DNA from: Rhododendron vialii
Taxonomy: Eukaryota > Streptophyta > Magnoliopsida > Ericales > Ericaceae
Direction of reading: 5' to 3'
DNA: 64,000 nt
Assembly (NCBI RefSeq): GCF_030253575.1
Contig: NC_080559.1
Location: 4,114,501-4,178,500 of the forward strand
Under the pieces are notes generated by a model. The model was not told the DNA's origin. It saw only the letters and a program-made list of their open reading frames with translations, and searched no databases. Below, in pieces: positions 1 through 64,000 of the stretch (position 1 is the first letter of the stretch; each line of letters opens with the position of its first letter). Made by a program: the position numbers and the translations under genes.

Positions 1-730
1 TAAAAGTTGTGTAACGTATTTAAATCAGTGTCTTGGAGAATTACATCTGATAACAGACAAGCCTACAGTGATTTCAAAATGGCCCTTAAAGCATACAAAT
101 TCTCTAGTTCTCATATACAATTCCTCAGCTGATAAAAATTGCATGGGACTAATTACTTTGCTGGAAAAGTATGTGGCATCCCACATATCAAAACACGGGG
201 TATCTGTTTTATTACTCAATAACTGCAAAAGAAAGTTCAGAATTTGTATTGGAAAACTCTGTATATTCTGTTTGTTTGCTCTATAAAGTGGTTAATTTAC
301 CCCCAAAAAAAAAACTGCAAAAGAAAGTATCTTCATGGGTATGCAACACTTTCAGGAGATTGTTGGGGCTAAGTTATAGTCCACGTAAAATTAAGCCCCA
401 ATTCAAAGCCCCCAGATTCACACCTATGGACCTCAATAGCAAGTTAAAATCTTTCTCAAGAACCACCTAAACTGATGCCAAATCCAGATCTAAACAGCAT
501 TGCTAAGATCGCATCATCTTTGACATTAGTTGCCAGAAGAGTTTCGCTATTTAGAGTACACACATATTACTGGCCTCTAGTAGCACTTCAACCAGCCACT
601 ATAACTTAGCTCTCCAAAACAAAATATGCATTCCACTTAGGAAAATTGCAGCCACGTTTTGAAAGTTAAGATGATTTTGCAATCTCTGTTTCCGCTGAAT
701 AAGAATTACGGGTATCACCAAACAACTTAC

Positions 731-3254
731 CCTCCGGTTAAAAAGAGTCGGCCAAGAGTGGCAATGACCAGCCTTGAGCGGAGCCCCGGATGAATGAAGT
801 AAACAGCCTGCAGCCTATCCTTACAATCAGAAGGAAGCTCTTCATAGATCCACCTCAAGATCGTTAAGCCAGGGTTGTTATCTTCCTTCTGCACGGTGCT
901 GTGCATGTAGACGATGCAGAAGGGTCCTTCCGGCATCTCAGTATTGATTTTGTGAAAAACAAACTTTTTCAGCCTTTCCCCAGCTACAACTGGAGCTGGT
1001 TACCATAAAAGACCAAATAAACAAGTGAGTCAGATGGGCATCAATTAATGGACAAAAGGAAATGCAAAGAAACTATGATGTAGCCAAGGCAGTTAAGTAG
1101 AGAACAGAAAAGTCAAATAAGGAAACCCAACAGAGATTGAACAAATAATTTGAATACTCACTGGCACTTCGAAAGTAATGAATTAAGGCTACATACAACA
1201 GAACTCATACTGTCTTATTTTCATTAATGCATAGACACAAACTACACACATGTCAATTCCACTGGAAGACACACATCAAAGTGAATCTCAACCATAGTTG
1301 CTCTTTTCGAGGTAAGTTTTCTGTACCTAGCATTACTCACATTCTATTACAAAGCTTTGACATTTCATGGAAAAGCAGCAAGGAAGTGAAAACATCCAGC
1401 ATACTCGTTAGGACTGGGCATATTGTTACCAAATTGAGTAGTTTCTTTCTACAAAAGTGACAAAGAAAGTTTAAATTTTGGTTAATAAGAAGCAACTAAA
1501 CACAGCTAACTTGTTCAAAAAGCACAATTTGTGGGGGAAATGCAGCTAAAAACTAACAATCCATTAAATCACATTAGATAGGTAAGACTATAACAAGGGA
1601 TAAAAATATGGGATGGCCCGTTTGTTTGTTCTGATCAAAGCATGGATTGGAGTCATCGGACTACAGATTAAGGAGGCCCCATATCTTGCGTTGGGTTAGA
1701 ACTTTTGTAGTCGGGACTCGGGATGAAATGTCCATCGATGTACAATAACCTCGGATACGTGGAACTAATCCCCCACTATAAGTCTTTTGAAATTTCTTGC
1801 CTTTTTTATTCCTTCCCTATAATCCAGAACAGCAAATAGGGCATCAAGGTATTGTACATAACATGCTTTAAGGGGATGGTTGTGTATCAGTAACCACCCA
1901 CTAATAGGTTCAGATACCAAAAATGAGTCCCATGGGACATGTAATAAATCCCAAACTTAATCCAGCTAATCAAGCAGGCCCTTGGTGTAAGCCCACAATA
2001 CATAGGGATAGAGGGGAATGATATCCACGAACAAGTATTCAAATACTAAAGTTCAATAAATCCTAAAAAATTGCAAAAACAAACAAAACCCAGAGGCCAA
2101 AAGAATCCAAAAAGTTCATGGAATCAAACAAAACCAATCCAGATCCTGCAAAAAATTCTAAAGCTCAAACTACGTACACTCAAAACAGCCACAATCAAAT
2201 ATGACACAAAGTCCACGTCCACATATGTAAAGTGCTAATTTACCAGGGAAGTATTGTCGGACCATATGGAAGATACTTAATCCAGCCAATCAAACAGGCT
2301 TTAACCGTGCAATACGTAAAGGGAAGTGATATCCATGAACAAGTATAAGTATTCACATATTAAGTCAATAAATCCTCAAATTTTGAAAAATAAAAAGCAG
2401 ATGCCAAAAGCATCCAAAATGTCGTTGGATTAGAAGAGCTAAAACCTAACACTAAACATAGCCCAAGTCCACATATTTAGGCGGGCAAAACCGCTCATCA
2501 AGGCTTGAGCCTTAGGGTTTGCTGTTTGCTCCTCCTAAGAGCTACTCCAATGCAATCCTCCAACACACATTTTTGCCCTCCAAAACACCTTTTCGATAAC
2601 AATTCCTCCAGTTTGGAGGAAAATAATGCTTCAACCCATACTACATTTGCGAAGGATTGTACTTCCATCCTCTGTTTTTGGAGGATGAAAACAGTTCATA
2701 CTCCATATTTGGAAGAATAGAGACAAAAAATGTGTTTTGGAGGATGGGTACTGAAGGAATGGAGACAAAAAGGTGCCTTGTTCTAGGGCACAAAGGTGTT
2801 TAGGATGATTGGTCGGAGATGCCCTAAGGACTACAAGGACTTTGACCCGGCTTTAATGGGGTCATCTGCTAGTGAACGGTGAAATTGGCCAGCCAAATTA
2901 GTCGAAGTTTGCGTAAGCCTGGCCAGGATTCAGGAAAAAATTACTGTATCAAGGTGGGCAATGAGTTTTACCCGGGAAGTATTTTCCGACGATCCGGAAG
3001 ATGCGATTGCCGTCCTTGTCGGAGCCGTTCTCGAGGCGGAAGAACTGCAAGAATTCGAGGTCGGAGAAGTCCTCGTCGGCGGGGAGGTCAGAGGGACAGT
3101 CGTGCCAGTTGTCATCGGTAGGAGCAGGAAGGGATTGATGATGATCTTCTGTTGTTTGCCTGTCGGACGCGGACAAGAAAGGGCGGGCGTCGATGCCAAG
3201 ATCCGAGGCCAGTACGAACACCGAGAAGTCTTCCGACGTTGAAGAACCCCCCAT
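731..3254 (-). CDS. Sec14-like / CRAL-TRIO domain protein, 5' part (partial)
   Basis: Two exons are visible on the minus strand: 3254-2972 (ATG at 3254) and 995-731. The GT donor follows 2972, the AG acceptor precedes 995, and a second GT donor follows 731. The joined frame is open. It reads a short acidic N-terminus with NWHDCPSDLPADEDFSD, then GNRIFRIVGKYFP, then VVAGERLKKFVFHKI and GPFCIVYMHSTVQ, ending in FIHPGLRSRLVIATLGR. This order matches plant proteins of the divergent CRAL/TRIO (Sec14-like lipid-binding) family, such as the product of Arabidopsis At4g35750 (recalled from memory, not searched). Sec14-like domains bind or transfer phospholipids or other small hydrophobic ligands; no ligand can be inferred here. 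The remaining exons were not found in 1-730 and should lie left of the window. Intron 1 (2971-996) is long and repeat-rich. Confidence 0.85.
1255..1330. repeat. Fragment of the MITE family also found at 22383
   Basis: The stretch containing 'acacatcaaagtgaatctcaacca', 'gctcttttcga' and 'ctgtacctagcatt' matches the right half of the hairpin element at 22383-22545. The left half is not recognisable here, so this is a diverged or partial copy inside the intron. Confidence 0.4.
1951..2440. repeat. Diverged direct repeat in the Sec14-like gene intron 1
   Basis: About 1951-2131 and 2275-2440 are diverged direct copies. Both contain 'cttaatccagc.aatcaa.cagg', then 'gatatccatgaacaagtat' or a close variant, then 'caataaatcct' and 'gccaaaag.atccaaaa'. 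The offset is about 325 bases. The duplication lies entirely in the intron and has no coding potential. Confidence 0.6.
2539..2826. mobile_element. MITE-like inverted-repeat element (intronic)
   Basis: The left end reads 'agctactccaatgcaatcctccaa' and the right end is its approximate reverse complement, 'aggatgattggtcggagatgccct'. The interior repeats 'cctccaaaac' and 'ttttggagga' on opposite strands, so the segment can fold on itself. The ends resemble the 'gagcatctccaa' class of plant MITEs also seen at 46384. No target duplication is certain. Confidence 0.4.
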
Positions 3255-4890
3255 ATCTCTCTCTGCGTAGCGATTGTTCTGAAGGGTTTCGTAAGAGCAT
3301 CAGTGGATAATAATTTGAGGGGGAGCGGTGGAGCCCATGTTTGGAGTAGTCAAAGCTATCTCCAACATAAAAGAGTGACACAACCGTCAATCGTGGAGAT
3401 GAACGGTCCGATTGATCTCTCAGTATTCATTTGGCAGGAGGTGCTTGACAGCATTTCCGTTAGTTTATAAGTACATTTGCAAGGTATTTCATATATAATA
3501 AAATTAACGAGGAATTTGAAACAGACCAAGTATCACACCAATACTAGTACGTATTGTAACAGTAACTAAAAATGGTATCATTTTCAGTATGGTATTCAAA
3601 ACCTTGGTATATCCCTACTCTTTTAACTCTTTTTCCTAACCCAAATCCAAATTTTGAGTAAATTTTCCAAACAAAAATTATTCCAGTTCTTTACTCAAAT
3701 CTATATCAAATTAAGGTTTATACTCAAACTAAAGAAGGAACAAATTTTTATTTAAACTCTGCAAGATTATTTCTCCCCTTCCAAATTTATAACAATGTCA
3801 TCAATTAAGCTATTATACAAATTTGTGCTTAGATTTGAATTTGTCAGTATCACATACTAAATGAAGTTTTTACTAAAAAATGTGAGTGAGATACTAACAC
3901 GGTTACATTATGGGTGAATACGAATAAAAATTTGTTTGAAATTGTTGGATACAGTATATCATCTATGCACTAAAATTTGTGCCCCCAGACTTTCTGATCT
4001 CAAAAGCAAAAGCTTGAAGGAAAAAAAGAAAACCTCTAACAACAAATGCTGGTAGATACTTGCCCAAAAAAAAAAAAAAAAACAAATGGTGGTAGAGGAA
4101 TTTTGGTCGGGCTACGATCGAGATACAAGTGCTTAATCTCCATAGGTTTCCTGAAGCAACAACAAATTTAAAAACCAAGAGAAAGCTTTGGCCGACTGTA
4201 ATGAAAATAGAGGAATTTTGTAATCTAGAAACCTACACTAGAAAATAGAGGAGGAAGTCGAAGAAGAGAGACGTGTCATAGTTGCCACCGGACCCGGCGA
4301 CTACCAGCGTTTGTTTGGTTTTTTTTTTTCCGACATTCGTTAAACCTAATAAGTGTTCTAGGGGACTTTGGAAGGGAGATGAGTACTTATTGACATTTGG
4401 TTGAGAGAGAATAAAGGTAAGTTTTGTGAAAGGGTAATCAAGTCATTGTGCATGGATCTGTTAACGCGATTAACCAACAAACTTGGACCGGTGGTTTAAA
4501 GTATTTTTCTATAACTAGAGGAGGAATGTGCGTTTCAAGAAAACTTCAGGGGGTGTTAGTGAAATTTAATTTACCCATTCAATGACAGTGCCATGGAAGC
4601 ATCTGCGAGCCAGTCAATACTGCCACCAACTTCCACATTTGAAATTTCAAGTCATGCCCATGGGAAAAAAAAAAGACTAGTAAAGCACACACAAGCCTAC
4701 CGTCAACATAACAGCCTAGCATGTTTCAAAAATGCCCGGCGCTTTCGCTCTCAATCCTCGCATTGTACTCGTGCTCGCAATCCTCACTCTCGCGGATTTT
4801 AATAGTTTCGGATCGGTTTCAAAAACGCTTTCATAATCGCGTTCCCTTCCACGCACCCGCACGCGAATTATGTGACTTAGGTTCCACACC
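3255..4890. other. Intergenic region between divergent genes
   Basis: This stretch separates the minus-strand Sec14-like gene from the plus-strand DUF247 gene, so it should hold both promoters. It is AT-rich with an A-run near 4067-4083. No coding sequence, RNA gene or clear transposon end was found. The short open frames here are unsupported. Confidence 0.5.
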
Positions 4891-4895
4891 CATCT

Positions 4896-4902
4896 TATAT
4901 AT
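4896..4902 (+). promoter_or_regulatory. Probable TATA box of the DUF247 gene
   Basis: A TATATAT motif within 'catcttatatatggtag' lies 56 bases before the ATG at 4958. The spacing would leave a short 5' leader of about 25-30 bases. It is inferred only from motif and position. Confidence 0.5.
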
Positions 4903-4957
4903 GGTAGTAAGTAAGATATTCCAATCCCTCCACCAATTGCTGTAAAATTAGCATCCA

Positions 4958-6394
4958 ATGACTCAAACAAATGGAGCTCATTGGGGAAGCAACACCGGCA
5001 TCAATAACAACCATTATGCAGAGCAAAAAATGGCGATCAAAATCGACGTGGGGAAGGAATCAAATGAAAATGGTATACTTCTCAAGCGTCGAATCAAGAA
5101 AGTTCCGCCGGTGTTGCGAAACAATGAAAACAACAAGGGAGAATACGATCCAAAGGTGGTTTCTTTAGGTCCTTACCACCATGGGAAACCCGAGCTTCAG
5201 CTGGTGGAGAGCCTCAAGCCAATGGTGGCGAGACTGTTTGTTTCTGACAGCAACAAGGACATGGAAGAGTTCTACGAGAAGGTGCTGTTGATGGTTGATG
5301 ACATGAGAAGTTGCTACGATGAAGGTTCAACAATTACGTATAGCGATGATGAATTTGCTAAAATGATGCTCTTGGATGGTTGCTTCGTTCTGGGTATGAT
5401 CGAGAGTTTTGACAGCTCCGATCACAAACCAGACCGGGGAGCAAAATACGATGATGTTATGACTCACTTAGGCGTGTTGGTGTGGTATTCCATAAATTCA
5501 GATATGGTTTTCTTGCTTGAGAATCAACTCCCGTTTCAAGTTCTCGAGTTGCTAATGAGTTTAAAATACAAAGATGATGAGGGGATGAAACGAATCAACG
5601 CGTTTTTGGAAGTTCAGATTCCTTGGGACCTGCCATTTAAGATCAAGACGGAAACAAAAGGCAGTGGATGTGAAAACCAGCCCCTTCATATTCTTCAGTT
5701 GTTCTGGGAAAAATTGCTCTTGGACCAATATGCTGATGAAGTTAACCAACCCCTTCACCATCTCAACTCACTGAGGAGCTCACAAAGAGTGAAACACAAA
5801 AATGGTAGGGGCAAAGTTAATGTTAAGGATTATATTCATTCGTTTCGTTCTGTCACCGAGCTCAGAGCGAAGGGGATTCATTTTCGGCCTATCAATTCTA
5901 AATCTCGCAAGGCCATCACGTTCGAATCCTTTTGGTTCAGTGGATTGCTCGAACTTCCCCCGTTCCTCGTGACTCCCAAGACCAAAACAATGTTATCCAA
6001 CATCATTGCTTACGAGATGTGGTCAGACAATACTAACAGCCTTGCGATCACCTCTTACGTCGGTTTCCTGAAGTCACTCATTGATCACCCGGACGATGTG
6101 AAAGAGTTGCGATCAAAGCATGTACTGTTCAACAGGCTTGGCAGCGACGAAGAGGTGGCTAATATCTTCAAAGAGATCTCCACTTTTGCAGCGGAGGATT
6201 ACGGGATATATGGAGATGTTACGCAGAGCATCGAGGAGCATTACAAGAGCATGGTGAAGACATGGATGGCTGAATTCTTTCATAAGCATTTTAGCAGCCC
6301 GTGGACTGTTGTTGCTTCGATCGCTGCATCTTTTATGGTTGTCTCGAGTTTTCTTCAGTCCTACTTTACGATGTTCCCTCGATCCACCAACTAG
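4958..6394 (+). CDS. DUF247 (UPF0481) membrane-anchored protein
   Basis: A single 478-residue open frame without introns, as is usual for this plant family. Family landmarks appear in order: KVVSLGPYHHGKPEL after the N-terminal tail, MMLLDGCFVLGMIE, DMVFLLENQLPFQVLELL, SVTELRAKGIHFR, and a C-terminal hydrophobic segment, TVVASIAASFMVVSSFLQ, that fits one membrane anchor near residues 445-468. The start at 4958 follows a TATA-like motif at 4896. A second ATG in frame at 5030 (MAIKIDV) is an alternative start that would give a protein closer to the conserved core. Molecular function is unknown. Some grass DUF247 genes sit at self-incompatibility loci, but nothing here shows such a role. Length and motifs are intact, so the gene is probably functional. 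AATAAA at 6605-6610 is a possible poly(A) signal. Confidence 0.92.
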   Translation: MTQTNGAHWGSNTGINNNHYAEQKMAIKIDVGKESNENGILLKRRIKKVPPVLRNNENNKGEYDPKVVSLGPYHHGKPELQLVESLKPMVARLFVSDSNKDMEEFYEKVLLMVDDMRSCYDEGSTITYSDDEFAKMMLLDGCFVLGMIESFDSSDHKPDRGAKYDDVMTHLGVLVWYSINSDMVFLLENQLPFQVLELLMSLKYKDDEGMKRINAFLEVQIPWDLPFKIKTETKGSGCENQPLHILQLFWEKLLLDQYADEVNQPLHHLNSLRSSQRVKHKNGRGKVNVKDYIHSFRSVTELRAKGIHFRPINSKSRKAITFESFWFSGLLELPPFLVTPKTKTMLSNIIAYEMWSDNTNSLAITSYVGFLKSLIDHPDDVKELRSKHVLFNRLGSDEEVANIFKEISTFAAEDYGIYGDVTQSIEEHYKSMVKTWMAEFFHKHFSSPWTVVASIAASFMVVSSFLQSYFTMFPRSTN

Positions 6395-7293
6395 ATGTGT
6401 TCCATTTTCAACTAAGGCTCCATTCAATGATCCTTGCAATACATGGATGTAAGGAAAGTGAAGATATTTATTTGCCTGCACTGTCATGAAATTATGCTAG
6501 ATGCAAAATCAGCATAGATGCTAAGCACTTTATATAGAAGACTTCTATGCTATGCTGCAGAAGAAACTTACATCCATCTTTCAATAACTATGACTTCCAT
6601 TCGTAATAAAGACAACAATGTCATCATTAACTTTCTTTTCGATAGTGCGGTATCCAGTCTAATAGTTTGACGAATCCCATCGTTCACTAGCAGAAAGTCC
6701 AATTAAAATCGGGAAAAAGCCATGGATAAACTGCCCAATCACAGAAACTGATAGCATATAGCTGGAAGTACTCCACGCAGACACCCGAGGATTCATCTTT
6801 TACTACGACTTTGCAGTCAAGAAATAGAGCAAAACAATTTTAGGATACATTAGCTGCGGCTTTGGGGGCGTGACGGTTTTCTGGAATTTCACCAGTTGGA
6901 CATTGGACGATAGCTAAACTTGTTGAAGTGTTTGCGTGCAGATAGAATCATCCCAACGACGATAAATTGATTATATGATCTCCATGAAATTTACGTTGGA
7001 ATCACATCCTTTATTAATTTAGTAAGTTCGTGGACAGAGAATAGAGCTTAAATCACTAAACCAATTAAAAATAAACCTAGTAATCTCTCCAACATAGATA
7101 CCTAATAGACCTGAAATCCAATCTCTAAAAAGAAACTGCAATATCATCCTAAAACCTCCTAATACTACGACTCACTGAAAACAATTGATCTTGCATGTCT
7201 GCCATCAATTTGACCGCATCACCTCTTCAAATTGCATATGGATTGATTAAGTTGGCTTACCAGCAAAATTAGCCTCTGAAGCAGAGTCGAAAA
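6395..7293. other. Tail-to-tail intergenic region
   Basis: This region separates the 3' ends of the plus-strand DUF247 gene and the minus-strand P5CR gene. It holds candidate poly(A) signals, AATAAA at 6605 (plus) and TTTATT at 7010-7015 (AATAAA on the minus strand). A segment near 7030-7090 recurs, diverged, near 7930-7990 inside the P5CR intron. No gene was seen. Confidence 0.5.
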
Positions 7294-10200
7294 CTATCTC
7301 TTGGAAAATTCTTGGCTACGTTTGGTGGCAGCAACAACAGCATTCATTAAGATCCCACGAAACCCACCCTTCTCCAACTCATGAATACCAGCAATGGTGG
7401 TCCCACCAGGTGATGCAACATCATCTTTAAGCTGACCTGGATGCTTCCCTCCTTTGCTAACCATAGACGCTGCTCCTAGTACCTGCAAACAAAGCATTTT
7501 TAGTTATTATCCCAAAAAGAGAAAGAAGAAAGCAATCCAGTTGCTCCAGTAGCATGGAATTTAACAAAAATGAATATTAGTAAAGGAAAACAAGGGAAAC
7601 GCAGAGTATGTGGCATTGAAAATGCAGCCAGCAAGTCTGTGTAATTAGTCAACCAACTGTGATGATAACATGAGAAGCAAAATTTGAAAGGAAATACCAT
7701 CGAAATAGCTCTAATTTTGAATGAATCAGATTTCAGTATAGACTCTGTATACATTATATTTGCATGTTTTGCCATCGCAGGTGTTGGAAAATCTCAAATT
7801 GGAGCACAGAGTCTCTACCTGCTTGTTATTTAACTTGCTTGCGAGAACATTTGCTTGAGGTGAGAAACTTTGTTTCAAAAACTTGAAAATTTTAAAGCTT
7901 CTGAAATTAAACAAAAGAGGTAACAAATTCTTGACAGAAAATAGAGCTCAAGTAACTAAAGCCAATAAAAATAAACCTAGTAATCTCTACATCTGACGTA
8001 GACTCTGTATACATTATATTTATGCATTATTGCTCGAATGAGCAACGTGGTTTTCCAGTTTATTGACTCGATAGAGGGTTCTCGACTTCTCGTAATAAAT
8101 CTTCACTAAGCCTGCTGATTACTTTCTGCTGCGTGTCTTTCAGTTTCAGCCTATCTTTACTATTATCTGGGGCTTGAGTTTTTCCTCTGGCTAAATGAAA
8201 ACCGTCACCACTTGTACTGTTCTACATATAGTTAAATCGCGATAACAACTGGTCAGTCATTAACTGGATCATTCCATCACCTTTTCCCGGAAAGCAAATA
8301 ATACATAGTAACATGGTTGCATTTTCCATAATTCAGCTTTAAGGTGCAATAATACATAGTAACATGGTTGCATTTTCCATAATTCAGCTTTAAGGTGCAT
8401 TACATACAGATATGGTTCTTAGGACAGAAGTAATAATTTTCCCAAGTCCACCACACCTTGGCGCTCTACTCCATATAGCATAACCCTCTGATTACCTAAA
8501 TTCCAATCTTAAGTGATGAGAAAACCTTGCCTGAGTCAAACCATAAGACGTAAACTCATTGCCCCATTGGACTTTCAGGACTGTCGCAAGAACTAGACTT
8601 TCGTATATATTTAAATGAAAGCTCCATACATGCGAGACCAGCTAGGGTGTACCGACTATTGTGGTGGCAGACCAAGCATAAAAGAAGCTATACTCATCAA
8701 CCTGGTCCTAATGCAAAATCAATCAGACCCGGTAGCTACACTCGTCAACTATGTATTGGCTAGTGATTGCATTGTCCAAAAGCGTGAACGCTGCTCTTCC
8801 CCCTAACGAAGAAGCATGGCTCAATCCAACAGCCTCATGAATCTGTGCAACACATGTTGGACATAGACAAGTTTGGACGTGTCCACCCAGACACATGTTG
8901 GACATGCCAAAACATGCCTGATTATATTATCAATTTTGTTTCATGGCCACACTAGGGAAACAGCGGTATGCGACACATTAGGAGTTCAAAACAATAGTAG
9001 AAAAAGTTGGGGACTCGTCAAATTTATCATGATTCATGCATGCTTAGTTGTTAGTTTTTCTTTCAACAAGGATGCTTATTTCATTCAAGCGTGTTTTGTG
9101 ATGTTATATATTTACAATTTTTGTTCTTCTGTGTCTTTTTTTATCTTTCATATGTTAGAAGCAATGTTCAGGATCTGTTTATGAGTTTATAATACTTCTA
9201 GTTTTTGTATCCCACATGTTTGTTTCCTAATTATTGAGAAAACGACATGCCTGAAAAAGAAGAAGCAACTGCGAAAATTCTGTAATCCTTGGAATGAATA
9301 TAACCCTGTTAAGCTCAACAGAAATATAATCACGTCGCATGACTGCTCATCAGGAATTGAAAATAGGTTAAAATAAGAGACAGGTAACTCACAGTTTGAG
9401 AAGCTAGACCCAACGCAAGTTCCCTTGGTAAACCTGCCGCCACCCCTCCATCAGCCAAAGCCTCTATTGCCAAGTAAATATATGCTGGGCCGCTGCCACT
9501 GAATATGTTGAGCAAAAAGAGAAATCTCTTGTTATAACAAATTGCAACTTCATTCCTTTTTATCCACCCAAGTGTTTGTCTATCTATCAGTGAATGGGAA
9601 AAATGGAAAACCTCTATCATGAACCCCCAGATATAAAGCACCCAATAGTAGTGCTTAGACCTGTGGTACCAGAAAATGCCAACTCCGTCTTGGAACCACG
9701 ATCCAAAATAAAGCAAACCAAGACTAAAAACAGTGTATTTACCGATGCATAGCCATCCCATAGTTTTCCCTAAGAATTATTTTGTTTAAAATAAACCTTA
9801 GGCTAGAAATGAACTAAAAATCGAATGAGAGTGAAGCTTTCGTATCACGAGTGTAATTCTTTTGGTTCAAAATTCTTCTTAGAATGTGTTTGACATCAAT
9901 AACTAGAGACATGATAATCTATTAATTGGACGTTTATCTCCATGCAAAAATAGGAGCATACCCTTCTATAAATCAGTTTAGGGCATCTGATGTACCGTTT
10001 TATTGTTTCCGTTTCTCGTACCAAACGATTAGCATTCCAGCAATGTAGTAAGACACAATAGGCAAGATAATACTTTTTAGGGGTGAAAAGTACAAGGGAT
10101 ATTCGTAAATCATGAGAAATCACATACCTCAGCCCAGTTATCGCATCGAATAGTTTCTCATCAGCTTTCCATATCTTCCCAATTGCCCCAAACAGCCTAG

Positions 10201-13200
10201 CTATCAATTCGCCGTCATCCTCTGTGGCAGCTGCTCCCAAGCTCATAACTATGTGAATGCAGCCAAATTACAAGCAATAACGTCATTTGGACATTAACAA
10301 ACCAACTCATAGCAGAAAATGCAACCATGAGATCAACGGGGAAAATTTGCTAATTTGATTTAACTCAAAATGCAAGTGGGATATGTAATCAGGTGAAGGT
10401 TTCAAGGCATCAATGTGTATTTTTCTTAGCTACAATATTTTTGGAAGAAAAAAAGCTTCCCAAAAAGTACTATCACTGCTAAAGATGATTTCGCAACGAC
10501 TAACAATCCAATAACATCAATCGAAGCAGTTAAATATGTTAATAGACTGAACAATCTCATACTCGAAAGGAGAAATTTTCCTTGCAATTTGCATCTCTCT
10601 TCCAATGTGTTAGCTTGGACATTGATTTATAAAAGAGGAGTCTTATTTTCAAAGTGGGATGCATTACTAGTACAGATTGAATTCAGCACTTTCAGCATGC
10701 CTATCATACGGTGGAAGTTGACCATAACAAGCAAAGGATGAATTCACAAAATAATAATAGACTGACATCTAATCCAGGAAACAGAAGACATCACAAGAAA
10801 GAGGGCAACAGTTGATACCAGATGCTGCCTCCCCTACAGCAGCAGGAGTATTTGGAATCACCCTAATAAATCGACTGTGACCAGCCCAGTCCTGCAACAC
10901 AATAGTAGGTCCAAAGCGTGTAAAGATCATGAATTTTAAACTGAAGTGTGTTTAGATGCAGTATGTAAACTGAAAAAAGTCTCTGTAAGATAATTCCGCA
11001 CACAAAGAGGATGTCAGGTTTGAATAATAGAGACAGAGAACAGAATTCATTAAACTCATGAAAGAGCACATATACCCAGGAAAAGAAAAAGAAAGCAGTC
11101 GAAACTGAAGCATCTCCGTCTGAGTGGCTGAAACATGAAACTCCTTGAATGTTAATAAAAGATCTAGTGGCTCAAACATGAAACTCCTTGAAGGAACTCC
11201 TAGCAAACCGCTCAGTATGTACACAAACCAAGACATAGTCATGGGGTTCCAAATTACCCTATCGGCCAGTGAAACGATTGCTTTGGCAAATATAGCCAAT
11301 AGTATTCTCAATGAGGGTGATAGTCTTATATCCACCTGTGCAAAACCTCCTGCATGCAATTCCAAACTGAGAGAGTCCTAACTCCGAAGGAAAGCACAAG
11401 GAGTACAAAGCTTATACCCTCTGTAGACCGGTAACCATCTCGAAGCTAAAAATCCACATAACCATGAAGAGTACCATTCTTAACCTCCTCAAAAATGATG
11501 CTGTCATCGAGAGAAGTGATGTGCTAGTCATCAGCCAATCAAAACCGCACATGTGAGCACTCCTAGAGGGCAAAACATGCCGTAAAGTAGGCACTACATT
11601 CAAGAGCTCAAGCCTAATTGACTTCACCTGGTGGTGAGCATCCATAAGGACCATAACTATCTCTGGATATTGAAACTTGGAGTACCAAGTCGTAGTTCCT
11701 CATAAAGCAGGTCAGAATAGCAAGCCGTAGAGTAGGCACAGGTTCTTGAACAGGTTTGAAATTATCACCAAGAGCACTCAAGCACATAATCAAACAATGC
11801 TGAGTTGAAGGCTGAAGCCTATAAATAGTGAAATTATCTGCAGGTCATAAGCAGCAAGACTTCATTTTGTTTCCCCCCCTCCTCTTGTTAAGAACAAAAG
11901 CAAACATCCGCAACAATCTAGGCACACAAACTTAAACTGAACAGTGAACAATTAAACAAAAAATAAACCTCAGTCAAACGTGCATGGACAAACATCACAA
12001 ACCTAACCGAAAAAAGGTGATGGTGTAGGTCATTCAAACTAAGATAGTGCTACTCTTGTGAGGGGCATTATTTTTTTTTATTTTTTTGCCAAGTGGCATA
12101 CACCAGCAAGGGTTAGGGGGGTAGTTAGTAAGTTAATCCACAAGGGGTCCAAAGGCTGTCTATAGCCTTGAACCACAAAGGGCCCTAGTGGGGCTCGAAC
12201 CCTGGCCTTCCACATGTTAAGGACCAGGAAATACCATTGAGTTACAAGCGCATTGTTGTGAGGGGCATTAGGTACGTACATTATGTGTAGAAAGGACTAA
12301 AGCCACAAGCCTTAATATTCACATTCGCCCAATATTAGGTACCATAAGCAACAGACTGATCTGTTTTACAAACCTGAAGGTCTATTAATTTAACTCCTGC
12401 AGCAACAGAAACTAGAAGCTTCTCTGAAAGTAGTGGCTTCAACTGCAAGACCACTTCCTTAACTGCAAAGCCATGAAACAACATAATTGCTAGGAGCCTA
12501 GGGCGAATAAGAGTATATAATACGTACGAAAAAAATAGTATATAAAGAGTTTCTACAGGTAAACGTCAAGCATAGAATCTACTAGACACTGGAACAGGCT
12601 ATCACGAAGGGAATGTAAATAATAATATCTGTACCGTATGACACAGGAGAAGCAATCCCATATAAAGAGCTCCTGCATATGGTTCAGAACTTTTCACCAT
12701 GTAGCAACTGCAACAGAACACAACAATGCAAGTATGCACATGCACTTGGTTCCAATGAAGGCTCAAATTTTGCAATATTGCAATATTTCTTTACGGCTCT
12801 CAAATAAATATAGCAGCCTCCTTAGCAAGGTGGCAGTGACACGGTTTTAGGTGTAACGGCCGTAGCAGCAACCGAAGTCATCATTCTTTTAATTCCGCAC
12901 AATTTAGTGAAAACCAACTCAACTTATGTTTTTTTTCTACATCATATTTGTGGGGACTTAAAATGATCCTTCATGATTTTCCTTGTAACTGAATATGATC
13001 CAATGTATCCGCTAACTTTGTAATAGTTTTAAGCTGCTATTAAAAGAGTTTCATAAGGATTTATGCGCCCAAAATTCATAGTGCTGCACACCACTTTAAT
13101 GTAGAGCTATAAAAAAAAAAAAAAAAAACCCAAGAGTCTATAGAGATTACAGGTTGTGGAGGATGCAGAATACAAATTCCAAACGATAAAAATAAATTCC

Positions 13201-16200
13201 CATGTTCAAGAATCTCTCCAAACAGCACACTATGTTAACAGATAACTACATAATATCAAATTCACTACATAATTGATGCTGCTAGTGCCTGCTACTACTA
13301 CATTCACTCATATAGTTATGTAGCAGTGTTACCAAAAGGTTGAGGCCTATTTTTAGAGACATGCTTTTCTCCCAAGGGATTAAAGCAGAACCCTGGTGGT
13401 TGGCTTGGTGCCTTGGTCAGTACGGGAAATAGGCCGAGGCCATATGAATTCAGACTGAGCCTCCATAGGCCCAGACCCACAGAGGTGGTTGAGGATGCAA
13501 TGAATGAAGATATGTAGAAAATGGTCATAAGATGCAATGCAAGGCCTAGGAAATCCAAGCCGTCATCATGAGGAGAGAACATGCCACATGGACTAACTAA
13601 CTTACTCTGGAAGGTTCTGATGACAGAATGGAGGTCCCCAAGTTGGAGGATCCCAACTTCGCACAGAAAGATCATGTGAGGATGTAACTAGAGTGATGGC
13701 AGACTAGGTAGAAAGAAACAACTTTACACAAGAAGGGCACTACTCGAACCCTACAGGTAGGACCCGTAGGCCTATTCTACCTCTCAAACTTGGTAAGTGT
13801 ACTTTTGCCCAAGTTATCTTCACGTACTCTATCAAACTGCTTTCCGGCCAACCACTGGCCAGGTAGCGGCAACGCGAACATGTTTTTCTTTGTTGCAGTC
13901 TAACAAGGTTCCCAGAGGACCAATCAAGGCCTGAAGGATTCAAATTCATTGTGCCGATTTCTAGCCTCCGTACATCTATCAAATGCCTCACCGGAAGTCA
14001 CATACCGGTGTTTGATACCATCACACCCTAAAGAATCTCCAAACACGTGTCCGACACTCACATCATGATTGTCCTAATCGTTGTCAATTTTGCTCACTTG
14101 GAAACTCCAGGGACACTATAAAACTGGCTTGATCCATGCTAGGACACTCATGGACCATGTCATGGGGGTGAAATGAAATATAGTGGGCTCTAGTTAGAGC
14201 TTAGGACACTTGTATTTTTTGTGGTTAGTGACATGTGAATGCTAAAGTGCATTTTTTTCCTATGTACGGTTTGGAAAAATTGTAAAGACATGTGATGTGA
14301 ATAAAGGCATGTATTTGTTCTACCATAATTAGGCATGTATGTGTTCTACCATAATTAGAGCCTTATGGTCATATTTTGCATTGCTTCTGTTTAAACATGT
14401 TGTACATAACATGGATGTATTTTTCAACGGGTCGTGTCCTCCATTTTCATGAGCTAATTTAGAATAGTTTTTTTCTCTTCTCCGTTTCATTAAACAAGCT
14501 AGCTATATATTTTGCTTCCTCGAATTCCCCTTTTTTGTCTTCAATTATTGAGCAAGAAACCATAATAGCCGCAGCTTTTCTCTTTCACTATACAATACTA
14601 GTAACTTTCAGAAAAAAATCGAGCTGCCACTAGAACAACATGCTCCTACAGAAAAATCTGATAAAGTGTTATATCCATGGCTCTATTGCATTTCCTTCAC
14701 CATAGAATACAGGATTCATCTACCCTTTCCCATAACAAATTCACAAAAAAAAGAAGAAGAAGAAGAAGTGTGGGACAGATGAAGTATCAAAAGCAATGAA
14801 TAAACCAAGACCACTGACCAATGAACCAACATGTTTTGTACACACTTAGTCCATTAGTAGCAGGCACAGAATTAGGTAAGAGAACTAAAAGAAAACATCA
14901 AGTGGCAAAGTACAGGCACATTTCATACCAATCTGAGGCTTGACAGAGAAGATGATTACATCACAGTCTTCGATTACCTGGACATGATATAGGAAAACAT
15001 ATGCAACCTTAATATCGACATATGGGCATACTTAGATATAGAGAAAGATAGATGCAACAGGAAAATAACAACTAGATCTTGAGTAAGACAAAACAGATCG
15101 AACAATGATAACTTGAGCTACAACTGAATCCGTTGATAACAGCAAACCAAAGTATGAAAAGAACTGTTGCGAGAAAAAAGAAGTAATTTCGTTTATGTGT
15201 TAGCATTGTGCCGGACCTGACAAAAGAATACCCAGGTGGCACGTGGAGGTTTACTGGTTTAGATAACAGAGAGGCCATCAAAAAGTGCTATATCATGGCC
15301 CAGCTTCTTCACTTGCCAAATTCGCTGGGGGACAAAAAGAGAGTACCTTATATGTTGCTGAACAAAATATAGCCCCTTATAACATATTTCCGAAGAAGTA
15401 AATATTTACCACCAATCATTTATTTTTCAGAACGGGCAGCTATATATCATCGATACTTATGAAAATATTCTCACAACGCAGACATCTTTGCGATTCCATT
15501 AACCTTATTTTATACTCGAATTACATTTTACAAGACACTGAATCAATCACGACCATCCAATGCAGCAGTGACAAACTTTGGTAAAACCTATAGTAGCATA
15601 AGCATTCTCTTTTAGACTTCGCAAGAAACAGAAGTAATAAAAGCAAGAATCATTACAGAAGTCTACGCGACTATTCATCACGGAAATATAGAATATACGT
15701 AACATACACAAACTATCCTCACTCATAACTGGACTGTCTAGTTTCCAGTCCAAAATTAAAACAGGTGAGGATCCATTTCCTTTTAGAAAACCCTGAAAAT
15801 GAGGGAAGCGTGAGAGAGAGAGAGAGCTCCATTCCATCACCAAACCGCCAAGATGGTGAACCAACCCGACACAATTTTGATTTCCATACATAGAGACCCT
15901 CTCAAGAAATGGGAATAGGTATCCAGTTGTATCAACATATATAACTTGTGAAACATAACTGATATATACATACAAGTAGTACTGTTGAAAAGGGATTGTA
16001 AACTCCTCTAAAATGAGACTAATGATTACTACAAGTAAAAAATAATTTCCAGAAGGGATGATAAGTTTTGGAGAGAAATTAGGATAAAAAATAGAAAATT
16101 ATGTTTGAATTGTGTGTATAGTAATATACTCTAAATGCACTTCTTAATAAAAATCGATTCTTGAGTCTCCAAAAGGGAGATTTGGGTTACTTAAAAGAAA

Positions 16201-17162
16201 GATCTTCAAATTGCAGTAAGACAGTGCAAATGAAGCTACCCTTGTGTCACATGCTTCAAGTCTTATCTGTCACACAACCAGTCCCGAGCCCGTGTGGAGG
16301 ACAATGGTTGTGCCTTAGGTAACTGACAAGTGATAACCAACGCGGGAAAAAAAATTCGTGAGAACCTCATGACATGAATCCGATGCAGAGACAACAGAGT
16401 TATGTAACCGACCCTAAGTGATTGGAACTACGCAGGGGCGGTCCCAAGGGGTGCAAGGAGGACCCGGCCCCAGCACTACTCCAAATATTCTCGCCTATTA
16501 TACTAATTTCCAGGTGAATTAAGAAAAATTCTACGGAATTGGCTCCTGCAAGTACATTGAGTGAAAAACAAAATTCTTAAAATTCCCATATGATCGGGGT
16601 AAAAATCACTAAAATTTCAAGTCATCAATCATTTTTTTAGGTCAAATGACATCTACGCACATACACACAATATCATATCTCCTTCGGATCAATATATACT
16701 TTAAAATATATATATTATTAAATATGAAAATACACGTGATGGGGCCCGGCCCCTGCTAGTCGCAAATTCTGCGTCCCGGAACTAGAGGGCTCGGATTGGT
16801 TTGGTACAGTGCAAGTGAGAAGTACTGCATTCGAATCCGAATTGGGAATTGTGTATCCTATCGGTTTGGAATATAAGCAATGCGTGTTGCGGTACAGTCG
16901 GCAAATATCTCACACTCTAGAGAGTGGGTGAGAGAGAAACTAAGGTAGTTACCTCGACATTGCGATCGAAGACTTTGACGCCGAAGGACTCGAAAGCGGC
17001 CCTGCGGGCGGATCCGAGGTGAGCGGTTCGGATCCTGGAGGCGGGTAACACGCCCGACTTGACGACGCCCCTGGCGATGCTCTCCGCCATTTTGCCGGCG
17101 CCGATGAACCCTAGATTGTACGTGTCGTTTGGAATCGGAACGGAAACAACCCCCGCCGCCAT
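7294..17162 (-). CDS. P5CR: Pyrroline-5-carboxylate reductase, seven exons, complete
   Basis: P5CR reduces 1-pyrroline-5-carboxylate to L-proline with NAD(P)H, the last step of proline synthesis. Exons on the minus strand are 17162-16953, 14977-14929, 12462-12374, 10891-10819, 10248-10128, 9498-9393 and 7482-7294. All junctions are GT-AG and phases agree, giving 837 bases and 278 residues, close to the usual plant length of about 276. The N-terminal Rossmann motif LGFIGAGKMAESIA covers residues 17-30. Later landmarks are FIRVIPNTPAAVGEAAS, KIWKADEKLFDAITG, the family signature SGSGPAYIYLAIEALADGG, and near the C-terminus GKHPGQLKDDV and SPGGTTIAGIHELEKGG. No targeting peptide is obvious, consistent with a mostly cytosolic enzyme. 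A (CT)n tract (GA in the mRNA) lies in the 5' leader. Introns are long (up to 2.5 kb) and carry a SINE. The 5' end has been copied twice into the MT array, at 24845 and 32741. Confidence 0.95.
8297..8398. repeat. Perfect 51-bp tandem duplication in P5CR intron 6
   Basis: Two adjacent copies of a 51-base unit starting 'aataatacatagtaacatgg' and ending 'ctttaaggtgc' lie at 8297-8347 and 8348-8398. They look identical by eye, so the duplication is recent. It lies within the intron and has no effect on the exons. Confidence 0.85.
12071..12255 (-). mobile_element. tRNA-derived SINE in P5CR intron 3
   Basis: The insert of about 185 bases is flanked by the 15-base direct repeat 'ttgtgaggggcatta' (12056-12070 and 12256-12270), a typical retroposition target duplication. 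Read on the minus strand it has a pol III B-box-like 'ggttcgagcccc', an A-box-like stretch near 'tgtaactcaatgg', and an A-rich tail next to 12071. These are the marks of a plant tRNA-derived SINE, resembling the Au class. The tail lies on the plus-strand left, so the SINE is in the same orientation as the host gene. Confidence 0.8.
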
Positions 17163-17175
17163 GGCCGCTGCTAGT

Positions 17176-17176
<1 letters not shown>

Positions 17177-17210
<34 letters not shown>
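17177..17210. repeat. (CT)n microsatellite in the P5CR 5' leader
   Basis: About 17 CT units lie 15 bases upstream of the P5CR start codon on the minus strand, where they read as GA repeats. GA-rich leaders are common in plant genes and may be bound by GAGA-binding (BBR/BPC) factors. No activity is shown here. Confidence 0.85.
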
Positions 17211-17212
<2 letters not shown>

Positions 17213-17304
17213 GCCAATTTCTCCGTGACTGTTTCGTATGGGAGTTGGAGGCGGGTCGGTCTTTTGGAGGGAAACGAATTCTCAGTTCACCCAGTCTCCT
17301 CCGG

Positions 17305-17312
17305 TTTTTATA
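17305..17312 (-). promoter_or_regulatory. Probable TATA box of P5CR
   Basis: The minus strand reads TATAAAAA 143 bases before the P5CR ATG, leaving room for a leader of roughly 110 bases that includes the GA tract. The motif is not preserved in the two duplicated P5CR 5' ends, where the corresponding sequence reads 'ctaaaagcc'. Confidence 0.55.
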
Positions 17313-17749
17313 GTGGTAGCTAGTGGTTCAAACCAGCTGAGCCTAGCTGAGCCGAGCCCAGCTTAACTTTATTGGGTTGATACAACGAGCTGAGCCCTTG
17401 AGGACCGACAAGTTTCTATAAACGAATCGAGCTTATGAAACGAGACGAGCCGAGCTTTTGAGTGTTGTGCTTGGTTCATTCAGTAAATGAGTCCAAAACT
17501 CAAGTTCAAGCTCATCTCAATTATTAAATAAATCAAGCCGAGGCCTTCAGGAGTCGAGCCACGAATTACTAGCGAGCATTTCGGCTTATTTGCAGCTCTA
17601 GTGGTAGCGTACAAATATTAAATACTCATACTTTTTTTACCAGTCTTACGTTCTTTTTAAAAAAATAATAATGATGATAATGTAGGTGTGTATAGTATAA
17701 ATACATAATTTGAATATCCAGAGATGATATAGACACATATATAAAATCT

Positions 17750-18093
17750 GTACAGCGCGTACAAACGTCTTTTTGGGTCTATTTTGGGTCATAAAAAAAT
17801 GATCGGAGTCGCTCATTTTGTTTGAAATACCTTTTTTTATGGTCCTTGCAGAAAATAAACTTAATCCGATATTAGTAAGGGCGTTTACAAAACATTTAAC
17901 TTTGCTTTAAAATTTAGGCCTGAATTCTGTGACAAAGTTGGATGTTTTATAAATGCTCTTACTGATACCGAATTGAGCTTATTTTTTGCAAGGACCATAA
18001 ATAAAGTACTTTAAATAAAATGAGCGGCTCCGGTCATTTTTTTAAGAACTAAAACAGACCAAAATAAGCATTTGTATGCGCTGGTATCTGTAC
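17750..18093. mobile_element. Inverted-repeat MITE
   Basis: The left end 'gtacagcgcgtacaaacg' pairs with the right end 'catttgtatgcgctggtatctgtac'. The interior is palindromic over most of its length: 'atggtccttgcagaaaataa' pairs with 'ttattttttgcaaggaccat'. No coding sequence is present. The interior design resembles the 384-base MITE at 37748 (both carry a 'cttaa.tc.gatat' type core), so the two may be distant relatives. Confidence 0.6.
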
Positions 18094-19049
18094 CGGTAGC
18101 ACCACTCATGAATATCTATTCAGCAATTAGATATTTAGGTTTAGATTAATTTTAGAGTATTTTAATGAGGAGTGATTTATCTCTCTCATTTTCGCTAACG
18201 GCATTCTTCTTTGTGTTTATGTCATGTTTATGTCAAGGAATGGAGATAAAAGAAAAAGATGATGCCATTAAAAAAAGAGTGGCAAAATCACTTTCCTATT
18301 TTAATAGATGGGATAACATTGGGCACAAATTTCTACCATCTGGTAGTTCAACTTGCCTCTGGGGAAACTGTCCTTTTTCACCTTTTTCATCTACAACATT
18401 TTCATCCCTTCTTTTCAAAAATTGAATGTTTTCTCTCTCCCTCATGTATCTACACTTAAAAAATCCACTGCAGTTATTGGTGTCGGCGATAATTGCAAGA
18501 GAATATGGTTATGGTGGTCGCCCGACATCGTGGAGGTCTCAACATCAAGTCCCATCGGGCAACTTGAGAAGCTGCGTGAAAGGGAGGAAACTGTACTCAT
18601 GTTTCTATTTTGGGTTCCCATGATCCTTTTTTTTGGGGTAAATACAATTCTAGATCTGATGGCAACGGACTTACGTGAATGCTTTTGTTTAGTTGCTTAA
18701 CAGATTAAATAAAATAACAAAACATATTGGGCTTGTTCAATTCGTTTTAGGTTTTGAAGAAAATTTGAGTGCAGAGAGATAGAAAAAATGTATTGAAAAT
18801 TGTGCGCATGGATTTTAAAGCTGCCAAACAAACAAACCCATTAGTATTTGAACCTTGAATTATACTTAAGCCAAGTTTTAGTGATCAACGAAGCAATACG
18901 AAACTAAAGCAGGAATTGTATACCTATCTGTGAGGACTTACTTTTATAATGGCATAAACAATTTTGTTGTATTCTTGCAGGGAACGAATGACAAATAATT
19001 GTCCCTTCTCCTTCTTCCTTGCAACTGAATTTTTTTTTCTTGTTGCCTT

Positions 19050-19440
19050 TATTTTGTATTCATTGCTTTGGCAAGGCAATCTCATCCTCAAGTCAATTTT
19101 TATATATCGTTGAATTTGAAGAAAGTGAAAATGCTTGTAGGTCGGTCATGCACATGATAAGTCTTGTCGGAAGACTTCAAGTTGTCGTTTCTCCTCCATC
19201 TTAAAGGAATTGGGATGGTGCCAGTTTCTTAGCTTAGGAAACTTATATGATCCTGCTTTTGAGTTTATCGATAGTGATACCGTTTGGTTGACCGCAAACG
19301 TTATGCTTTTGGAGGAGTCTTTTTTGAGAGACAATTCGGATTTTATAAATACTGATTTTTCAAGGCATGTGTTAGGGGAGGGCAATAGTTTGTATTGGAG
19401 GATGCAAAACTTTAGATCATTCATGGTTGTTTTAAAAAGA
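19050..19440 (+). pseudogene. MATH-domain gene remnant, left arm
   Basis: The translation of the arm shows LSLGNLYDPAFEFIDSDT followed by WLTANVMLLEESF. This resembles the SFMPLSELYDP..GYLVNDT..VEAEV block of plant MATH (TRAF-like) domain proteins. The upstream part of the domain is in another frame, so the copy is broken. It lacks a start and any substrate-binding context. It is the mirror copy of 19600-20062. Assignment rests on pattern recall of one domain block and is moderate. Confidence 0.45.
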
Positions 19441-19599
19441 ATCAGAAATTACTAGCCTTGCATTTCAAGTTGGAGGACATGGCTTTTACATATGTAAGTT
19501 AATGTCGATAGTTGGCCATGAAATTTGTTTTAGATGAGAAAACCACAAAAAAAAAGTTTTTTGAGAAAACCATAAACAAATTCCATGACCTACTAACTT

Positions 19600-20062
19600 A
19601 AATATGTAAAATTCACATCCTCCAACTTGAAACGTAGAGTTAGTAATTCCTAGTCTTTCTAAAACATCCATGAATGATCCAAAGTTTTGCATCCTCCAAT
19701 ACAAACTATCGCCCTCACGTAGCAACATATGCCTTGAAAAATCAGCATCTATAAAATCCAAATTATCTCTCAAAAAAGTTTCCTCCAAAATCACAACGCT
19801 TGCAGTCAACCAAATGGTATCACTATCGATAAATCCAAAAGGAGGATCATATAAGTTTCCTAAGCTAAGAAACTCACACCATCCCAATTTCATTTAGAGT
19901 GGAGGAGAAATGACCGCTTGAAGTCTTCCGACAAGACTTATCAGCATTTTTCGTGTGTATGACCTGCAGTTGATATGAGAAAAAATAGTTGCAAGCATTT
20001 TCAGTTTCCCCAAATTCAACGAAATACGAAAAGTGACTTGAGGATTGAGATTGCCCTGCCAA
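19600..20062 (-). pseudogene. MATH-domain gene remnant, right arm
   Basis: This is the better preserved of the two mirrored copies. On the minus strand one frame reads FVEFGETENACNYFFSYQLQ, like the strand region of a MATH domain. A second frame, starting near 19893, reads GWCEFLSLGNLYDPPFGFID and SDTIWLTASVVILEETF. The domain is therefore split between frames and no full protein is encoded. In a plant MATH protein the domain would bind partner proteins or recruit substrates to ubiquitin pathways. This remnant is probably non-functional as protein but could be transcribed as a hairpin with its mirror copy. Confidence 0.5.
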
Positions 20063-21153
20063 AGCAATGAATACAAAGTAAAGTCAACAAGAAAAAAAAT
20101 TCAGTTGCAAGGAAGAAGGAGAAGGGAAGATTATTTGTTATTCGTTCTCTTGCAACAAAACTATTTATGAAGCCATTATAAAAGTAAGCCCTCACAGATA
20201 ACTGTAAGCATAAAACTACTGCTTCAGTTTTGTATTACTTGATTCCATCTGCTAAGAAACAAAACAAAAGCACAGGTAAGACTCACATAAATTAGATCAA
20301 GTAATTGGCACTGTAAACCAAAAAGTCCTAAACTGTGGCACCCCATAGCCAGATTGAGGCCGGGTTTTGGAGGAGAGTCCCGGTAAATATCTGGATGAGT
20401 GGTCATGGGTCTCACATCATTTTATGAATGCTAAGTTCAGTGCTATATACAATAGATCATACCCCTATCTTGTATAAAACATTTTAAAGCTGTGAGGACG
20501 TCAACGTTAATTCGAACTTCACAGTTAAATGTGTTTGTCCTGCAGCAATGTTGGGATGGGTGACCTACTGGAAAGTCCAAAGAGCTTGGGCGACCTACTA
20601 GATGACAAATGGATCATATTTTATCATGCATTTGTGACACAATGACACATCACATGGTATACAAAAATGCGGTAACCAAGAGTGGTCACCAACATATCAG
20701 GGAAAATGATTTTCACACTCTCTTTTTGTCCACCGACACTTCCTTTTTGTCATTTATTCAGGTGAAATTATTGAAATACCATTGCCTCTTGAGTCACCTT
20801 TTTCATATGAAGGGTAATTTGATACTTCCACATGAATAAAAATACAAAAAATTAATAAAAGGGAAGTGTTAAAATTATTTTCCAAATGGTGAGAATATAT
20901 GCCAGCAATTCATCATTGGAGACTTATGTACCATCAAGAACGTGCGCTCGCACATAAGTGCCACACTATATTGCAAATTGCAGGAACAAAGGATGCCCTT
21001 TGTAAAATTCTCTCATCCTCAAGCATCTCCAATCAAGGATGTCAAATTTAACATGGTATGTCAAGTAGATGAATTGGCATTTTAGCCAAATTCCAATCAA
21101 AATGTCAATTGTCTAGGTGTCATTTGATATCTCCCCTCTCATATCAAATGTTA

Positions 21154-21425
21154 TTCCCTTCGACGTCTCTTTTTAAGTGTCCCATTTCGTAACTCTAACT
21201 TATTAAAAAAACATTTTTCATTAATTTTTACCTCCACTTTCTCTCTTTACCCTCTATGGAGACATTATTATTGCATTTTTACTCACTAACATTTCAAAAT
21301 GAAATCTATTTATAGGAGCAAAATGAAAAATTCACAAACTTTTATCCACTAACTTTACAAAATGGACATTTATTAAGGGACAACCCAAAATGAAATACTG
21401 GACTCTAAAAAATGGACGGAGGAAG
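21154..21425. mobile_element. Stowaway-type MITE
   Basis: The ends are 'ttcccttcgacgtc' and 'aatggacggaggaag', flanked by TA dinucleotides (21152-21153 and 21426-21427), as for Tc1/mariner-derived Stowaway MITEs. The interior ('agtgtcccatttcg', 'aaaatggacatttatta') matches the element at 29945 in the opposite orientation. It carries no open frame. Confidence 0.8.
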
Positions 21426-22382
21426 TATCTTTGATTAGGGTTTAGGTAACATACTTAAATAATAAATTTGGCTTATATATTGGTTGGAGTAGGTATTTAA
21501 AAATGCCGAACTTTAACATGTCAAATTGTTACATAGGCCTTCAAAAAAATTCACCATCCCCAATACATTTGAAGCTAAGAGCATCTCCACGGGAAGAAGC
21601 AAAATTTTACCTCAAATATGTACTTTGGTTACTTGTGTGGCAAGTTGAAGAGATATGTAGTCCAAGAGCCTCTTCAAATTTTAAGTTTTGTATCTCTTTG
21701 GTTTGGTTTGGTTTGGTATCCTTTTGTCCAAGATATTAACATTCACCAATAGTAAACACTAAATTTGATGAGGTGACAATGGAATAGTATTTTCTCTCTC
21801 TTCAAAATTGGAGAGAGAGAGAGAGCGCTACACCAAACTAATATAGCAAGGTTGCTATCACCTTTTGATAGTATTTTGCTTATGTATCTCTTCAAATGTA
21901 ATTTGAATTTCATCTTGCTAACCTCCCTTCTTGTAGTTTGGTTGGAGATGCCATGCCATTTTCGATTTGATGATTTTCATTTTGCTTATCTAAGTTGTCT
22001 ATACAGAGAGTAGTAACTTGAAAGTTATTGCAAATTGACAAGATTCCCATGAGATCGAATGTGATCTTGGTACCTCTTTTTAATAAGGAGCATATCTTTG
22101 TCTATTTTTTAAAGAGAGAAATGGTCATCAATTTCGTTGCTCTTTTTCGAAGTATGGGTCGGACTCAAGTCCTGTCCAGTTTAATTGCATCCAGTCCTGT
22201 TCAGTTTTGGATTTTTGTGGACCGTTTCAGATTCATAATAATGATCGAAATCATTCATTTTATAGAGCTCGTAATTTGAATCTGAACCGTTCATTCTTTT
22301 TTCCTATACACTTTTATTGTTGGGTTTCATGTACCCTACCTTTTTCTCTTTTTTGCTTCCTATTATAATTGTGCAGCAAAGG

Positions 22383-22545
22383 AATGCTAGGTACAAAGAA
22401 AATTTACCCCGAAAGTACCCCGAAAACAGCAATTAATGGTTGAGAATCACTTTGATGATTGTGTCACACACATCAAAGTGAATCTCAAACACTAGTTGAT
22501 CTTTTCGGGGTAGTTTCGAAATAAATTTTCTTTGTCCCTAACATT
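22383..22545. mobile_element. Small hairpin MITE upstream of MT-A1
   Basis: The ends 'aatgctaggtacaaagaaaattt' and 'aaattttctttgtccctaacatt' are near-perfect inverted repeats. 'gagaatcactttgatg' and 'catcaaagtgaatctc' pair inside. It is about 240 bases before the MT-A1 start, so it lies in that gene's promoter region. A partial relative is present near 1255. Confidence 0.7.
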
Positions 22546-22789
22546 TCTATTGTGCAGCACGAAGGGAATTCGGTTTTTGCTTTGAACCATTTATTTGGAC
22601 TTTCTGTACAACCCATACGCACGTGACTATCCAACCCATAGCGTGCCTTACCAAATTTCTTCTTTCTGTCCTCGTCATCGATGACCATGACCCACACAGC
22701 TCTCACACTTGTATGCAAATGATCGTAACTAGTGTGTGCCAGTAGATTATAACGACATAGTGACCGGAGTTTGAGAGAGAGAGAGAGAG

Positions 22790-22962
22790 ATGGCTGCAGA
22801 TCTGTTCAAGAAACAGGGAGAGGAGTACTGGAAGGGTAGACCCAGTTACCCAGAAGAGCTGTTCCGGTTCATTGCATCCAACACACCTTCCCATGACCTT
22901 GCTTGGGATGTTGGCACCGGTAGCGGCCAGGCCGCCGCATCTGTGAGTCCTCCTCCTCCTCC

Positions 22963-23002
<40 letters not shown>

Positions 23003-23753
23003 TCTTTATACGTTCTTTCAGCCTTCCTCTAATGTTTGATTTTTGGCCGTAATGGATCTTTAGAGAATGATCTCTATTCTGATACAAGCTCGTTTTCAGC
23101 TAGCTCAAATCTACAAGAATGTCATAGCCACGGACACGAGCCAAGGCCAATTGGATTTTGCACCGAAGATTCCCAACGTGCGATTTCAATGTACCCCACC
23201 CGACATGTCCCTATCCGAACTCAGTAATATGGTATCAGAGCAGGGAAGCGTCGATCTTGTGATGGTGGCTCAAGCCCTGCATTGGTTCGATCTCCCAACG
23301 TTCTACAAACAAGTCAACTGGGTACTCAAAAGGCCCCACGGAGTCATCGCCGCGTGGTGCTACACCGTCCCGGAAGTCAGCGATCGCGTCAACTCGATTT
23401 TCAAACGGATCTACTATGTCGATTCGAGAGCGTATTGGAGTTCGGGCCGGAACTTGATTGTGGACCAGTACAGGAGCATCGATTTCCCGTTCGAGCCCGT
23501 GGACGGAGCCGATCACACTGGCCCCTTCGAGTTCAAAACCGAGCGAGTGATGGATTTGGAAGAGTACCTCGCGTACACCATATCAGGGTCAGCGTACCAG
23601 ACGGCGCGCGACAAGGGTGTGGAGCTCTTGAGTGATGATGTGATTGAGGAATTTAAGGAAGCTTGGAATGAAGATGGGAATGACAAGAAGGTTGTTAAGT
23701 TTCCTACTTACCTAAGGATGGGAAAAGTTGGGGAGTCTAAATTGTATGACTAA
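22790..23753 (+). CDS. SAM-dependent methyltransferase MT-A1, two exons
   Basis: Exons 22790-22942 and 23100-23753 have a GT donor and AG acceptor, phase 0, and give 268 residues. The N-terminus MAADLFKKQGEEYWKGRPSY leads to SAM-binding motif I, LAWDVGTGSGQAA (residues 37-49, ending exon 1). Exon 2 begins LAQIYKNVIATDTSQGQLDF and continues with VDLVMVAQALHWFD, PHGVIAAWCYTVPE and ADHTGPFEFKTERVMDLEEY. This is a class I, Methyltransf_11-type enzyme of the plant group often annotated as 'putative methyltransferase DDB_G0268948', related to yeast trans-aconitate methyltransferase. The methyl acceptor is unknown. It is only moderately similar to the MT-B copies and forms its own subtype. A (GA)n tract (22773-22790) abuts the ATG and a (CT)n tract (22966-22997) follows the donor. 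AATAAA at 23847 is a likely poly(A) signal. The frame is intact. Confidence 0.9.
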
Positions 23754-23912
23754 TTATTCTCATTTAGATGAGTGTTGTTTTAACTTGAGTTCATTTTGCT
23801 TGTCATTGCGTTGGATGTGGAGTTATATTGGAACAAGTTTACCATGAATAAACTTTAGAATTTTAGTCGATTTTCGCCTTTCCTACCGCCAAAAAAAAAG
23901 TATGTACACTTA

Positions 23913-24526
23913 GGGGGTATTTGGGAGGCAACTTTTTGGCTTTTCATTTTTCACTTTTTGCCTTTTTGACTTTTGGAATTATGATCAGAATATATTTTGT
24001 ATTTGGTAGAGTGTTTGGATGATATTTGCAAAATGCATTTTGCAGTAGGAGTAGTGTTTGGAAGATATGGAATAAAAATGAATTATGGATTGATTTTTTA
24101 CTATGTTGCCTCCGGTTATTAATAATGGTGTATAATGTATATAAATAATGTTTTAATTAATTTTTTTTAAATGTACTTCCGAATTGGACTAGTGCATGAA
24201 CTGAAATCACTGGTGTATAAAGTACATTTTTTAATTTTTTTTAAATGTACTTCCGAAATTGGACAGATAACGTTGATATTTTCAAGGGCAAAGTGGAGAT
24301 TATTCCAAAAGGGAGAGGATAGGGTGGTCTTTTTGGCATGCCAGAATTCCAAAATGGGAAAATGACAATTCAAAAAGCTCCTTTTCCCTCATTCTTGGTT
24401 TTATTTTAGAAACATCAAAACCCAAAACTCATTTTCCTCAAAAACCATTTTCCCTCTTCTTGCCAAACACCCAAAACCCAAAAATTAGAATTAGAAAATG
24501 TAAAAATGGCCCATCCAAACACCCCC
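23913..24526. mobile_element. PIF/Harbinger-type MITE (copy 1 only)
   Basis: The termini GGGGGTATTTGG and CCAAACACCCCC are flanked by the 3-base duplication TTA (23910-23912 and 24527-24529). The second unit shows the empty site 'acacttagcacgtcgg' near 32448, so this element entered after the duplication or was lost from copy 2. The interior is AT-rich, with 'aaatgtacttccga' repeated twice, and has no coding sequence. Confidence 0.85.
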
Positions 24527-24844
24527 TTAGCACGTCGGTATATTAGTCATTGCACGCAGGATTCTCTGGTACCCGGACTAATAGCAAATGTAAGAATTTT
24601 GCTAAGGGAGGGCATTTTAAGAAATTTATTTGGATTTTTGGTGGTGATGATAAAATTCTGCCGCTGGCGTTGGACTTGGGTGAGAGATGCTCTAAAGAAA
24701 GAATTCCAAATTGCAGCAAGACAGAGCAAATGAGAAGCACGATTCGAACAAAAATCGCGTACCGTATGCCATACATTCGCCAATCAGAACATATGTGTAA
24801 CGGACTCCATAGAGTGGAACTGTGGATGAGAGAAGGTAAGTTAC

Positions 24845-25060
24845 CTCGACATTGTGATTGAAGACTTTGACTCCCAAGGACTCGAAAGCGGATTTGCGGG
24901 AGGATCCGAGGTGAGCGGTTCAGATCCTAGAGGCGCTTAAGGCGTCCAACTTGATGAAGCCTCCGGCAATGCTCTTCGCGATTCTACCGGCGCCAATGAA
25001 CCCTAACTTGTACGTGTCGATCGGTATTGGAATCGGAACGGAAACAACCCCTGCCGCCAT
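24845..25060 (-). pseudogene. P5CR exon 1 fragment, copy 1
   Basis: On the minus strand the ATG at 25060 starts MAAGVVSVPIPI, then TYKLGFIGAGRIAKSIAGG and SASRI, matching P5CR exon 1 (16953-17162). An in-frame stop follows SRI. After it come TAHLGS and AFESLGVKVFNHNVE up to the old donor site 'gaggtaac'. Homology extends upstream into the P5CR leader and promoter ('ggtcggtcttttggag') and downstream into intron 1, but no exon 2 follows. It is therefore a duplicated 5' end and not a retrocopy. It points leftward, toward the 3' end of MT-A1. Confidence 0.9.
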
Positions 25061-25889
25061 GGCCGCTGCTCTTTCTCTCACTATGTAAATTTCTTGGTGT
25101 CTCTTTCGAATGGGAATGAATTTGCAGGCTGGTCGGTCTTTTGGAGAGAAACGAACTCTCAAGTTCACCTAAATTCCTTTGGCTTTTAGTGTCGTATCGT
25201 TACATTTTTTTTCAAATGTCAAATACTCATACAGTTTTTAAATTTTAACTACCACTGGGCACGTGTGGTGCATGTGGTAAGTCACAGTAGTACATATACG
25301 CTTGATGTGTACCTTCATTCATCTATTCTAGTTTATCTATTAATTCTAGTCTATTTTATCAGTAGTATATAAAGGGAGATGAGCTTTTGATGTGATCTGT
25401 TTTATCCCTCCGTCCAAGATATTAACATTCACCAATAATAAACACCAAATTTGATGAGAGGAGAAAGAGACTAGTATAGCAAGGTTGCTATATCCTTTTC
25501 TTTTTTTTGAACGGCGAAAAAAGATTTATTAATAAAAAAAAATTTTCTTTATTTTTTTTTTTTGCTATCTCCTTTTGATAGTAGTAATTTGATTTTTCAT
25601 CTTGCTACCTCCCTTGTTTGTAGTTTGGTTGGAGATGCATTAAGTAGTAATTGAATTTAGACTTTACAATTGCCATGTTCCTTTCCCTTATTTATTTATT
25701 TATTTAATTTTTTCTTGTTTGAATTAGAAGTAGCAAGCTGGCGTATTTAGAGATTACTTTGGGATTGTCGAAGTTGAATTTTTCGTGCCGGCTTTTCTTT
25801 TCCTTATGTAAAGCTTAACGAAACGTCACCTAACTAGCTAGTAGTACTATTCTTTACAATTAAACAGTTGAAAACATAACCACAAGTTC

Positions 25890-26030
25890 TCAGCAGAAGT
25901 TAATGAGGTGTTAAGGTTAGCACAGAGCGATTCTGAGATTATCCATAATCCTAACTCCAATATTCTGTCTCTCGTAAAATTCGAACCTTGATCACCACCG
26001 GATGAAAGAGATGAATTACCAAATTCTTTC
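25890..26030 (-). mobile_element. SINE-like remnant (copy-1 partner of 33994)
   Basis: The minus strand contains 'aaggttcgaattttacgaga', like a degenerate B box, and sequence matching the element at 33994-34187. The corresponding place in the tails at 30270 and 45560 lacks it. Its ends and poly(A) are worn, so it is older and less certain than its partner. Confidence 0.45.
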
Positions 26031-27015
26031 TCTAGTGGAAGTAGCCAATTTAATCAACCCATCTTTGGTCAAAGAACGACGGCCACACTTACGCAATCCA
26101 TGACGTATAGTACTGTAACAACGAAAGTTCAGTGTAACCAGCTAGCACACCCAGTCATCTATCTGACGTGGCAAAACTATTTTTTTAATAATTCAGATGT
26201 TCAGTCCAGTTTGCACGCACTTTCACTAATGTTGAAAATCAATTAGTTTCATCACCCACTTACGGACTTCTAATTAAATTCAAAGCAAAGCTCCATATGC
26301 GCAATTGATCTGAAGGAGTTTATATCATTTGAAAGTTTGAAACATACAACAACCAATTTCTCATCCTATGAAATAAAATTGGGTATAACTAAGATATTTC
26401 AATATGTACCAACAATTAATCTTGTGGAAATACGACAGTACAATGGAGGCTTGTTTTTTCAGAATGCTATTTCATCGCCTCAAAACAAAATCTCAAAAAC
26501 TACTGCTAATTTATCTTATTGTTAACTTTAGAGTCATAGGATTGTCGAAGTGTACAAAAATTACTAGGACTCAGCATACTAACTTAATTATTAAAAACTA
26601 TGGATTTGAAAAACTTAGAACGGTATCATTATATCGATCATGACAGAACACAATAGTTGTTCCTATGCCATATGCAAGTAGTGTGTAGAATAATTATTGG
26701 GTACTTCCGAACTATCTTGTGACGTCGCTTACGAGATATACTTTCAACGCATAACTTACAACGAAATAAACAATGTGGGTTACACATTAGTCTTCCACTA
26801 ATCTAACCAAAGATGTGGGTCACATTAGTCTTCCAATAATCTAAGGGAAAATGACGGTCAATGACGTATTTTGATAATTAATACCGGACACAGAGGCTAG
26901 GAGCCTTTAGTCTTGGAAGAAGACGTATACCAATTGCTTTCGTACCCGTGCAGTGGAGACCAGAAAGAATGGCTGTTACTCTTGCTGGCTGTGGTCTTAA
27001 AATGTGGTTGCGTTC

Positions 27016-27023
27016 TATATAAA
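27016..27023 (+). promoter_or_regulatory. TATA box of MT-B1
   Basis: TATATAAA in 'gcgttctatataaatgg' lies 73 bases before the ATG at 27089. The same block, with TATAAAA, precedes MT-B2 (37406) and MT-B3 (60414), so it is a conserved core promoter. Confidence 0.7.
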
Positions 27024-27052
27024 TGGAATTCGGACCAACCATTGACCCAGAT

Positions 27053-27088
<36 letters not shown>

Positions 27089-27090
<2 letters not shown>

Positions 27091-28763
27091 GGCGGATTTG
27101 TTCCACAGGCAGGCAAAGGATTACGCAGAGTCTCGGCCGAGTTACCCAGAAGAGCTGTTTGAATTCATTGCCTCAAAGACTCCAAATCACGACCTTGTTT
27201 GGGATGCCGGCACCGGCAGTGGCCAAGCCGCTAAATCTGTAAGCCTCTCTCTCTCTCTCTCTCATTGTTTAGAATGATGGATTGTCCGTTTGTTTGAAGA
27301 TGCTACTAGTGTGAAGAAATATATAATCTAAGATCACTGAACACATATAATTTTGTTGGACTAATAGTTCATTATAGTGGCAAGAGCAGAAGGCAGTGGC
27401 ATTCGAAGCGTTCGGCTCAATCCTCCAATTCCGTCCAGTTTTCAGCATCTTCGAGTTCATCCAGGGCCCAGATAATTGGCCGGAACATTGATCGGGCTTC
27501 GATAGCTACATGAACAAATCATTCGTGCAAAAAAAATAAATGAACCATGGCAGTCCATTTTTTCCTGCACTAGTGCTGTAATTTGTCCATATAGCTATTG
27601 ACGGACGATAAAAACAGATTTTTGGCATGAAGATTCTTCTTTTTGAGTTCTACAAGATAAACGATCCAGATCACCCTTGCAGGTATAAGAGGGCCGGGCA
27701 ACAAATGCCGAAAACTGGATGGGAATTGAGGATTAAAGACAACGGGAGCCCAATGCAGTTTCTTTTGTCCAATGGTTTTTACTTGTGTTTGCAAACAATC
27801 TACTTCATATTTCAGTTACTTTCTATAGAATTTTAATCCGAAAGAGTCGAGAATTTTTTTTGAAAAAGGCCACCAGCCTGCGAAAAAAAAGAGGAAAAAA
27901 AGAAAATGTGATGTCATAGAAAACAGCCTCGTATTGTTGTACCAAAATAAATGTGATATATTATGTGAAAATCACCTGTCTCATAAAGTAAAAAATAAGT
28001 ACTTAAAAAATAAAAATCTTATTGGAACAGGGCCTAACAATATTGCAAAAAAAAAGATTAGGGGAACAGGACCTAACAATATTGCAAAAACATAAATTTG
28101 CAGCTAGCAAAGCTGTACAAGAATGTGGTAGGCACAGACACGAGCCAGGAGCAACTTGACTACGCACCCAAGCTCCCCAACGTGCGATACCAATGCACCC
28201 CTCCAAACATCCCCATGTCTGAGCTCGAATCCAGCGTGGCACCCCCGGGAACCGTTGATCTTGTCACCATAGCCACAGCCCTCCACTGGTTTGACCTCCC
28301 CACCTTCTACCAGCAAGTCAAACAGGTTCTCAAAAAACCCCATGGCGTCATCGCTGCCTGGACCTACACCGTCCCTGAGGCCAACAATAGCATTCCTTTG
28401 GTCAATGAGAAATTCGACGCTATTTTCCGACAGTTTTGCGCTGACTTGCAGCCTTACTTTGACCCTGCAATTAAGGTAGTGGAGGATAAGTACAAAGGGA
28501 TCGATTTCCCGTTCGAGCCGGTAGGTTATGGGGCCAACCACACGGGGCCGTTTGAGTTCATGACAGAAAGGGTGATGGATCTGGAGGACTTTCTCTTGTT
28601 CATAAGGTCGTGGTCAGCTTATCAGACGGCGAAGGAGAAAGGAGTTGAGCTGTTGAGAGATGACGTGGTTGAGAGTTTCAAGAGAGCTTGGAGTGAAGAT
28701 GGTGGTGATCGAAAGGTTGTGAAGTCCCCTATTTATCTGAGAATTGGGAAAGTTGGAAAATAG
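27089..28763 (+). CDS. SAM-dependent methyltransferase MT-B1, two exons
   Basis: Exons 27089-27238 and 28104-28763 are phase 0 with a GT-AG intron, giving 269 residues. Exon 1 encodes MADLFHRQAKDYAESRPSYP and SAM motif I, VWDAGTGSGQAAKS. Exon 2 begins LAKLYKNVVGTDTSQEQLDY and includes VDLVTIATALHWFDLPTFYQ, GVIAAWTYTVPEA, GIDFPFEPV, NHTGPFEFMTERVMDLEDF and VVKSPIYLRIGKVGK. It belongs to the same class I family as MT-A1; the substrate is unknown. An ATG in frame at 27023 would add GA-encoded Glu-Arg repeats, but it overlaps the TATA box (27016-27023), so 27089 is preferred. (GA)n at 27055-27087 and (CT)n at 27245-27263 bracket exon 1. Confidence 0.92.
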
Positions 28764-29275
28764 GAGTGAGAGGAGACTCATGTGTGTATTTCTGTAGACC
28801 CCACAATAACGTGTGGTACTACGTAACGGTACTCCCGGACTATTGTATGATTTCACGTACTAGAATGCAATATATTTTCGCATGACTTTTCATATATGAA
28901 AACAAGTTCTCCATATCATCGATCACCTTGTTCTTGATACAACTTTCATGAGTGAATTCTGTTAATTAAAAGATAAGCTCAACTTTGACTGCAAAGTATC
29001 GCCTTGTACGTACTAGCTAGACAATTTGGGATCAATAGTATCATTAGAATGTATCCGAATCTCTATCAGACGATGGCATGTACTTAAAAAACCCCAAATT
29101 TCGCTTCATTTAGTATCATTAAAATTCGAGATGAGCATAAATCAGCTCACACTCCTCTGTACGTCACTAACCGAAAATTAGACGATGGCTTGTAATGGTC
29201 CGGTTATGTCAAAATTACAGTGTCCAAATAGAGGTAGACAACATAGCATCATTCGTTAGTTTATGTTAGCTTTTT

Positions 29276-29534
29276 GGATAATGCTATGGTATCTACTCTT
29301 ACGGTGTCTCCGTTATGCCTCTTGTGATTTTCGGTTATGCCTTTTGTGATTTCGATTATGCCTCTTGTGATTTTCGGTTATGTCACGTGTGGTTTCATAT
29401 TATACAACACACATACTCACACATGACATAACGTAGAACCATACATGGCATAACCAAAAATCACAAAAGGCATAATCGAAAACTACAAGAGGCATAATGA
29501 ATGCATCATAAGGGTAGACATCATAGAATTATCC
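29276..29534. mobile_element. Palindromic MITE
   Basis: The ends 'ggataatgctatggtatctac' and 'gtagacatcatagaattatcc' pair, and the interior repeats 'gattttcggttatgcc' on one side and 'ggcataaccaaaaatc' on the other. The same element in unit 2 (40279-45133) is split by the Mutator-like insertion at 40363. Confidence 0.75.
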
Positions 29535-29564
29535 CAGTTTTTTTAATACAATATTCCACTCTAA

Positions 29565-29935
29565 GGTAGCGTTTCACTAAGCATTTTTTTATTTGTCTTT
29601 ATTTAAAAAAAATTCGCCATTATTTAGTTTTGCGCGTCACTTTATTTTTGTTTTCCTATTCATCTCGTCAAGACAAAACGGAAAAGTTAAAAATTACTGT
29701 ATGACTTTTACCCAAATATTTTTGGAAATAAAAAGCTCAACCCCCCCCCCCCCAAAAAAAAAAAAAACCCGGCTTTATATATCTTGAATATTTTAAAAAA
29801 TATTTGGGTAAAAGTGATAATTTTATACTTTTAATTGAAAAATCAAAAAAAGTGAGGCGCAAAATTAACAAACACGAATATTTTTTAAATAAGGACAAAA
29901 CAAGAAACAACTCAAAAAACTTAGCAAATGCCACC
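29565..29935. mobile_element. Inverted-repeat MITE in MT-B1 tail
   Basis: The left end 'ggtagcgtttcactaagc' pairs with the right end 'ttagcaaatgccacct'. The interior 'tacccaaatatttttgga' pairs with 'aaaaaatatttgggtaaa'. A diverged copy sits at about 45163-45488 in unit 2. A C-run (29742-29753) followed by an A-run lies in the loop. Confidence 0.65.
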
Positions 29936-29944
29936 TAATTATTA

Positions 29945-30215
29945 CTCCCTCCGTCCCTTTTTTAGAGTCCAGTATTCCATTTTGGGCTGTCCCTTAATAA
30001 GTGTCCATTTTGTAAAGTTAGTGGGTAAAAGTTGATGTATTGTCTATTTTATCCCTAAAAGTAGATTTCTTTTTAAAAAGTAAGTGAATAAAAATGTAAT
30101 GATGATGGGTAAGTAGAAAAAGTGGAGAAAAAAGTTGATGTGAAAGGTATAATGATGATATCTTTTTAATAAGTTGAAATTACGAAGCAGAACACTTAAA
30201 AAAGGACGGAGGGAG
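29945..30215. mobile_element. Stowaway-type MITE
   Basis: The termini CTCCCTCCGTCCC and GGACGGAGGGAG are flanked by TA on both sides (29943-29944, 30216-30217), the Stowaway hallmark. 'agtgtccattttgtaaag' in the interior is shared with 21154. There is no coding sequence. Confidence 0.9.
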
Positions 30216-30361
30216 TACTACTATACTTTACAGTTAAACAGTTGAAAACATAACCCCAAGTTCTCAACACTTTTTTTAAGCAAGTAACCAATTTGATCAA
30301 CTCACCTTTGGTCAAAGAACGACGGCCCCACTCCCGCAATCCATGCATACTATATCAAAAA

Positions 30362-30495
30362 TGCTAGAGGCACATCGGGTGTGGCACACCTCAGCCATAC
30401 CCCTCTCATATACAGGTGGGGTTCACTGAAACAGACCCCACCTGTATGTGAGAGGGCTGTGACTGAGGTGTGCCACACCCGATGTGTCCCTAGCA
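30362..30495. repeat. 134-bp hairpin
   Basis: 'tgctagaggcacatcgggtg' and 'cacccgatgtgtccctagca' are inverted, with about 60-base arms that are nearly complementary ('ggcacacctcag' and 'ctgaggtgtgcc' within). It is absent from the paralogous tail at 45.6 kb, so it looks like a small inserted foldback element. Confidence 0.8.
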
Positions 30496-30506
30496 CCTCT
30501 CATCAA

Positions 30507-30848
30507 GAATTGCTCATATGGAGCTTTGCTCTGAATATGATTAGGGACTCCACAAGTGGGTGGTGTGATTGTTCCCCAACACTAGTTAAAGTATGCGTAA
30601 GCTTGTCTGGATACTTGAGTTATTAAAAAAAAATGGTTTCACCATGACAGATAGATGACTTGTGCTGACGAAAGTTCAGTGCACCCAGCACAAGTCATCT
30701 ATCTATCATGGTGAAACCATTTTTTTTTTTAATAACTCAAGTATCCAGACAAGCTTACGCATACTTTAACTAGTGTTGGGGAACAATCACACCACCCACT
30801 TGTGGAGTCCCTAATCAAATTCAGAGCAAAGCTCCATATGAGCAATTC
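30507..30848. repeat. 342-bp near-perfect palindrome
   Basis: The left arm (about 30507-30672) is the reverse complement of the right arm (about 30688-30848); for instance 'gggactccacaagtgggtgg' pairs with 'ccacccacttgtggagtccc'. The three paralogous segments (26.1, 34.3 and 45.7 kb) contain only the right-arm orientation. The left arm is thus an inverted copy added here. The spacer is only about 15 bases. Confidence 0.85.
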
Positions 30849-31529
30849 ATGACCTCAAGGAGTATAGCACCCAAGACATGTCAATTGAGCCATTATTCAG
30901 TAGTCTCGGAGTACATAATATACAGTGTCTGTACTCCTTCTCACATAACATGTGAGACCAACAAGGTGAATTCATAAATAACACGTGGTTCCGGCATTTT
31001 ATGTGAGAGGGAGCACGGACACTATTCTAAACTCCGGAACTGCTTAATAATTTTCGTACTTTTATAGCCTCAAAAACAAAATGTCAAAAACTACTGCTAA
31101 TTAATCTTATCGTTAACTTTAGAGTCCTAGGGTTCTCGAAGTGTACAAAAATTACTAGGGGTATACCAACTTAATTATATATTAAAAACTATAGATTAAA
31201 AGAACTTAGAACGGTATCATTATACCGATTGTGAAAGAACACAGTAATTGTTCCTATGTCATATTCAAATAGCGTGTAGAGTAAATATTGGGTACTACTG
31301 TACCAAAGTATCGTGTAACGTTGCTTACAAGATATATTCTGAGTGCATAAATTACAGCGAAATAAACAATGTGGGTCACATTAGTCTTTCAATAATCTAA
31401 CAAAAGGGTAGTTGTTTAACAAGCAGAATTAATCATTACGTGATTCATCGGACACAGAGGAGCCTTCTTGGAAGAAGACGTATACCAATTGGCAATTGCT
31501 TTCATACCACGTGCAGTGGAGGAGAACAT

Positions 31530-31765
31530 TTTCAGTGCAGAGCGGGTACTACGTGGTGCCCATTTGGTGAATTCGGACTGTCCATTCGGTTTTGGACATC
31601 TCGGATTTGGAGAGAGAAATCAGAGAGAGAGTGTTGGGATGAGAGGAGAGAGAATGGTTCAATTTGGACCGTTCAATACACTTTTAGACGGTTCGGATGT
31701 GTTGCTCGGGCACCACGTCAGCCAGGTGACGTGGTACCCACCCGGCACCCAAAAATTAGACCAGA
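31530..31765. mobile_element. About 235-bp insert in an MT promoter segment
   Basis: MT-B promoters read 'gcagtggagaccagaaag' (26951). Here about 235 bases separate 'gcagtggag' from 'accagaaag'. The insert contains 'ggttttggacatctcgg', GA-rich sequence, and 'ccaggtgacgtggtacccac'. A related insert lies at 58378-58605. No clear terminal repeats were found, so the type is unknown. Confidence 0.5.
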
Positions 31766-31797
31766 AAGAAAGGCTGTTATCGATCATTGATGGCTGT

Positions 31798-32298
31798 GAT
31801 CTTGTGATGGTGGCTCAAGCCATGCATTGGTTCGATCTCCCAACGTTCTACAAACAAGTCAACTGGGTACTCAAAAGGCCCCACGGAGTCATCGCCGCGT
31901 GGTGCTACATCATCCCGTAAGTCAACGATCGCGTCGACTCGATTTTCAAACAAATCTACTTTGTCGATTTGAGAGCGTATTGGAGTTCGGGCCGGAACTT
32001 GATTGTGAACCAGTACAGGAGCATCGATTTCCCATTCGAGCCTGTGGACGGAGCCGATCACACGGGCCCTTTCGAGTTCAAAACCGAGCGACTGATGGAC
32101 TTGGAAGAGTACCTCGCGTACACCATATCGGGGTCAGCGTACCAGACGGCGCGCGACAAGGGTGTGGAGCTCTTGAGTGATGATGTCATTGAGGAATTTA
32201 AGGAAGCTTGGAATGTAGATGGGAATGACAAGAAGGTTGTTAAGTTTCCTACTTATCTAAGGATGGGAAAAGTTGGGGAGTCTAAATTGTATGACTAA
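31798..32298 (+). pseudogene. MT-A2 pseudogene, 5'-truncated
   Basis: The sequence is nearly identical to MT-A1 from LVMVAQALHWFDLP to the stop (ending GKVGESKLYD), but exon 1, the intron and the start of exon 2 are missing. Upstream is MT-B-type promoter sequence ('gctgttatcgatcattgatggctgtgatctt'-like, in pieces), so promoter and late exon 2 are fused at about 31797. A GAA-to-TAA change after WCYIIP (31918-31920) adds a stop. The enzyme's SAM-binding motif I is absent, so any product would be inactive. Confidence 0.9.
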
Positions 32299-32740
32299 TT
32301 ATTCTTATTTAGATGAGTGTTGTTTTAACTTTGAGTTCATTTTGCTTGTCATTGCGTTGAATGTGGAGTTATTGGAACAACTTTACAATGAATAAACTTC
32401 AGAATTTTCGTCAATTTTCGCTTTTCCTACGGAAAAAAAAGTACGTACACTTAGCACGTCGGTATATTAGTCATTGCACGCAAGATTGCCTGGTACCCGG
32501 ACAAATGGCAAATGTAAGAATTTTGCTAAGGGAGGGCATTTTAAGAAATTTATTTGGATTTTTGGTGGTGATGATAAATTCAGCCGCTGACCTTGGACTT
32601 GGGTGAGAGATGCTCTAAAAGAAGAATTCCAAATTGCAGTAAGACAGAGCAAATGAGAAGCACGATTCGAACAAAAATTGCGTACCGTATGCCATACCTC
32701 CATAGAGTGGAACTGTGGATGAGAAGAGAAGGTAAGGTAC

Positions 32741-32958
32741 CTCGACATTGCGATCGAAGACTTTGACTCCCAAGGACTCGAAAGCGGATTTGCGGGAGGA
32801 TCCGAGGTGAGCGGTTCGGATCCTGGAGGCACTTAAGGCACCCGACTTGACGACGCCCCCAGCGATATGCTCTCCGCGATTCTACCGGCGCCGATGAACC
32901 CTAACTTGTATGTGTCGATTGGTATCAGAATCGGAACGGAAACAACCCCCGCCGCCAT
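32741..32958 (-). pseudogene. P5CR exon 1 fragment, copy 2
   Basis: On the minus strand the ATG at 32958 is followed by P5CR exon 1 sequence close to 24845-25060, through 'ctcgaaagcggatttgcggg' to the old donor site. A small insertion near 32872 ('gcgatatgctct' versus 'gcgatgctct') shifts the frame. No exon 2 follows. Flanking homology with copy 1 shows that it was duplicated along with the MT unit and was not captured separately. Confidence 0.88.
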
Positions 32959-33993
32959 GGCCGCTGCTCTCTCTCGCTATGTAAATTTCTTGGTGTCTCT
33001 TTTGAATGGGAATGAATTTGCAGGCGGGTCGGTCTTTTGGAGGGAAACAAACTCTCAAATTCACCTAATCTCCTCTGGCTTTTAGGGTCGTATCATTACT
33101 TTTTTTTTTTCAAATGTCAAATACTCGTACAGTTTTTTAAATTCTAGCTACCACTGGGCATGTGTGGTGCATGTGCTAAGTCGCAATAGTACATAAACGC
33201 TTGATGTGTACCTTCATTCATCTATTAATTCTAGTCTATTTTATTACTCATATATAAAGGGAGATGAGCTTTTCGTGTGATCTATTTTATCCCTTCGTCC
33301 AAGATATTAACATTCACCAATAATAAATACCAAATTTGATGAGGGGAGAGAGAGAGAGACTAGTATAGCAAGGTTGCTATCTCCTTTTTTTTTTGCTATC
33401 TCCTTTTGATAGTAGTAATTTGATTTTTCATCTTGCTACCTCCTTTGTTTGTAGTTTGGTTGGAGATGCATGAAGTAGTAAGTTGAATTTAGACTTTACA
33501 ATTGTCATGTTCCTTTCCCTTTTATTTTTCCTTATTTAATTTAGAAGTAGCAAGCTGAATTCCGTTTGACAAAAAAAAAGTAGCAGCGGATCAAAAAAAA
33601 AAAGTAGCAGCAAGCTGGCGTATTAGAGATTACTTTGGGATTGCCGAAGTTGAATTTTTCGTGCCGGCTTTTCTTTTCCTAATGTAAAGCTTAGCAAAAC
33701 GCCATCTAACTAGTATTACCTGGTTGTGTTTGGTTGAGAGTTTAGTTTAGTTTTGATAGTGGATGGAGAGAGAAATAGAGTAATGATTGAAGATAGGGGT
33801 AATAATTGGAGAGAGATAGAGAGAGATGGGAAAGTAATAATTGAAAAAATAGAGTAATAATTTGAGGAAGAAATAGAATAATGATTGAAAACAAAACTAA
33901 AACTAAAACTAAACCACGAACCGAACAAAGCCTAATTAACAGTTGAAAACATAACCACAAGTTCTCAAAACTATTTTTAGTGCAAATAACCAT

Positions 33994-34187
33994 TTTTTTT
34001 GTTAGGCGATATACATCAGTAGAGGTTAGTTGGGTGTTAGAGTTAACACAGAGAGATCCTGAGGCTATTCATAATCCTAGCTCTCAAAATCTTGCTCCTC
34101 GTGAGATTCGAACGTTGGTCGCCACCTTCGAAGATTCGAACCTTGGTCGCCACCGAAGGTGGGAGATGAATTATCAACTGCTTTCTC
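33994..34187 (-). mobile_element. tRNA-derived SINE-like element
   Basis: It is flanked by imperfect 15-16-base direct repeats, 'tagtgcaaataaccat' (33978) and 'tagtgcaagcagccaa' (34188). On the minus strand it carries B-box-like 'cgttcgaatctcac' and ends in an A-run beside 33994. The element also contains a short internal duplication ('gattcgaac.ttggtcgccacc' twice). The tails at 30.3 and 45.6 kb lack it. Confidence 0.6.
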
Positions 34188-35396
34188 TAGTGCAAGCAGC
34201 CAATTTGATCAACTCACCTTTGGTCAAAGAACGACGGCCACACTTACGCAATCCATGACGTATAGTACCGTAACAACGAAAGTTCAGTGCAACCAGCTAC
34301 CACACCCCAGTCATCTATTTGACGTGGCAAAACAATTTTTTTTTTTATAATTCATATGTCCCATCCAATATGCACGCATCTCAATTAATATTAAAAATTA
34401 ATTAATTTTACCACCCACTTATGAAGTCCTAATTAAATTCAAAGCAAAACTCCATTTGAGCAATTGATCTGAAGGAATTTATAGAACTTGAAACATACTG
34501 CAACCAATTTGTCATCCTATGAAATAAAATTGGGTATAACTAAGATATTTCAAAAAAGTACCAACAATTAATCTTGTGGAAATATGACAGTACAATGGAG
34601 GCTTGTTTTTCAGAATGACATTTCATAGCCTCAAAAACAAAATCTCAAAAACTAATGCTAATTTATCTTAGGAAATTGATTTTCGCACTCCATTTTTTAT
34701 TTATGGCGCTCCAATTTTAACGTGAAGTTATAACTTCATGAATAAAGTAGAGCACCATCAATAAAAAGTGGAACGCGAATATCGATTTCCTTTATCTTCC
34801 TAGGATTATCGAAGTGTACAAAAATTACTAGGGGTACGTACCAACATATTAAAAACTATAGATTAAAAGAACTTAGAGCCCATTCCAGAATACCTCCTTA
34901 AAAAATAAGTATTTATTTCACATTTCAAACTAAAAAATAATGTAAATGAAAAATAATTTTTTGATTTTTTTTGCACTGTATTAAAGATCTCAATGAGATC
35001 TTTCAAATAAGATTCATATTGCATATTTTTAAATTTCAGTAAGCCCATCATTTTTGAGCTTGAAATTACATTTTTTAAAAATAAGTACTTATTTCATGTT
35101 CCGGAACGGGGTCTTAGAAACCAACATATTATCATTATATCGATCGTGAAAGAACACACAGTCGTTGTTCTTATGCCATATGCAAGTAGCATGTAGAGTA
35201 GTTATTGGGTACTCCCGAAGTATCGTGTGACGTTGCTTACTAGATACTCTCAGTGCATAAATTATACCGAAATAAACAATGTGGGCCACATTAGTCTTTC
35301 AATATAATCTATCCAATGAGAGATGTCAAACATGACGTGGACAGTGCAATAACTACTTTTGGTATCAACTCACCTTCTAACCCATCTATCTTCACT

Positions 35397-35605
35397 GAGT
35401 GCAATTTTGTTCACCCTCTTAGGGTGAACATTACCATCTCTATCATTGGTTGAAATGGTGTGAGCCCCACCACAAAGTAATGTCATACTTACTATGCAAT
35501 ACACTTATTGGTTATCATGATATCACTTTGTGGTGGGGTCTACATCATTTCAATCAATAGTAAGGAGGATAATGTTCACCCGGGAGGGTGAACAAAACTC
35601 AACTC
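35397..35605. mobile_element. Mutator-like MITE with 9-bp target duplication
   Basis: Terminal repeats 'gagtgcaattttgttcaccctc' and 'gagggtgaacaaaactcaactc' are flanked by the direct repeat 'atcttcact' (35388-35396 and 35606-35614). A 9-base duplication is typical of Mutator-like elements. Internal 'ccccaccacaaagt' pairs with 'actttgtggtgggg'. It is 209 bases long and non-coding. Confidence 0.8.
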
Positions 35606-35633
35606 ATCTTCACTCATGTCAAAGTTGACGTGG

Positions 35634-36842
35634 ATTATCCATCATGGATGGGTTCATCCAATGGCAATTTTTCTGTAGTTGCCGCTTACAACATTGTTAA
35701 TCCTGATGTTGGTTCTCCTGTTAACTGGAATTGGATCTGGAAGTTGAAAGTTCCATCAAAACTGAAGTTTTTCTTGTGGATTTTGCTTCATAATAGTCTC
35801 CCTACTAATGCCTTAAGAGCCCGAAGGGGCATAATTCCCATTGACTACTGCCCTAGATGTGATGAGAATCTCGAAGATATTAATCATCTCTTTCGCGCTT
35901 GTCCTAAAGCTAAAGAGTTTTGGAGTTGTATTCGTAGTAATCATTGGTTAAGTGGGAGCTTGAATTCACCAATCCTTAACTAGATCATCTTAAACTCTAA
36001 AATTAAAACTCCTTATGTCTTAGATATAAACATACCTTGGAACGTGGTTTTTATTGTTTCACTTTGGCAATTGTGGAAAGCTCGTAACAGGAAGAGCTTT
36101 GACAATGTTGAAACAATCTCAACCGTGTGTCTAAGGAATGTCAACATCTACGCAAAGGAAATTTTTTTAGCTTTCAAGGCCCCACAAACCAATGATACGC
36201 GACATGGAGTTCTGATTTGTTGGATTTTACCATCTCCAGGAAAGCGCAAGCTGAACACCGATGGTTACTTCTATGAATCCACCAATAAGGCTGGATATGG
36301 AGGAGTTCTTATAGACAACTTGGGAAAATGGGTGCTCGGCTATTATGGGAAAGCTACAAGCACTAGCAGCTTGGAAGTTGAAATATGGGCTATCTATAGA
36401 GGTCTCACTGTCATCTTCGAGAAAGGAATATCAAGTGTCATCCTCGAGTCCGATTCAAGTGTGGCAGTTAACTTCTACAATGAGAGACCTCCGTCTGATC
36501 ACCCACAACGCCACATTATTGAGGAAGTGAGAAGACTTGCTGATGGAACAAATTCAATTATAACCCACATCTACCGACAAGCAAATCAGGCTGCAGACTA
36601 TCTTGCAAGACTTGGCTTGCAACAAGAAGATGATTTGATTGTAACTAGCTCCATTCCTTTTGCAGCTAGGGAATTCGCCCTGGCAGATGCCATGGGTGTT
36701 GGCTATCTCAGGACTTAGGTCTACGGCTTTGTAGCCTTTTTGTCGCCTTATGATCTTTGTATGCTGAACTTCCGGCTGATGACATTTATGTTCGCTTTTT
36801 TTTAATGCATGAAATTCCGTTTGACCAAAAAAAAAAAAAAAA
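35634..36842 (+). mobile_element. 5'-truncated LINE (3' end: zf-RVT and RNase H-like)
   Basis: The insert ends in an A-run (36827-36842) and is flanked by the 14-base repeat 'caaagttgacgtgg' (35620-35633 and 36843-36856). The translated 3' end of ORF2 shows a zf-RVT block, WKLKVPSKLKFFLWILLHNS with CPRCDENLEDINHLFRAC, then an RNase H-like domain with LNTDGYFYES, LEVEIWAIYRGL, ILESDSSVAVNFYN and HIYRQANQAADYLARLG. One in-frame TAG (35981-35983) interrupts the otherwise continuous frame to 36718. The reverse transcriptase and endonuclease parts are absent because of 5' truncation. The element cannot move by itself. Confidence 0.9.
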
Positions 36843-37405
36843 CAAAGTTGACGTGGCTTTGGCATTCAATCAATAGTAAGGAGAATAATGTTCATCCTGA
36901 ATGGTAAACAAAACTTAACTCATCTTCACTCATGTCAAAGTTGACGTGGTTTTGGCATAAACCTTCAGCTTACCAATTTTGACAGCTACGTATCCTCTCC
37001 CATGCCAAATTTCAAAAAGTAACCGTTGAAGGTAAAAAGCAACTGTTAGTAAGTTCAAAACCTTTTTGTACTACTTGTTTGAGTATTTTTTTCTTTTAAA
37101 TAAATAGAATTCGGCACAAAGATTGGAAAAAATGTTTTGATGTCATATTGAAGATGCCACATAAACTTTCAAAAAAAATTGACATCTCTAATTTGAAGTC
37201 TGAGTGTTGGAGATCTTCTACAAAAAGATGTTTCACAAGCAAAATTTATCATCCCAAGTAAGGCATTGGACACAGAGGAACCTTTAGTCTTGGAAGAAGA
37301 GCCAGAAGACGTATACCAATTGCTTTCATACCCGTGCAGTGGAGATCGACCAGAAAGAATGGCTGTTATCGTTGCTGGCTGTGGTCTTAAAATATGGTTG
37401 CGTTC

Positions 37406-37413
37406 TATAAAAA
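37406..37413 (+). promoter_or_regulatory. TATA box of MT-B2
   Basis: TATAAAAA in 'gcgttctataaaaatgg' is 51 bases before the ATG at 37457. The spacing is shorter than in MT-B1 because the GA tract is shorter. Confidence 0.7.
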
Positions 37414-37456
37414 TGGAATTGGGACCAACCATTGATCCGCAGAGAGAGAGAGAGAG

Positions 37457-39839
37457 ATGGCGGATTTGTTCCACAGGCAGGCAAAGAATTACGCAGAGTC
37501 TCGGCCGAGTTACCCAGAAGAGCTGTTTGAATTCATTGCCTCAAAGACTCCAAATCACGACCTTGTTTGGGATGCCGGCACCGGCAGTGGCCAAGCCGCT
37601 AAATCTGTAAGCCTCTCTCTCTCTCTCACACACACATTTTAGAATGATGGATTGTCCGTTTGTTTGAAGATGCTACTAGTGTGAAAAAATATACTCCCTC
37701 AGTCTCAAATTTTTTATCCAGTCCGCAAAACGGAGTGTTAAAAATAACAGTAATGCTACACGCACAGTAAATGTGCACAAATTTTGTGCACAGATTTTTT
37801 GTGGGGTCCACTTCGGGTCCCACACAAATAATCCGAGCCGTTCATTAAATGTAAAACATTTTTTCAAGACTCATCGCAAAAAATCAGCTTAATTCGATAT
37901 CTATAAGTGTTTGATTCAATCATTTAACTTTTCATTATCCTGAGATTCGAATAAAAAGTTAAATGATTGAATTAAGCATCTGTGAGTATCGGATTGAGCT
38001 GATTTTTTGCGGGGGCTCTTGAAAAAATGTTTTACATTTAATGAACGACTTGGATTATTTGTATAAGACCCGTAGTGGGCCCCACACAAAATCTGTGCAC
38101 ATTTGCTGTGCCTGTGCGTGTAGCATTACTGTAAAAATAATGCAATTTTTTTAATAAAAAATTTAAATTTTTTTCATAAATTAAAAATACTCATTGATAT
38201 CTAGTAAGTTGTTGAAAAACTTTTAATTTTTTCTTGCAAAAAATTATATTATTTTTAATACTCTGTTTTGCGGATCGGACAAAGAATTTGGAATGGAGAG
38301 AATATAATCTAAGATCACTGAACATACGTAATTCTGTTGGACTAATAGTTCATCATAGTGCAAGAACAGAAGGCAGTGGCATTCGAAGCGTTCGGCTCAA
38401 TCCTCCAATTCCGAACAGTTTTCAGCATCTTCGAGTTCATCCAGTGCCCAGATAATTGGCCGGCTCATTGATCGGGCTTCGAAAGCTACATGAACAAATC
38501 ATACATGCAAAAATAAATAAATGAACCGTGGCAGTCCATTTTTTCCTGCTCTAGTGTAATTTGTTCATGTAGTTATTGACGGACGAACGGGAGCCCAATG
38601 CAGCTTCTTTTGTCCAATGATTTTTACTCGTGTCAAGACAATGTTTTTGAAAAAGGTCACCAGCCTGAAAAAAAAGAATAAAAGGAAAAAAGAAAACGTG
38701 ATGTCATAGAAAACAGTCTCGTATTGTTATACTAAGGGTGTGTTCCATTAACTAAAATAAATGTGATGTATTATGAGAGAATAATCTATCTTAAAGAAAT
38801 ATCAAAAACTCTGTAAATCTATGAAACGAACTTCAAGAACTAGAGAGAGAAAGCTATGGTGAAGAGAGAGAAAAGAGACTTTCATTCCTGTATGTTTTTG
38901 TTCGATGATTACAAAGCAGGGGAAAACCCCCTTTTATATGCTCCTGATTACAAGCTACCAGTCTTAGCCTTACTAACCTCAACTAATTAACAAACTAACC
39001 ATACACCACTTAATGCTGACGTGGCAAAAGCTTTTTATTCTGTAGCTGACTTAGAAGAAGAATGAGCCATGCTTGAGTTCAACTTCTTTACATATCTCGT
39101 AAAATAGAAAATAAGTATTTAAGAAATAAGAATTTTAATGAAACGAACCTAATAATATTGCAAAAACAAAAATTTGCAGCTAGCAAAGCTGTACAAGAAT
39201 GTGGTAGGCACAGACACGAGCCAGGAGCAACTTGACTACGCACCCAAGCTCCCCAACGTGCGATACCAATGCACCCCTTCGAACATACCCATGTCCGAGC
39301 TCGAATCCAGTGTGGCACGCTCGGGAACGGTCGATCTTGTCACCATAGCCGCAGCCCTCCACTGGTTTGACCTCCCCACCTTCTACCAGCAAGTCAAACA
39401 GGTTCTCAAAAAACCCCACGGCGTCATTGCTGCCTGGTGCTACAGCGTTGCCAACGACAATATTCCCTTGGTCAATGAGAAATTCGGCGCTGCTTTCCGA
39501 CAGTTTTATGCTGACTCCCAGCCTTACTGGGACCTAGCGCGTAAGGTTATGGACGACAAGTACAGAGGGATCGATTTCCCATTTGAGCCGGTAGGCGATG
39601 GGGCGAACCACACGGGGCCATTCGAGTTCACGACTGAAAGGGTGATTGATTTGGAAGGCTTTCTCACGTTCATAAGGTCGTGGTCAGCTTATCAGACGGC
39701 AAAGGAGAAAGGAGTTGAGCTTTTGAGAGATGATGTGGTTGAGAGTTTCAAGAGAGCTTGGAGTGAAGATGGTGGTGATCGAAAGGTCGTGAAGTCCACT
39801 ATTTATCTAAGGATTGGAAAAGTCGGAAACTTAGAGTGA
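37457..39839 (+). CDS. SAM-dependent methyltransferase MT-B2, two exons
   Basis: Exons 37457-37606 and 39180-39839 are joined in phase 0 (GT-AG), giving 269 residues. It is very close to MT-B1, with motif I VWDAGTGSGQAAKS. Differences cluster in the middle: GVIAAWCYSVANDNIPLVNE replaces the TYTVPEANNS region, and the C-terminus is IGKVGNLE. The intron is about 1.57 kb because it contains a Stowaway MITE with another MITE inside it (37694-38303) and about 290 bases of extra sequence (38800-39095) absent from MT-B1. The coding frame is intact, so the insertions may affect expression but not the protein. (GA)n at 37441-37456 and (CT)n at 37613-37627 flank exon 1. Confidence 0.92.
37694..38303. 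mobile_element. Stowaway-like MITE in MT-B2 intron, with nested MITE
   Basis: The ends 'ctccctcagtctcaaatttt' and 'aatttggaatggagag' and the inner pair 'ccgcaaaacggagt' and 'actctgttttgcgg' are inverted. MT-B1 has the empty site 'gaagaaatatataatctaag' (27313), so the element entered at a TA after MT-B1 and MT-B2 separated. About 384 bases of it belong to a second MITE at 37748. Confidence 0.75.
37748..38131. mobile_element. 384-bp Mutator-like MITE nested in Stowaway
   Basis: The termini CAGTAATGCTACACGCACAG and its inverted partner ending 'gtgtagcattactg' are flanked by an exact 9-base duplication, 'taaaaataa' (37739-37747 and 38132-38140). The whole element is palindromic, including 'gttaaatgattgaattaagc' in the middle. 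It is non-coding. Confidence 0.88.
38800..39095. other. Extra sequence in MT-B2 intron
   Basis: Compared with the MT-B1 intron, about 290 bases are added here, containing 'gaactagagagagaaagc', 'aaacccccttttatatgctcc' and 'gctgacgtggcaaaag'. It looks like a transposon or LTR fragment, but no matched ends were found, so it is left unclassified. Confidence 0.35.
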
Positions 39840-40489
39840 GAGGAGACTCATGTGTGCATTTCTGTAGATCCCACAGAAATGTGTAGTATCACGTAACGGT
39901 ACTCTCGAAATGTTGTATAATTTCACGTACTAGAATAACATGGTTGCAATATATTTTGGCACGACTTTTTCATATATGAAAACAAGTTCTACATATCATC
40001 GATCACCTTGTTCTTGATACAACTATCATGAGTGAATTCTGCTAGAAGATAAGCTGAACTTTGACTGCTAAGTATTGCCAGTACTTAAAAATACCCAAAT
40101 TCCTCTTCATTTAGTATCATTAAAATTCGAGATGAGCATAGCTCAGCTCGCACTCCTCTGTACGTCACTAACCGAAAATCAGATGATGGCTTGTAATGGT
40201 CCGGTTATGCCAAAATTACGGTGTCCCCAAATGGAGGTAGACACCATAGCATCATTTGCTAGTTTATGTCAGCTTTTTGGATAATGCTATGGTATCTACT
40301 CTTACGGTGTCTCCGTTATGCTACTTGTGATTTTCGGTTATGCCTTTTGTGATTTTCGGTTAGGGCAAAGTTCACTTTGACTTCTTGTGATTATCGTCAT
40401 GTGCGGATACCCTCCTTGTGATTCAAAAGTGAGCACGTAACCTACCTGTGCTTTCAAAAAATGAGCACATATACCCTTTTCCGTCCATT

Positions 40490-42220
40490 TAGACGCCAAG
40501 TGTGAAAACACGGGTTTATTGACATTTTTGGTCCCCAAAATATTTTCCATGTTCCGTTTTAGTCCCCAACCTACCAATTGCTCGAAATTGGTCCCCAATA
40601 TTTCAATTTTGTGTTTCAAAGGTCCCCACCGTTAACTCCGTACCCTATTTTCGTCAAAATGATCGGGAAAATTATAAATATCACCCTTAAGATTTATAAC
40701 TGCATATCAGTTAAGTCCCTACCCTATTTCTATAAACTTTATTCAAATCTTTTTCACATTCGTTTATTTTGCATCATTTTTTTTGTATTATTGATTCATC
40801 TCTACGAGAGGAATCCAAAAACTAAAAATTATTATCGAATATAAATTTTTTTGAATAAATTATGACAATAATCCAAAAAATTATTTGTTCCAGCCACCAC
40901 CACTCGTAAGTCACTTACCACCGCAATCACCCATTGCCTTTGTCTCTTCCACCCACCATAGCCACCCATTCAAGTCACCACCTCATAGAACCCACATATA
41001 TAAACGCTTGTTTGTGAGAAATCGAAAAGCTGGATTACTTTTTGGTCTTTATTCAAAAAATAATAATTTTTAATTTTGCATCCATTTTTTTTGTGGATTA
41101 TTGGTTTGTCTCGACAAAAGAAATCTAAAATGTAAAAAATTAAGATAATTTTCTTTAAAAAGTTCATTAAAAATTACCAATAATAAGTTTTTAAGATTGG
41201 TTAATAAGTTTTTAAACCCAAAACCCTTAAACTCTACCCTAGGGTTTAGGATGTAGGGTTTGGGTTTAGGGGTTAGGGTTATTAACCAAACTATTTTTTT
41301 TGAAATAAAGACTAAAAAAATATATCATAATTTTTTGTGGATTATTGGTTGTTTTTTATGAACTTTTTAAAGAAATTTATCTTAATTTTTTACTTTTTAA
41401 ATTCCTCTTGTCGATATAAATAAATAATCCACGAAAATGGATGCAAAACTAAAAATGAAAAAAAATTGAATAAAAAAAAAAAGTAATCCAGCTTTTTGAT
41501 TTCTCGAAAACAGGCCTTAATATATATACGTTCTTTTTTTATCCTCGTATGTATGTTTATTTACTTTCTAATTCCTTTTATATATCTACGTATATACCAC
41601 CGGAAAAATAAGGTGAATGACCAATATATGCATAAAGATAGAGCAATGAATGAGGGAGAGGGGGCCGGAACGTAAGCGATAATGGGGGAGTCAAATTTTG
41701 ACGGTTATGGATTCTATGAGGTGGTGACTTGAATGGGTGGTGATGGTACAGGTTGAAGTGGCAAAGGCGGTGGATGATTTGCGGCGGTAAGTGATTTATG
41801 AGCGGTGGAGGTAAGTGGTGGCTGGAACAGACAATTTTTTTTTAGATTATTGTCATAATTTATTCAAAAAAATTACTTTCCATAACAATTTTTAGTTTTT
41901 GGGTTCCTCTGGTCGAGATGAATTAATAATAAACAAAAGGACTCAAAACAAACAAATAGGAAAAAAAATTGAATAAACTTTATAGAAATAGGTTAGGGGC
42001 TTAACTAATATGTAGTTATAAATCTTAAGGGTGATATTTGTAATTTTTTCAATCATTTTGACGGAAAGATGCTAACATTTAACGGTGGGGACCTTTTAAA
42101 CACAAAATTGAAACATTGAGTACCAATTTCACGTAATTGGTAGGTTGGGGACTAAAACGAGTGAGTAATACTTTGGGGACGAAAACTGTCAATAAGCCGT
42201 GAAACACGCGACTGATGAGC
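40490..42220. repeat. 1.7-kb foldback within the Mutator-like element
   Basis: The left arm marks 'ccccaacctaccaattg' (40563), 'aatatcacccttaagattta' (40677) and 'cagccaccaccactcg' (40892) recur inverted as 'caattggtaggttgggg', 'taaatcttaagggtgatatt' and 'ggtggctgg'. The arms are roughly 750-850 bases. The right arm has additional sequence around 41521-41700. Coding potential is absent. Confidence 0.75.
41212..41281. repeat. Degenerate telomere-like motifs in the foldback loop
   Basis: The loop reads 'ttaaacccaaaacccttaaa', then 'ctctaccctagggttt', then 'gtagggtttgggtttagggg' and 'ttagggtt'. These are both orientations of plant telomere-like TTTAGGG and CCCTAAA units, imperfect and meeting head to head. 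It is short and could be chance in A/T-rich foldback DNA. Confidence 0.5.
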
Positions 42221-42306
42221 GTGTGAGGCACATATTTATGTCCATTTTACCCTCAAATGTCTAACAAAACCCACACTCTCTCTTCTCCACCTACAGACCC
42301 AGTTCT

Positions 42307-42348
<42 letters not shown>

Positions 42349-42923
42349 TGACCATGTCAAGTACTAGTAATTGACAGTGTAGCAAATCCTTGATAGCATA
42401 TTAACTATTACAAACTAGAATCCAGAAGCAGGTGCTAATTCTAGAAATTAATAGCAGGTAACGTGGGTTGAACATACAAAATATGATGAGAGTGTAGTCC
42501 ACCATCAGTGCCGGGCACTACTCAGCTGTGGCATGGGCTTTGGTGCACAAAGATGGCTCGCCACCCTACAGAGGCAGTGCGAGTGCTTGGCTATCCTCTC
42601 TTCCATCTCTTCCACCGAAGATCATTTAGGTTCCACCACGTTCCAATCACCCTTGTTTTCTCTCTTATAAAATTGTAATTCGACTCTACTAAAATCCCAC
42701 TCACAGTAAAAGGGGGCCAAACGAAACGTGATCGAATACTGGAAGATCGAGATGGAGGAAACCCTAGCCTTCACCTTTCTAGCGTAGCGAAGTAAATTGC
42801 TTTTCCCACCTCTGACACCACACCCAACCCTTTCTGTTCCGCCCTTTTAATTTCTTTCTTTATTTAATTTCTTTTATTTAATTTATTTACTAATTTCTAA
42901 CCCTTTCTATATTAACTAATTTT

Positions 42924-43975
42924 TAATTCAATTAAATCGGAACGAAGATCATATTTTTTTTATCATTTTATTCTAAATGGTCATAATGAATTTTTTGCTC
43001 TAAGGCCTTTCAACGATCACCCTAAAATTCATTATTTAGTTTCAAGACTCTTTTAGGGTGTTTATTGAAAGGTCTTGGAGCCAAAAATTTATTACGACCA
43101 TTTATGATGAAATGATTAAAAAAATAACATATTTGCACCAGTTCAAACGGATTGAAAATTGAAACACTTATTTTTTTAATTATTTTTTTGTAATATATAT
43201 AGGGAAAAAAAGAAAAAAAAAGACAGTCGGATTCATTAGAAAAATAATTGTATTCATTAAACAGTCGGATTCAAATGGATTAATTTTTAACTATATATTT
43301 TAATATATAAACGGTGTAAAAAATTAAGTATTTCAATTTTTAATCCGTTTGAACCGGTATAAAGATGTTATTTTTCTGATCATTTCATCATAAATGGTCA
43401 TAGTAAATTTTTGGCTTTAAGGCCTTTCAACGAGCACCCTAAGGCCTTTCAATGGGCACCCTAAGAGAGCTCTAAAAATAACTCTTAGGGTGCCCATTGA
43501 AAGACCTTAGAGTCAAAAATTTACTACAACCATTTACAATAAAATAATCAGAAAAATAACATTTTTGCACCGGTTCAAACGGATTGAAAATTGGAACACT
43601 TATTTTTTTAACTATATGTATCGAATAAGTGTTTCAATAAGTGCTTCAAATTTTGTTTAAAATGGGATAACGGGAAAGGAAACAAATTTTGTTTAAATTT
43701 ATTAAGTATAATAAGTGTTTCACATTTGAATCCGTTTGAACCAGTACAAAGATGTTGTTTTTCTGACCATTTCATCCTAAATGGTCGTAGTAAATTTTTG
43801 GCTCTAAGGCTTTTCAACGAGCACCTATGATTCCTCATTTAGTTTTAGAGTTCTCTTAGGGTGCCCATTGAAAGACCTTAGAACGAAAAATTTATTACGA
43901 CCATTTAGGATGAAATGATCAGAAAAATAACATCTTTGCACCAATTCAAACGGATTGAAAATTGGAACACTTATT
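42924..43975. repeat. Three consecutive hairpin units of about 250 bp
   Basis: Units at about 42924-43170, 43327-43602 and 43712-43975 each begin with sequence like 'aatccgtttgaaccggt' or a variant. They continue 'atttttctgatcatttcat' and 'ctaaggcctttcaacgagca', then run back as the reverse complement to 'ggttcaaacggattgaaaat'. A fourth member lies at 59969-60222 outside this element. They are probably one MITE family that inserted or multiplied in tandem. Confidence 0.75.
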
Positions 43976-44647
43976 TTTGTAACTATATTTTTTAATCTAT
44001 AAAGGACAAAAAAAGGGAAAAAAAATAGTCGGATAAACATGATCAATTGAAACATTTTTTTTCCCTCTCAGTTACTTTACAAAGCCTAGAAATAGATTTG
44101 AACCTATTAATTATCTTACAATTAGTCTTTCCTAGATTTTCTAGGTATACATGCATACTAGCCTACATAAAATGGGTATAAGCGCGCCGGGAGCAACATT
44201 TGGAGGAAATATTGATTAGAATTTGTGTTTTTATGTATTTTCATATTTTGATAATATGTACTCAATTATAATAAAATAAAATTTCGTTTAAATTTATTAT
44301 TGTTCATTAGAAGTTATTTTTATTATTTATTGTTAAGACAAATTAATTAATTAATTAAAATAATATAAACTTATTACGTATAAAGTCAAGTTTAATTGAA
44401 AATAGAATTTGAGTGAACCAAAAAAAGAAGAAGAGAGGTAAATGGAAAAAAAAACAAATAAAGAAAATAATTGAAAATTAAAAAACGAAAAAAAGAGATC
44501 CAAACCGGAAAGAAATAAAAGGAAATAAAGAGAAAAAAAAAAGGAAAGAAAATTCAAACTTGAAAGAAAGAAAAGGAAATAAAGAGGAAGAAATAAAAGA
44601 CGCATACTGAAAAGAAAGAAGGGAGAGGGAGGGGCATTAGTGAAAAT

Positions 44648-44668
44648 GGGGGGGGGGGGGGGGGGGGG
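44648..44668 (+). repeat. G21 homopolymer (with a C-run at 44777-44791)
   Basis: Twenty-one consecutive G residues are followed 108 bases later by 15 consecutive C residues, inside the right part of the Mutator-like element. The runs could form quadruplex structures or pair with each other. Their lengths are also prone to sequencing error. Confidence 0.8.
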
Positions 44669-46383
44669 AGGGGAAGCATCTTTCCGCAGTGAAGCATAAA
44701 TCTCGATTCTCGTCGTCGCCGCCTTTGTTGATCGACAGATGGAGGAGGGGAAGCCCTAAGTCACCCCTTTCCCCCACCCCCCCCCCCCCCCGCTCTCTCT
44801 GTATCAGTCATTCAATTTTTACGTAGTGTGTATAGCTATATGTACAAGGGCATTTTAGACATTTCATTGTTTTTGTTAACGTTGTTAGCGTTGAACCCTT
44901 TTTGAAAGCACAGGTAGGTATTCGCACATAGCGATAACCACATCCACGGGGGGTCAAAATGAACTTTGCCCTTTCAGTTATGCCATGCGTGGTTTCATAT
45001 TATACAACACATAGACTCACACATGACATAACATGGAACCACACATGGCATAATCGAAAATCACAAAAGGCGTAATCGAAACCACAAAAGACATAATGAA
45101 GACACCGTAAGGATAGACACTATAGCATTATCCCGATTTTTTTAATACAATATTACACTCTAAGGTAAATTCGCATTTTTTAGTTTTGTGTCTCATTTTT
45201 TTTTCCTATTCATCTAAGCAAGACAAAGTGGAAAAGTTAAAAATTATGATTTTTACCCAAATATTTTTGAAAATAAAAAGCTCAGAAACCTCCAAAAGCC
45301 GGCTTTATATATCTTGGATATTTCAAAAAATATTTGGGTAAAAGTAATAATTTTTTACTTTTTCAATTCGGTTTGACAAAAAACATGGAAAAATCAAAAA
45401 AAAAATGAGGCGCAAAATTAACTAACGCTAATATTTTTTGAAAAAAACCAAACAAGAAACAACTCAAAAAACTTTAGCAAAACGTCACCTAACTAGTAGC
45501 TAGTAGCCTAGTAGTACTATTCTTTACAATTTTAAACAATTGAAAACATAACCACAAGTTCTCAAAAACATTTTTTAAGCAAGTAACCAATTTGATCAAC
45601 TCGCCTTTGGTCAAAGAACGACGGCCAAACTTCCGCAATCCATGACATGGTACTATATTGTACCAACAACGTAAGTTCAGTGCACCCAGCACACGTCATC
45701 TATCTGACATGGTGAAACCATTTTTTTTTTTAATAACTCAGGTATTCAGGCCATTTTACGCGCAACTCAACTACTATTGGGGACCAATCACACCACGCAC
45801 TTGCGGAGTCCTAATCAAATTCAGAACAAAGCTCCTTATGAGCAATTCATGATCTCAAGGAGTTTATAGCACCTAAGACTTGTCAATTGAGTCATTATTC
45901 AGTAGTCTCGGAATACGGAATATATAGTGTCTGTACTTCCTTTCACATAACATGTGGAGCCAACAAGGTGAATTCACAAATAACATGTGGATCCAGCATT
46001 TTATGTGATAGAGAGCACAGACACTATTCTATACTCCGGGACTACTTAATAATTTTCGTACTTTCATAGCCTAAAAATAAAATGTCAAAAACTACTGCTA
46101 ATTAATCTTATCATTAACTTTAGAGTCCTAGGGTTGTCGAAGTGTACAAAAATTACTAGGGGAATACCAACTTAATTATATATTAAAAACTATAGATTAA
46201 AAGAGCTTAGAATGGTATCATTATACCGATCGTGATAGAACACAGTAATTGTTCCTATGTCATATGCAAGTAGCGTGTAGAGTAATTATTGAATACTACC
46301 GAAGAATCGTGTGATGTTGTTTACGAGATATATAATCTCAGTGCATAAATTAAAGCAAAATAAACAATGTGGGTGGTCACATT

Positions 46384-46771
46384 AGAGCATCTCCAACATG
46401 AGGTGTCAAATTAGTGTTGTCAAATTTTTTTTGAAGGCTTATGTGGCATTTTGACATCTCAAATTTGACATTAAAACCTACTCTCTAATCCTTATGCCAA
46501 ATTATATTTATTTAAAAAGAAAAAAAAACTCAAACAAGCAGTACAGAGAAGTTTTCAACTTTCTAACAATAGTTTTTTACCTTCTAACGGTTACTTTTTG
46601 AAATTTGGTATGGGAGATGGTAGTTGTCAAAATTGGCTTGCAGGAAGTTTATGCCAAAGCCACATCAGCTTTGACATGAGTGAAGACGGATGGGTTGGAA
46701 GGTGAGTTGATGCCAAAAATAACTATTGCACCGTCCACGTCATGTTTGACATTTTCCATTGGAGATGCTCT
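46384..46771. mobile_element. 388-bp MITE with AGAGCATCTCC ends
   Basis: The termini AGAGCATCTCCAAC and TTGGAGATGCTCT are inverted. The paralogous site in unit 1 ('cacattagtctttcaataatc', 31378) lacks the insert. The same family, reversed, surrounds the LINE nest at 35308-37215. It is non-coding. Confidence 0.8.
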
Positions 46772-46785
46772 TCAATAAACTAACA

Positions 46786-47031
46786 AAAGGGTAGTTGTTT
46801 CACAAGCAGAATTAATCATTACGTGATTCATAGGACACAGAGGAACCTTCTTGGATGAAGACGTATATCAATTGACTAGATAAGAACTAATTTACGCAAC
46901 GTATCTAGTTGTTTCACATTAGTCTTCCATTAATCTAACAAAAGGGTAGTTGTTTCACAAGCAGAATTAATCATTACGTGAGTCATGGGACACAAAGGAA
47001 CCTTCTTGGATGAAGACGTATACCAATTGAC
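46786..47031. repeat. Direct duplication of an MT promoter segment
   Basis: 'aacaaaagggtagttgtttc' through 'gaagacgtat.ccaattgac' occurs at 46786-46876 and again at 46938-47031. It matches the distal promoter block seen before MT-B1 (26885-26940) and MT-A2 (31400-31490). The second copy is cut from its continuation by the retroelement at 47049. Confidence 0.75.
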
Positions 47032-47048
47032 GTATTCCCTAGGCATTC

Positions 47049-47749
47049 TGTTTGTCTATTTTACTGATAGTCGACTAATCGACTAGAGATTGCTAAGTGT
47101 GCTGGAAATGTGGGTGTTTGTGGTGGTGGAGTTTGGTTCCTTGCCGTATTTCAGGACTTCTCTGGAAGCAAACTTAATGAAGTGAATGGAGATGGAAGAA
47201 GAACAACAAAATGGACTTTATTATCCCTCGGTGTAGAAGTCAAATCGACTATGAGAACACAATCGAACAGACGGTTAAATTACAAGCTACTCCTAGAGCA
47301 AGAAATGTAAAGTACAGATAAAAGTAGAAGCCTTTGGGCGATTGATTGGGGGCTCTAAATATCTTCCTTTCTTGTATTTATAGGCTGTTGTCGACTTGAA
47401 ATTCAAATCATACGGACTTCCCTCCTTCGATTTGAATTAGTTGGCTCCATGCTCCCTATTCTTGCTCCACTATCTGCATGAGGCGGTTACTTCTCCATGA
47501 TCTCACATGTTTCCAACGTTGTAATTATTTCAACTGCCTGCTTGCATTAACCGTCTGACTCACGATCCGCATGTGATACAAAATTCTGACACGTGTCCAG
47601 TCGAATATCAACCGTTTGATCAGTCCATTTTCCTTAACAGGCTTCATATTGCATTTGCATTATATCAATCGGTCTAAAATGCGTTGACACGTGTAACATT
47701 CTGACCCAATCGATTATAATATACTAAATACTAAATTATGGTGTAAACA
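47049..47749 (-). repeat. LTR, subfamily A (3' LTR of the composite)
   Basis: 701 bases from TGTTTGTC to GTGTAAACA, with inverted TGTTT/AAACA ends. The adjoining 'atgcccccct' is a purine-rich tract on the minus strand, as expected next to a 3' LTR. The short open frame inside (47110-47310) also occurs in the other LTR and is not a gene. Confidence 0.92.
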
Positions 47750-47815
47750 ATGCCCCCCTATTTACCTGAGTTAAATATTAACTTTGGTAAATATTTCGCT
47801 TAGCAAATCACCACC

Positions 47816-47823
47816 TATATAAG
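47816..47823 (+). promoter_or_regulatory. TATA box of the antisense PMD gene
   Basis: TATATAAG in 'cacctatataaggcagag' lies 92 bases before the ATG at 47915, on the strand opposite to gag-pol. It is followed by a leader containing 'ctcgaaccctagaacagc'. This suggests that the captured gene kept or gained its own promoter. Confidence 0.6.
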
Positions 47824-47914
47824 GCAGAGTACTTCAAATTTAGGGCACGAATCGTGCTTTTTCTCACAGAACGTTGAAACAGCTCTCGAACCCTAGAACA
47901 GCTTCCGAACCCAA

Positions 47915-49054
47915 ATGGCACCGAAATCCAAACTACAGATCGTCAGCGACCCAGTTGAAGATCCGGCCACCGAGTCAGTGACGGAGGATTCCTTCCGATT
48001 CCCTGAATCGTACCGAAACGGGATTGGCCAAAACCAGAAGACTCAAGTTCTGATTCCTGACGATAATGTCAGTTCTCACTGCATATTGGGTCCAATTTTT
48101 TCATCAGTTCTCCCGGATGGCTTTCCAGAAGTCTACCCAGTGGGGGAACGTGATCCACTTCTCCTTCAGCTTCCGTCGCTGGAATGGTTAGGCTGGGGTA
48201 AGAACACCTGCCTTCGTTCTTGGCCTTACACCGTTGAAATGGGATGGGTAGATTGGGTAAGGCGCATGATGAAGTTCCTTTTCGAGGATTGGAAAACAAT
48301 GGGAATCCGTGAGACAATTGAGCTCTCACAATATCCCTTGGACATGAATTCTGAACTCTTGGCTGCTGCAGCGTGTTTTTGGTCCAAATCATCCAATACC
48401 CTAATTCTTCATTGTGGCTTGCTATCTCCGACAGTCCTGGATATCTCTCATTTAACTGGCCTTCCTTCGTTAGGCCGTGAGGTAAATGCTCTGCTTTCTC
48501 CTGATCCATATGATCCCCCATTTGTTGTTCCATCGTCTGGGGTTAGCTATTCGAAATGGCTTAAGACTCACTTTAAAGCCAAAGCTTCAGCGCCTTGCTT
48601 TCATGAGAAGGTTGCATTTTACCTTTTCTGGATTTGTCGATTTCTTATGGCAGTCCCTGGGCTTAGGGTTACCAAAGAATACCTTAACCTAGCCGTTTGT
48701 ATGGCCCAAGTAAAGAGGTTGGCCCTTGCCCCTTTTGTTTTAGGATCTCTGTATAAAGGCCTTTTTACCTTTGTTGATAAAAAGATAGCGGACTCTTGTG
48801 GTGGTCCTTTCTGGATCTTTCAAGCTTGGTTATATGCATACTTCCCTCAAATAAAACCTAAACTGGAGAACCCCCTTCGGTCAGATGAGGCATTGCAAAC
48901 ATGCCGTAGTTATGCTGAATATTTGTTAGTATTCTACTTTCATCGAGTTGAAAAGAAAATTGAAACATTTCTCCTTTTGGAGATGTCAGAACAACACCTG
49001 CCCCAACTCCATTATCTGTTTTTGAACCATCAAAAGACAGTTGCCAAGGTTTAA
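47915..49054 (+). CDS. Plant mobile domain (PMD) protein, antisense in the retroelement
   Basis: A 379-residue open frame from MAPKSKLQIVSDPVEDPATE runs on the strand opposite to gag and RT. Landmarks such as WKTMGIRETIELSQYPLDMN, LAAAACFWSKSSNTLILHCG and LSPTVLDISHLTGLPSLG are typical of the PMD (aminotransferase-like, PF10536) family. That family is known from the Arabidopsis silencing-related proteins MAIN and MAIL1 and from plant transposons. The last 30 or so residues, after about 48950, run antisense to the RNase H part of pol, so the 3' end borrows element sequence. A TATA box at 47816 suggests a separate transcript. Whether it helps the element evade silencing is only speculation. Family assignment is fairly sure, function unknown. 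Confidence 0.75.
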   Translation: MAPKSKLQIVSDPVEDPATESVTEDSFRFPESYRNGIGQNQKTQVLIPDDNVSSHCILGPIFSSVLPDGFPEVYPVGERDPLLLQLPSLEWLGWGKNTCLRSWPYTVEMGWVDWVRRMMKFLFEDWKTMGIRETIELSQYPLDMNSELLAAAACFWSKSSNTLILHCGLLSPTVLDISHLTGLPSLGREVNALLSPDPYDPPFVVPSSGVSYSKWLKTHFKAKASAPCFHEKVAFYLFWICRFLMAVPGLRVTKEYLNLAVCMAQVKRLALAPFVLGSLYKGLFTFVDKKIADSCGGPFWIFQAWLYAYFPQIKPKLENPLRSDEALQTCRSYAEYLLVFYFHRVEKKIETFLLLEMSEQHLPQLHYLFLNHQKTVAKV

Positions 49055-50825
49055 GCTCCAAAAGATGTACCTCAAAAGTATCCTCTTCCAAAGGTAGATT
49101 TGGATGCTCAGCTAAGAAATCTGCCAAAGCTTGTCCTTTTACTGCCTTTTGAGGCACATATTCAAAGTCATACTCTACTAGCGCTAAAATCCATTTCCCC
49201 TGTCTCCCTCTCAAAATGGGTCTAGACAGGATATATTTTATTATATCTGTTTGGGAAATGATCATTACTCTAGCTGGCAAAAGGTAATGCCTTAATTTAA
49301 TTGCTGAAAAATATAATGCCAAACAAATCTTTTCCACACATGAATACCTACTTTCACAATCATTTAACCTTCTACTTAGGTAGTAAATTGATTGCTCTCG
49401 GCCTTGTTCATTATCCTGAGCTAACAGACTTGCAATCGAATGGTGCGTTGCTGATATGTACAACTTCAATGGTTTTCCATTTATTGGAGGCATCAGAACA
49501 GGAGGTGTCACCAAAGATTGCTTTAAAGTATCAAAAGCTTTCTGATGCTCTTGTTCCCATCTGAAATCTTTTTCTGACTTCAATTTTAATAATGGGGAGA
49601 ATGCCATTGTCTTTCCAGATAGATTGGCAATAAATCTTCGAAGGAAATTAATCTTTCCCAAGAACTGCTGAAGTTCTTCTTTATTGGTTGGTGCCTGTGC
49701 TTTCAAAATAGCATCAGCTTTAGTTTTATCAATCTCAATCCCTTTTTGATGCACCAAGAATCCTAAAAAGTTTCCTGCGGTGACACCAAATGCACATTTC
49801 AAAGGATTCATTTTCAGATTGTAACGCCTCATCCTTTCCAGAGTCTGTTCAAGATGATGTAGGTGCTCGTCAACTGAATTTGATTTTACAACTACATCGT
49901 CTATATAAACTTCCAAGAATTTATGCAAAAAATCATGGAAAATTAAATTCATAACTCTTTGATAAGTTGCACCTGCATTTTTCAATCCGAAAGCCATGAC
50001 CACCCATTCAAACGTCCCTATGTATCCAGGACATCTAAACGCTGTTTTATGCGTATCTTCTTCAGCTATATATATTTGATTATAACCAGCATTACCATCC
50101 ATGAAGGACAGCATTTGGTACCCTACTGTTGCATCGACTAGCAAATCAGCAACAGGCATTGGATATTGATCCTTTGGTGATGCGGTATTAAGATCTCTAA
50201 AATCAACGCATACTCTAACTTTCCCATTTTTCTTTAATACTGGGACAACATTTGAGACCCATTCAACATACTTGACCGGTCGAATAAACTTTGCCTCAAA
50301 TAAACGTTCCATTTCTTTTTTGACTTGAGGTAAGACATCATCCTTCATTCTCCTTGGTGCCTGTTTAAAAGGTACGTAGTTCTCCTTTATAGGTATTTTG
50401 TGTTCAACTAAAGACCTATCTAAACCTGGCATTTCATCATAACTCCAAGCAAAACAATCTTTAAATTTACGCAACAAGTACTTAAACTTTTCCTTTATTT
50501 CAATAGGCAAAGCAGCATTTACATATGTGATCTTAGGATCTTCTGGAGTTCCCAAGTTGACTTCTTCTGTGGGATCCTTTACTTGGGCCCCGTCATCATC
50601 TAGCTTAGCTGGTGCTGGTTTCAGGTCTGCTAATCCTAACTCTTTCATGTTTAGAGGGCTATCATCAAAAACACACTCAGCCCAATTACAAGAAATAGGC
50701 TCATCTGCCTGCAATTTTCTGTCAACAAGAAAAGAAAACAACCTTTTAAAAGTGGCTTTCACAGTAGCCAAATCTTCACACCCTGTGTTCAATAGGTTTC
50801 TAAACATTAAAAACTTGTTGATCAA
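48858..50825 (-). mobile_element. Reverse transcriptase / RNase H region of the Ty3 composite
   Basis: A long minus-strand frame shows Ty3-type RT marks: PVLKKNGKVRVCVDFRDLN, FMDGNAGYNQI, VMAFGLKNAGATYQRVM and the catalytic block EVYIDDVVVKS near residue 310. RNase H-like sequence follows, with FDGSKTDNGVGAGVVLTSP. The FMDGNAGYNQI and FGLKNAGATYQR style suggests the Tat-like lineage. RNase H sequence gives way to antisense PMD sequence near 48950. Fossil part; not an active gene by itself. Confidence 0.9.
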
Positions 50826-53800
50826 TCTTGGCAGGCCTTGAAATAATGTTAGGCCTGATAAAATCTTTGCTCAGCTCCTGGAACCCTTCCTTGATGTATT
50901 TGAGGAATTGGCTCTCAGTTACTCCAACTTGATTAGATCTGACTTCTGAGTCTTCTATTCTTGTTGGCCACAAATGTTCGTTGTAGAGATCTGCTTCTAC
51001 GTTGTTAGTCTCTGCTTTGAATGGATGTCGGTCTGCCCAAAAGACCTCCATTCCCGCTGCTTCTTCTTGCTTTAGAAAGATCAAGGCCTGATGCAAAGAA
51101 GACGGCACACAACTATTTATATGGATCCAATCTCTGCCTAGTAAGGCATTGTAATTAGATGAAGAATCGATTACGAAAAACGTTGCATTCATCTTCCTAT
51201 TTCCAATCTGTAGTTGTAAGGATATGACCCCCTTAGCAGGAGAACACCCTCCAGCGAAATTGCCAACTGTAACCTCTGTTGGGATCAGGTCATCATTGGT
51301 TTTGTTCAAAACTTTGAGCATTCGAGCAGGTAAAATATTAACTACTGCCCCATTGTCGACCAACACTTTCGAGATAGGTTGGCCATTCATATGCAGTTTA
51401 ATATACAGTGGTCTTAAATGCCTTATTGAGGCATCATCAGGTGTTCTAAGAACTACAACACTGTTTCCATGTTTATCCGTCTCAACATTAATGGGCTGTG
51501 ACTGAGGATGCTTCTCTTTGTCCATTATTTTTACAATCGATTGGGTATTATCCTCAACATCGCCTGCCAAATTCATTGGCTGATTTGGTTTTGCCTTAAA
51601 CTGCTTAGGCAGAACTAAAATCATATTACACTGGTAGTTTATAGGTACTGACCCGAATTGGATTGCGGCCAGGCTTTCTCCAAATGTTGCAGATCTCTGT
51701 GGAGACGGTGACGCATCTTTGATCAGGTCTTCCTGTTCTGACCCTTCGTCAAAGAGATCATCATCATCATCTGCCTCCATGAGCTTCTGGAATTCCTCCA
51801 TTTTCTTCTTTAAGCTCTGCTTCAATTCTTTTTTACCCTTCAGTTGGGCAGTCGACTGGGGAGGATCTGTAGCACTACTCTCTTGCCCCCCATGCTTTTG
51901 AATTATCTGCTTTGGGCCACTAGTTTCTCCTTGATCCCGGGTCCATACCATGTTTGGAACCTTTGATGGTTCCAATCTCTCTCTTGGTTCGAACACATGG
52001 TCCCATGGGTCACCATAAGCCCTGGCTGCAAACTTCCTTTGAAGCCTTCTTTTCTGTGAACTGGATACCTTAGTGTACCAACCCTCTGCTGGGAACTTTG
52101 GATGGCTAAGCGTGCTCCATTCCTCGTGATCATTATTGGGTGGCATTACCATCCTAGGTTGGTGCCATCCACGTCCATAAGGTCCTCTACCTCGTGGTCC
52201 AGTATCTCTTCTGAAACCAACACCCCTTTGACTAGGGTATCTCCTCTGATTAGGAAATTGGTACCCCGCCGCCTCAAGATCTTGGCAAGAAGGCACCCCA
52301 GGCCTTGCAGGCACGACTGGATGTCCCCTGAATAAAAATGGTCCATCATCTGGCCCATAGCAATGCTCTGACTCTATTCTGTTAAAGAGCCCCGGATCTA
52401 TACCTTCATAAATCAGTTTGGCTCCCACATAAATTTGAAGGTCATTTCCTCCCATTGTGTTGAACCTCAGTCCGGACTTGGAGAATGCACTTCTCTGATC
52501 TTTTTCTGCTATAATTGCTTCCCCATACTGGACTTCATGCCCACACCTAATGCAGAGGTAGTCGTTTGGGAATCTAGAGGTATGAGACTTTGCTGACTCT
52601 TCTTCAGTCTGCATGTGATCCTCCTCCCCCTGCTTTTGTTTCGTCACATTGGAACCTAGCCTTTTGGCTAGGCCGGCCGTCACCATGTTCACTTCAATCT
52701 TGGGAAAAGGATTGGATTCAATTCCCATGGGATCCTTGTCGCCTTTAGCATACTGCAACAGTCCCTTCTGGATCAAGTCCTGCACACAATTTCGGAATGT
52801 AACACAGTTGTTAGTATTATGCCTAAATGAATTGTGCCATTTACAATATTCTTTTCCTTTTCTATCCTTATCAGAAGGAATAATATGCCCAGGACTCAAA
52901 GTAACAAATTTTTGTTTCAACAATTCATCAAATATTTGGTCAGCTTGTGCCAAATCAAACGAATATTGTCTATAATTTGCTTGCCCCCCACGCCTATTGG
53001 GTTGAGATGAAGGCATATTCATTGGTTTTTCTGTTTTAACCAAAGTGTCACAAATTATAGGGGTCTTTCCAATGACTTGCGCTACATCAATCTCAATATC
53101 ACCTTCCACATCTTGGTAATATGTTCCTAGAGACGTGTTCCTCAAAAGCTCTTCTTCTTGTAAAATAGCTTCAAACTGAGATGCCCTCATGGAGAGCTCA
53201 AACAGATCTTTGAAATTAGATCCATTGAACTGCTTTTTAAAATTAAACTCGAGACCATCTTGAGCTATTCGAACTATCTCGGTCTCTGGCACATTACAAT
53301 GACATTGGTTTCTTAATCTCTTAAATCTAGTTAAAAACTGTTCTGCCGTTTCATTTGGCTTCTGCTTTAACTTAGCCAAGTCGGCAATTGAGACCTCTGG
53401 TTCATGTCTAAAATATTGAGCATGAAATTGTTCTTCCATATCTTGCCACGTATGGATAGAATTTGCAGGCAGGCTTATGAACCATGTGAATGCTGTTTTA
53501 GTTAATGAATGTGGGAATAATTTTAACTTAAAAACATCATCAGAGCCAAGTTCTCCTAACTGTAGACAAAACCGTCCTACATGTTCAATTGTCGACTGAT
53601 TTTCTGTACCACTAAAAAGTGAAAGCTCAGGCAATTTATACCCTCTTGGCAAAGGAACATTGTCAACCCAATGTGGGTAAGGCTTTCTAAACATGGGTTT
53701 TTCCACCCTGCGTAGCCCTGGTCCGTACACATCTTGGATGACTTCTAATATTTGTGCTCTATTAATATTCATGGGATCTGGGGCTCTAAGGACATTTGGT

Positions 53801-54519
53801 ACATAAGGTTGTGCAAGAGGGCCATTCTGACCGTTCCCATTGCCAATGTTTGGCACATTGTGAACGTACTGACCACTATTTCCATTATTCGGTCCTACTG
53901 GCATAGTATGATAAGTATAACTGCCATGATTTGGCAGAGTTTGTGCGGCATTGTATATGTGTTGACCATTATTCATGACATGGACTCCTGTGAAACCAGC
54001 CTGAGGACTTTGACTAGAATTTAAACCATGATTCTGACCATTTCCACTACTGTTACCAACTTCATATATAGATGGGACACTCTGGTAAAAACTAGTTGGC
54101 TTGATTGTGGACCGTAGAGCAGTTGCTTCAACAAACGGTCGACTGTGCACATTCATATTTGAATCGAATGCTGGATTTGTATATACCTGTTGAGGTGACT
54201 GTCTAGGCAGATCTCCAGTTTGCAGTTGCTCATGTACTACACCATGTGCATCCACATCTATGACAGATGGGGGCGTAATTACCCTTCTCAATAGGGTAAT
54301 CAATTCCTGTGCCGCTTCGTCTTCTGGGTTAGACAAAACTTGTGCCAACTGCCTGGAAAGGCCCTGTATATTTGTTGGTGCGCTCAAGCCATTTCCTTGG
54401 CTATTTTCTGGCACCCTTTGTTCAGGATGCGCCACGTCAGTTTGGCTTTCTAGGCCTTCATTCTGAGGCTCTGCAGGTCGGTCGCCTTGTTTCCTTGTCG
54501 CTGGTGCCATTACTTCCAA
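50800..54519 (-). mobile_element. gag and protease region of the Ty3 composite
   Basis: This long minus-strand frame starts just inside the middle LTR's primer-binding-like site. A retrotransposon gag block is visible around residues 300-360, including LFPHSLTKTAFTWFISLPAN and TWQDMEEQFHAQYF. An aspartic protease site, VLVDNGAVVNILPA, occurs near residue 1050. A long Asn/Gln-rich N-terminal region precedes gag. It lies directly before the RT region in element orientation. Confidence 0.88.
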
Positions 54520-54553
54520 ATTAGTAATGATGCCCTCCTTCTAGCGCCAAAAT

Positions 54554-55356
54554 TGTTTACCAATTTTTCCCTCAATCGAAATCGATAGAAATTTCGGGAA
54601 ACAAAGCCAACAACAAAAATAAGGGCGAATGCGGCCATGTCTCCACAAACGGATTTGAGGTTCCTTGCCGTATTTCAGGACTTCACCGGAAAAGAAATGG
54701 CGAATGAATCAAATGCTATTTTTTGGTGATGATGAATTGACTCGTAAAAGAAGACCGTCACCCGCCAATCTTCAAGAACGGAATCGACCCATCGATTGGG
54801 CGGAGTGGATTGATGGTTTAGTGAAGTGGGGTGGAACGGAAGAAAAATAACAAATGGACTTTGTTATTTTTCCAAGGTAGATTTACAATCAAAAAGGACG
54901 GATCCCCATCGAAAGTAAGAAAATTAAGTTAATTCTACTCCTACTCCTAGTTATAACCCGAATGGGTTAGTAGTGCCAAAAATTAAGACAAATAAAGATA
55001 GACTTTGATTTGTTGGAGAGGAATTACAATGAAGTCTTAAAAGACTATTTATAGAAAACAACAAACGTAGGAAATAACTTCCTAACTTCTCCACTAGTCT
55101 TCATTCAATCTTTTGCTTTCACTTGTCAAAATAACTTCCCACTTCCCTTCAAATGTGTAGGAGCATGACAAGTGTCCTTTTAACTTCCACATGTGTAGGA
55201 GCAAGCCAAGTGTCCTGCATGCAAATAATAATAAAAGGAATACTAATATTAGTTCTAATATTAATACGAATACTTAATAATAATAAAATAGGAAGCATTC
55301 TCATAATTGCCACCTTTCGGTCGATCATCGACAGGCGGTGAAATATGGTGTAAACA
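54554..55356 (-). repeat. Middle LTR, subfamily B
   Basis: 803 bases from TGTTTACC to GTGTAAACA. On its left is a primer-binding-like site (54532-54549, 'tggcgctaga' on the minus strand). On its right is a purine-rich tract (minus strand of 'atgcccccctt'). It therefore serves as the 5' LTR for the left internal region and the 3' LTR for the right one. No direct repeats flank it. It shares only short blocks with LTR A, such as 'ttccttgccgtatttcagga'. Confidence 0.88.
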
Positions 55357-57671
55357 ATGCCCCCCTTATTCATTTGGGTGAAGAGCTAACGTAACCCAAG
55401 TGAATAATTTCACTAGTTTTAAATCACCCCTCTGTCGATATCGACGGGTAATAACTCTTTATGGTGTAAACATTTATGCCCTCCAACTCAATTGGGCAAT
55501 CAATTGATACCAGAAACAGATCATGTTGGACATACGTGGCCTATCGAATAAAGGCCTATATATCAAAACTCTACGAATGGCATATCGATAAAAGGATTTA
55601 TGCCATGAGCCTTAATCAAGTACAAGCATTTGTTTACTTAATTTCTCCCCCAACATTTGATAAAGAAAAGGCCAAAACACGCGCGTAGCAAACGACAAAC
55701 ATTCCCCTTGATCAAATTATGGGAGTTGAGATTCTTTCAATAAAGAAAAGGCCAAAACACGCGCGTAGCAAACGACAAACGTTCCCTCTATTGAATTCAT
55801 CCGAGATTTCGGAAAACAAAGTTGAAACAAGAGTAAGGGCCAAAAGCAAGTAATAACCTTTTATAGTGAAAACATTTATGCCCCGCCAACTTTCGAAGAG
55901 TTTGAGATAAATTTTTACACAACATTTTCACTTTTCAACTAGTACAATAAAGCCTTCAAGGCTTAATAACCACCGTCGAATGGTGGCATGCCTCAGTCGA
56001 TTAGTTTCCCTTAGGCTTTGATTCCTACAGGAAGGAAACCGGGAACGTCAAAACATGGTTAGTCGATCAGAGCACTACGCATATGCCATGAGCCTTGCCT
56101 AATCCCCACAATAATGAACTTTAAAGTCACAAACAACAGCCAATTAATAGGCATCATTTGGCTTCACACGTTGGCTACTATATATATGCATTAATACCAA
56201 ATACCAACATCTATTAGCCAACTCCATCAAAAACTAATTTTCCGTGTCCTCCAAAAATGTATATTGATCGACAGAAATCAATACGCAGAGTATTTATAGC
56301 CATGTTTGGCTGAAAACATTCTCCATGGTTAAATTTTCACCATTACTCTTCTTAACCAGTACGGAGGAATGGGAGGATCATTTTCTACGTCGACCATCTA
56401 TGGTCTAAATTGAAAAACTCTAGTCGAATGACTATTTTCATGATTCGACTTGCTTGAGTTTCAAATTTTCGAGCCCCTAATTGGCTCTTCTAAAGATGAG
56501 TTTGCCCCCCTTGCAAACTCGATATCAAAAGAGGGCTAATTCTCATTTCAATCATCCATTTCAATCATCCTTACTAAAATCTGGATGAAGGAGACATAGA
56601 TGCCAGCAAGACCTTTGAAAATTTTCCAGTCGCCAACGATGAACCATGGCCTCTTTTTAAAACAGTTGAAAATCATAAACTATGAAGGCCTTTAGGAACA
56701 CAGGTGGCGCCCAAAATTACAAGTCTCTACATGTCCATTATCGACTGCAAAGTGTTCAAAGTCGACTAGACCAAGCAACCAAACCAATTGTTGCCATATA
56801 TCCAAAGTTGAATTTCTGCCCTCCAAATTCATCATCGAAAAGAGGGACAAATTTTGCCCCCCAAGACTCATGGGTATAGCCTTTCAATGATGCCAAGAAT
56901 TCACAGATTGTCCCACTTAATAAGGTTAATCTTCCTATTGGATGACATTCTTTAAACACATAAATTAGTGTAGCCTCTGTATTAGGCTAGAATTTTTCAT
57001 CTCTTACATTTGTTTATAATGAACCCTCTAATTTGGGTTCATATTCGAAACAAACAAAGCCATGTAGCCTGTCGAGGAGCAATTGCAACACAGCCAATCA
57101 CAGTGGCTTTATGCATACCTGAATGAGGTCTTCACTCCATTTAATGTTTGAATTAAAAAGGCTAACACTAATCCAAAATTGGATTAACGTATTAAGCCAT
57201 ATGATAGTCTCCTGCACTATTTCTTACCAACGAGACTTTCTGTGCACATTAATGGCCAAATTAACAGTTACATTTGTTCCAATTTAGGGACAAATTTCAC
57301 TAATGGCCTTTTTTACAAAAGATTATCGAAGCCTCCATGTTTATGGCAAGCAAAGACAAATTCTTTACGAGGCAAATCAATGCCTCTTTTGAACCTTTTT
57401 GTCAAAGGCAGAGACATGGTTCAAATCCCTCAAACAGTTGGCCAACAATTGGCCGGCTTCTTTTGAACAATAAATTGCTTTCAAGCCCATCATGCAAAGC
57501 TTGAAAATTATTATTTTTACATTTGATCCGGAACCTGACTGTTCCAATTGGCCAACAAATGGCCGTTTATCTATTACGTAAAATGTCAAAAACCTTTAAG
57601 GTTTTCTTTTCACATATGATTTCACCATTACTTCCGATTTAGTAATGATGCCCTCCCTCTAGCGCCAAAAT
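55357..57671 (-). mobile_element. Non-coding internal region between LTR B and LTR A
   Basis: About 2.3 kb without a recognisable domain. It carries a direct repeat of about 79-base period ('aaagaaaaggccaaaacacg' at 55664 and 55743). It also has two further stretches that imitate an LTR-tract junction ('ggtgtaaacatttatgccc' near 55462 and 'gtgaaaacatttatgcccc' near 55866). It resembles the untranslated 3' part of a Tat-like element. Confidence 0.6.
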
Positions 57672-58372
57672 TGTTTGTCTATTTTACTGATAGTCGACTA
57701 ATCGACTAGAGATTGCTAAGTGTGCTGGAAATGTGGGTGTTTGTGGTGGTGGAGTTTGGTTCCTTGCCGTATTTCAGGACTTCTCTGGAAGCAAACTTAA
57801 TGAAGTGAATGGAGATGGAAGAAGAACAACAAAATGGACTTTATTATCCCTCGGTGTAGAAGTCAAATCGACTATGAGAACACAATCGAACAGACGGTTA
57901 AATTACAAGCTACTCCTAGAGCAAGAAATGTAAAGTACAGATAAAAGTAGAAGCCTTTGGGCGATTGATTGGGGGCTCTAAATATCTTCCTTTCTTGTAT
58001 TTATAGGCTGTTGTCGACTTGAAATTCAAATCATACGGACTTCCCTCCTTCGATTTGAATTAGTTGGCTCCATGCTCCCTATTCTTGCTCCACTATCTGC
58101 ATGAGGCGGTTACTTCTCCATGATCTCACATGTTTCCAACGTTGTAATTATTTCAACTGCCTGCTTGCATTAACCGTCTGACTCACGATCCGCATGTGAT
58201 ACAAAATTCTGACACGTGTCCAGTCGAATATCAACCGTTTGATCAGTCCATTTTCCTTAACAGGCTTCATATTGCATTTGCATTATATCAATCGGTCTAA
58301 AATGCGTTGACACGTGTAACATTCTGACCCAATCGATTATAATATACTAAATACTAAATTATGGTGTAAACA
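57672..58372 (-). repeat. LTR, subfamily A (5' LTR of the composite)
   Basis: 701 bases, seemingly identical to 47049-47749, ending at the CATTC target duplication. The sequence just left of it, 'ctagcgccaaaat', is the primer-binding-like site read on the minus strand. Confidence 0.92.
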
Positions 58373-58605
58373 CATTCCCTAGCCGTGCCTTCAGTGTCGG
58401 GCAGCTACCACATGGTATCCATTTGATAAATTCAGATCGTTCATTTCGGTTTTGGACAGTTCAAAGTTGGAGGGAGAAACACGAGAGAGAGAGTTGGGAT
58501 GAAATGAGAGAGAGTGGTTTAATCTAGGCCGTCCAAACATTTTTGAACCATTCGGATGTGTTGTTCGAATACCACGTCAGCCGGGTGACGTGGTACCCAC
58601 CCGGC

Positions 58606-59408
58606 TGTTTACACCATATTTCACCGCCTGTCGATGATCGACCGAAAGGTGGCAATTATGAGAATGCTTCCTATTTTATTATTATTAAGTATTCGTATTA
58701 ATATTAGAACTAATATTAGTATTCCTTTTATTATTATTTGCATGCAGGACACTTGGCTTGCTCCTACACATGTGGAAGTTAAAAGGACACTTGTCATGCT
58801 CCTACACATTTGAAGGGAAGTGGGAAGTTATTTTGACAAGTGAAAGCAAAAGATTGAATGAAGACTAGTGGAGAAGTTAGGAAGTTATTTCCTACGTTTG
58901 TTGTTTTCTATAAATAGTCTTTTAAGACTTCATTGTAATTCTTCTCCAACAAATCAAAGTCTATCTTTATTTGTCTTAATTTTTGGCACTACTAACCCAT
59001 TCGGGTTATAACTAGGAGTAGGAGTAGAATTAACTTAATTTTCTTACTTTCGATGGGGATCCGTCCTTTTTGATTGTAAATCTACCTTGGAAAAATAACA
59101 AAGTCCATTTGTTATTTTTCTTCCGTTCCACCCCACTTCACTAAACCATCAATCCACTCCGCCCAATCGATGGGTCGATTCCGTTCTTGAAGATTGGCGG
59201 GTGACGGTCTTCTTTTACGAGTCAATTCATCATCACCAAAAAATAGCATTTGATTCATTCGCCATTTCTTTTCCGGTGAAGTCCTGAAATACGGCAAGGA
59301 ACCTCAAATCCGTTTGTGGAGACATGGCCGCATTCGCCCTTATTTTTGTTGTTGGCTTTGTTTCCCGAAATTTCTATCGATTTCGATTGAGGGAAAAATT
59401 GGTAAACA
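58606..59408 (+). mobile_element. Solo LTR, subfamily B
   Basis: 803 bases from TGTTTACACC to GGTAAACA, flanked by the 5-base duplication CCGGC (58601-58605 and 59409-59413). It is the reverse complement of the middle LTR at 54554-55356, same length and nearly identical, so it is also young. The internal region has been lost, presumably by LTR-LTR recombination. It lies inside the 235-base insert type also seen at 31530. Confidence 0.92.
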
Positions 59409-59509
59409 CCGGCACCCCAAAAATTAGACCAGAACACCCGGCACCCAAAAATTAGACCAAAAAGAGTGGCTGTTATCGATCCTTGATGGCTGTGGTCTTA
59501 TTTTTCAAA

Positions 59510-60395
59510 CTAGGGCACAAAGCAATACCCAATACGTTTTAAGCACAAATTTTTATTTTTATCGTAAAAAGTGTTTTTATTTTCGATCCCTTATCGCTAT
59601 TTTCAATTTTATAATATGAAAAATAACATATAATCCGTGTATACGATATTATCAATGATCATCCAAATACCATAAAAGGAAACAAATATTGAATTGAAGG
59701 TAAGGAAATCAACTTTAGATAAAAATCAATTATTGAGTTGATTTAAATTGAAAAAGATAATCAAGTTATTTAAAGAAACAACCTAAAAGCAATCAATTGA
59801 AAAAATTTACGAGTCATAAAGTTAGGATGTTTATATTAGGAAGTATGCTCTCAATTGAACGGATATGATCTATTGAAAGGTTGTAGAGGGTGTTGGGTTT
59901 GTATATGTAGACAAAAACTGCTATATTTTATTAGATAGATATAGTTATATAAAATATTCAAAAAATGAAGTGTTCTAATTTTCAATCCATTTGAATCCAT
60001 ACGAAAATCTTATTTTTCTGATCATTTTATCCTAAAAGTTCATAATTAATTTTTGACTCTAAAATTTTCAACGAGAGCCCTAAAAATTGCGTTCACACTT
60101 GTCTCTCTAAGAACTAACTAACGAGAGCCATAAAGTCAAAAACAATTACGTTCCTTTAGGATCAAATGATAAAAAAAAATAAGACATCCGCAACGATTCA
60201 AACACTTTGAAAATCGGAACACTTATTTTTTAACCACATTTTATTGTATATATAAACAGTAGGAGGGAGAGGAGAAGATGCGAGAGAAAAGTGGGGGACC
60301 GACGTGGTAGGTGGGCATTGGTCATCCGGACAATGGGGTGTCCCGGTTAGTCCGGATAGAATTTATTTTCTCCTTAAAGAGAATTTATTCTCCTT
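59510..60395. other. About 0.9 kb inserted within the MT-B3 promoter
   Basis: Other MT-B promoters read 'ggctgtggtcttaaaatgtggttgcg' as one block. Here 'ggctgtggtctta' ends at 59509 and 'aagatgtggttgcg' resumes at 60396. The 886 bases between are AT-rich and include the hairpin MITE at 59969-60222 and GA-rich sequence. No terminal repeats or gene were recognised. Confidence 0.55.
59969..60222. repeat. Hairpin MITE (family of 42924-43975)
   Basis: 'agtgttctaattttcaatcc' pairs with 'aaaatcggaacact', and 'atttttctgatcattttatcc' pairs with 'aggatcaaatgat'. It is the fourth, more diverged, member of the hairpin family in this window. Confidence 0.65.
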
Positions 60396-60413
60396 AAAGA
60401 TGTGGTTGCGTTC

Positions 60414-60420
60414 TATAAAA
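60414..60420 (+). promoter_or_regulatory. TATA box of MT-B3
   Basis: TATAAAA in 'gcgttctataaaattgg' is 85 bases before the ATG at 60499. This proximal block is conserved with MT-B1 and MT-B2 even though the sequence beyond 60396 has been displaced. Confidence 0.7.
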
Positions 60421-60450
60421 TTGGAATTGGGACCAACCATTGATCCAGAT

Positions 60451-60484
<34 letters not shown>

Positions 60485-60498
60485 CTAAAGAGAGAGAG

Positions 60499-60653
60499 AT
60501 GGCGGATTTGTTCCACAGGCAGGCAAAGAATTACGCAGAGTCTCGGCCGAGTTACCCAGAAGAGCTGTTTGAATTCATTGCCTCAAAGACTCCAAATCAC
60601 GACCTTGTTTGGGATGCCGGCACCGGCAGTGGCCAAGCCGCTAAATCTGTAAG

Positions 60654-60694
<41 letters not shown>

Positions 60695-62049
60695 TTAGAA
60701 TGACGGATTGTCCGTTTGTTTGGGGATGCTCCTAGTGGGAAGAAATATAGGAGTATAATCTAAGAGCAGGAGGCAGTGGCATTCGAAGCGTTCGGCTCAA
60801 TCCTCTAATTCCGTCCAGTTTTCAGCATTTTTTGAGTTCATCCAGGGCCCAGATAATTGACCAGATCATTGATCGGGCTTCGATAGCTACATGAACAAAT
60901 CATACGTGCAAAAAAAAAAAGGAACCGTGGCAGTCCATTTTTTTCCTGCACTAGTATAATTTGTCCATATAGCTATTAATGGACGATTAAAACAGATTTT
61001 TGGCATGAAGATTCTTCTTTTCCAGTTTTATAAAATAAACGATCCAGATCCCCCTTGCGGGTATGAGAGGGGCAACAAATGCCGAAAACTGGATGGGGAC
61101 TGAGGATTATAGACAACGGGAGCCCAATGCAGCTAATTCTTTTGTCCAATGGTTACTCGTGTTTTCAAACAATCTACTCCATATTTCAGTTACTTTGTAT
61201 AGAATTTCATTAATGGTAGTTACAAAGAAAACGTAATGTCATAGAAAATAGCCTCGTATTGTTGTACTAATGTGATGTGTTATGATAGAATAACCTGTCT
61301 CGTTAAGGAGAAAATGAGTACTTGAAAAATAAGAATCTTAACAGAACGGGGCTTAATAATATTGCAAAAACAAAAATTTGCAGCTAGCAAAGTTGTACAA
61401 GAATGTGGTAGGCACAGACACAAGCCAGGAGCAACTTGACTTCGCACCCAAGCTCCCCAACGTGCGATACCAATGCACCCCTCCAAGCATACCTATGTCC
61501 GAGCTCGAATCCAGTGTGGCACCCTCGGGAACGGTCGATCTTGTCACCATAGCCGCAGCCCTCCACTGGTTTGACCTCCCCACCTTCTACCAGCAAGTCA
61601 AACAGGTTCTCAAAAAACCCCATGGCGTCATCGCTGCCTGGACCTACACCATCCCTGAGGCCAACAAAAAATTTCCCTTGGCCAATGAGAAATTCGACGC
61701 TCTTTTCCGACAGTTTTACGCTGACTCCCAGCCTTACTGGAACCCTGCCCGTAAGTTAACGGACGACAAGTACAGAGGGATTGATTTCCCGTTCGAGCCG
61801 GTAGGTGATGGGGCCAACCACACGGGGCCATTTGAGTTCACGACGGATTGGGTGATGGATTTGGAGAGCTTTCTCACGTTCATAAGGTCGTGGTCGGCTT
61901 ATCAGACGGCAAAGGAGAAAGGAGTTGAGCTATTGAGAGATGACGTGGTTGAGAGTTTCAAGAGTGCTTGGAGTGAAGATGGTGTTGATCAAAGGGTTGT
62001 GAAGACCCCTATTTATCTGAGAATTGGGAAAGTTGGAAACTTGGAGTAA
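60499..62049 (+). CDS. SAM-dependent methyltransferase MT-B3, two exons
   Basis: Exons 60499-60648 and 61384-62049 (phase 0, GT-AG) give 271 residues. Exon 1 matches those of MT-B1 and MT-B2, with motif I VWDAGTGSGQAAKS. Exon 2 includes VDLVTIAAALHWFDLPTFYQ, GVIAAWTYTIPEANKKFPLA, GIDFPFEPVGDGANHTGPFE and ends TPIYLRIGKVGNLE. The frame is intact. (GA)n tracts (60454-60483 and 60490-60499) and (CT)n (60655-60688) flank exon 1 and are the longest of the set. Its distal promoter has been separated by retroelements, so its expression may differ from MT-B1 and MT-B2. The substrate is unknown, as for the family. Confidence 0.92.
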
Positions 62050-62299
62050 GAGGAGAGTGGAGACTCATGTGTGCATTTTGTTTTTCGTTGAATCTGAACT
62101 TTGTTGTCAAAAAGTGCACCATCAATTTACAATGTACTAGAATAACATGGTTGCAATATCATCACCTTGTTGTTGATGCAACTTTAATCGAATTCTGCTA
62201 GAAGGTTCAAAACTAGCCAATTGGGATCAATAATATCATTAGAATGTGTCCGAATCTCTATGAGACGATGACATGTACTGAAAAAACCCCGAATTCCTC

Positions 62300-63220
62300 T
62301 TCATTTTTGTGTGTGGAGACGACAACAGCTACATTCAGGTAAGTCGTCATTTTACCAACAAAAAGAAAGGAAGCAGTAATATGATGCACCACCATCACCA
62401 CGATTTCTAGTAATATCAGTGCACGACATAAAGCCTATACTTGGGAAAATCTTACATGTCACAAATACAGGGTTCTCACTCAGTAACGGCGAGAGCTGAC
62501 TGTAATACATCTTCAAGGTACTTCTCAGCAAATACTTGTGTCGGCTGCTGCTTGATATGCGATTTGGCTAGCGGTTTATTATTCTCCAGGAATATGCTTG
62601 TGTCGAAAGTGTTTGTTTTGTTTTGAGGGTGTTGTGCGGATTGGCGTACTTTAGTGCTGGCTGTGGTTCAGCGTTTTGTTGTTTCCGTTGTCGGTCTGTT
62701 GTAGGTGGACTGGAGTTGCGGGTGGGTATGGGGTTTTCGTTGTTGTTTCTACGTAGAGCTCTGTTTCAATTTTTTGGATGGGATGAGTGGAGCTTGTGTT
62801 TAATTACTAGTATTATTTGTCTCTTAGTAGTGTAATTTCAATAACCACTCTGACGTCTGTTCTGCATTTGTTCTACTGCTATTTCTGCGTTGTAGTTAGT
62901 TTCTATGATCCGGCTCAGATCACCATCTAGTTTGCAACTTTGCCTGATGTGTTTTCCATGCACGCGACATTCTCTACCTGGGGTGTTCCACACCTGGTTT
63001 GCCAGTTAGTGGGCAAGCTTGTCGTTAGTGGAACTAGGGCTAGTACCTGGGGTGTACAAGTTCTGTACATGTTGACATTCTCCGAGGTTGATACAACGAT
63101 TTACCTAGCGGGGCAGGGTGGTGGTTGCTTCTCGGTCGTTCGGAGGTTTACGCTGTATAGGCGGGTCCAATTAGTGGCCCTCCTATGGGGCGATCCTTCG
63201 TCACCAAAATAAAAAATAAA
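62300..63220. other. Unclassified sequence between MT-B3 and MT-B4
   Basis: About 0.9 kb breaks the mirrored MT downstream regions. It is richer in G and T than its surroundings ('ggtggactggagttgcggg') and ends 'cgtcaccaaaataaaaaataa', which resembles the 3' end of a LINE. No domain or start was found, so the LINE idea is weak. Confidence 0.35.
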
Positions 63221-63478
63221 AACTCAATTTCAATAAGCTGAAAAAACTTATAATGTAACTCCGTTTTGTATGCATTTGGCTTTCTGTTTTAGCAGAATTC
63301 AGTTCTATTAAATCTAAGAGTTTTCATCAAATTCAATATGACATGTACAAAATTTGTTTTAATATATGATATGATATGAAAAAGTGATGCCAAAATATAC
63401 TGCAACAATGTTATTCTACTAGTACATTGTAAATTGATGGTGTACATTTGATGCAACGAAAAACAAAATGCACACGAG

Positions 63479-64000
63479 TTACTCCGAATTTCCGACTTTC
63501 CCAATCCTCAGATAAACAGGGGCCTTGACAACCTTTTGATCAACACCATCTTCACCCCAAGCTCTCTTGAAACTCTCAACCGCATCATCACTCAATAGCT
63601 CAACTCCCTTGTCCTTCGCTGTCTGATAAGCCGACCACGACCTTATGTACGTGAGAAAGCCCTCCAAATACATCACCCTTTCTGTCGTGAACTCAAACGG
63701 CCCAGTGTGGTTAGCCCCATCGCCCACTGGCTCGAACGGGAAATCGATCCCCTTGTACTTGCCTTCCACTAGCTTACGTGCTGGGTCCCAATAAGGCTGG
63801 GAGTCGGCGTAAAACTGTCGGAAGACAACGTCGAATTTGTCATTGACCACCGGAATGTTGTCTTTGGCCTCAGGGACGGTGTAGCACCACGCGGCGATGA
63901 CGCCTTGGGATTTTTTGAGTACCGATTTGACTCGATGGTAGAAGGTGGGTAGGTTAAACCAGTGGAGGGCTTGGGCTACGGTGACAAGGTCGACAGTTCC
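63479..64000 (-). CDS. SAM-dependent methyltransferase MT-B4, 3' part (partial)
   Basis: An open minus-strand frame runs from the window edge (GTVDLVTVAQALHWFNLP) to a TAA at 63481-63479. It reads VLKKSQGVIAAWCYTVPEAK, GIDFPFEPVGDGANHTGPFE, LEGFLTYIRSWSAYQTAKDK and VVKAPVYLRIGKVGNSE. It is the C-terminal 173 residues of an MT-B-type enzyme; exon 1 and the start of exon 2 lie beyond the window. It faces MT-B3 tail to tail, and their 3' flanks are inverted copies ('tgcattttgtttttcgttg' on each coding strand). One difference is HWFN where the other copies have HWFD. Confidence 0.9.
   Translation of the reverse strand, partial: GTVDLVTVAQALHWFNLPTFYHRVKSVLKKSQGVIAAWCYTVPEAKDNIPVVNDKFDVVFRQFYADSQPYWDPARKLVEGKYKGIDFPFEPVGDGANHTGPFEFTTERVMYLEGFLTYIRSWSAYQTAKDKGVELLSDDAVESFKRAWGEDGVDQKVVKAPVYLRIGKVGNSE

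Follow-up and report, generated by a model that had tools for sequence, protein, structure and literature searches.

In the template-switching complexes described by Sabot and Schulman (2007, PMC1950507), three LTRs and two internal regions lie within one outer target duplication. Identical outer LTRs together with one target duplication are the criteria in use for single-event three-LTR insertions. The section of the same paper on recombinant complexes, citing Devos et al. 2002, describes same-strand neighbours that were joined through their LTRs, with the intervening DNA lost and no flanking duplications. Tandem LTR-retrotransposons are reported from rice and other plants, and the part of that study consulted here details two loci with internal regions that are 94% and 99% similar (Morales-Diaz 2025, PMC11899658). 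In aberrant retroviral integration, as treated in the relevant part of PMC5041404, adjacent host DNA is rearranged, inversions included, with one end joined by host enzymes. Our literature search found little on inverted or heterotypic LTR pairs.

Here we describe a locus from Rhododendron vialii, contained in a window of 64,000 nucleotides (the whole stretch of DNA analysed), that bears both single-event marks, yet its missing LTR sits adjacent to it, inverted and with a target duplication of its own. Very probably the locus consists of two LTR elements, each at its own target site, that have exchanged their ends, and not of one composite insertion.

Results

The three-LTR unit spans positions 47049-58372 of the window and is bounded by two copies of a 701-base LTR (LTR A) on the minus strand, at 47049-47749 and 57672-58372, which are identical at 701/701 positions and are flanked by CATTC at 47044-47048 and 58373-58377 (the A target site). 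The middle LTR, at 54554-55356, is of a different type (LTR B, 803 bases) and has the same orientation as both LTR As. It is bordered on the right by a sequence resembling a polypurine tract (PPT), ATGCCCCCCT, and on the left by a primer-binding site (PBS) that reads TGGCGCTAGAAGGAGGGC on the minus strand; its flanks, AAAAT and ATGCC, form no target duplication. Since the middle LTR B lacks a duplication of its own and has a PBS and a PPT at its borders instead, a nested insertion is ruled out. Chance does not account for repeats so long and so identical. On the minus strand the order is 5' LTR A (57672-58372), PBS, an internal region x, PPT, LTR B, PBS, gag-protease-RT-RNase H, an antisense ORF, PPT and LTR A, the last (47049-47749) being the 3' LTR of the gag-pol part, y. 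The original prediction was accurate on the identical outer LTRs with their CATTC duplication, on the single inner LTR B between purine tract and PBS, and on its not being nested.

The PBS of part y (54532-54549, minus strand) is now joined to LTR B and is followed by an A-type leader. The gag and protease frame (50800-54540, minus strand) matches Retrotrans_gag (E 7.1e-17) and, under the Pfam cut-off, gag-asp_proteas (E 1.5e-5); the next frame (48858-50870, minus strand) matches RVT_1 (E 3.8e-28), RT_RNaseH_2 and RT_RNaseH. A deletion of about 5.3 kb, whose joint at 48920-48929 carries TATTTGTTAG, common to both sides, has taken the integrase out of y; in a full-length A copy the integrase sits within the missing section. 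The same copy has an antisense ORF of 554 aa, shortened to 385 aa in the window (47897-49054, plus strand), with a plant mobile domain (PF10536, E 5.6e-29), and beyond it lies the PPT of y (47750-47759, minus strand). The LTRs of copies on C1, C3 and C6 show 0 differences from the window LTR A over 701 positions, and that of the C8 copy differs at three variable sites. The order protease-RT-RNase H-integrase is a mark of gypsy elements; by position the full-length A copy has it, with RT/RNase H placed by homology to y and integrase behind. These full-length copies resemble the Retand lineage of Ty3/gypsy in their long region between pol and the 3' LTR with an antisense ORF; the section of PMC11963269 on this ORF reports a TRP28 domain for 97% of clusters, whereas the antisense ORF here matches the plant mobile domain only. 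A second frame in the C6 copy, of 398 aa, had no Pfam match at E 0.01.

Part x (55357-57671, minus strand, PPT at 55357-55366) comes from a short B-x-B element, of which it forms the internal region, and has no recognised coding frame; none of at least 120 aa was found inside it. Outside gaps it is 99.5-99.6% identical to ordinary B-x-B elements on C13, C11 and C8, and it has a 141-base deletion that is absent from the five other copies aligned. Two substitutions are private to the window x, one of them (57657) inside its PBS (57650-57667, minus strand), which is now attached to LTR A.

A second LTR B stands 233 bases outside A-x-B-y-A, at 58606-59408 on the plus strand and hence inverted, between its own copies of CCGGC (58601-58605 and 59409-59413; the B target site). 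It is identical to the middle LTR B at 802/803 positions, and the two have in common an A at LTR position 238 (window 55119) where eight other near-identical LTR Bs have G; we read it as the other LTR of the B element. Ten full-length, near-identical LTR Bs were found among the best 40 of 344 candidates: three ordinary pairs, the window pair and a pair on C7, with no unpaired LTR B beyond these five pairs. Both LTR types are unmixed, the window LTR Bs departing from ordinary ones at single sites only. The common private base and the CCGGC copies around the second LTR B imply that two target sites were involved. The proposal of a single integration of the whole 11.3 kb is thus not supported, and what had been named as its refutation, a missing LTR B close by that carries a separate target duplication, is exactly what is found.

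The two leaders are swapped, a B-type leader following LTR A and an A-type leader following LTR B, which bears out the idea that A and B elements have traded parts. Both switches fall within 38 bases that are identical between ordinary A and B elements: a middle tract at 54521-54558 and a 5' tract at 57639-57676, the latter comprising the LTR A end, the PBS and the first bases of the B-type leader (both on the minus strand). For the window pair this PBS tract, at 38 bases, is the longest common exact run; the longest in the LTRs has 26 bases and that at the PPT 23. Counted together, two LTR As, two LTR Bs, x, y, CATTC twice and CCGGC twice make up two elements with each part used once. The host DNA between both target sites (58378-58600, plus strand) is in its native orientation: empty-site alignment to a paralog in the window (positions 31360-31900 given) gave 432 as it stands and 192 when flipped.

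An exchange of the same kind, with C and B LTRs, is found on C7. Its duplications match crosswise in inverted form (CAACC with GGTTG, GCTTG with CAAGC). That the intervening host DNA has been inverted is shown by a disease-resistance-type (NB-ARC/LRR) gene, which the retroelement pair cuts in three: its N-terminus and its LRR end continue in frame into the middle piece only once that piece is turned back. The common run is 43 bases on the PPT side and 27 at the PBS, yet the exchange sits at the PBS. LTR-pair differences are 0/701 and 1/803 in the window and 1/693 and 0/803 on C7; ordinary pairs on C13 and C8 and the C1-C8 A copies are also young.

On C4 we found the diverged order A''-x''-B'-y''-A'' within one ACGCT duplication; no second LTR B' was found within C4:11615001-11674400. 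The notion of a single-integration composite, which is not supported for the window unit, may therefore apply to this older locus, with its order of the same kind, but C4 is a diverged composite and not a copy of the window unit. C12 is ruled out as a copy as well, being an aberrant mosaic in which A and B'-type parts are mixed, LTR A is joined to PBS-x', and pieces of the left-hand host flank, 168 and 392 bases long, recur on the right. From C10:37958390 onwards there is a homotypic three-LTR tandem with AAGTG that looks like the ordinary tandem kind. Another homotypic case, at C10:28508683, has no PPT ahead of its middle LTR and probably arose by nesting and deletion. C9 carries a tail-to-tail pair of unrearranged neighbours.

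An exact-pattern census returned 85 PPT junctions and 101 LTR-PBS junctions (29 + 72), among which the window LTR B was the only LTR lying between a PPT and a PBS. No second A-x-B-y-A with these parts appeared in exact-pattern searches (one of which covered 100 of 149 places) or among the best 40 candidates of each similarity search, made with LTR A (of 557), LTR B (of 344), x (of 237) and the y-LTR B junction (of 387), plus one further search (of 244); the suggestion of a propagating chimera thus found no second example. Elsewhere, x-type sequence with an A/C-type 5' LTR was encountered only in combination with different parts (C7, C12) or diverged (C4). Mixed 5'/3' LTR types were seen at 6 of 64 paired junctions, all at the window, C7 and C12. 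Of 25 B-type 3' LTRs, 15 have a B-type 5' LTR and four an A/C-type one (window, C4, C7, C12); for the other six no 5' LTR was found. No simple mixed-end element (A-x-B) was seen among paired exact junctions. Neighbours within 20 kb among the 101 exact junctions occur at composite loci only, and the number of head-to-head pairs expected within 5 kb is about 0.02-0.05.

Discussion

We infer that an ordinary pair came first: a deleted gag-pol element A-y-A at CATTC and a short B-x-B at CCGGC, which would have stood 233 bases apart in opposite directions with their 5' ends facing. In a first exchange the 5' LTRs would trade places at the PBS, inside the 38-base identical stretch, giving the halves A-x-B and B-y-A; in a second, between LTR B and LTR B, the x half would be flipped beside y, and the other LTR B would come to resemble an inverted solo LTR. 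C7 would represent the first exchange alone, with the intervening host DNA left in reverse orientation. As an exchange between neighbours predicts, each part is present once; host inversion after one exchange is seen at C7 only, and the native host DNA of the window fits the prediction of the second exchange.

Several points tell against this reading. Because the second exchange connects inverted repeats of 803 bases, it could be a choice of the assembler; tracts of 27-38 bases are short for ordinary homologous recombination; LTR Bs so close together could also have come to share a base by gene conversion; and both C4, where a single-insertion route also seems to exist, and the homotypic tandem at C10:37958390 belong to the same genome. 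We nevertheless consider it improbable that template switching between co-packaged RNAs produced a unit that integrated once, at CATTC, beside an unrelated solo LTR B. Such a history would suit the identical outer LTRs and the one CATTC duplication, the criteria applied by Sabot and Schulman (2007, PMC1950507), as well as C4 and the mixing of A and B'-type parts at C12. However, an unpaired LTR B carrying the private base at position 238 would then need to have inserted by chance 233 bases from the unit, when the best 40 of 344 candidates hold no other unpaired one outside the window and C7; and the published switch in R predicts chimeric LTRs, while both LTR types here are unmixed. Still less probable, and in our judgement very unlikely, is a wrong joining of reads through the LTR or PBS repeats. 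Inverted 803-base LTR Bs might let an assembler turn the segment between them, but an ordinary read is longer than a PBS junction, the host paralog fits the arrangement, as do both duplications, and a second locus has the same type of junction with a consistent host inversion.

Given exchange between two target sites, its timing allows two versions, and we lean slightly to joint reverse transcription and integration. In this version, which we hold tentatively, a reciprocal second-strand transfer (a strong-stop DNA swap) at the PBS between two co-packaged genomes would yield A-x-B and B-y-A, and both cDNAs would enter the genome jointly, each of two nearby sites receiving a pair of like LTR ends. 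Several findings point this way: the window, C7 and C4 all switch at the PBS, C12 has LTR A on PBS-x', the census counts mixed ends, one private substitution of x lies inside its PBS, and the LTR pairs at the window and C7 are young, although their common youth says little because ordinary copies are also young. Against it, our literature search gave no precedent for two-cDNA cross-integration inverting host DNA, and this route might be expected to yield some simple A-x-B elements. It is also quite conceivable that finished, independent head-to-head neighbours recombined later, at the inverted PBS repeats and then at LTR B. At the window and at C7 alike, later recombination accounts for all parts and for the two duplications; the use of the window pair's longest common run and the lack of simple mixed-end elements also speak for it. 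But C7 exchanged its shorter run, two young pairs would have had to lie in proximity, with about 0.02-0.05 head-to-head pairs expected, and among the 101 exact junctions close neighbours occur at composite loci only; this adjacency counts less because unrearranged neighbours do exist, on C9. A fuller form of joint replication, possible though more speculative, would have the strong-stop swap produce either a two-genome ring or reciprocal mixed-end cDNAs that cannot integrate singly; like ends would join two nearby sites and invert the host DNA between them. C7 would then have arisen directly, the window by a further flip at LTR B, and C4 from a ring opened at LTR A. If joint integration is true, small inversions of host DNA would arise directly from the mixing of genomes within a particle. 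Surveys of three-LTR insertions should look on either side for a partner LTR in inverted orientation.

With aberrant retroviral integration, as set out in the part of PMC5041404 concerned, our loci have in common that integration may rearrange adjacent host DNA, inversions included, but here all four outer LTR ends retain 5-base duplications. The tandem elements detailed in the relevant part of PMC11899658 likewise have a middle LTR common to two internal regions and outer duplications of 4-5 bases, whereas x and y in the window differ from each other. The recombinant complexes, as PMC1950507 treats them in the section citing Devos et al. 2002, also trade parts between two neighbouring insertions; here, however, the elements face each other, LTR B is unmixed, and the host DNA between them and both duplications, CATTC included, are retained. 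The template-switching complexes of PMC1950507 have three LTRs, two internal regions, alike outer LTRs and one outer duplication. The outer LTRs and the CATTC duplication of the window agree with these, but not single integration or chimeric LTRs from a switch in R: in the window the switch lies at the PBS, the parts come from two different elements with unlike LTRs, and a partner LTR B stands alongside within a duplication of its own.

Organisation of the locus

The window (G000:C3:4114501-4178500) belongs to a genome of 532.6 Mb on 13 contigs. As originally predicted, two identical LTR A copies (47049-47749 and 57672-58372), each with CATTC on its outside, enclose an LTR B in the same orientation (54554-55356), with a polypurine tract (PPT) on one side and a primer-binding site (PBS) on the other. 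Read along the minus strand, the parts are LTR A, PBS, x (internal to a short B-x-B element), PPT, LTR B, PBS, gag, protease, RT, RNase H, an antisense plant-mobile-domain ORF, PPT and LTR A. Integration of all this as one unit, however, was not supported: a second LTR B with a duplication of its own lies close by at 58606-59408, inverted, flanked by CCGGC on both sides and 802/803 identical to the middle LTR B. Nor did the searches made return a second copy with these parts, as a propagating chimera would require.

A similarity search of the genome gave 344 LTR B candidates, and the 40 that were scored include ten near-identical full-length copies: an ordinary pair on each of contigs C13, C11 and C8, plus one pair each in the window and on C7. 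The best full-length match after these in the scored set is at 86%. Among the ten, sites 23, 57, 238 and 323 vary by element or element group, and changes at sites 337, 785 and 787 are confined to single LTRs. Position 238 is A in the middle and outer window copies and G in the other eight. Because variation goes by element, these two look like the LTRs of one B element, with later conversion between them possible. A related type, the 701-base LTR B' (as at L021:2950-3650), shows a 99% match to LTR B across B positions 378-803 (window orientation) and 89% across positions 1-162, the stretch between being unlike, a pattern by which the LTRs themselves seem to be mosaics.

The ordinary B-x-B copies on C13, C11 and C8 read LTR B, PBS, x, PPT, LTR B, with matching target duplications (CACAC, GATTC and GGTGG, respectively). 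Window x differs from them by 9-12 changes over 2300-2315 aligned sites. It is missing 141 bases through a deletion found in none of five other aligned copies, and carries two private substitutions, at 57657 (in the PBS) and 56822 (six copies aligned). In full-length A copies LTR starts lie ~12.83 kb apart; y, the gag-pol region in the window, is the A internal region without ~5.3 kb, integrase among the loss. The antisense ORF behind pol (47897-49054 in the window, and L015:1252-2916) encodes a plant mobile domain. With two LTR As, two LTR Bs, x, y and each duplication twice, both A-y-A and B-x-B are accounted for in the window.

The leaders are crossed, B-type after LTR A and A-type after LTR B. 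Here ordinary A elements share with ordinary B elements an identical tract of 38 bases (the last five LTR bases, the PBS and the leader start), so both switches fall within it. Host DNA between the target sites is native: with both elements removed, the flanks score 432 against an in-window paralog, and 192 with the middle flipped, the A site lying in a poorly aligned and the B site in a well aligned stretch. A region containing a methyltransferase-like frame (Pfam match at 61360-62049) recurs as several diverged copies, direct and inverted, in 22000-46400 and 60400-64000, and one adjacent copy provides a near-empty site for both insertions.

A proposed path of two exchanges

The predicted exchange of parts between A and B elements is supported, although its geometry differs from that proposed, and another locus, on C7, is informative too. 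The starting pair would be A-y-A (minus) and B-x-B (plus), with their 5' ends towards each other. A first exchange, at the PBS, would give a C7-like state; exchange between the now-inverted LTR Bs would turn the segment back and restore host orientation, leaving A-x-B-y-A beside an inverted LTR B that has its own duplication, which matches the window part for part. In the other order, a one-LTR B circle would be excised and re-enter at its neighbour's PBS. Both orders fit equally.

A probable exchanged pair within a host gene on C7

At C7:8343471-8354351 one strand reads LTR C, x2, PBS, LTR B and the other LTR C, PBS, x1, PPT, LTR B. The duplications cross-match as reverse complements (outer CAACC with inner GGTTG; inner GCTTG with outer CAAGC). 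The 2868 bases of host DNA between the elements (C7:8347518-8350385; L009:1719-4586) form a single open frame encoding NB-ARC, winged helix and LRR domains, in which the Rx_N match starts only at profile position 41. Once reverse-complemented, the right-hand flank supplies an N-terminus in frame, and an LRR-like end, also in frame, lies in the left-hand flank; by eye we take these to be resistance-protein ends. Judged from the frames of the middle piece and both flanks, the host segment is inverted between two elements with LTRs exchanged at the PBS, which places completion of the rearrangement at or after integration. An NB-ARC/LRR disease-resistance-type gene thus lies in three pieces split by two elements (C7:8347518-8350385, L017 1-7471 and L009 8553-9501), its inverted middle being 2.87 kb. 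The LTR Cs differ at 1/693 sites and the LTR Bs at 0/803. Two loci, on C13 and C2, score as C7 x2 does against an x'' query, with PBS-PPT distances of 2550, 2551 and 2551 across the set; in both, unlike in C7 x2, the PBS is preceded by the end of an A/C-type LTR.

Other composite loci

An older three-LTR composite of mixed LTR types lies at C4:11627434-11667716 (L025, L028, L032, L037, L038), flanked by ACGCT on both sides: LTR A'', PBS, x'', PPT, LTR B', PBS, an interrupted y'' and LTR A''. Its outer LTRs differ at 41/639 sites (K2P 0.067); LTR B' is 0.037-0.041 from three relatives, which differ among themselves as much, values that would fit similar ages for LTR B' and the insertion. Within C4:11615001-11674400 no further LTR B' was found, and the locus is compatible with one composite insertion, or with an exchange from which the partner has gone. 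The mosaic at C12:895899-902156 starts on the left with a B'-type LTR, ends on the right with 60 bases of one, and also contains LTR A joined to PBS-x'; after the 60-base 3' LTR, pieces of the left host flank (168 and 392 bases) are repeated (C12:894000-903500; L020), as in an aberrant integration. The locus at C10:37958390-37965454 (L040-L042), with AAGTG on both sides and 100% identity over the LTR stretches compared (from both ends of the locus and a portion of the middle LTR), looks from its sequence like an ordinary homotypic three-LTR tandem.

Timing of the exchange

The exchange could have occurred during joint replication and integration, or by later recombination of finished neighbours. 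Second-strand transfer in reverse transcription would give switching at the PBS, in keeping with the former, and at C7 the exchange sits at the PBS (27 bases) even though the longest shared run found is at the PPT (43 bases), which argues against the latter. Later recombination also requires two young head-to-head pairs, of which ~0.02-0.05 are expected within 5 kb given 101 exact junctions; where two of these junctions lie less than 20 kb apart, they belong to composite loci (the window, C4, C7, C10 twice and C12). In its favour, a wider search pattern reached an unrearranged tail-to-tail pair on C9, so adjacency as such does occur. There (C9:7083500-7091000; L043) the 3' LTRs abut, one without its ~46 last bases.

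Of 64 paired exact junctions, six have mixed LTR types at the 5' and 3' ends; the window, C7 and C12 contribute two apiece, those of C12 having one PPT in common. Among 25 B-type 3' LTRs, the 5' LTR is A/C-type in four (window, C4, C7, C12) and B-type in 15, with none found for six. No simple mixed-end element was seen among the paired exact junctions, which counts against free mixed-end cDNAs. We lean only slightly towards exchange during joint replication and integration, a tentative reading that falls a little short of an even chance; later recombination is a serious contender, if a shade less probable.

Comparison with known systems

In the literature searched, which excludes most subscription journals, we found no description of PBS exchange between facing neighbours, which is not proof of absence. 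Tandem elements are common in plants according to Morales-Diaz 2025 (PMC11899658), and co-packaged Onsen transcripts are reported to recombine at high frequency (PMC5668417). For Retand, PMC11963269 reports a TRP28 domain in most elements, whereas here the antisense ORF encodes a plant mobile domain instead. Sabot and Schulman 2007 (PMC1950507) attributed complexes that have a single duplication and similar outer LTRs to template switching in R, giving chimeric LTRs; in the window, by contrast, the LTRs are unmixed and the partner LTR lies next door.
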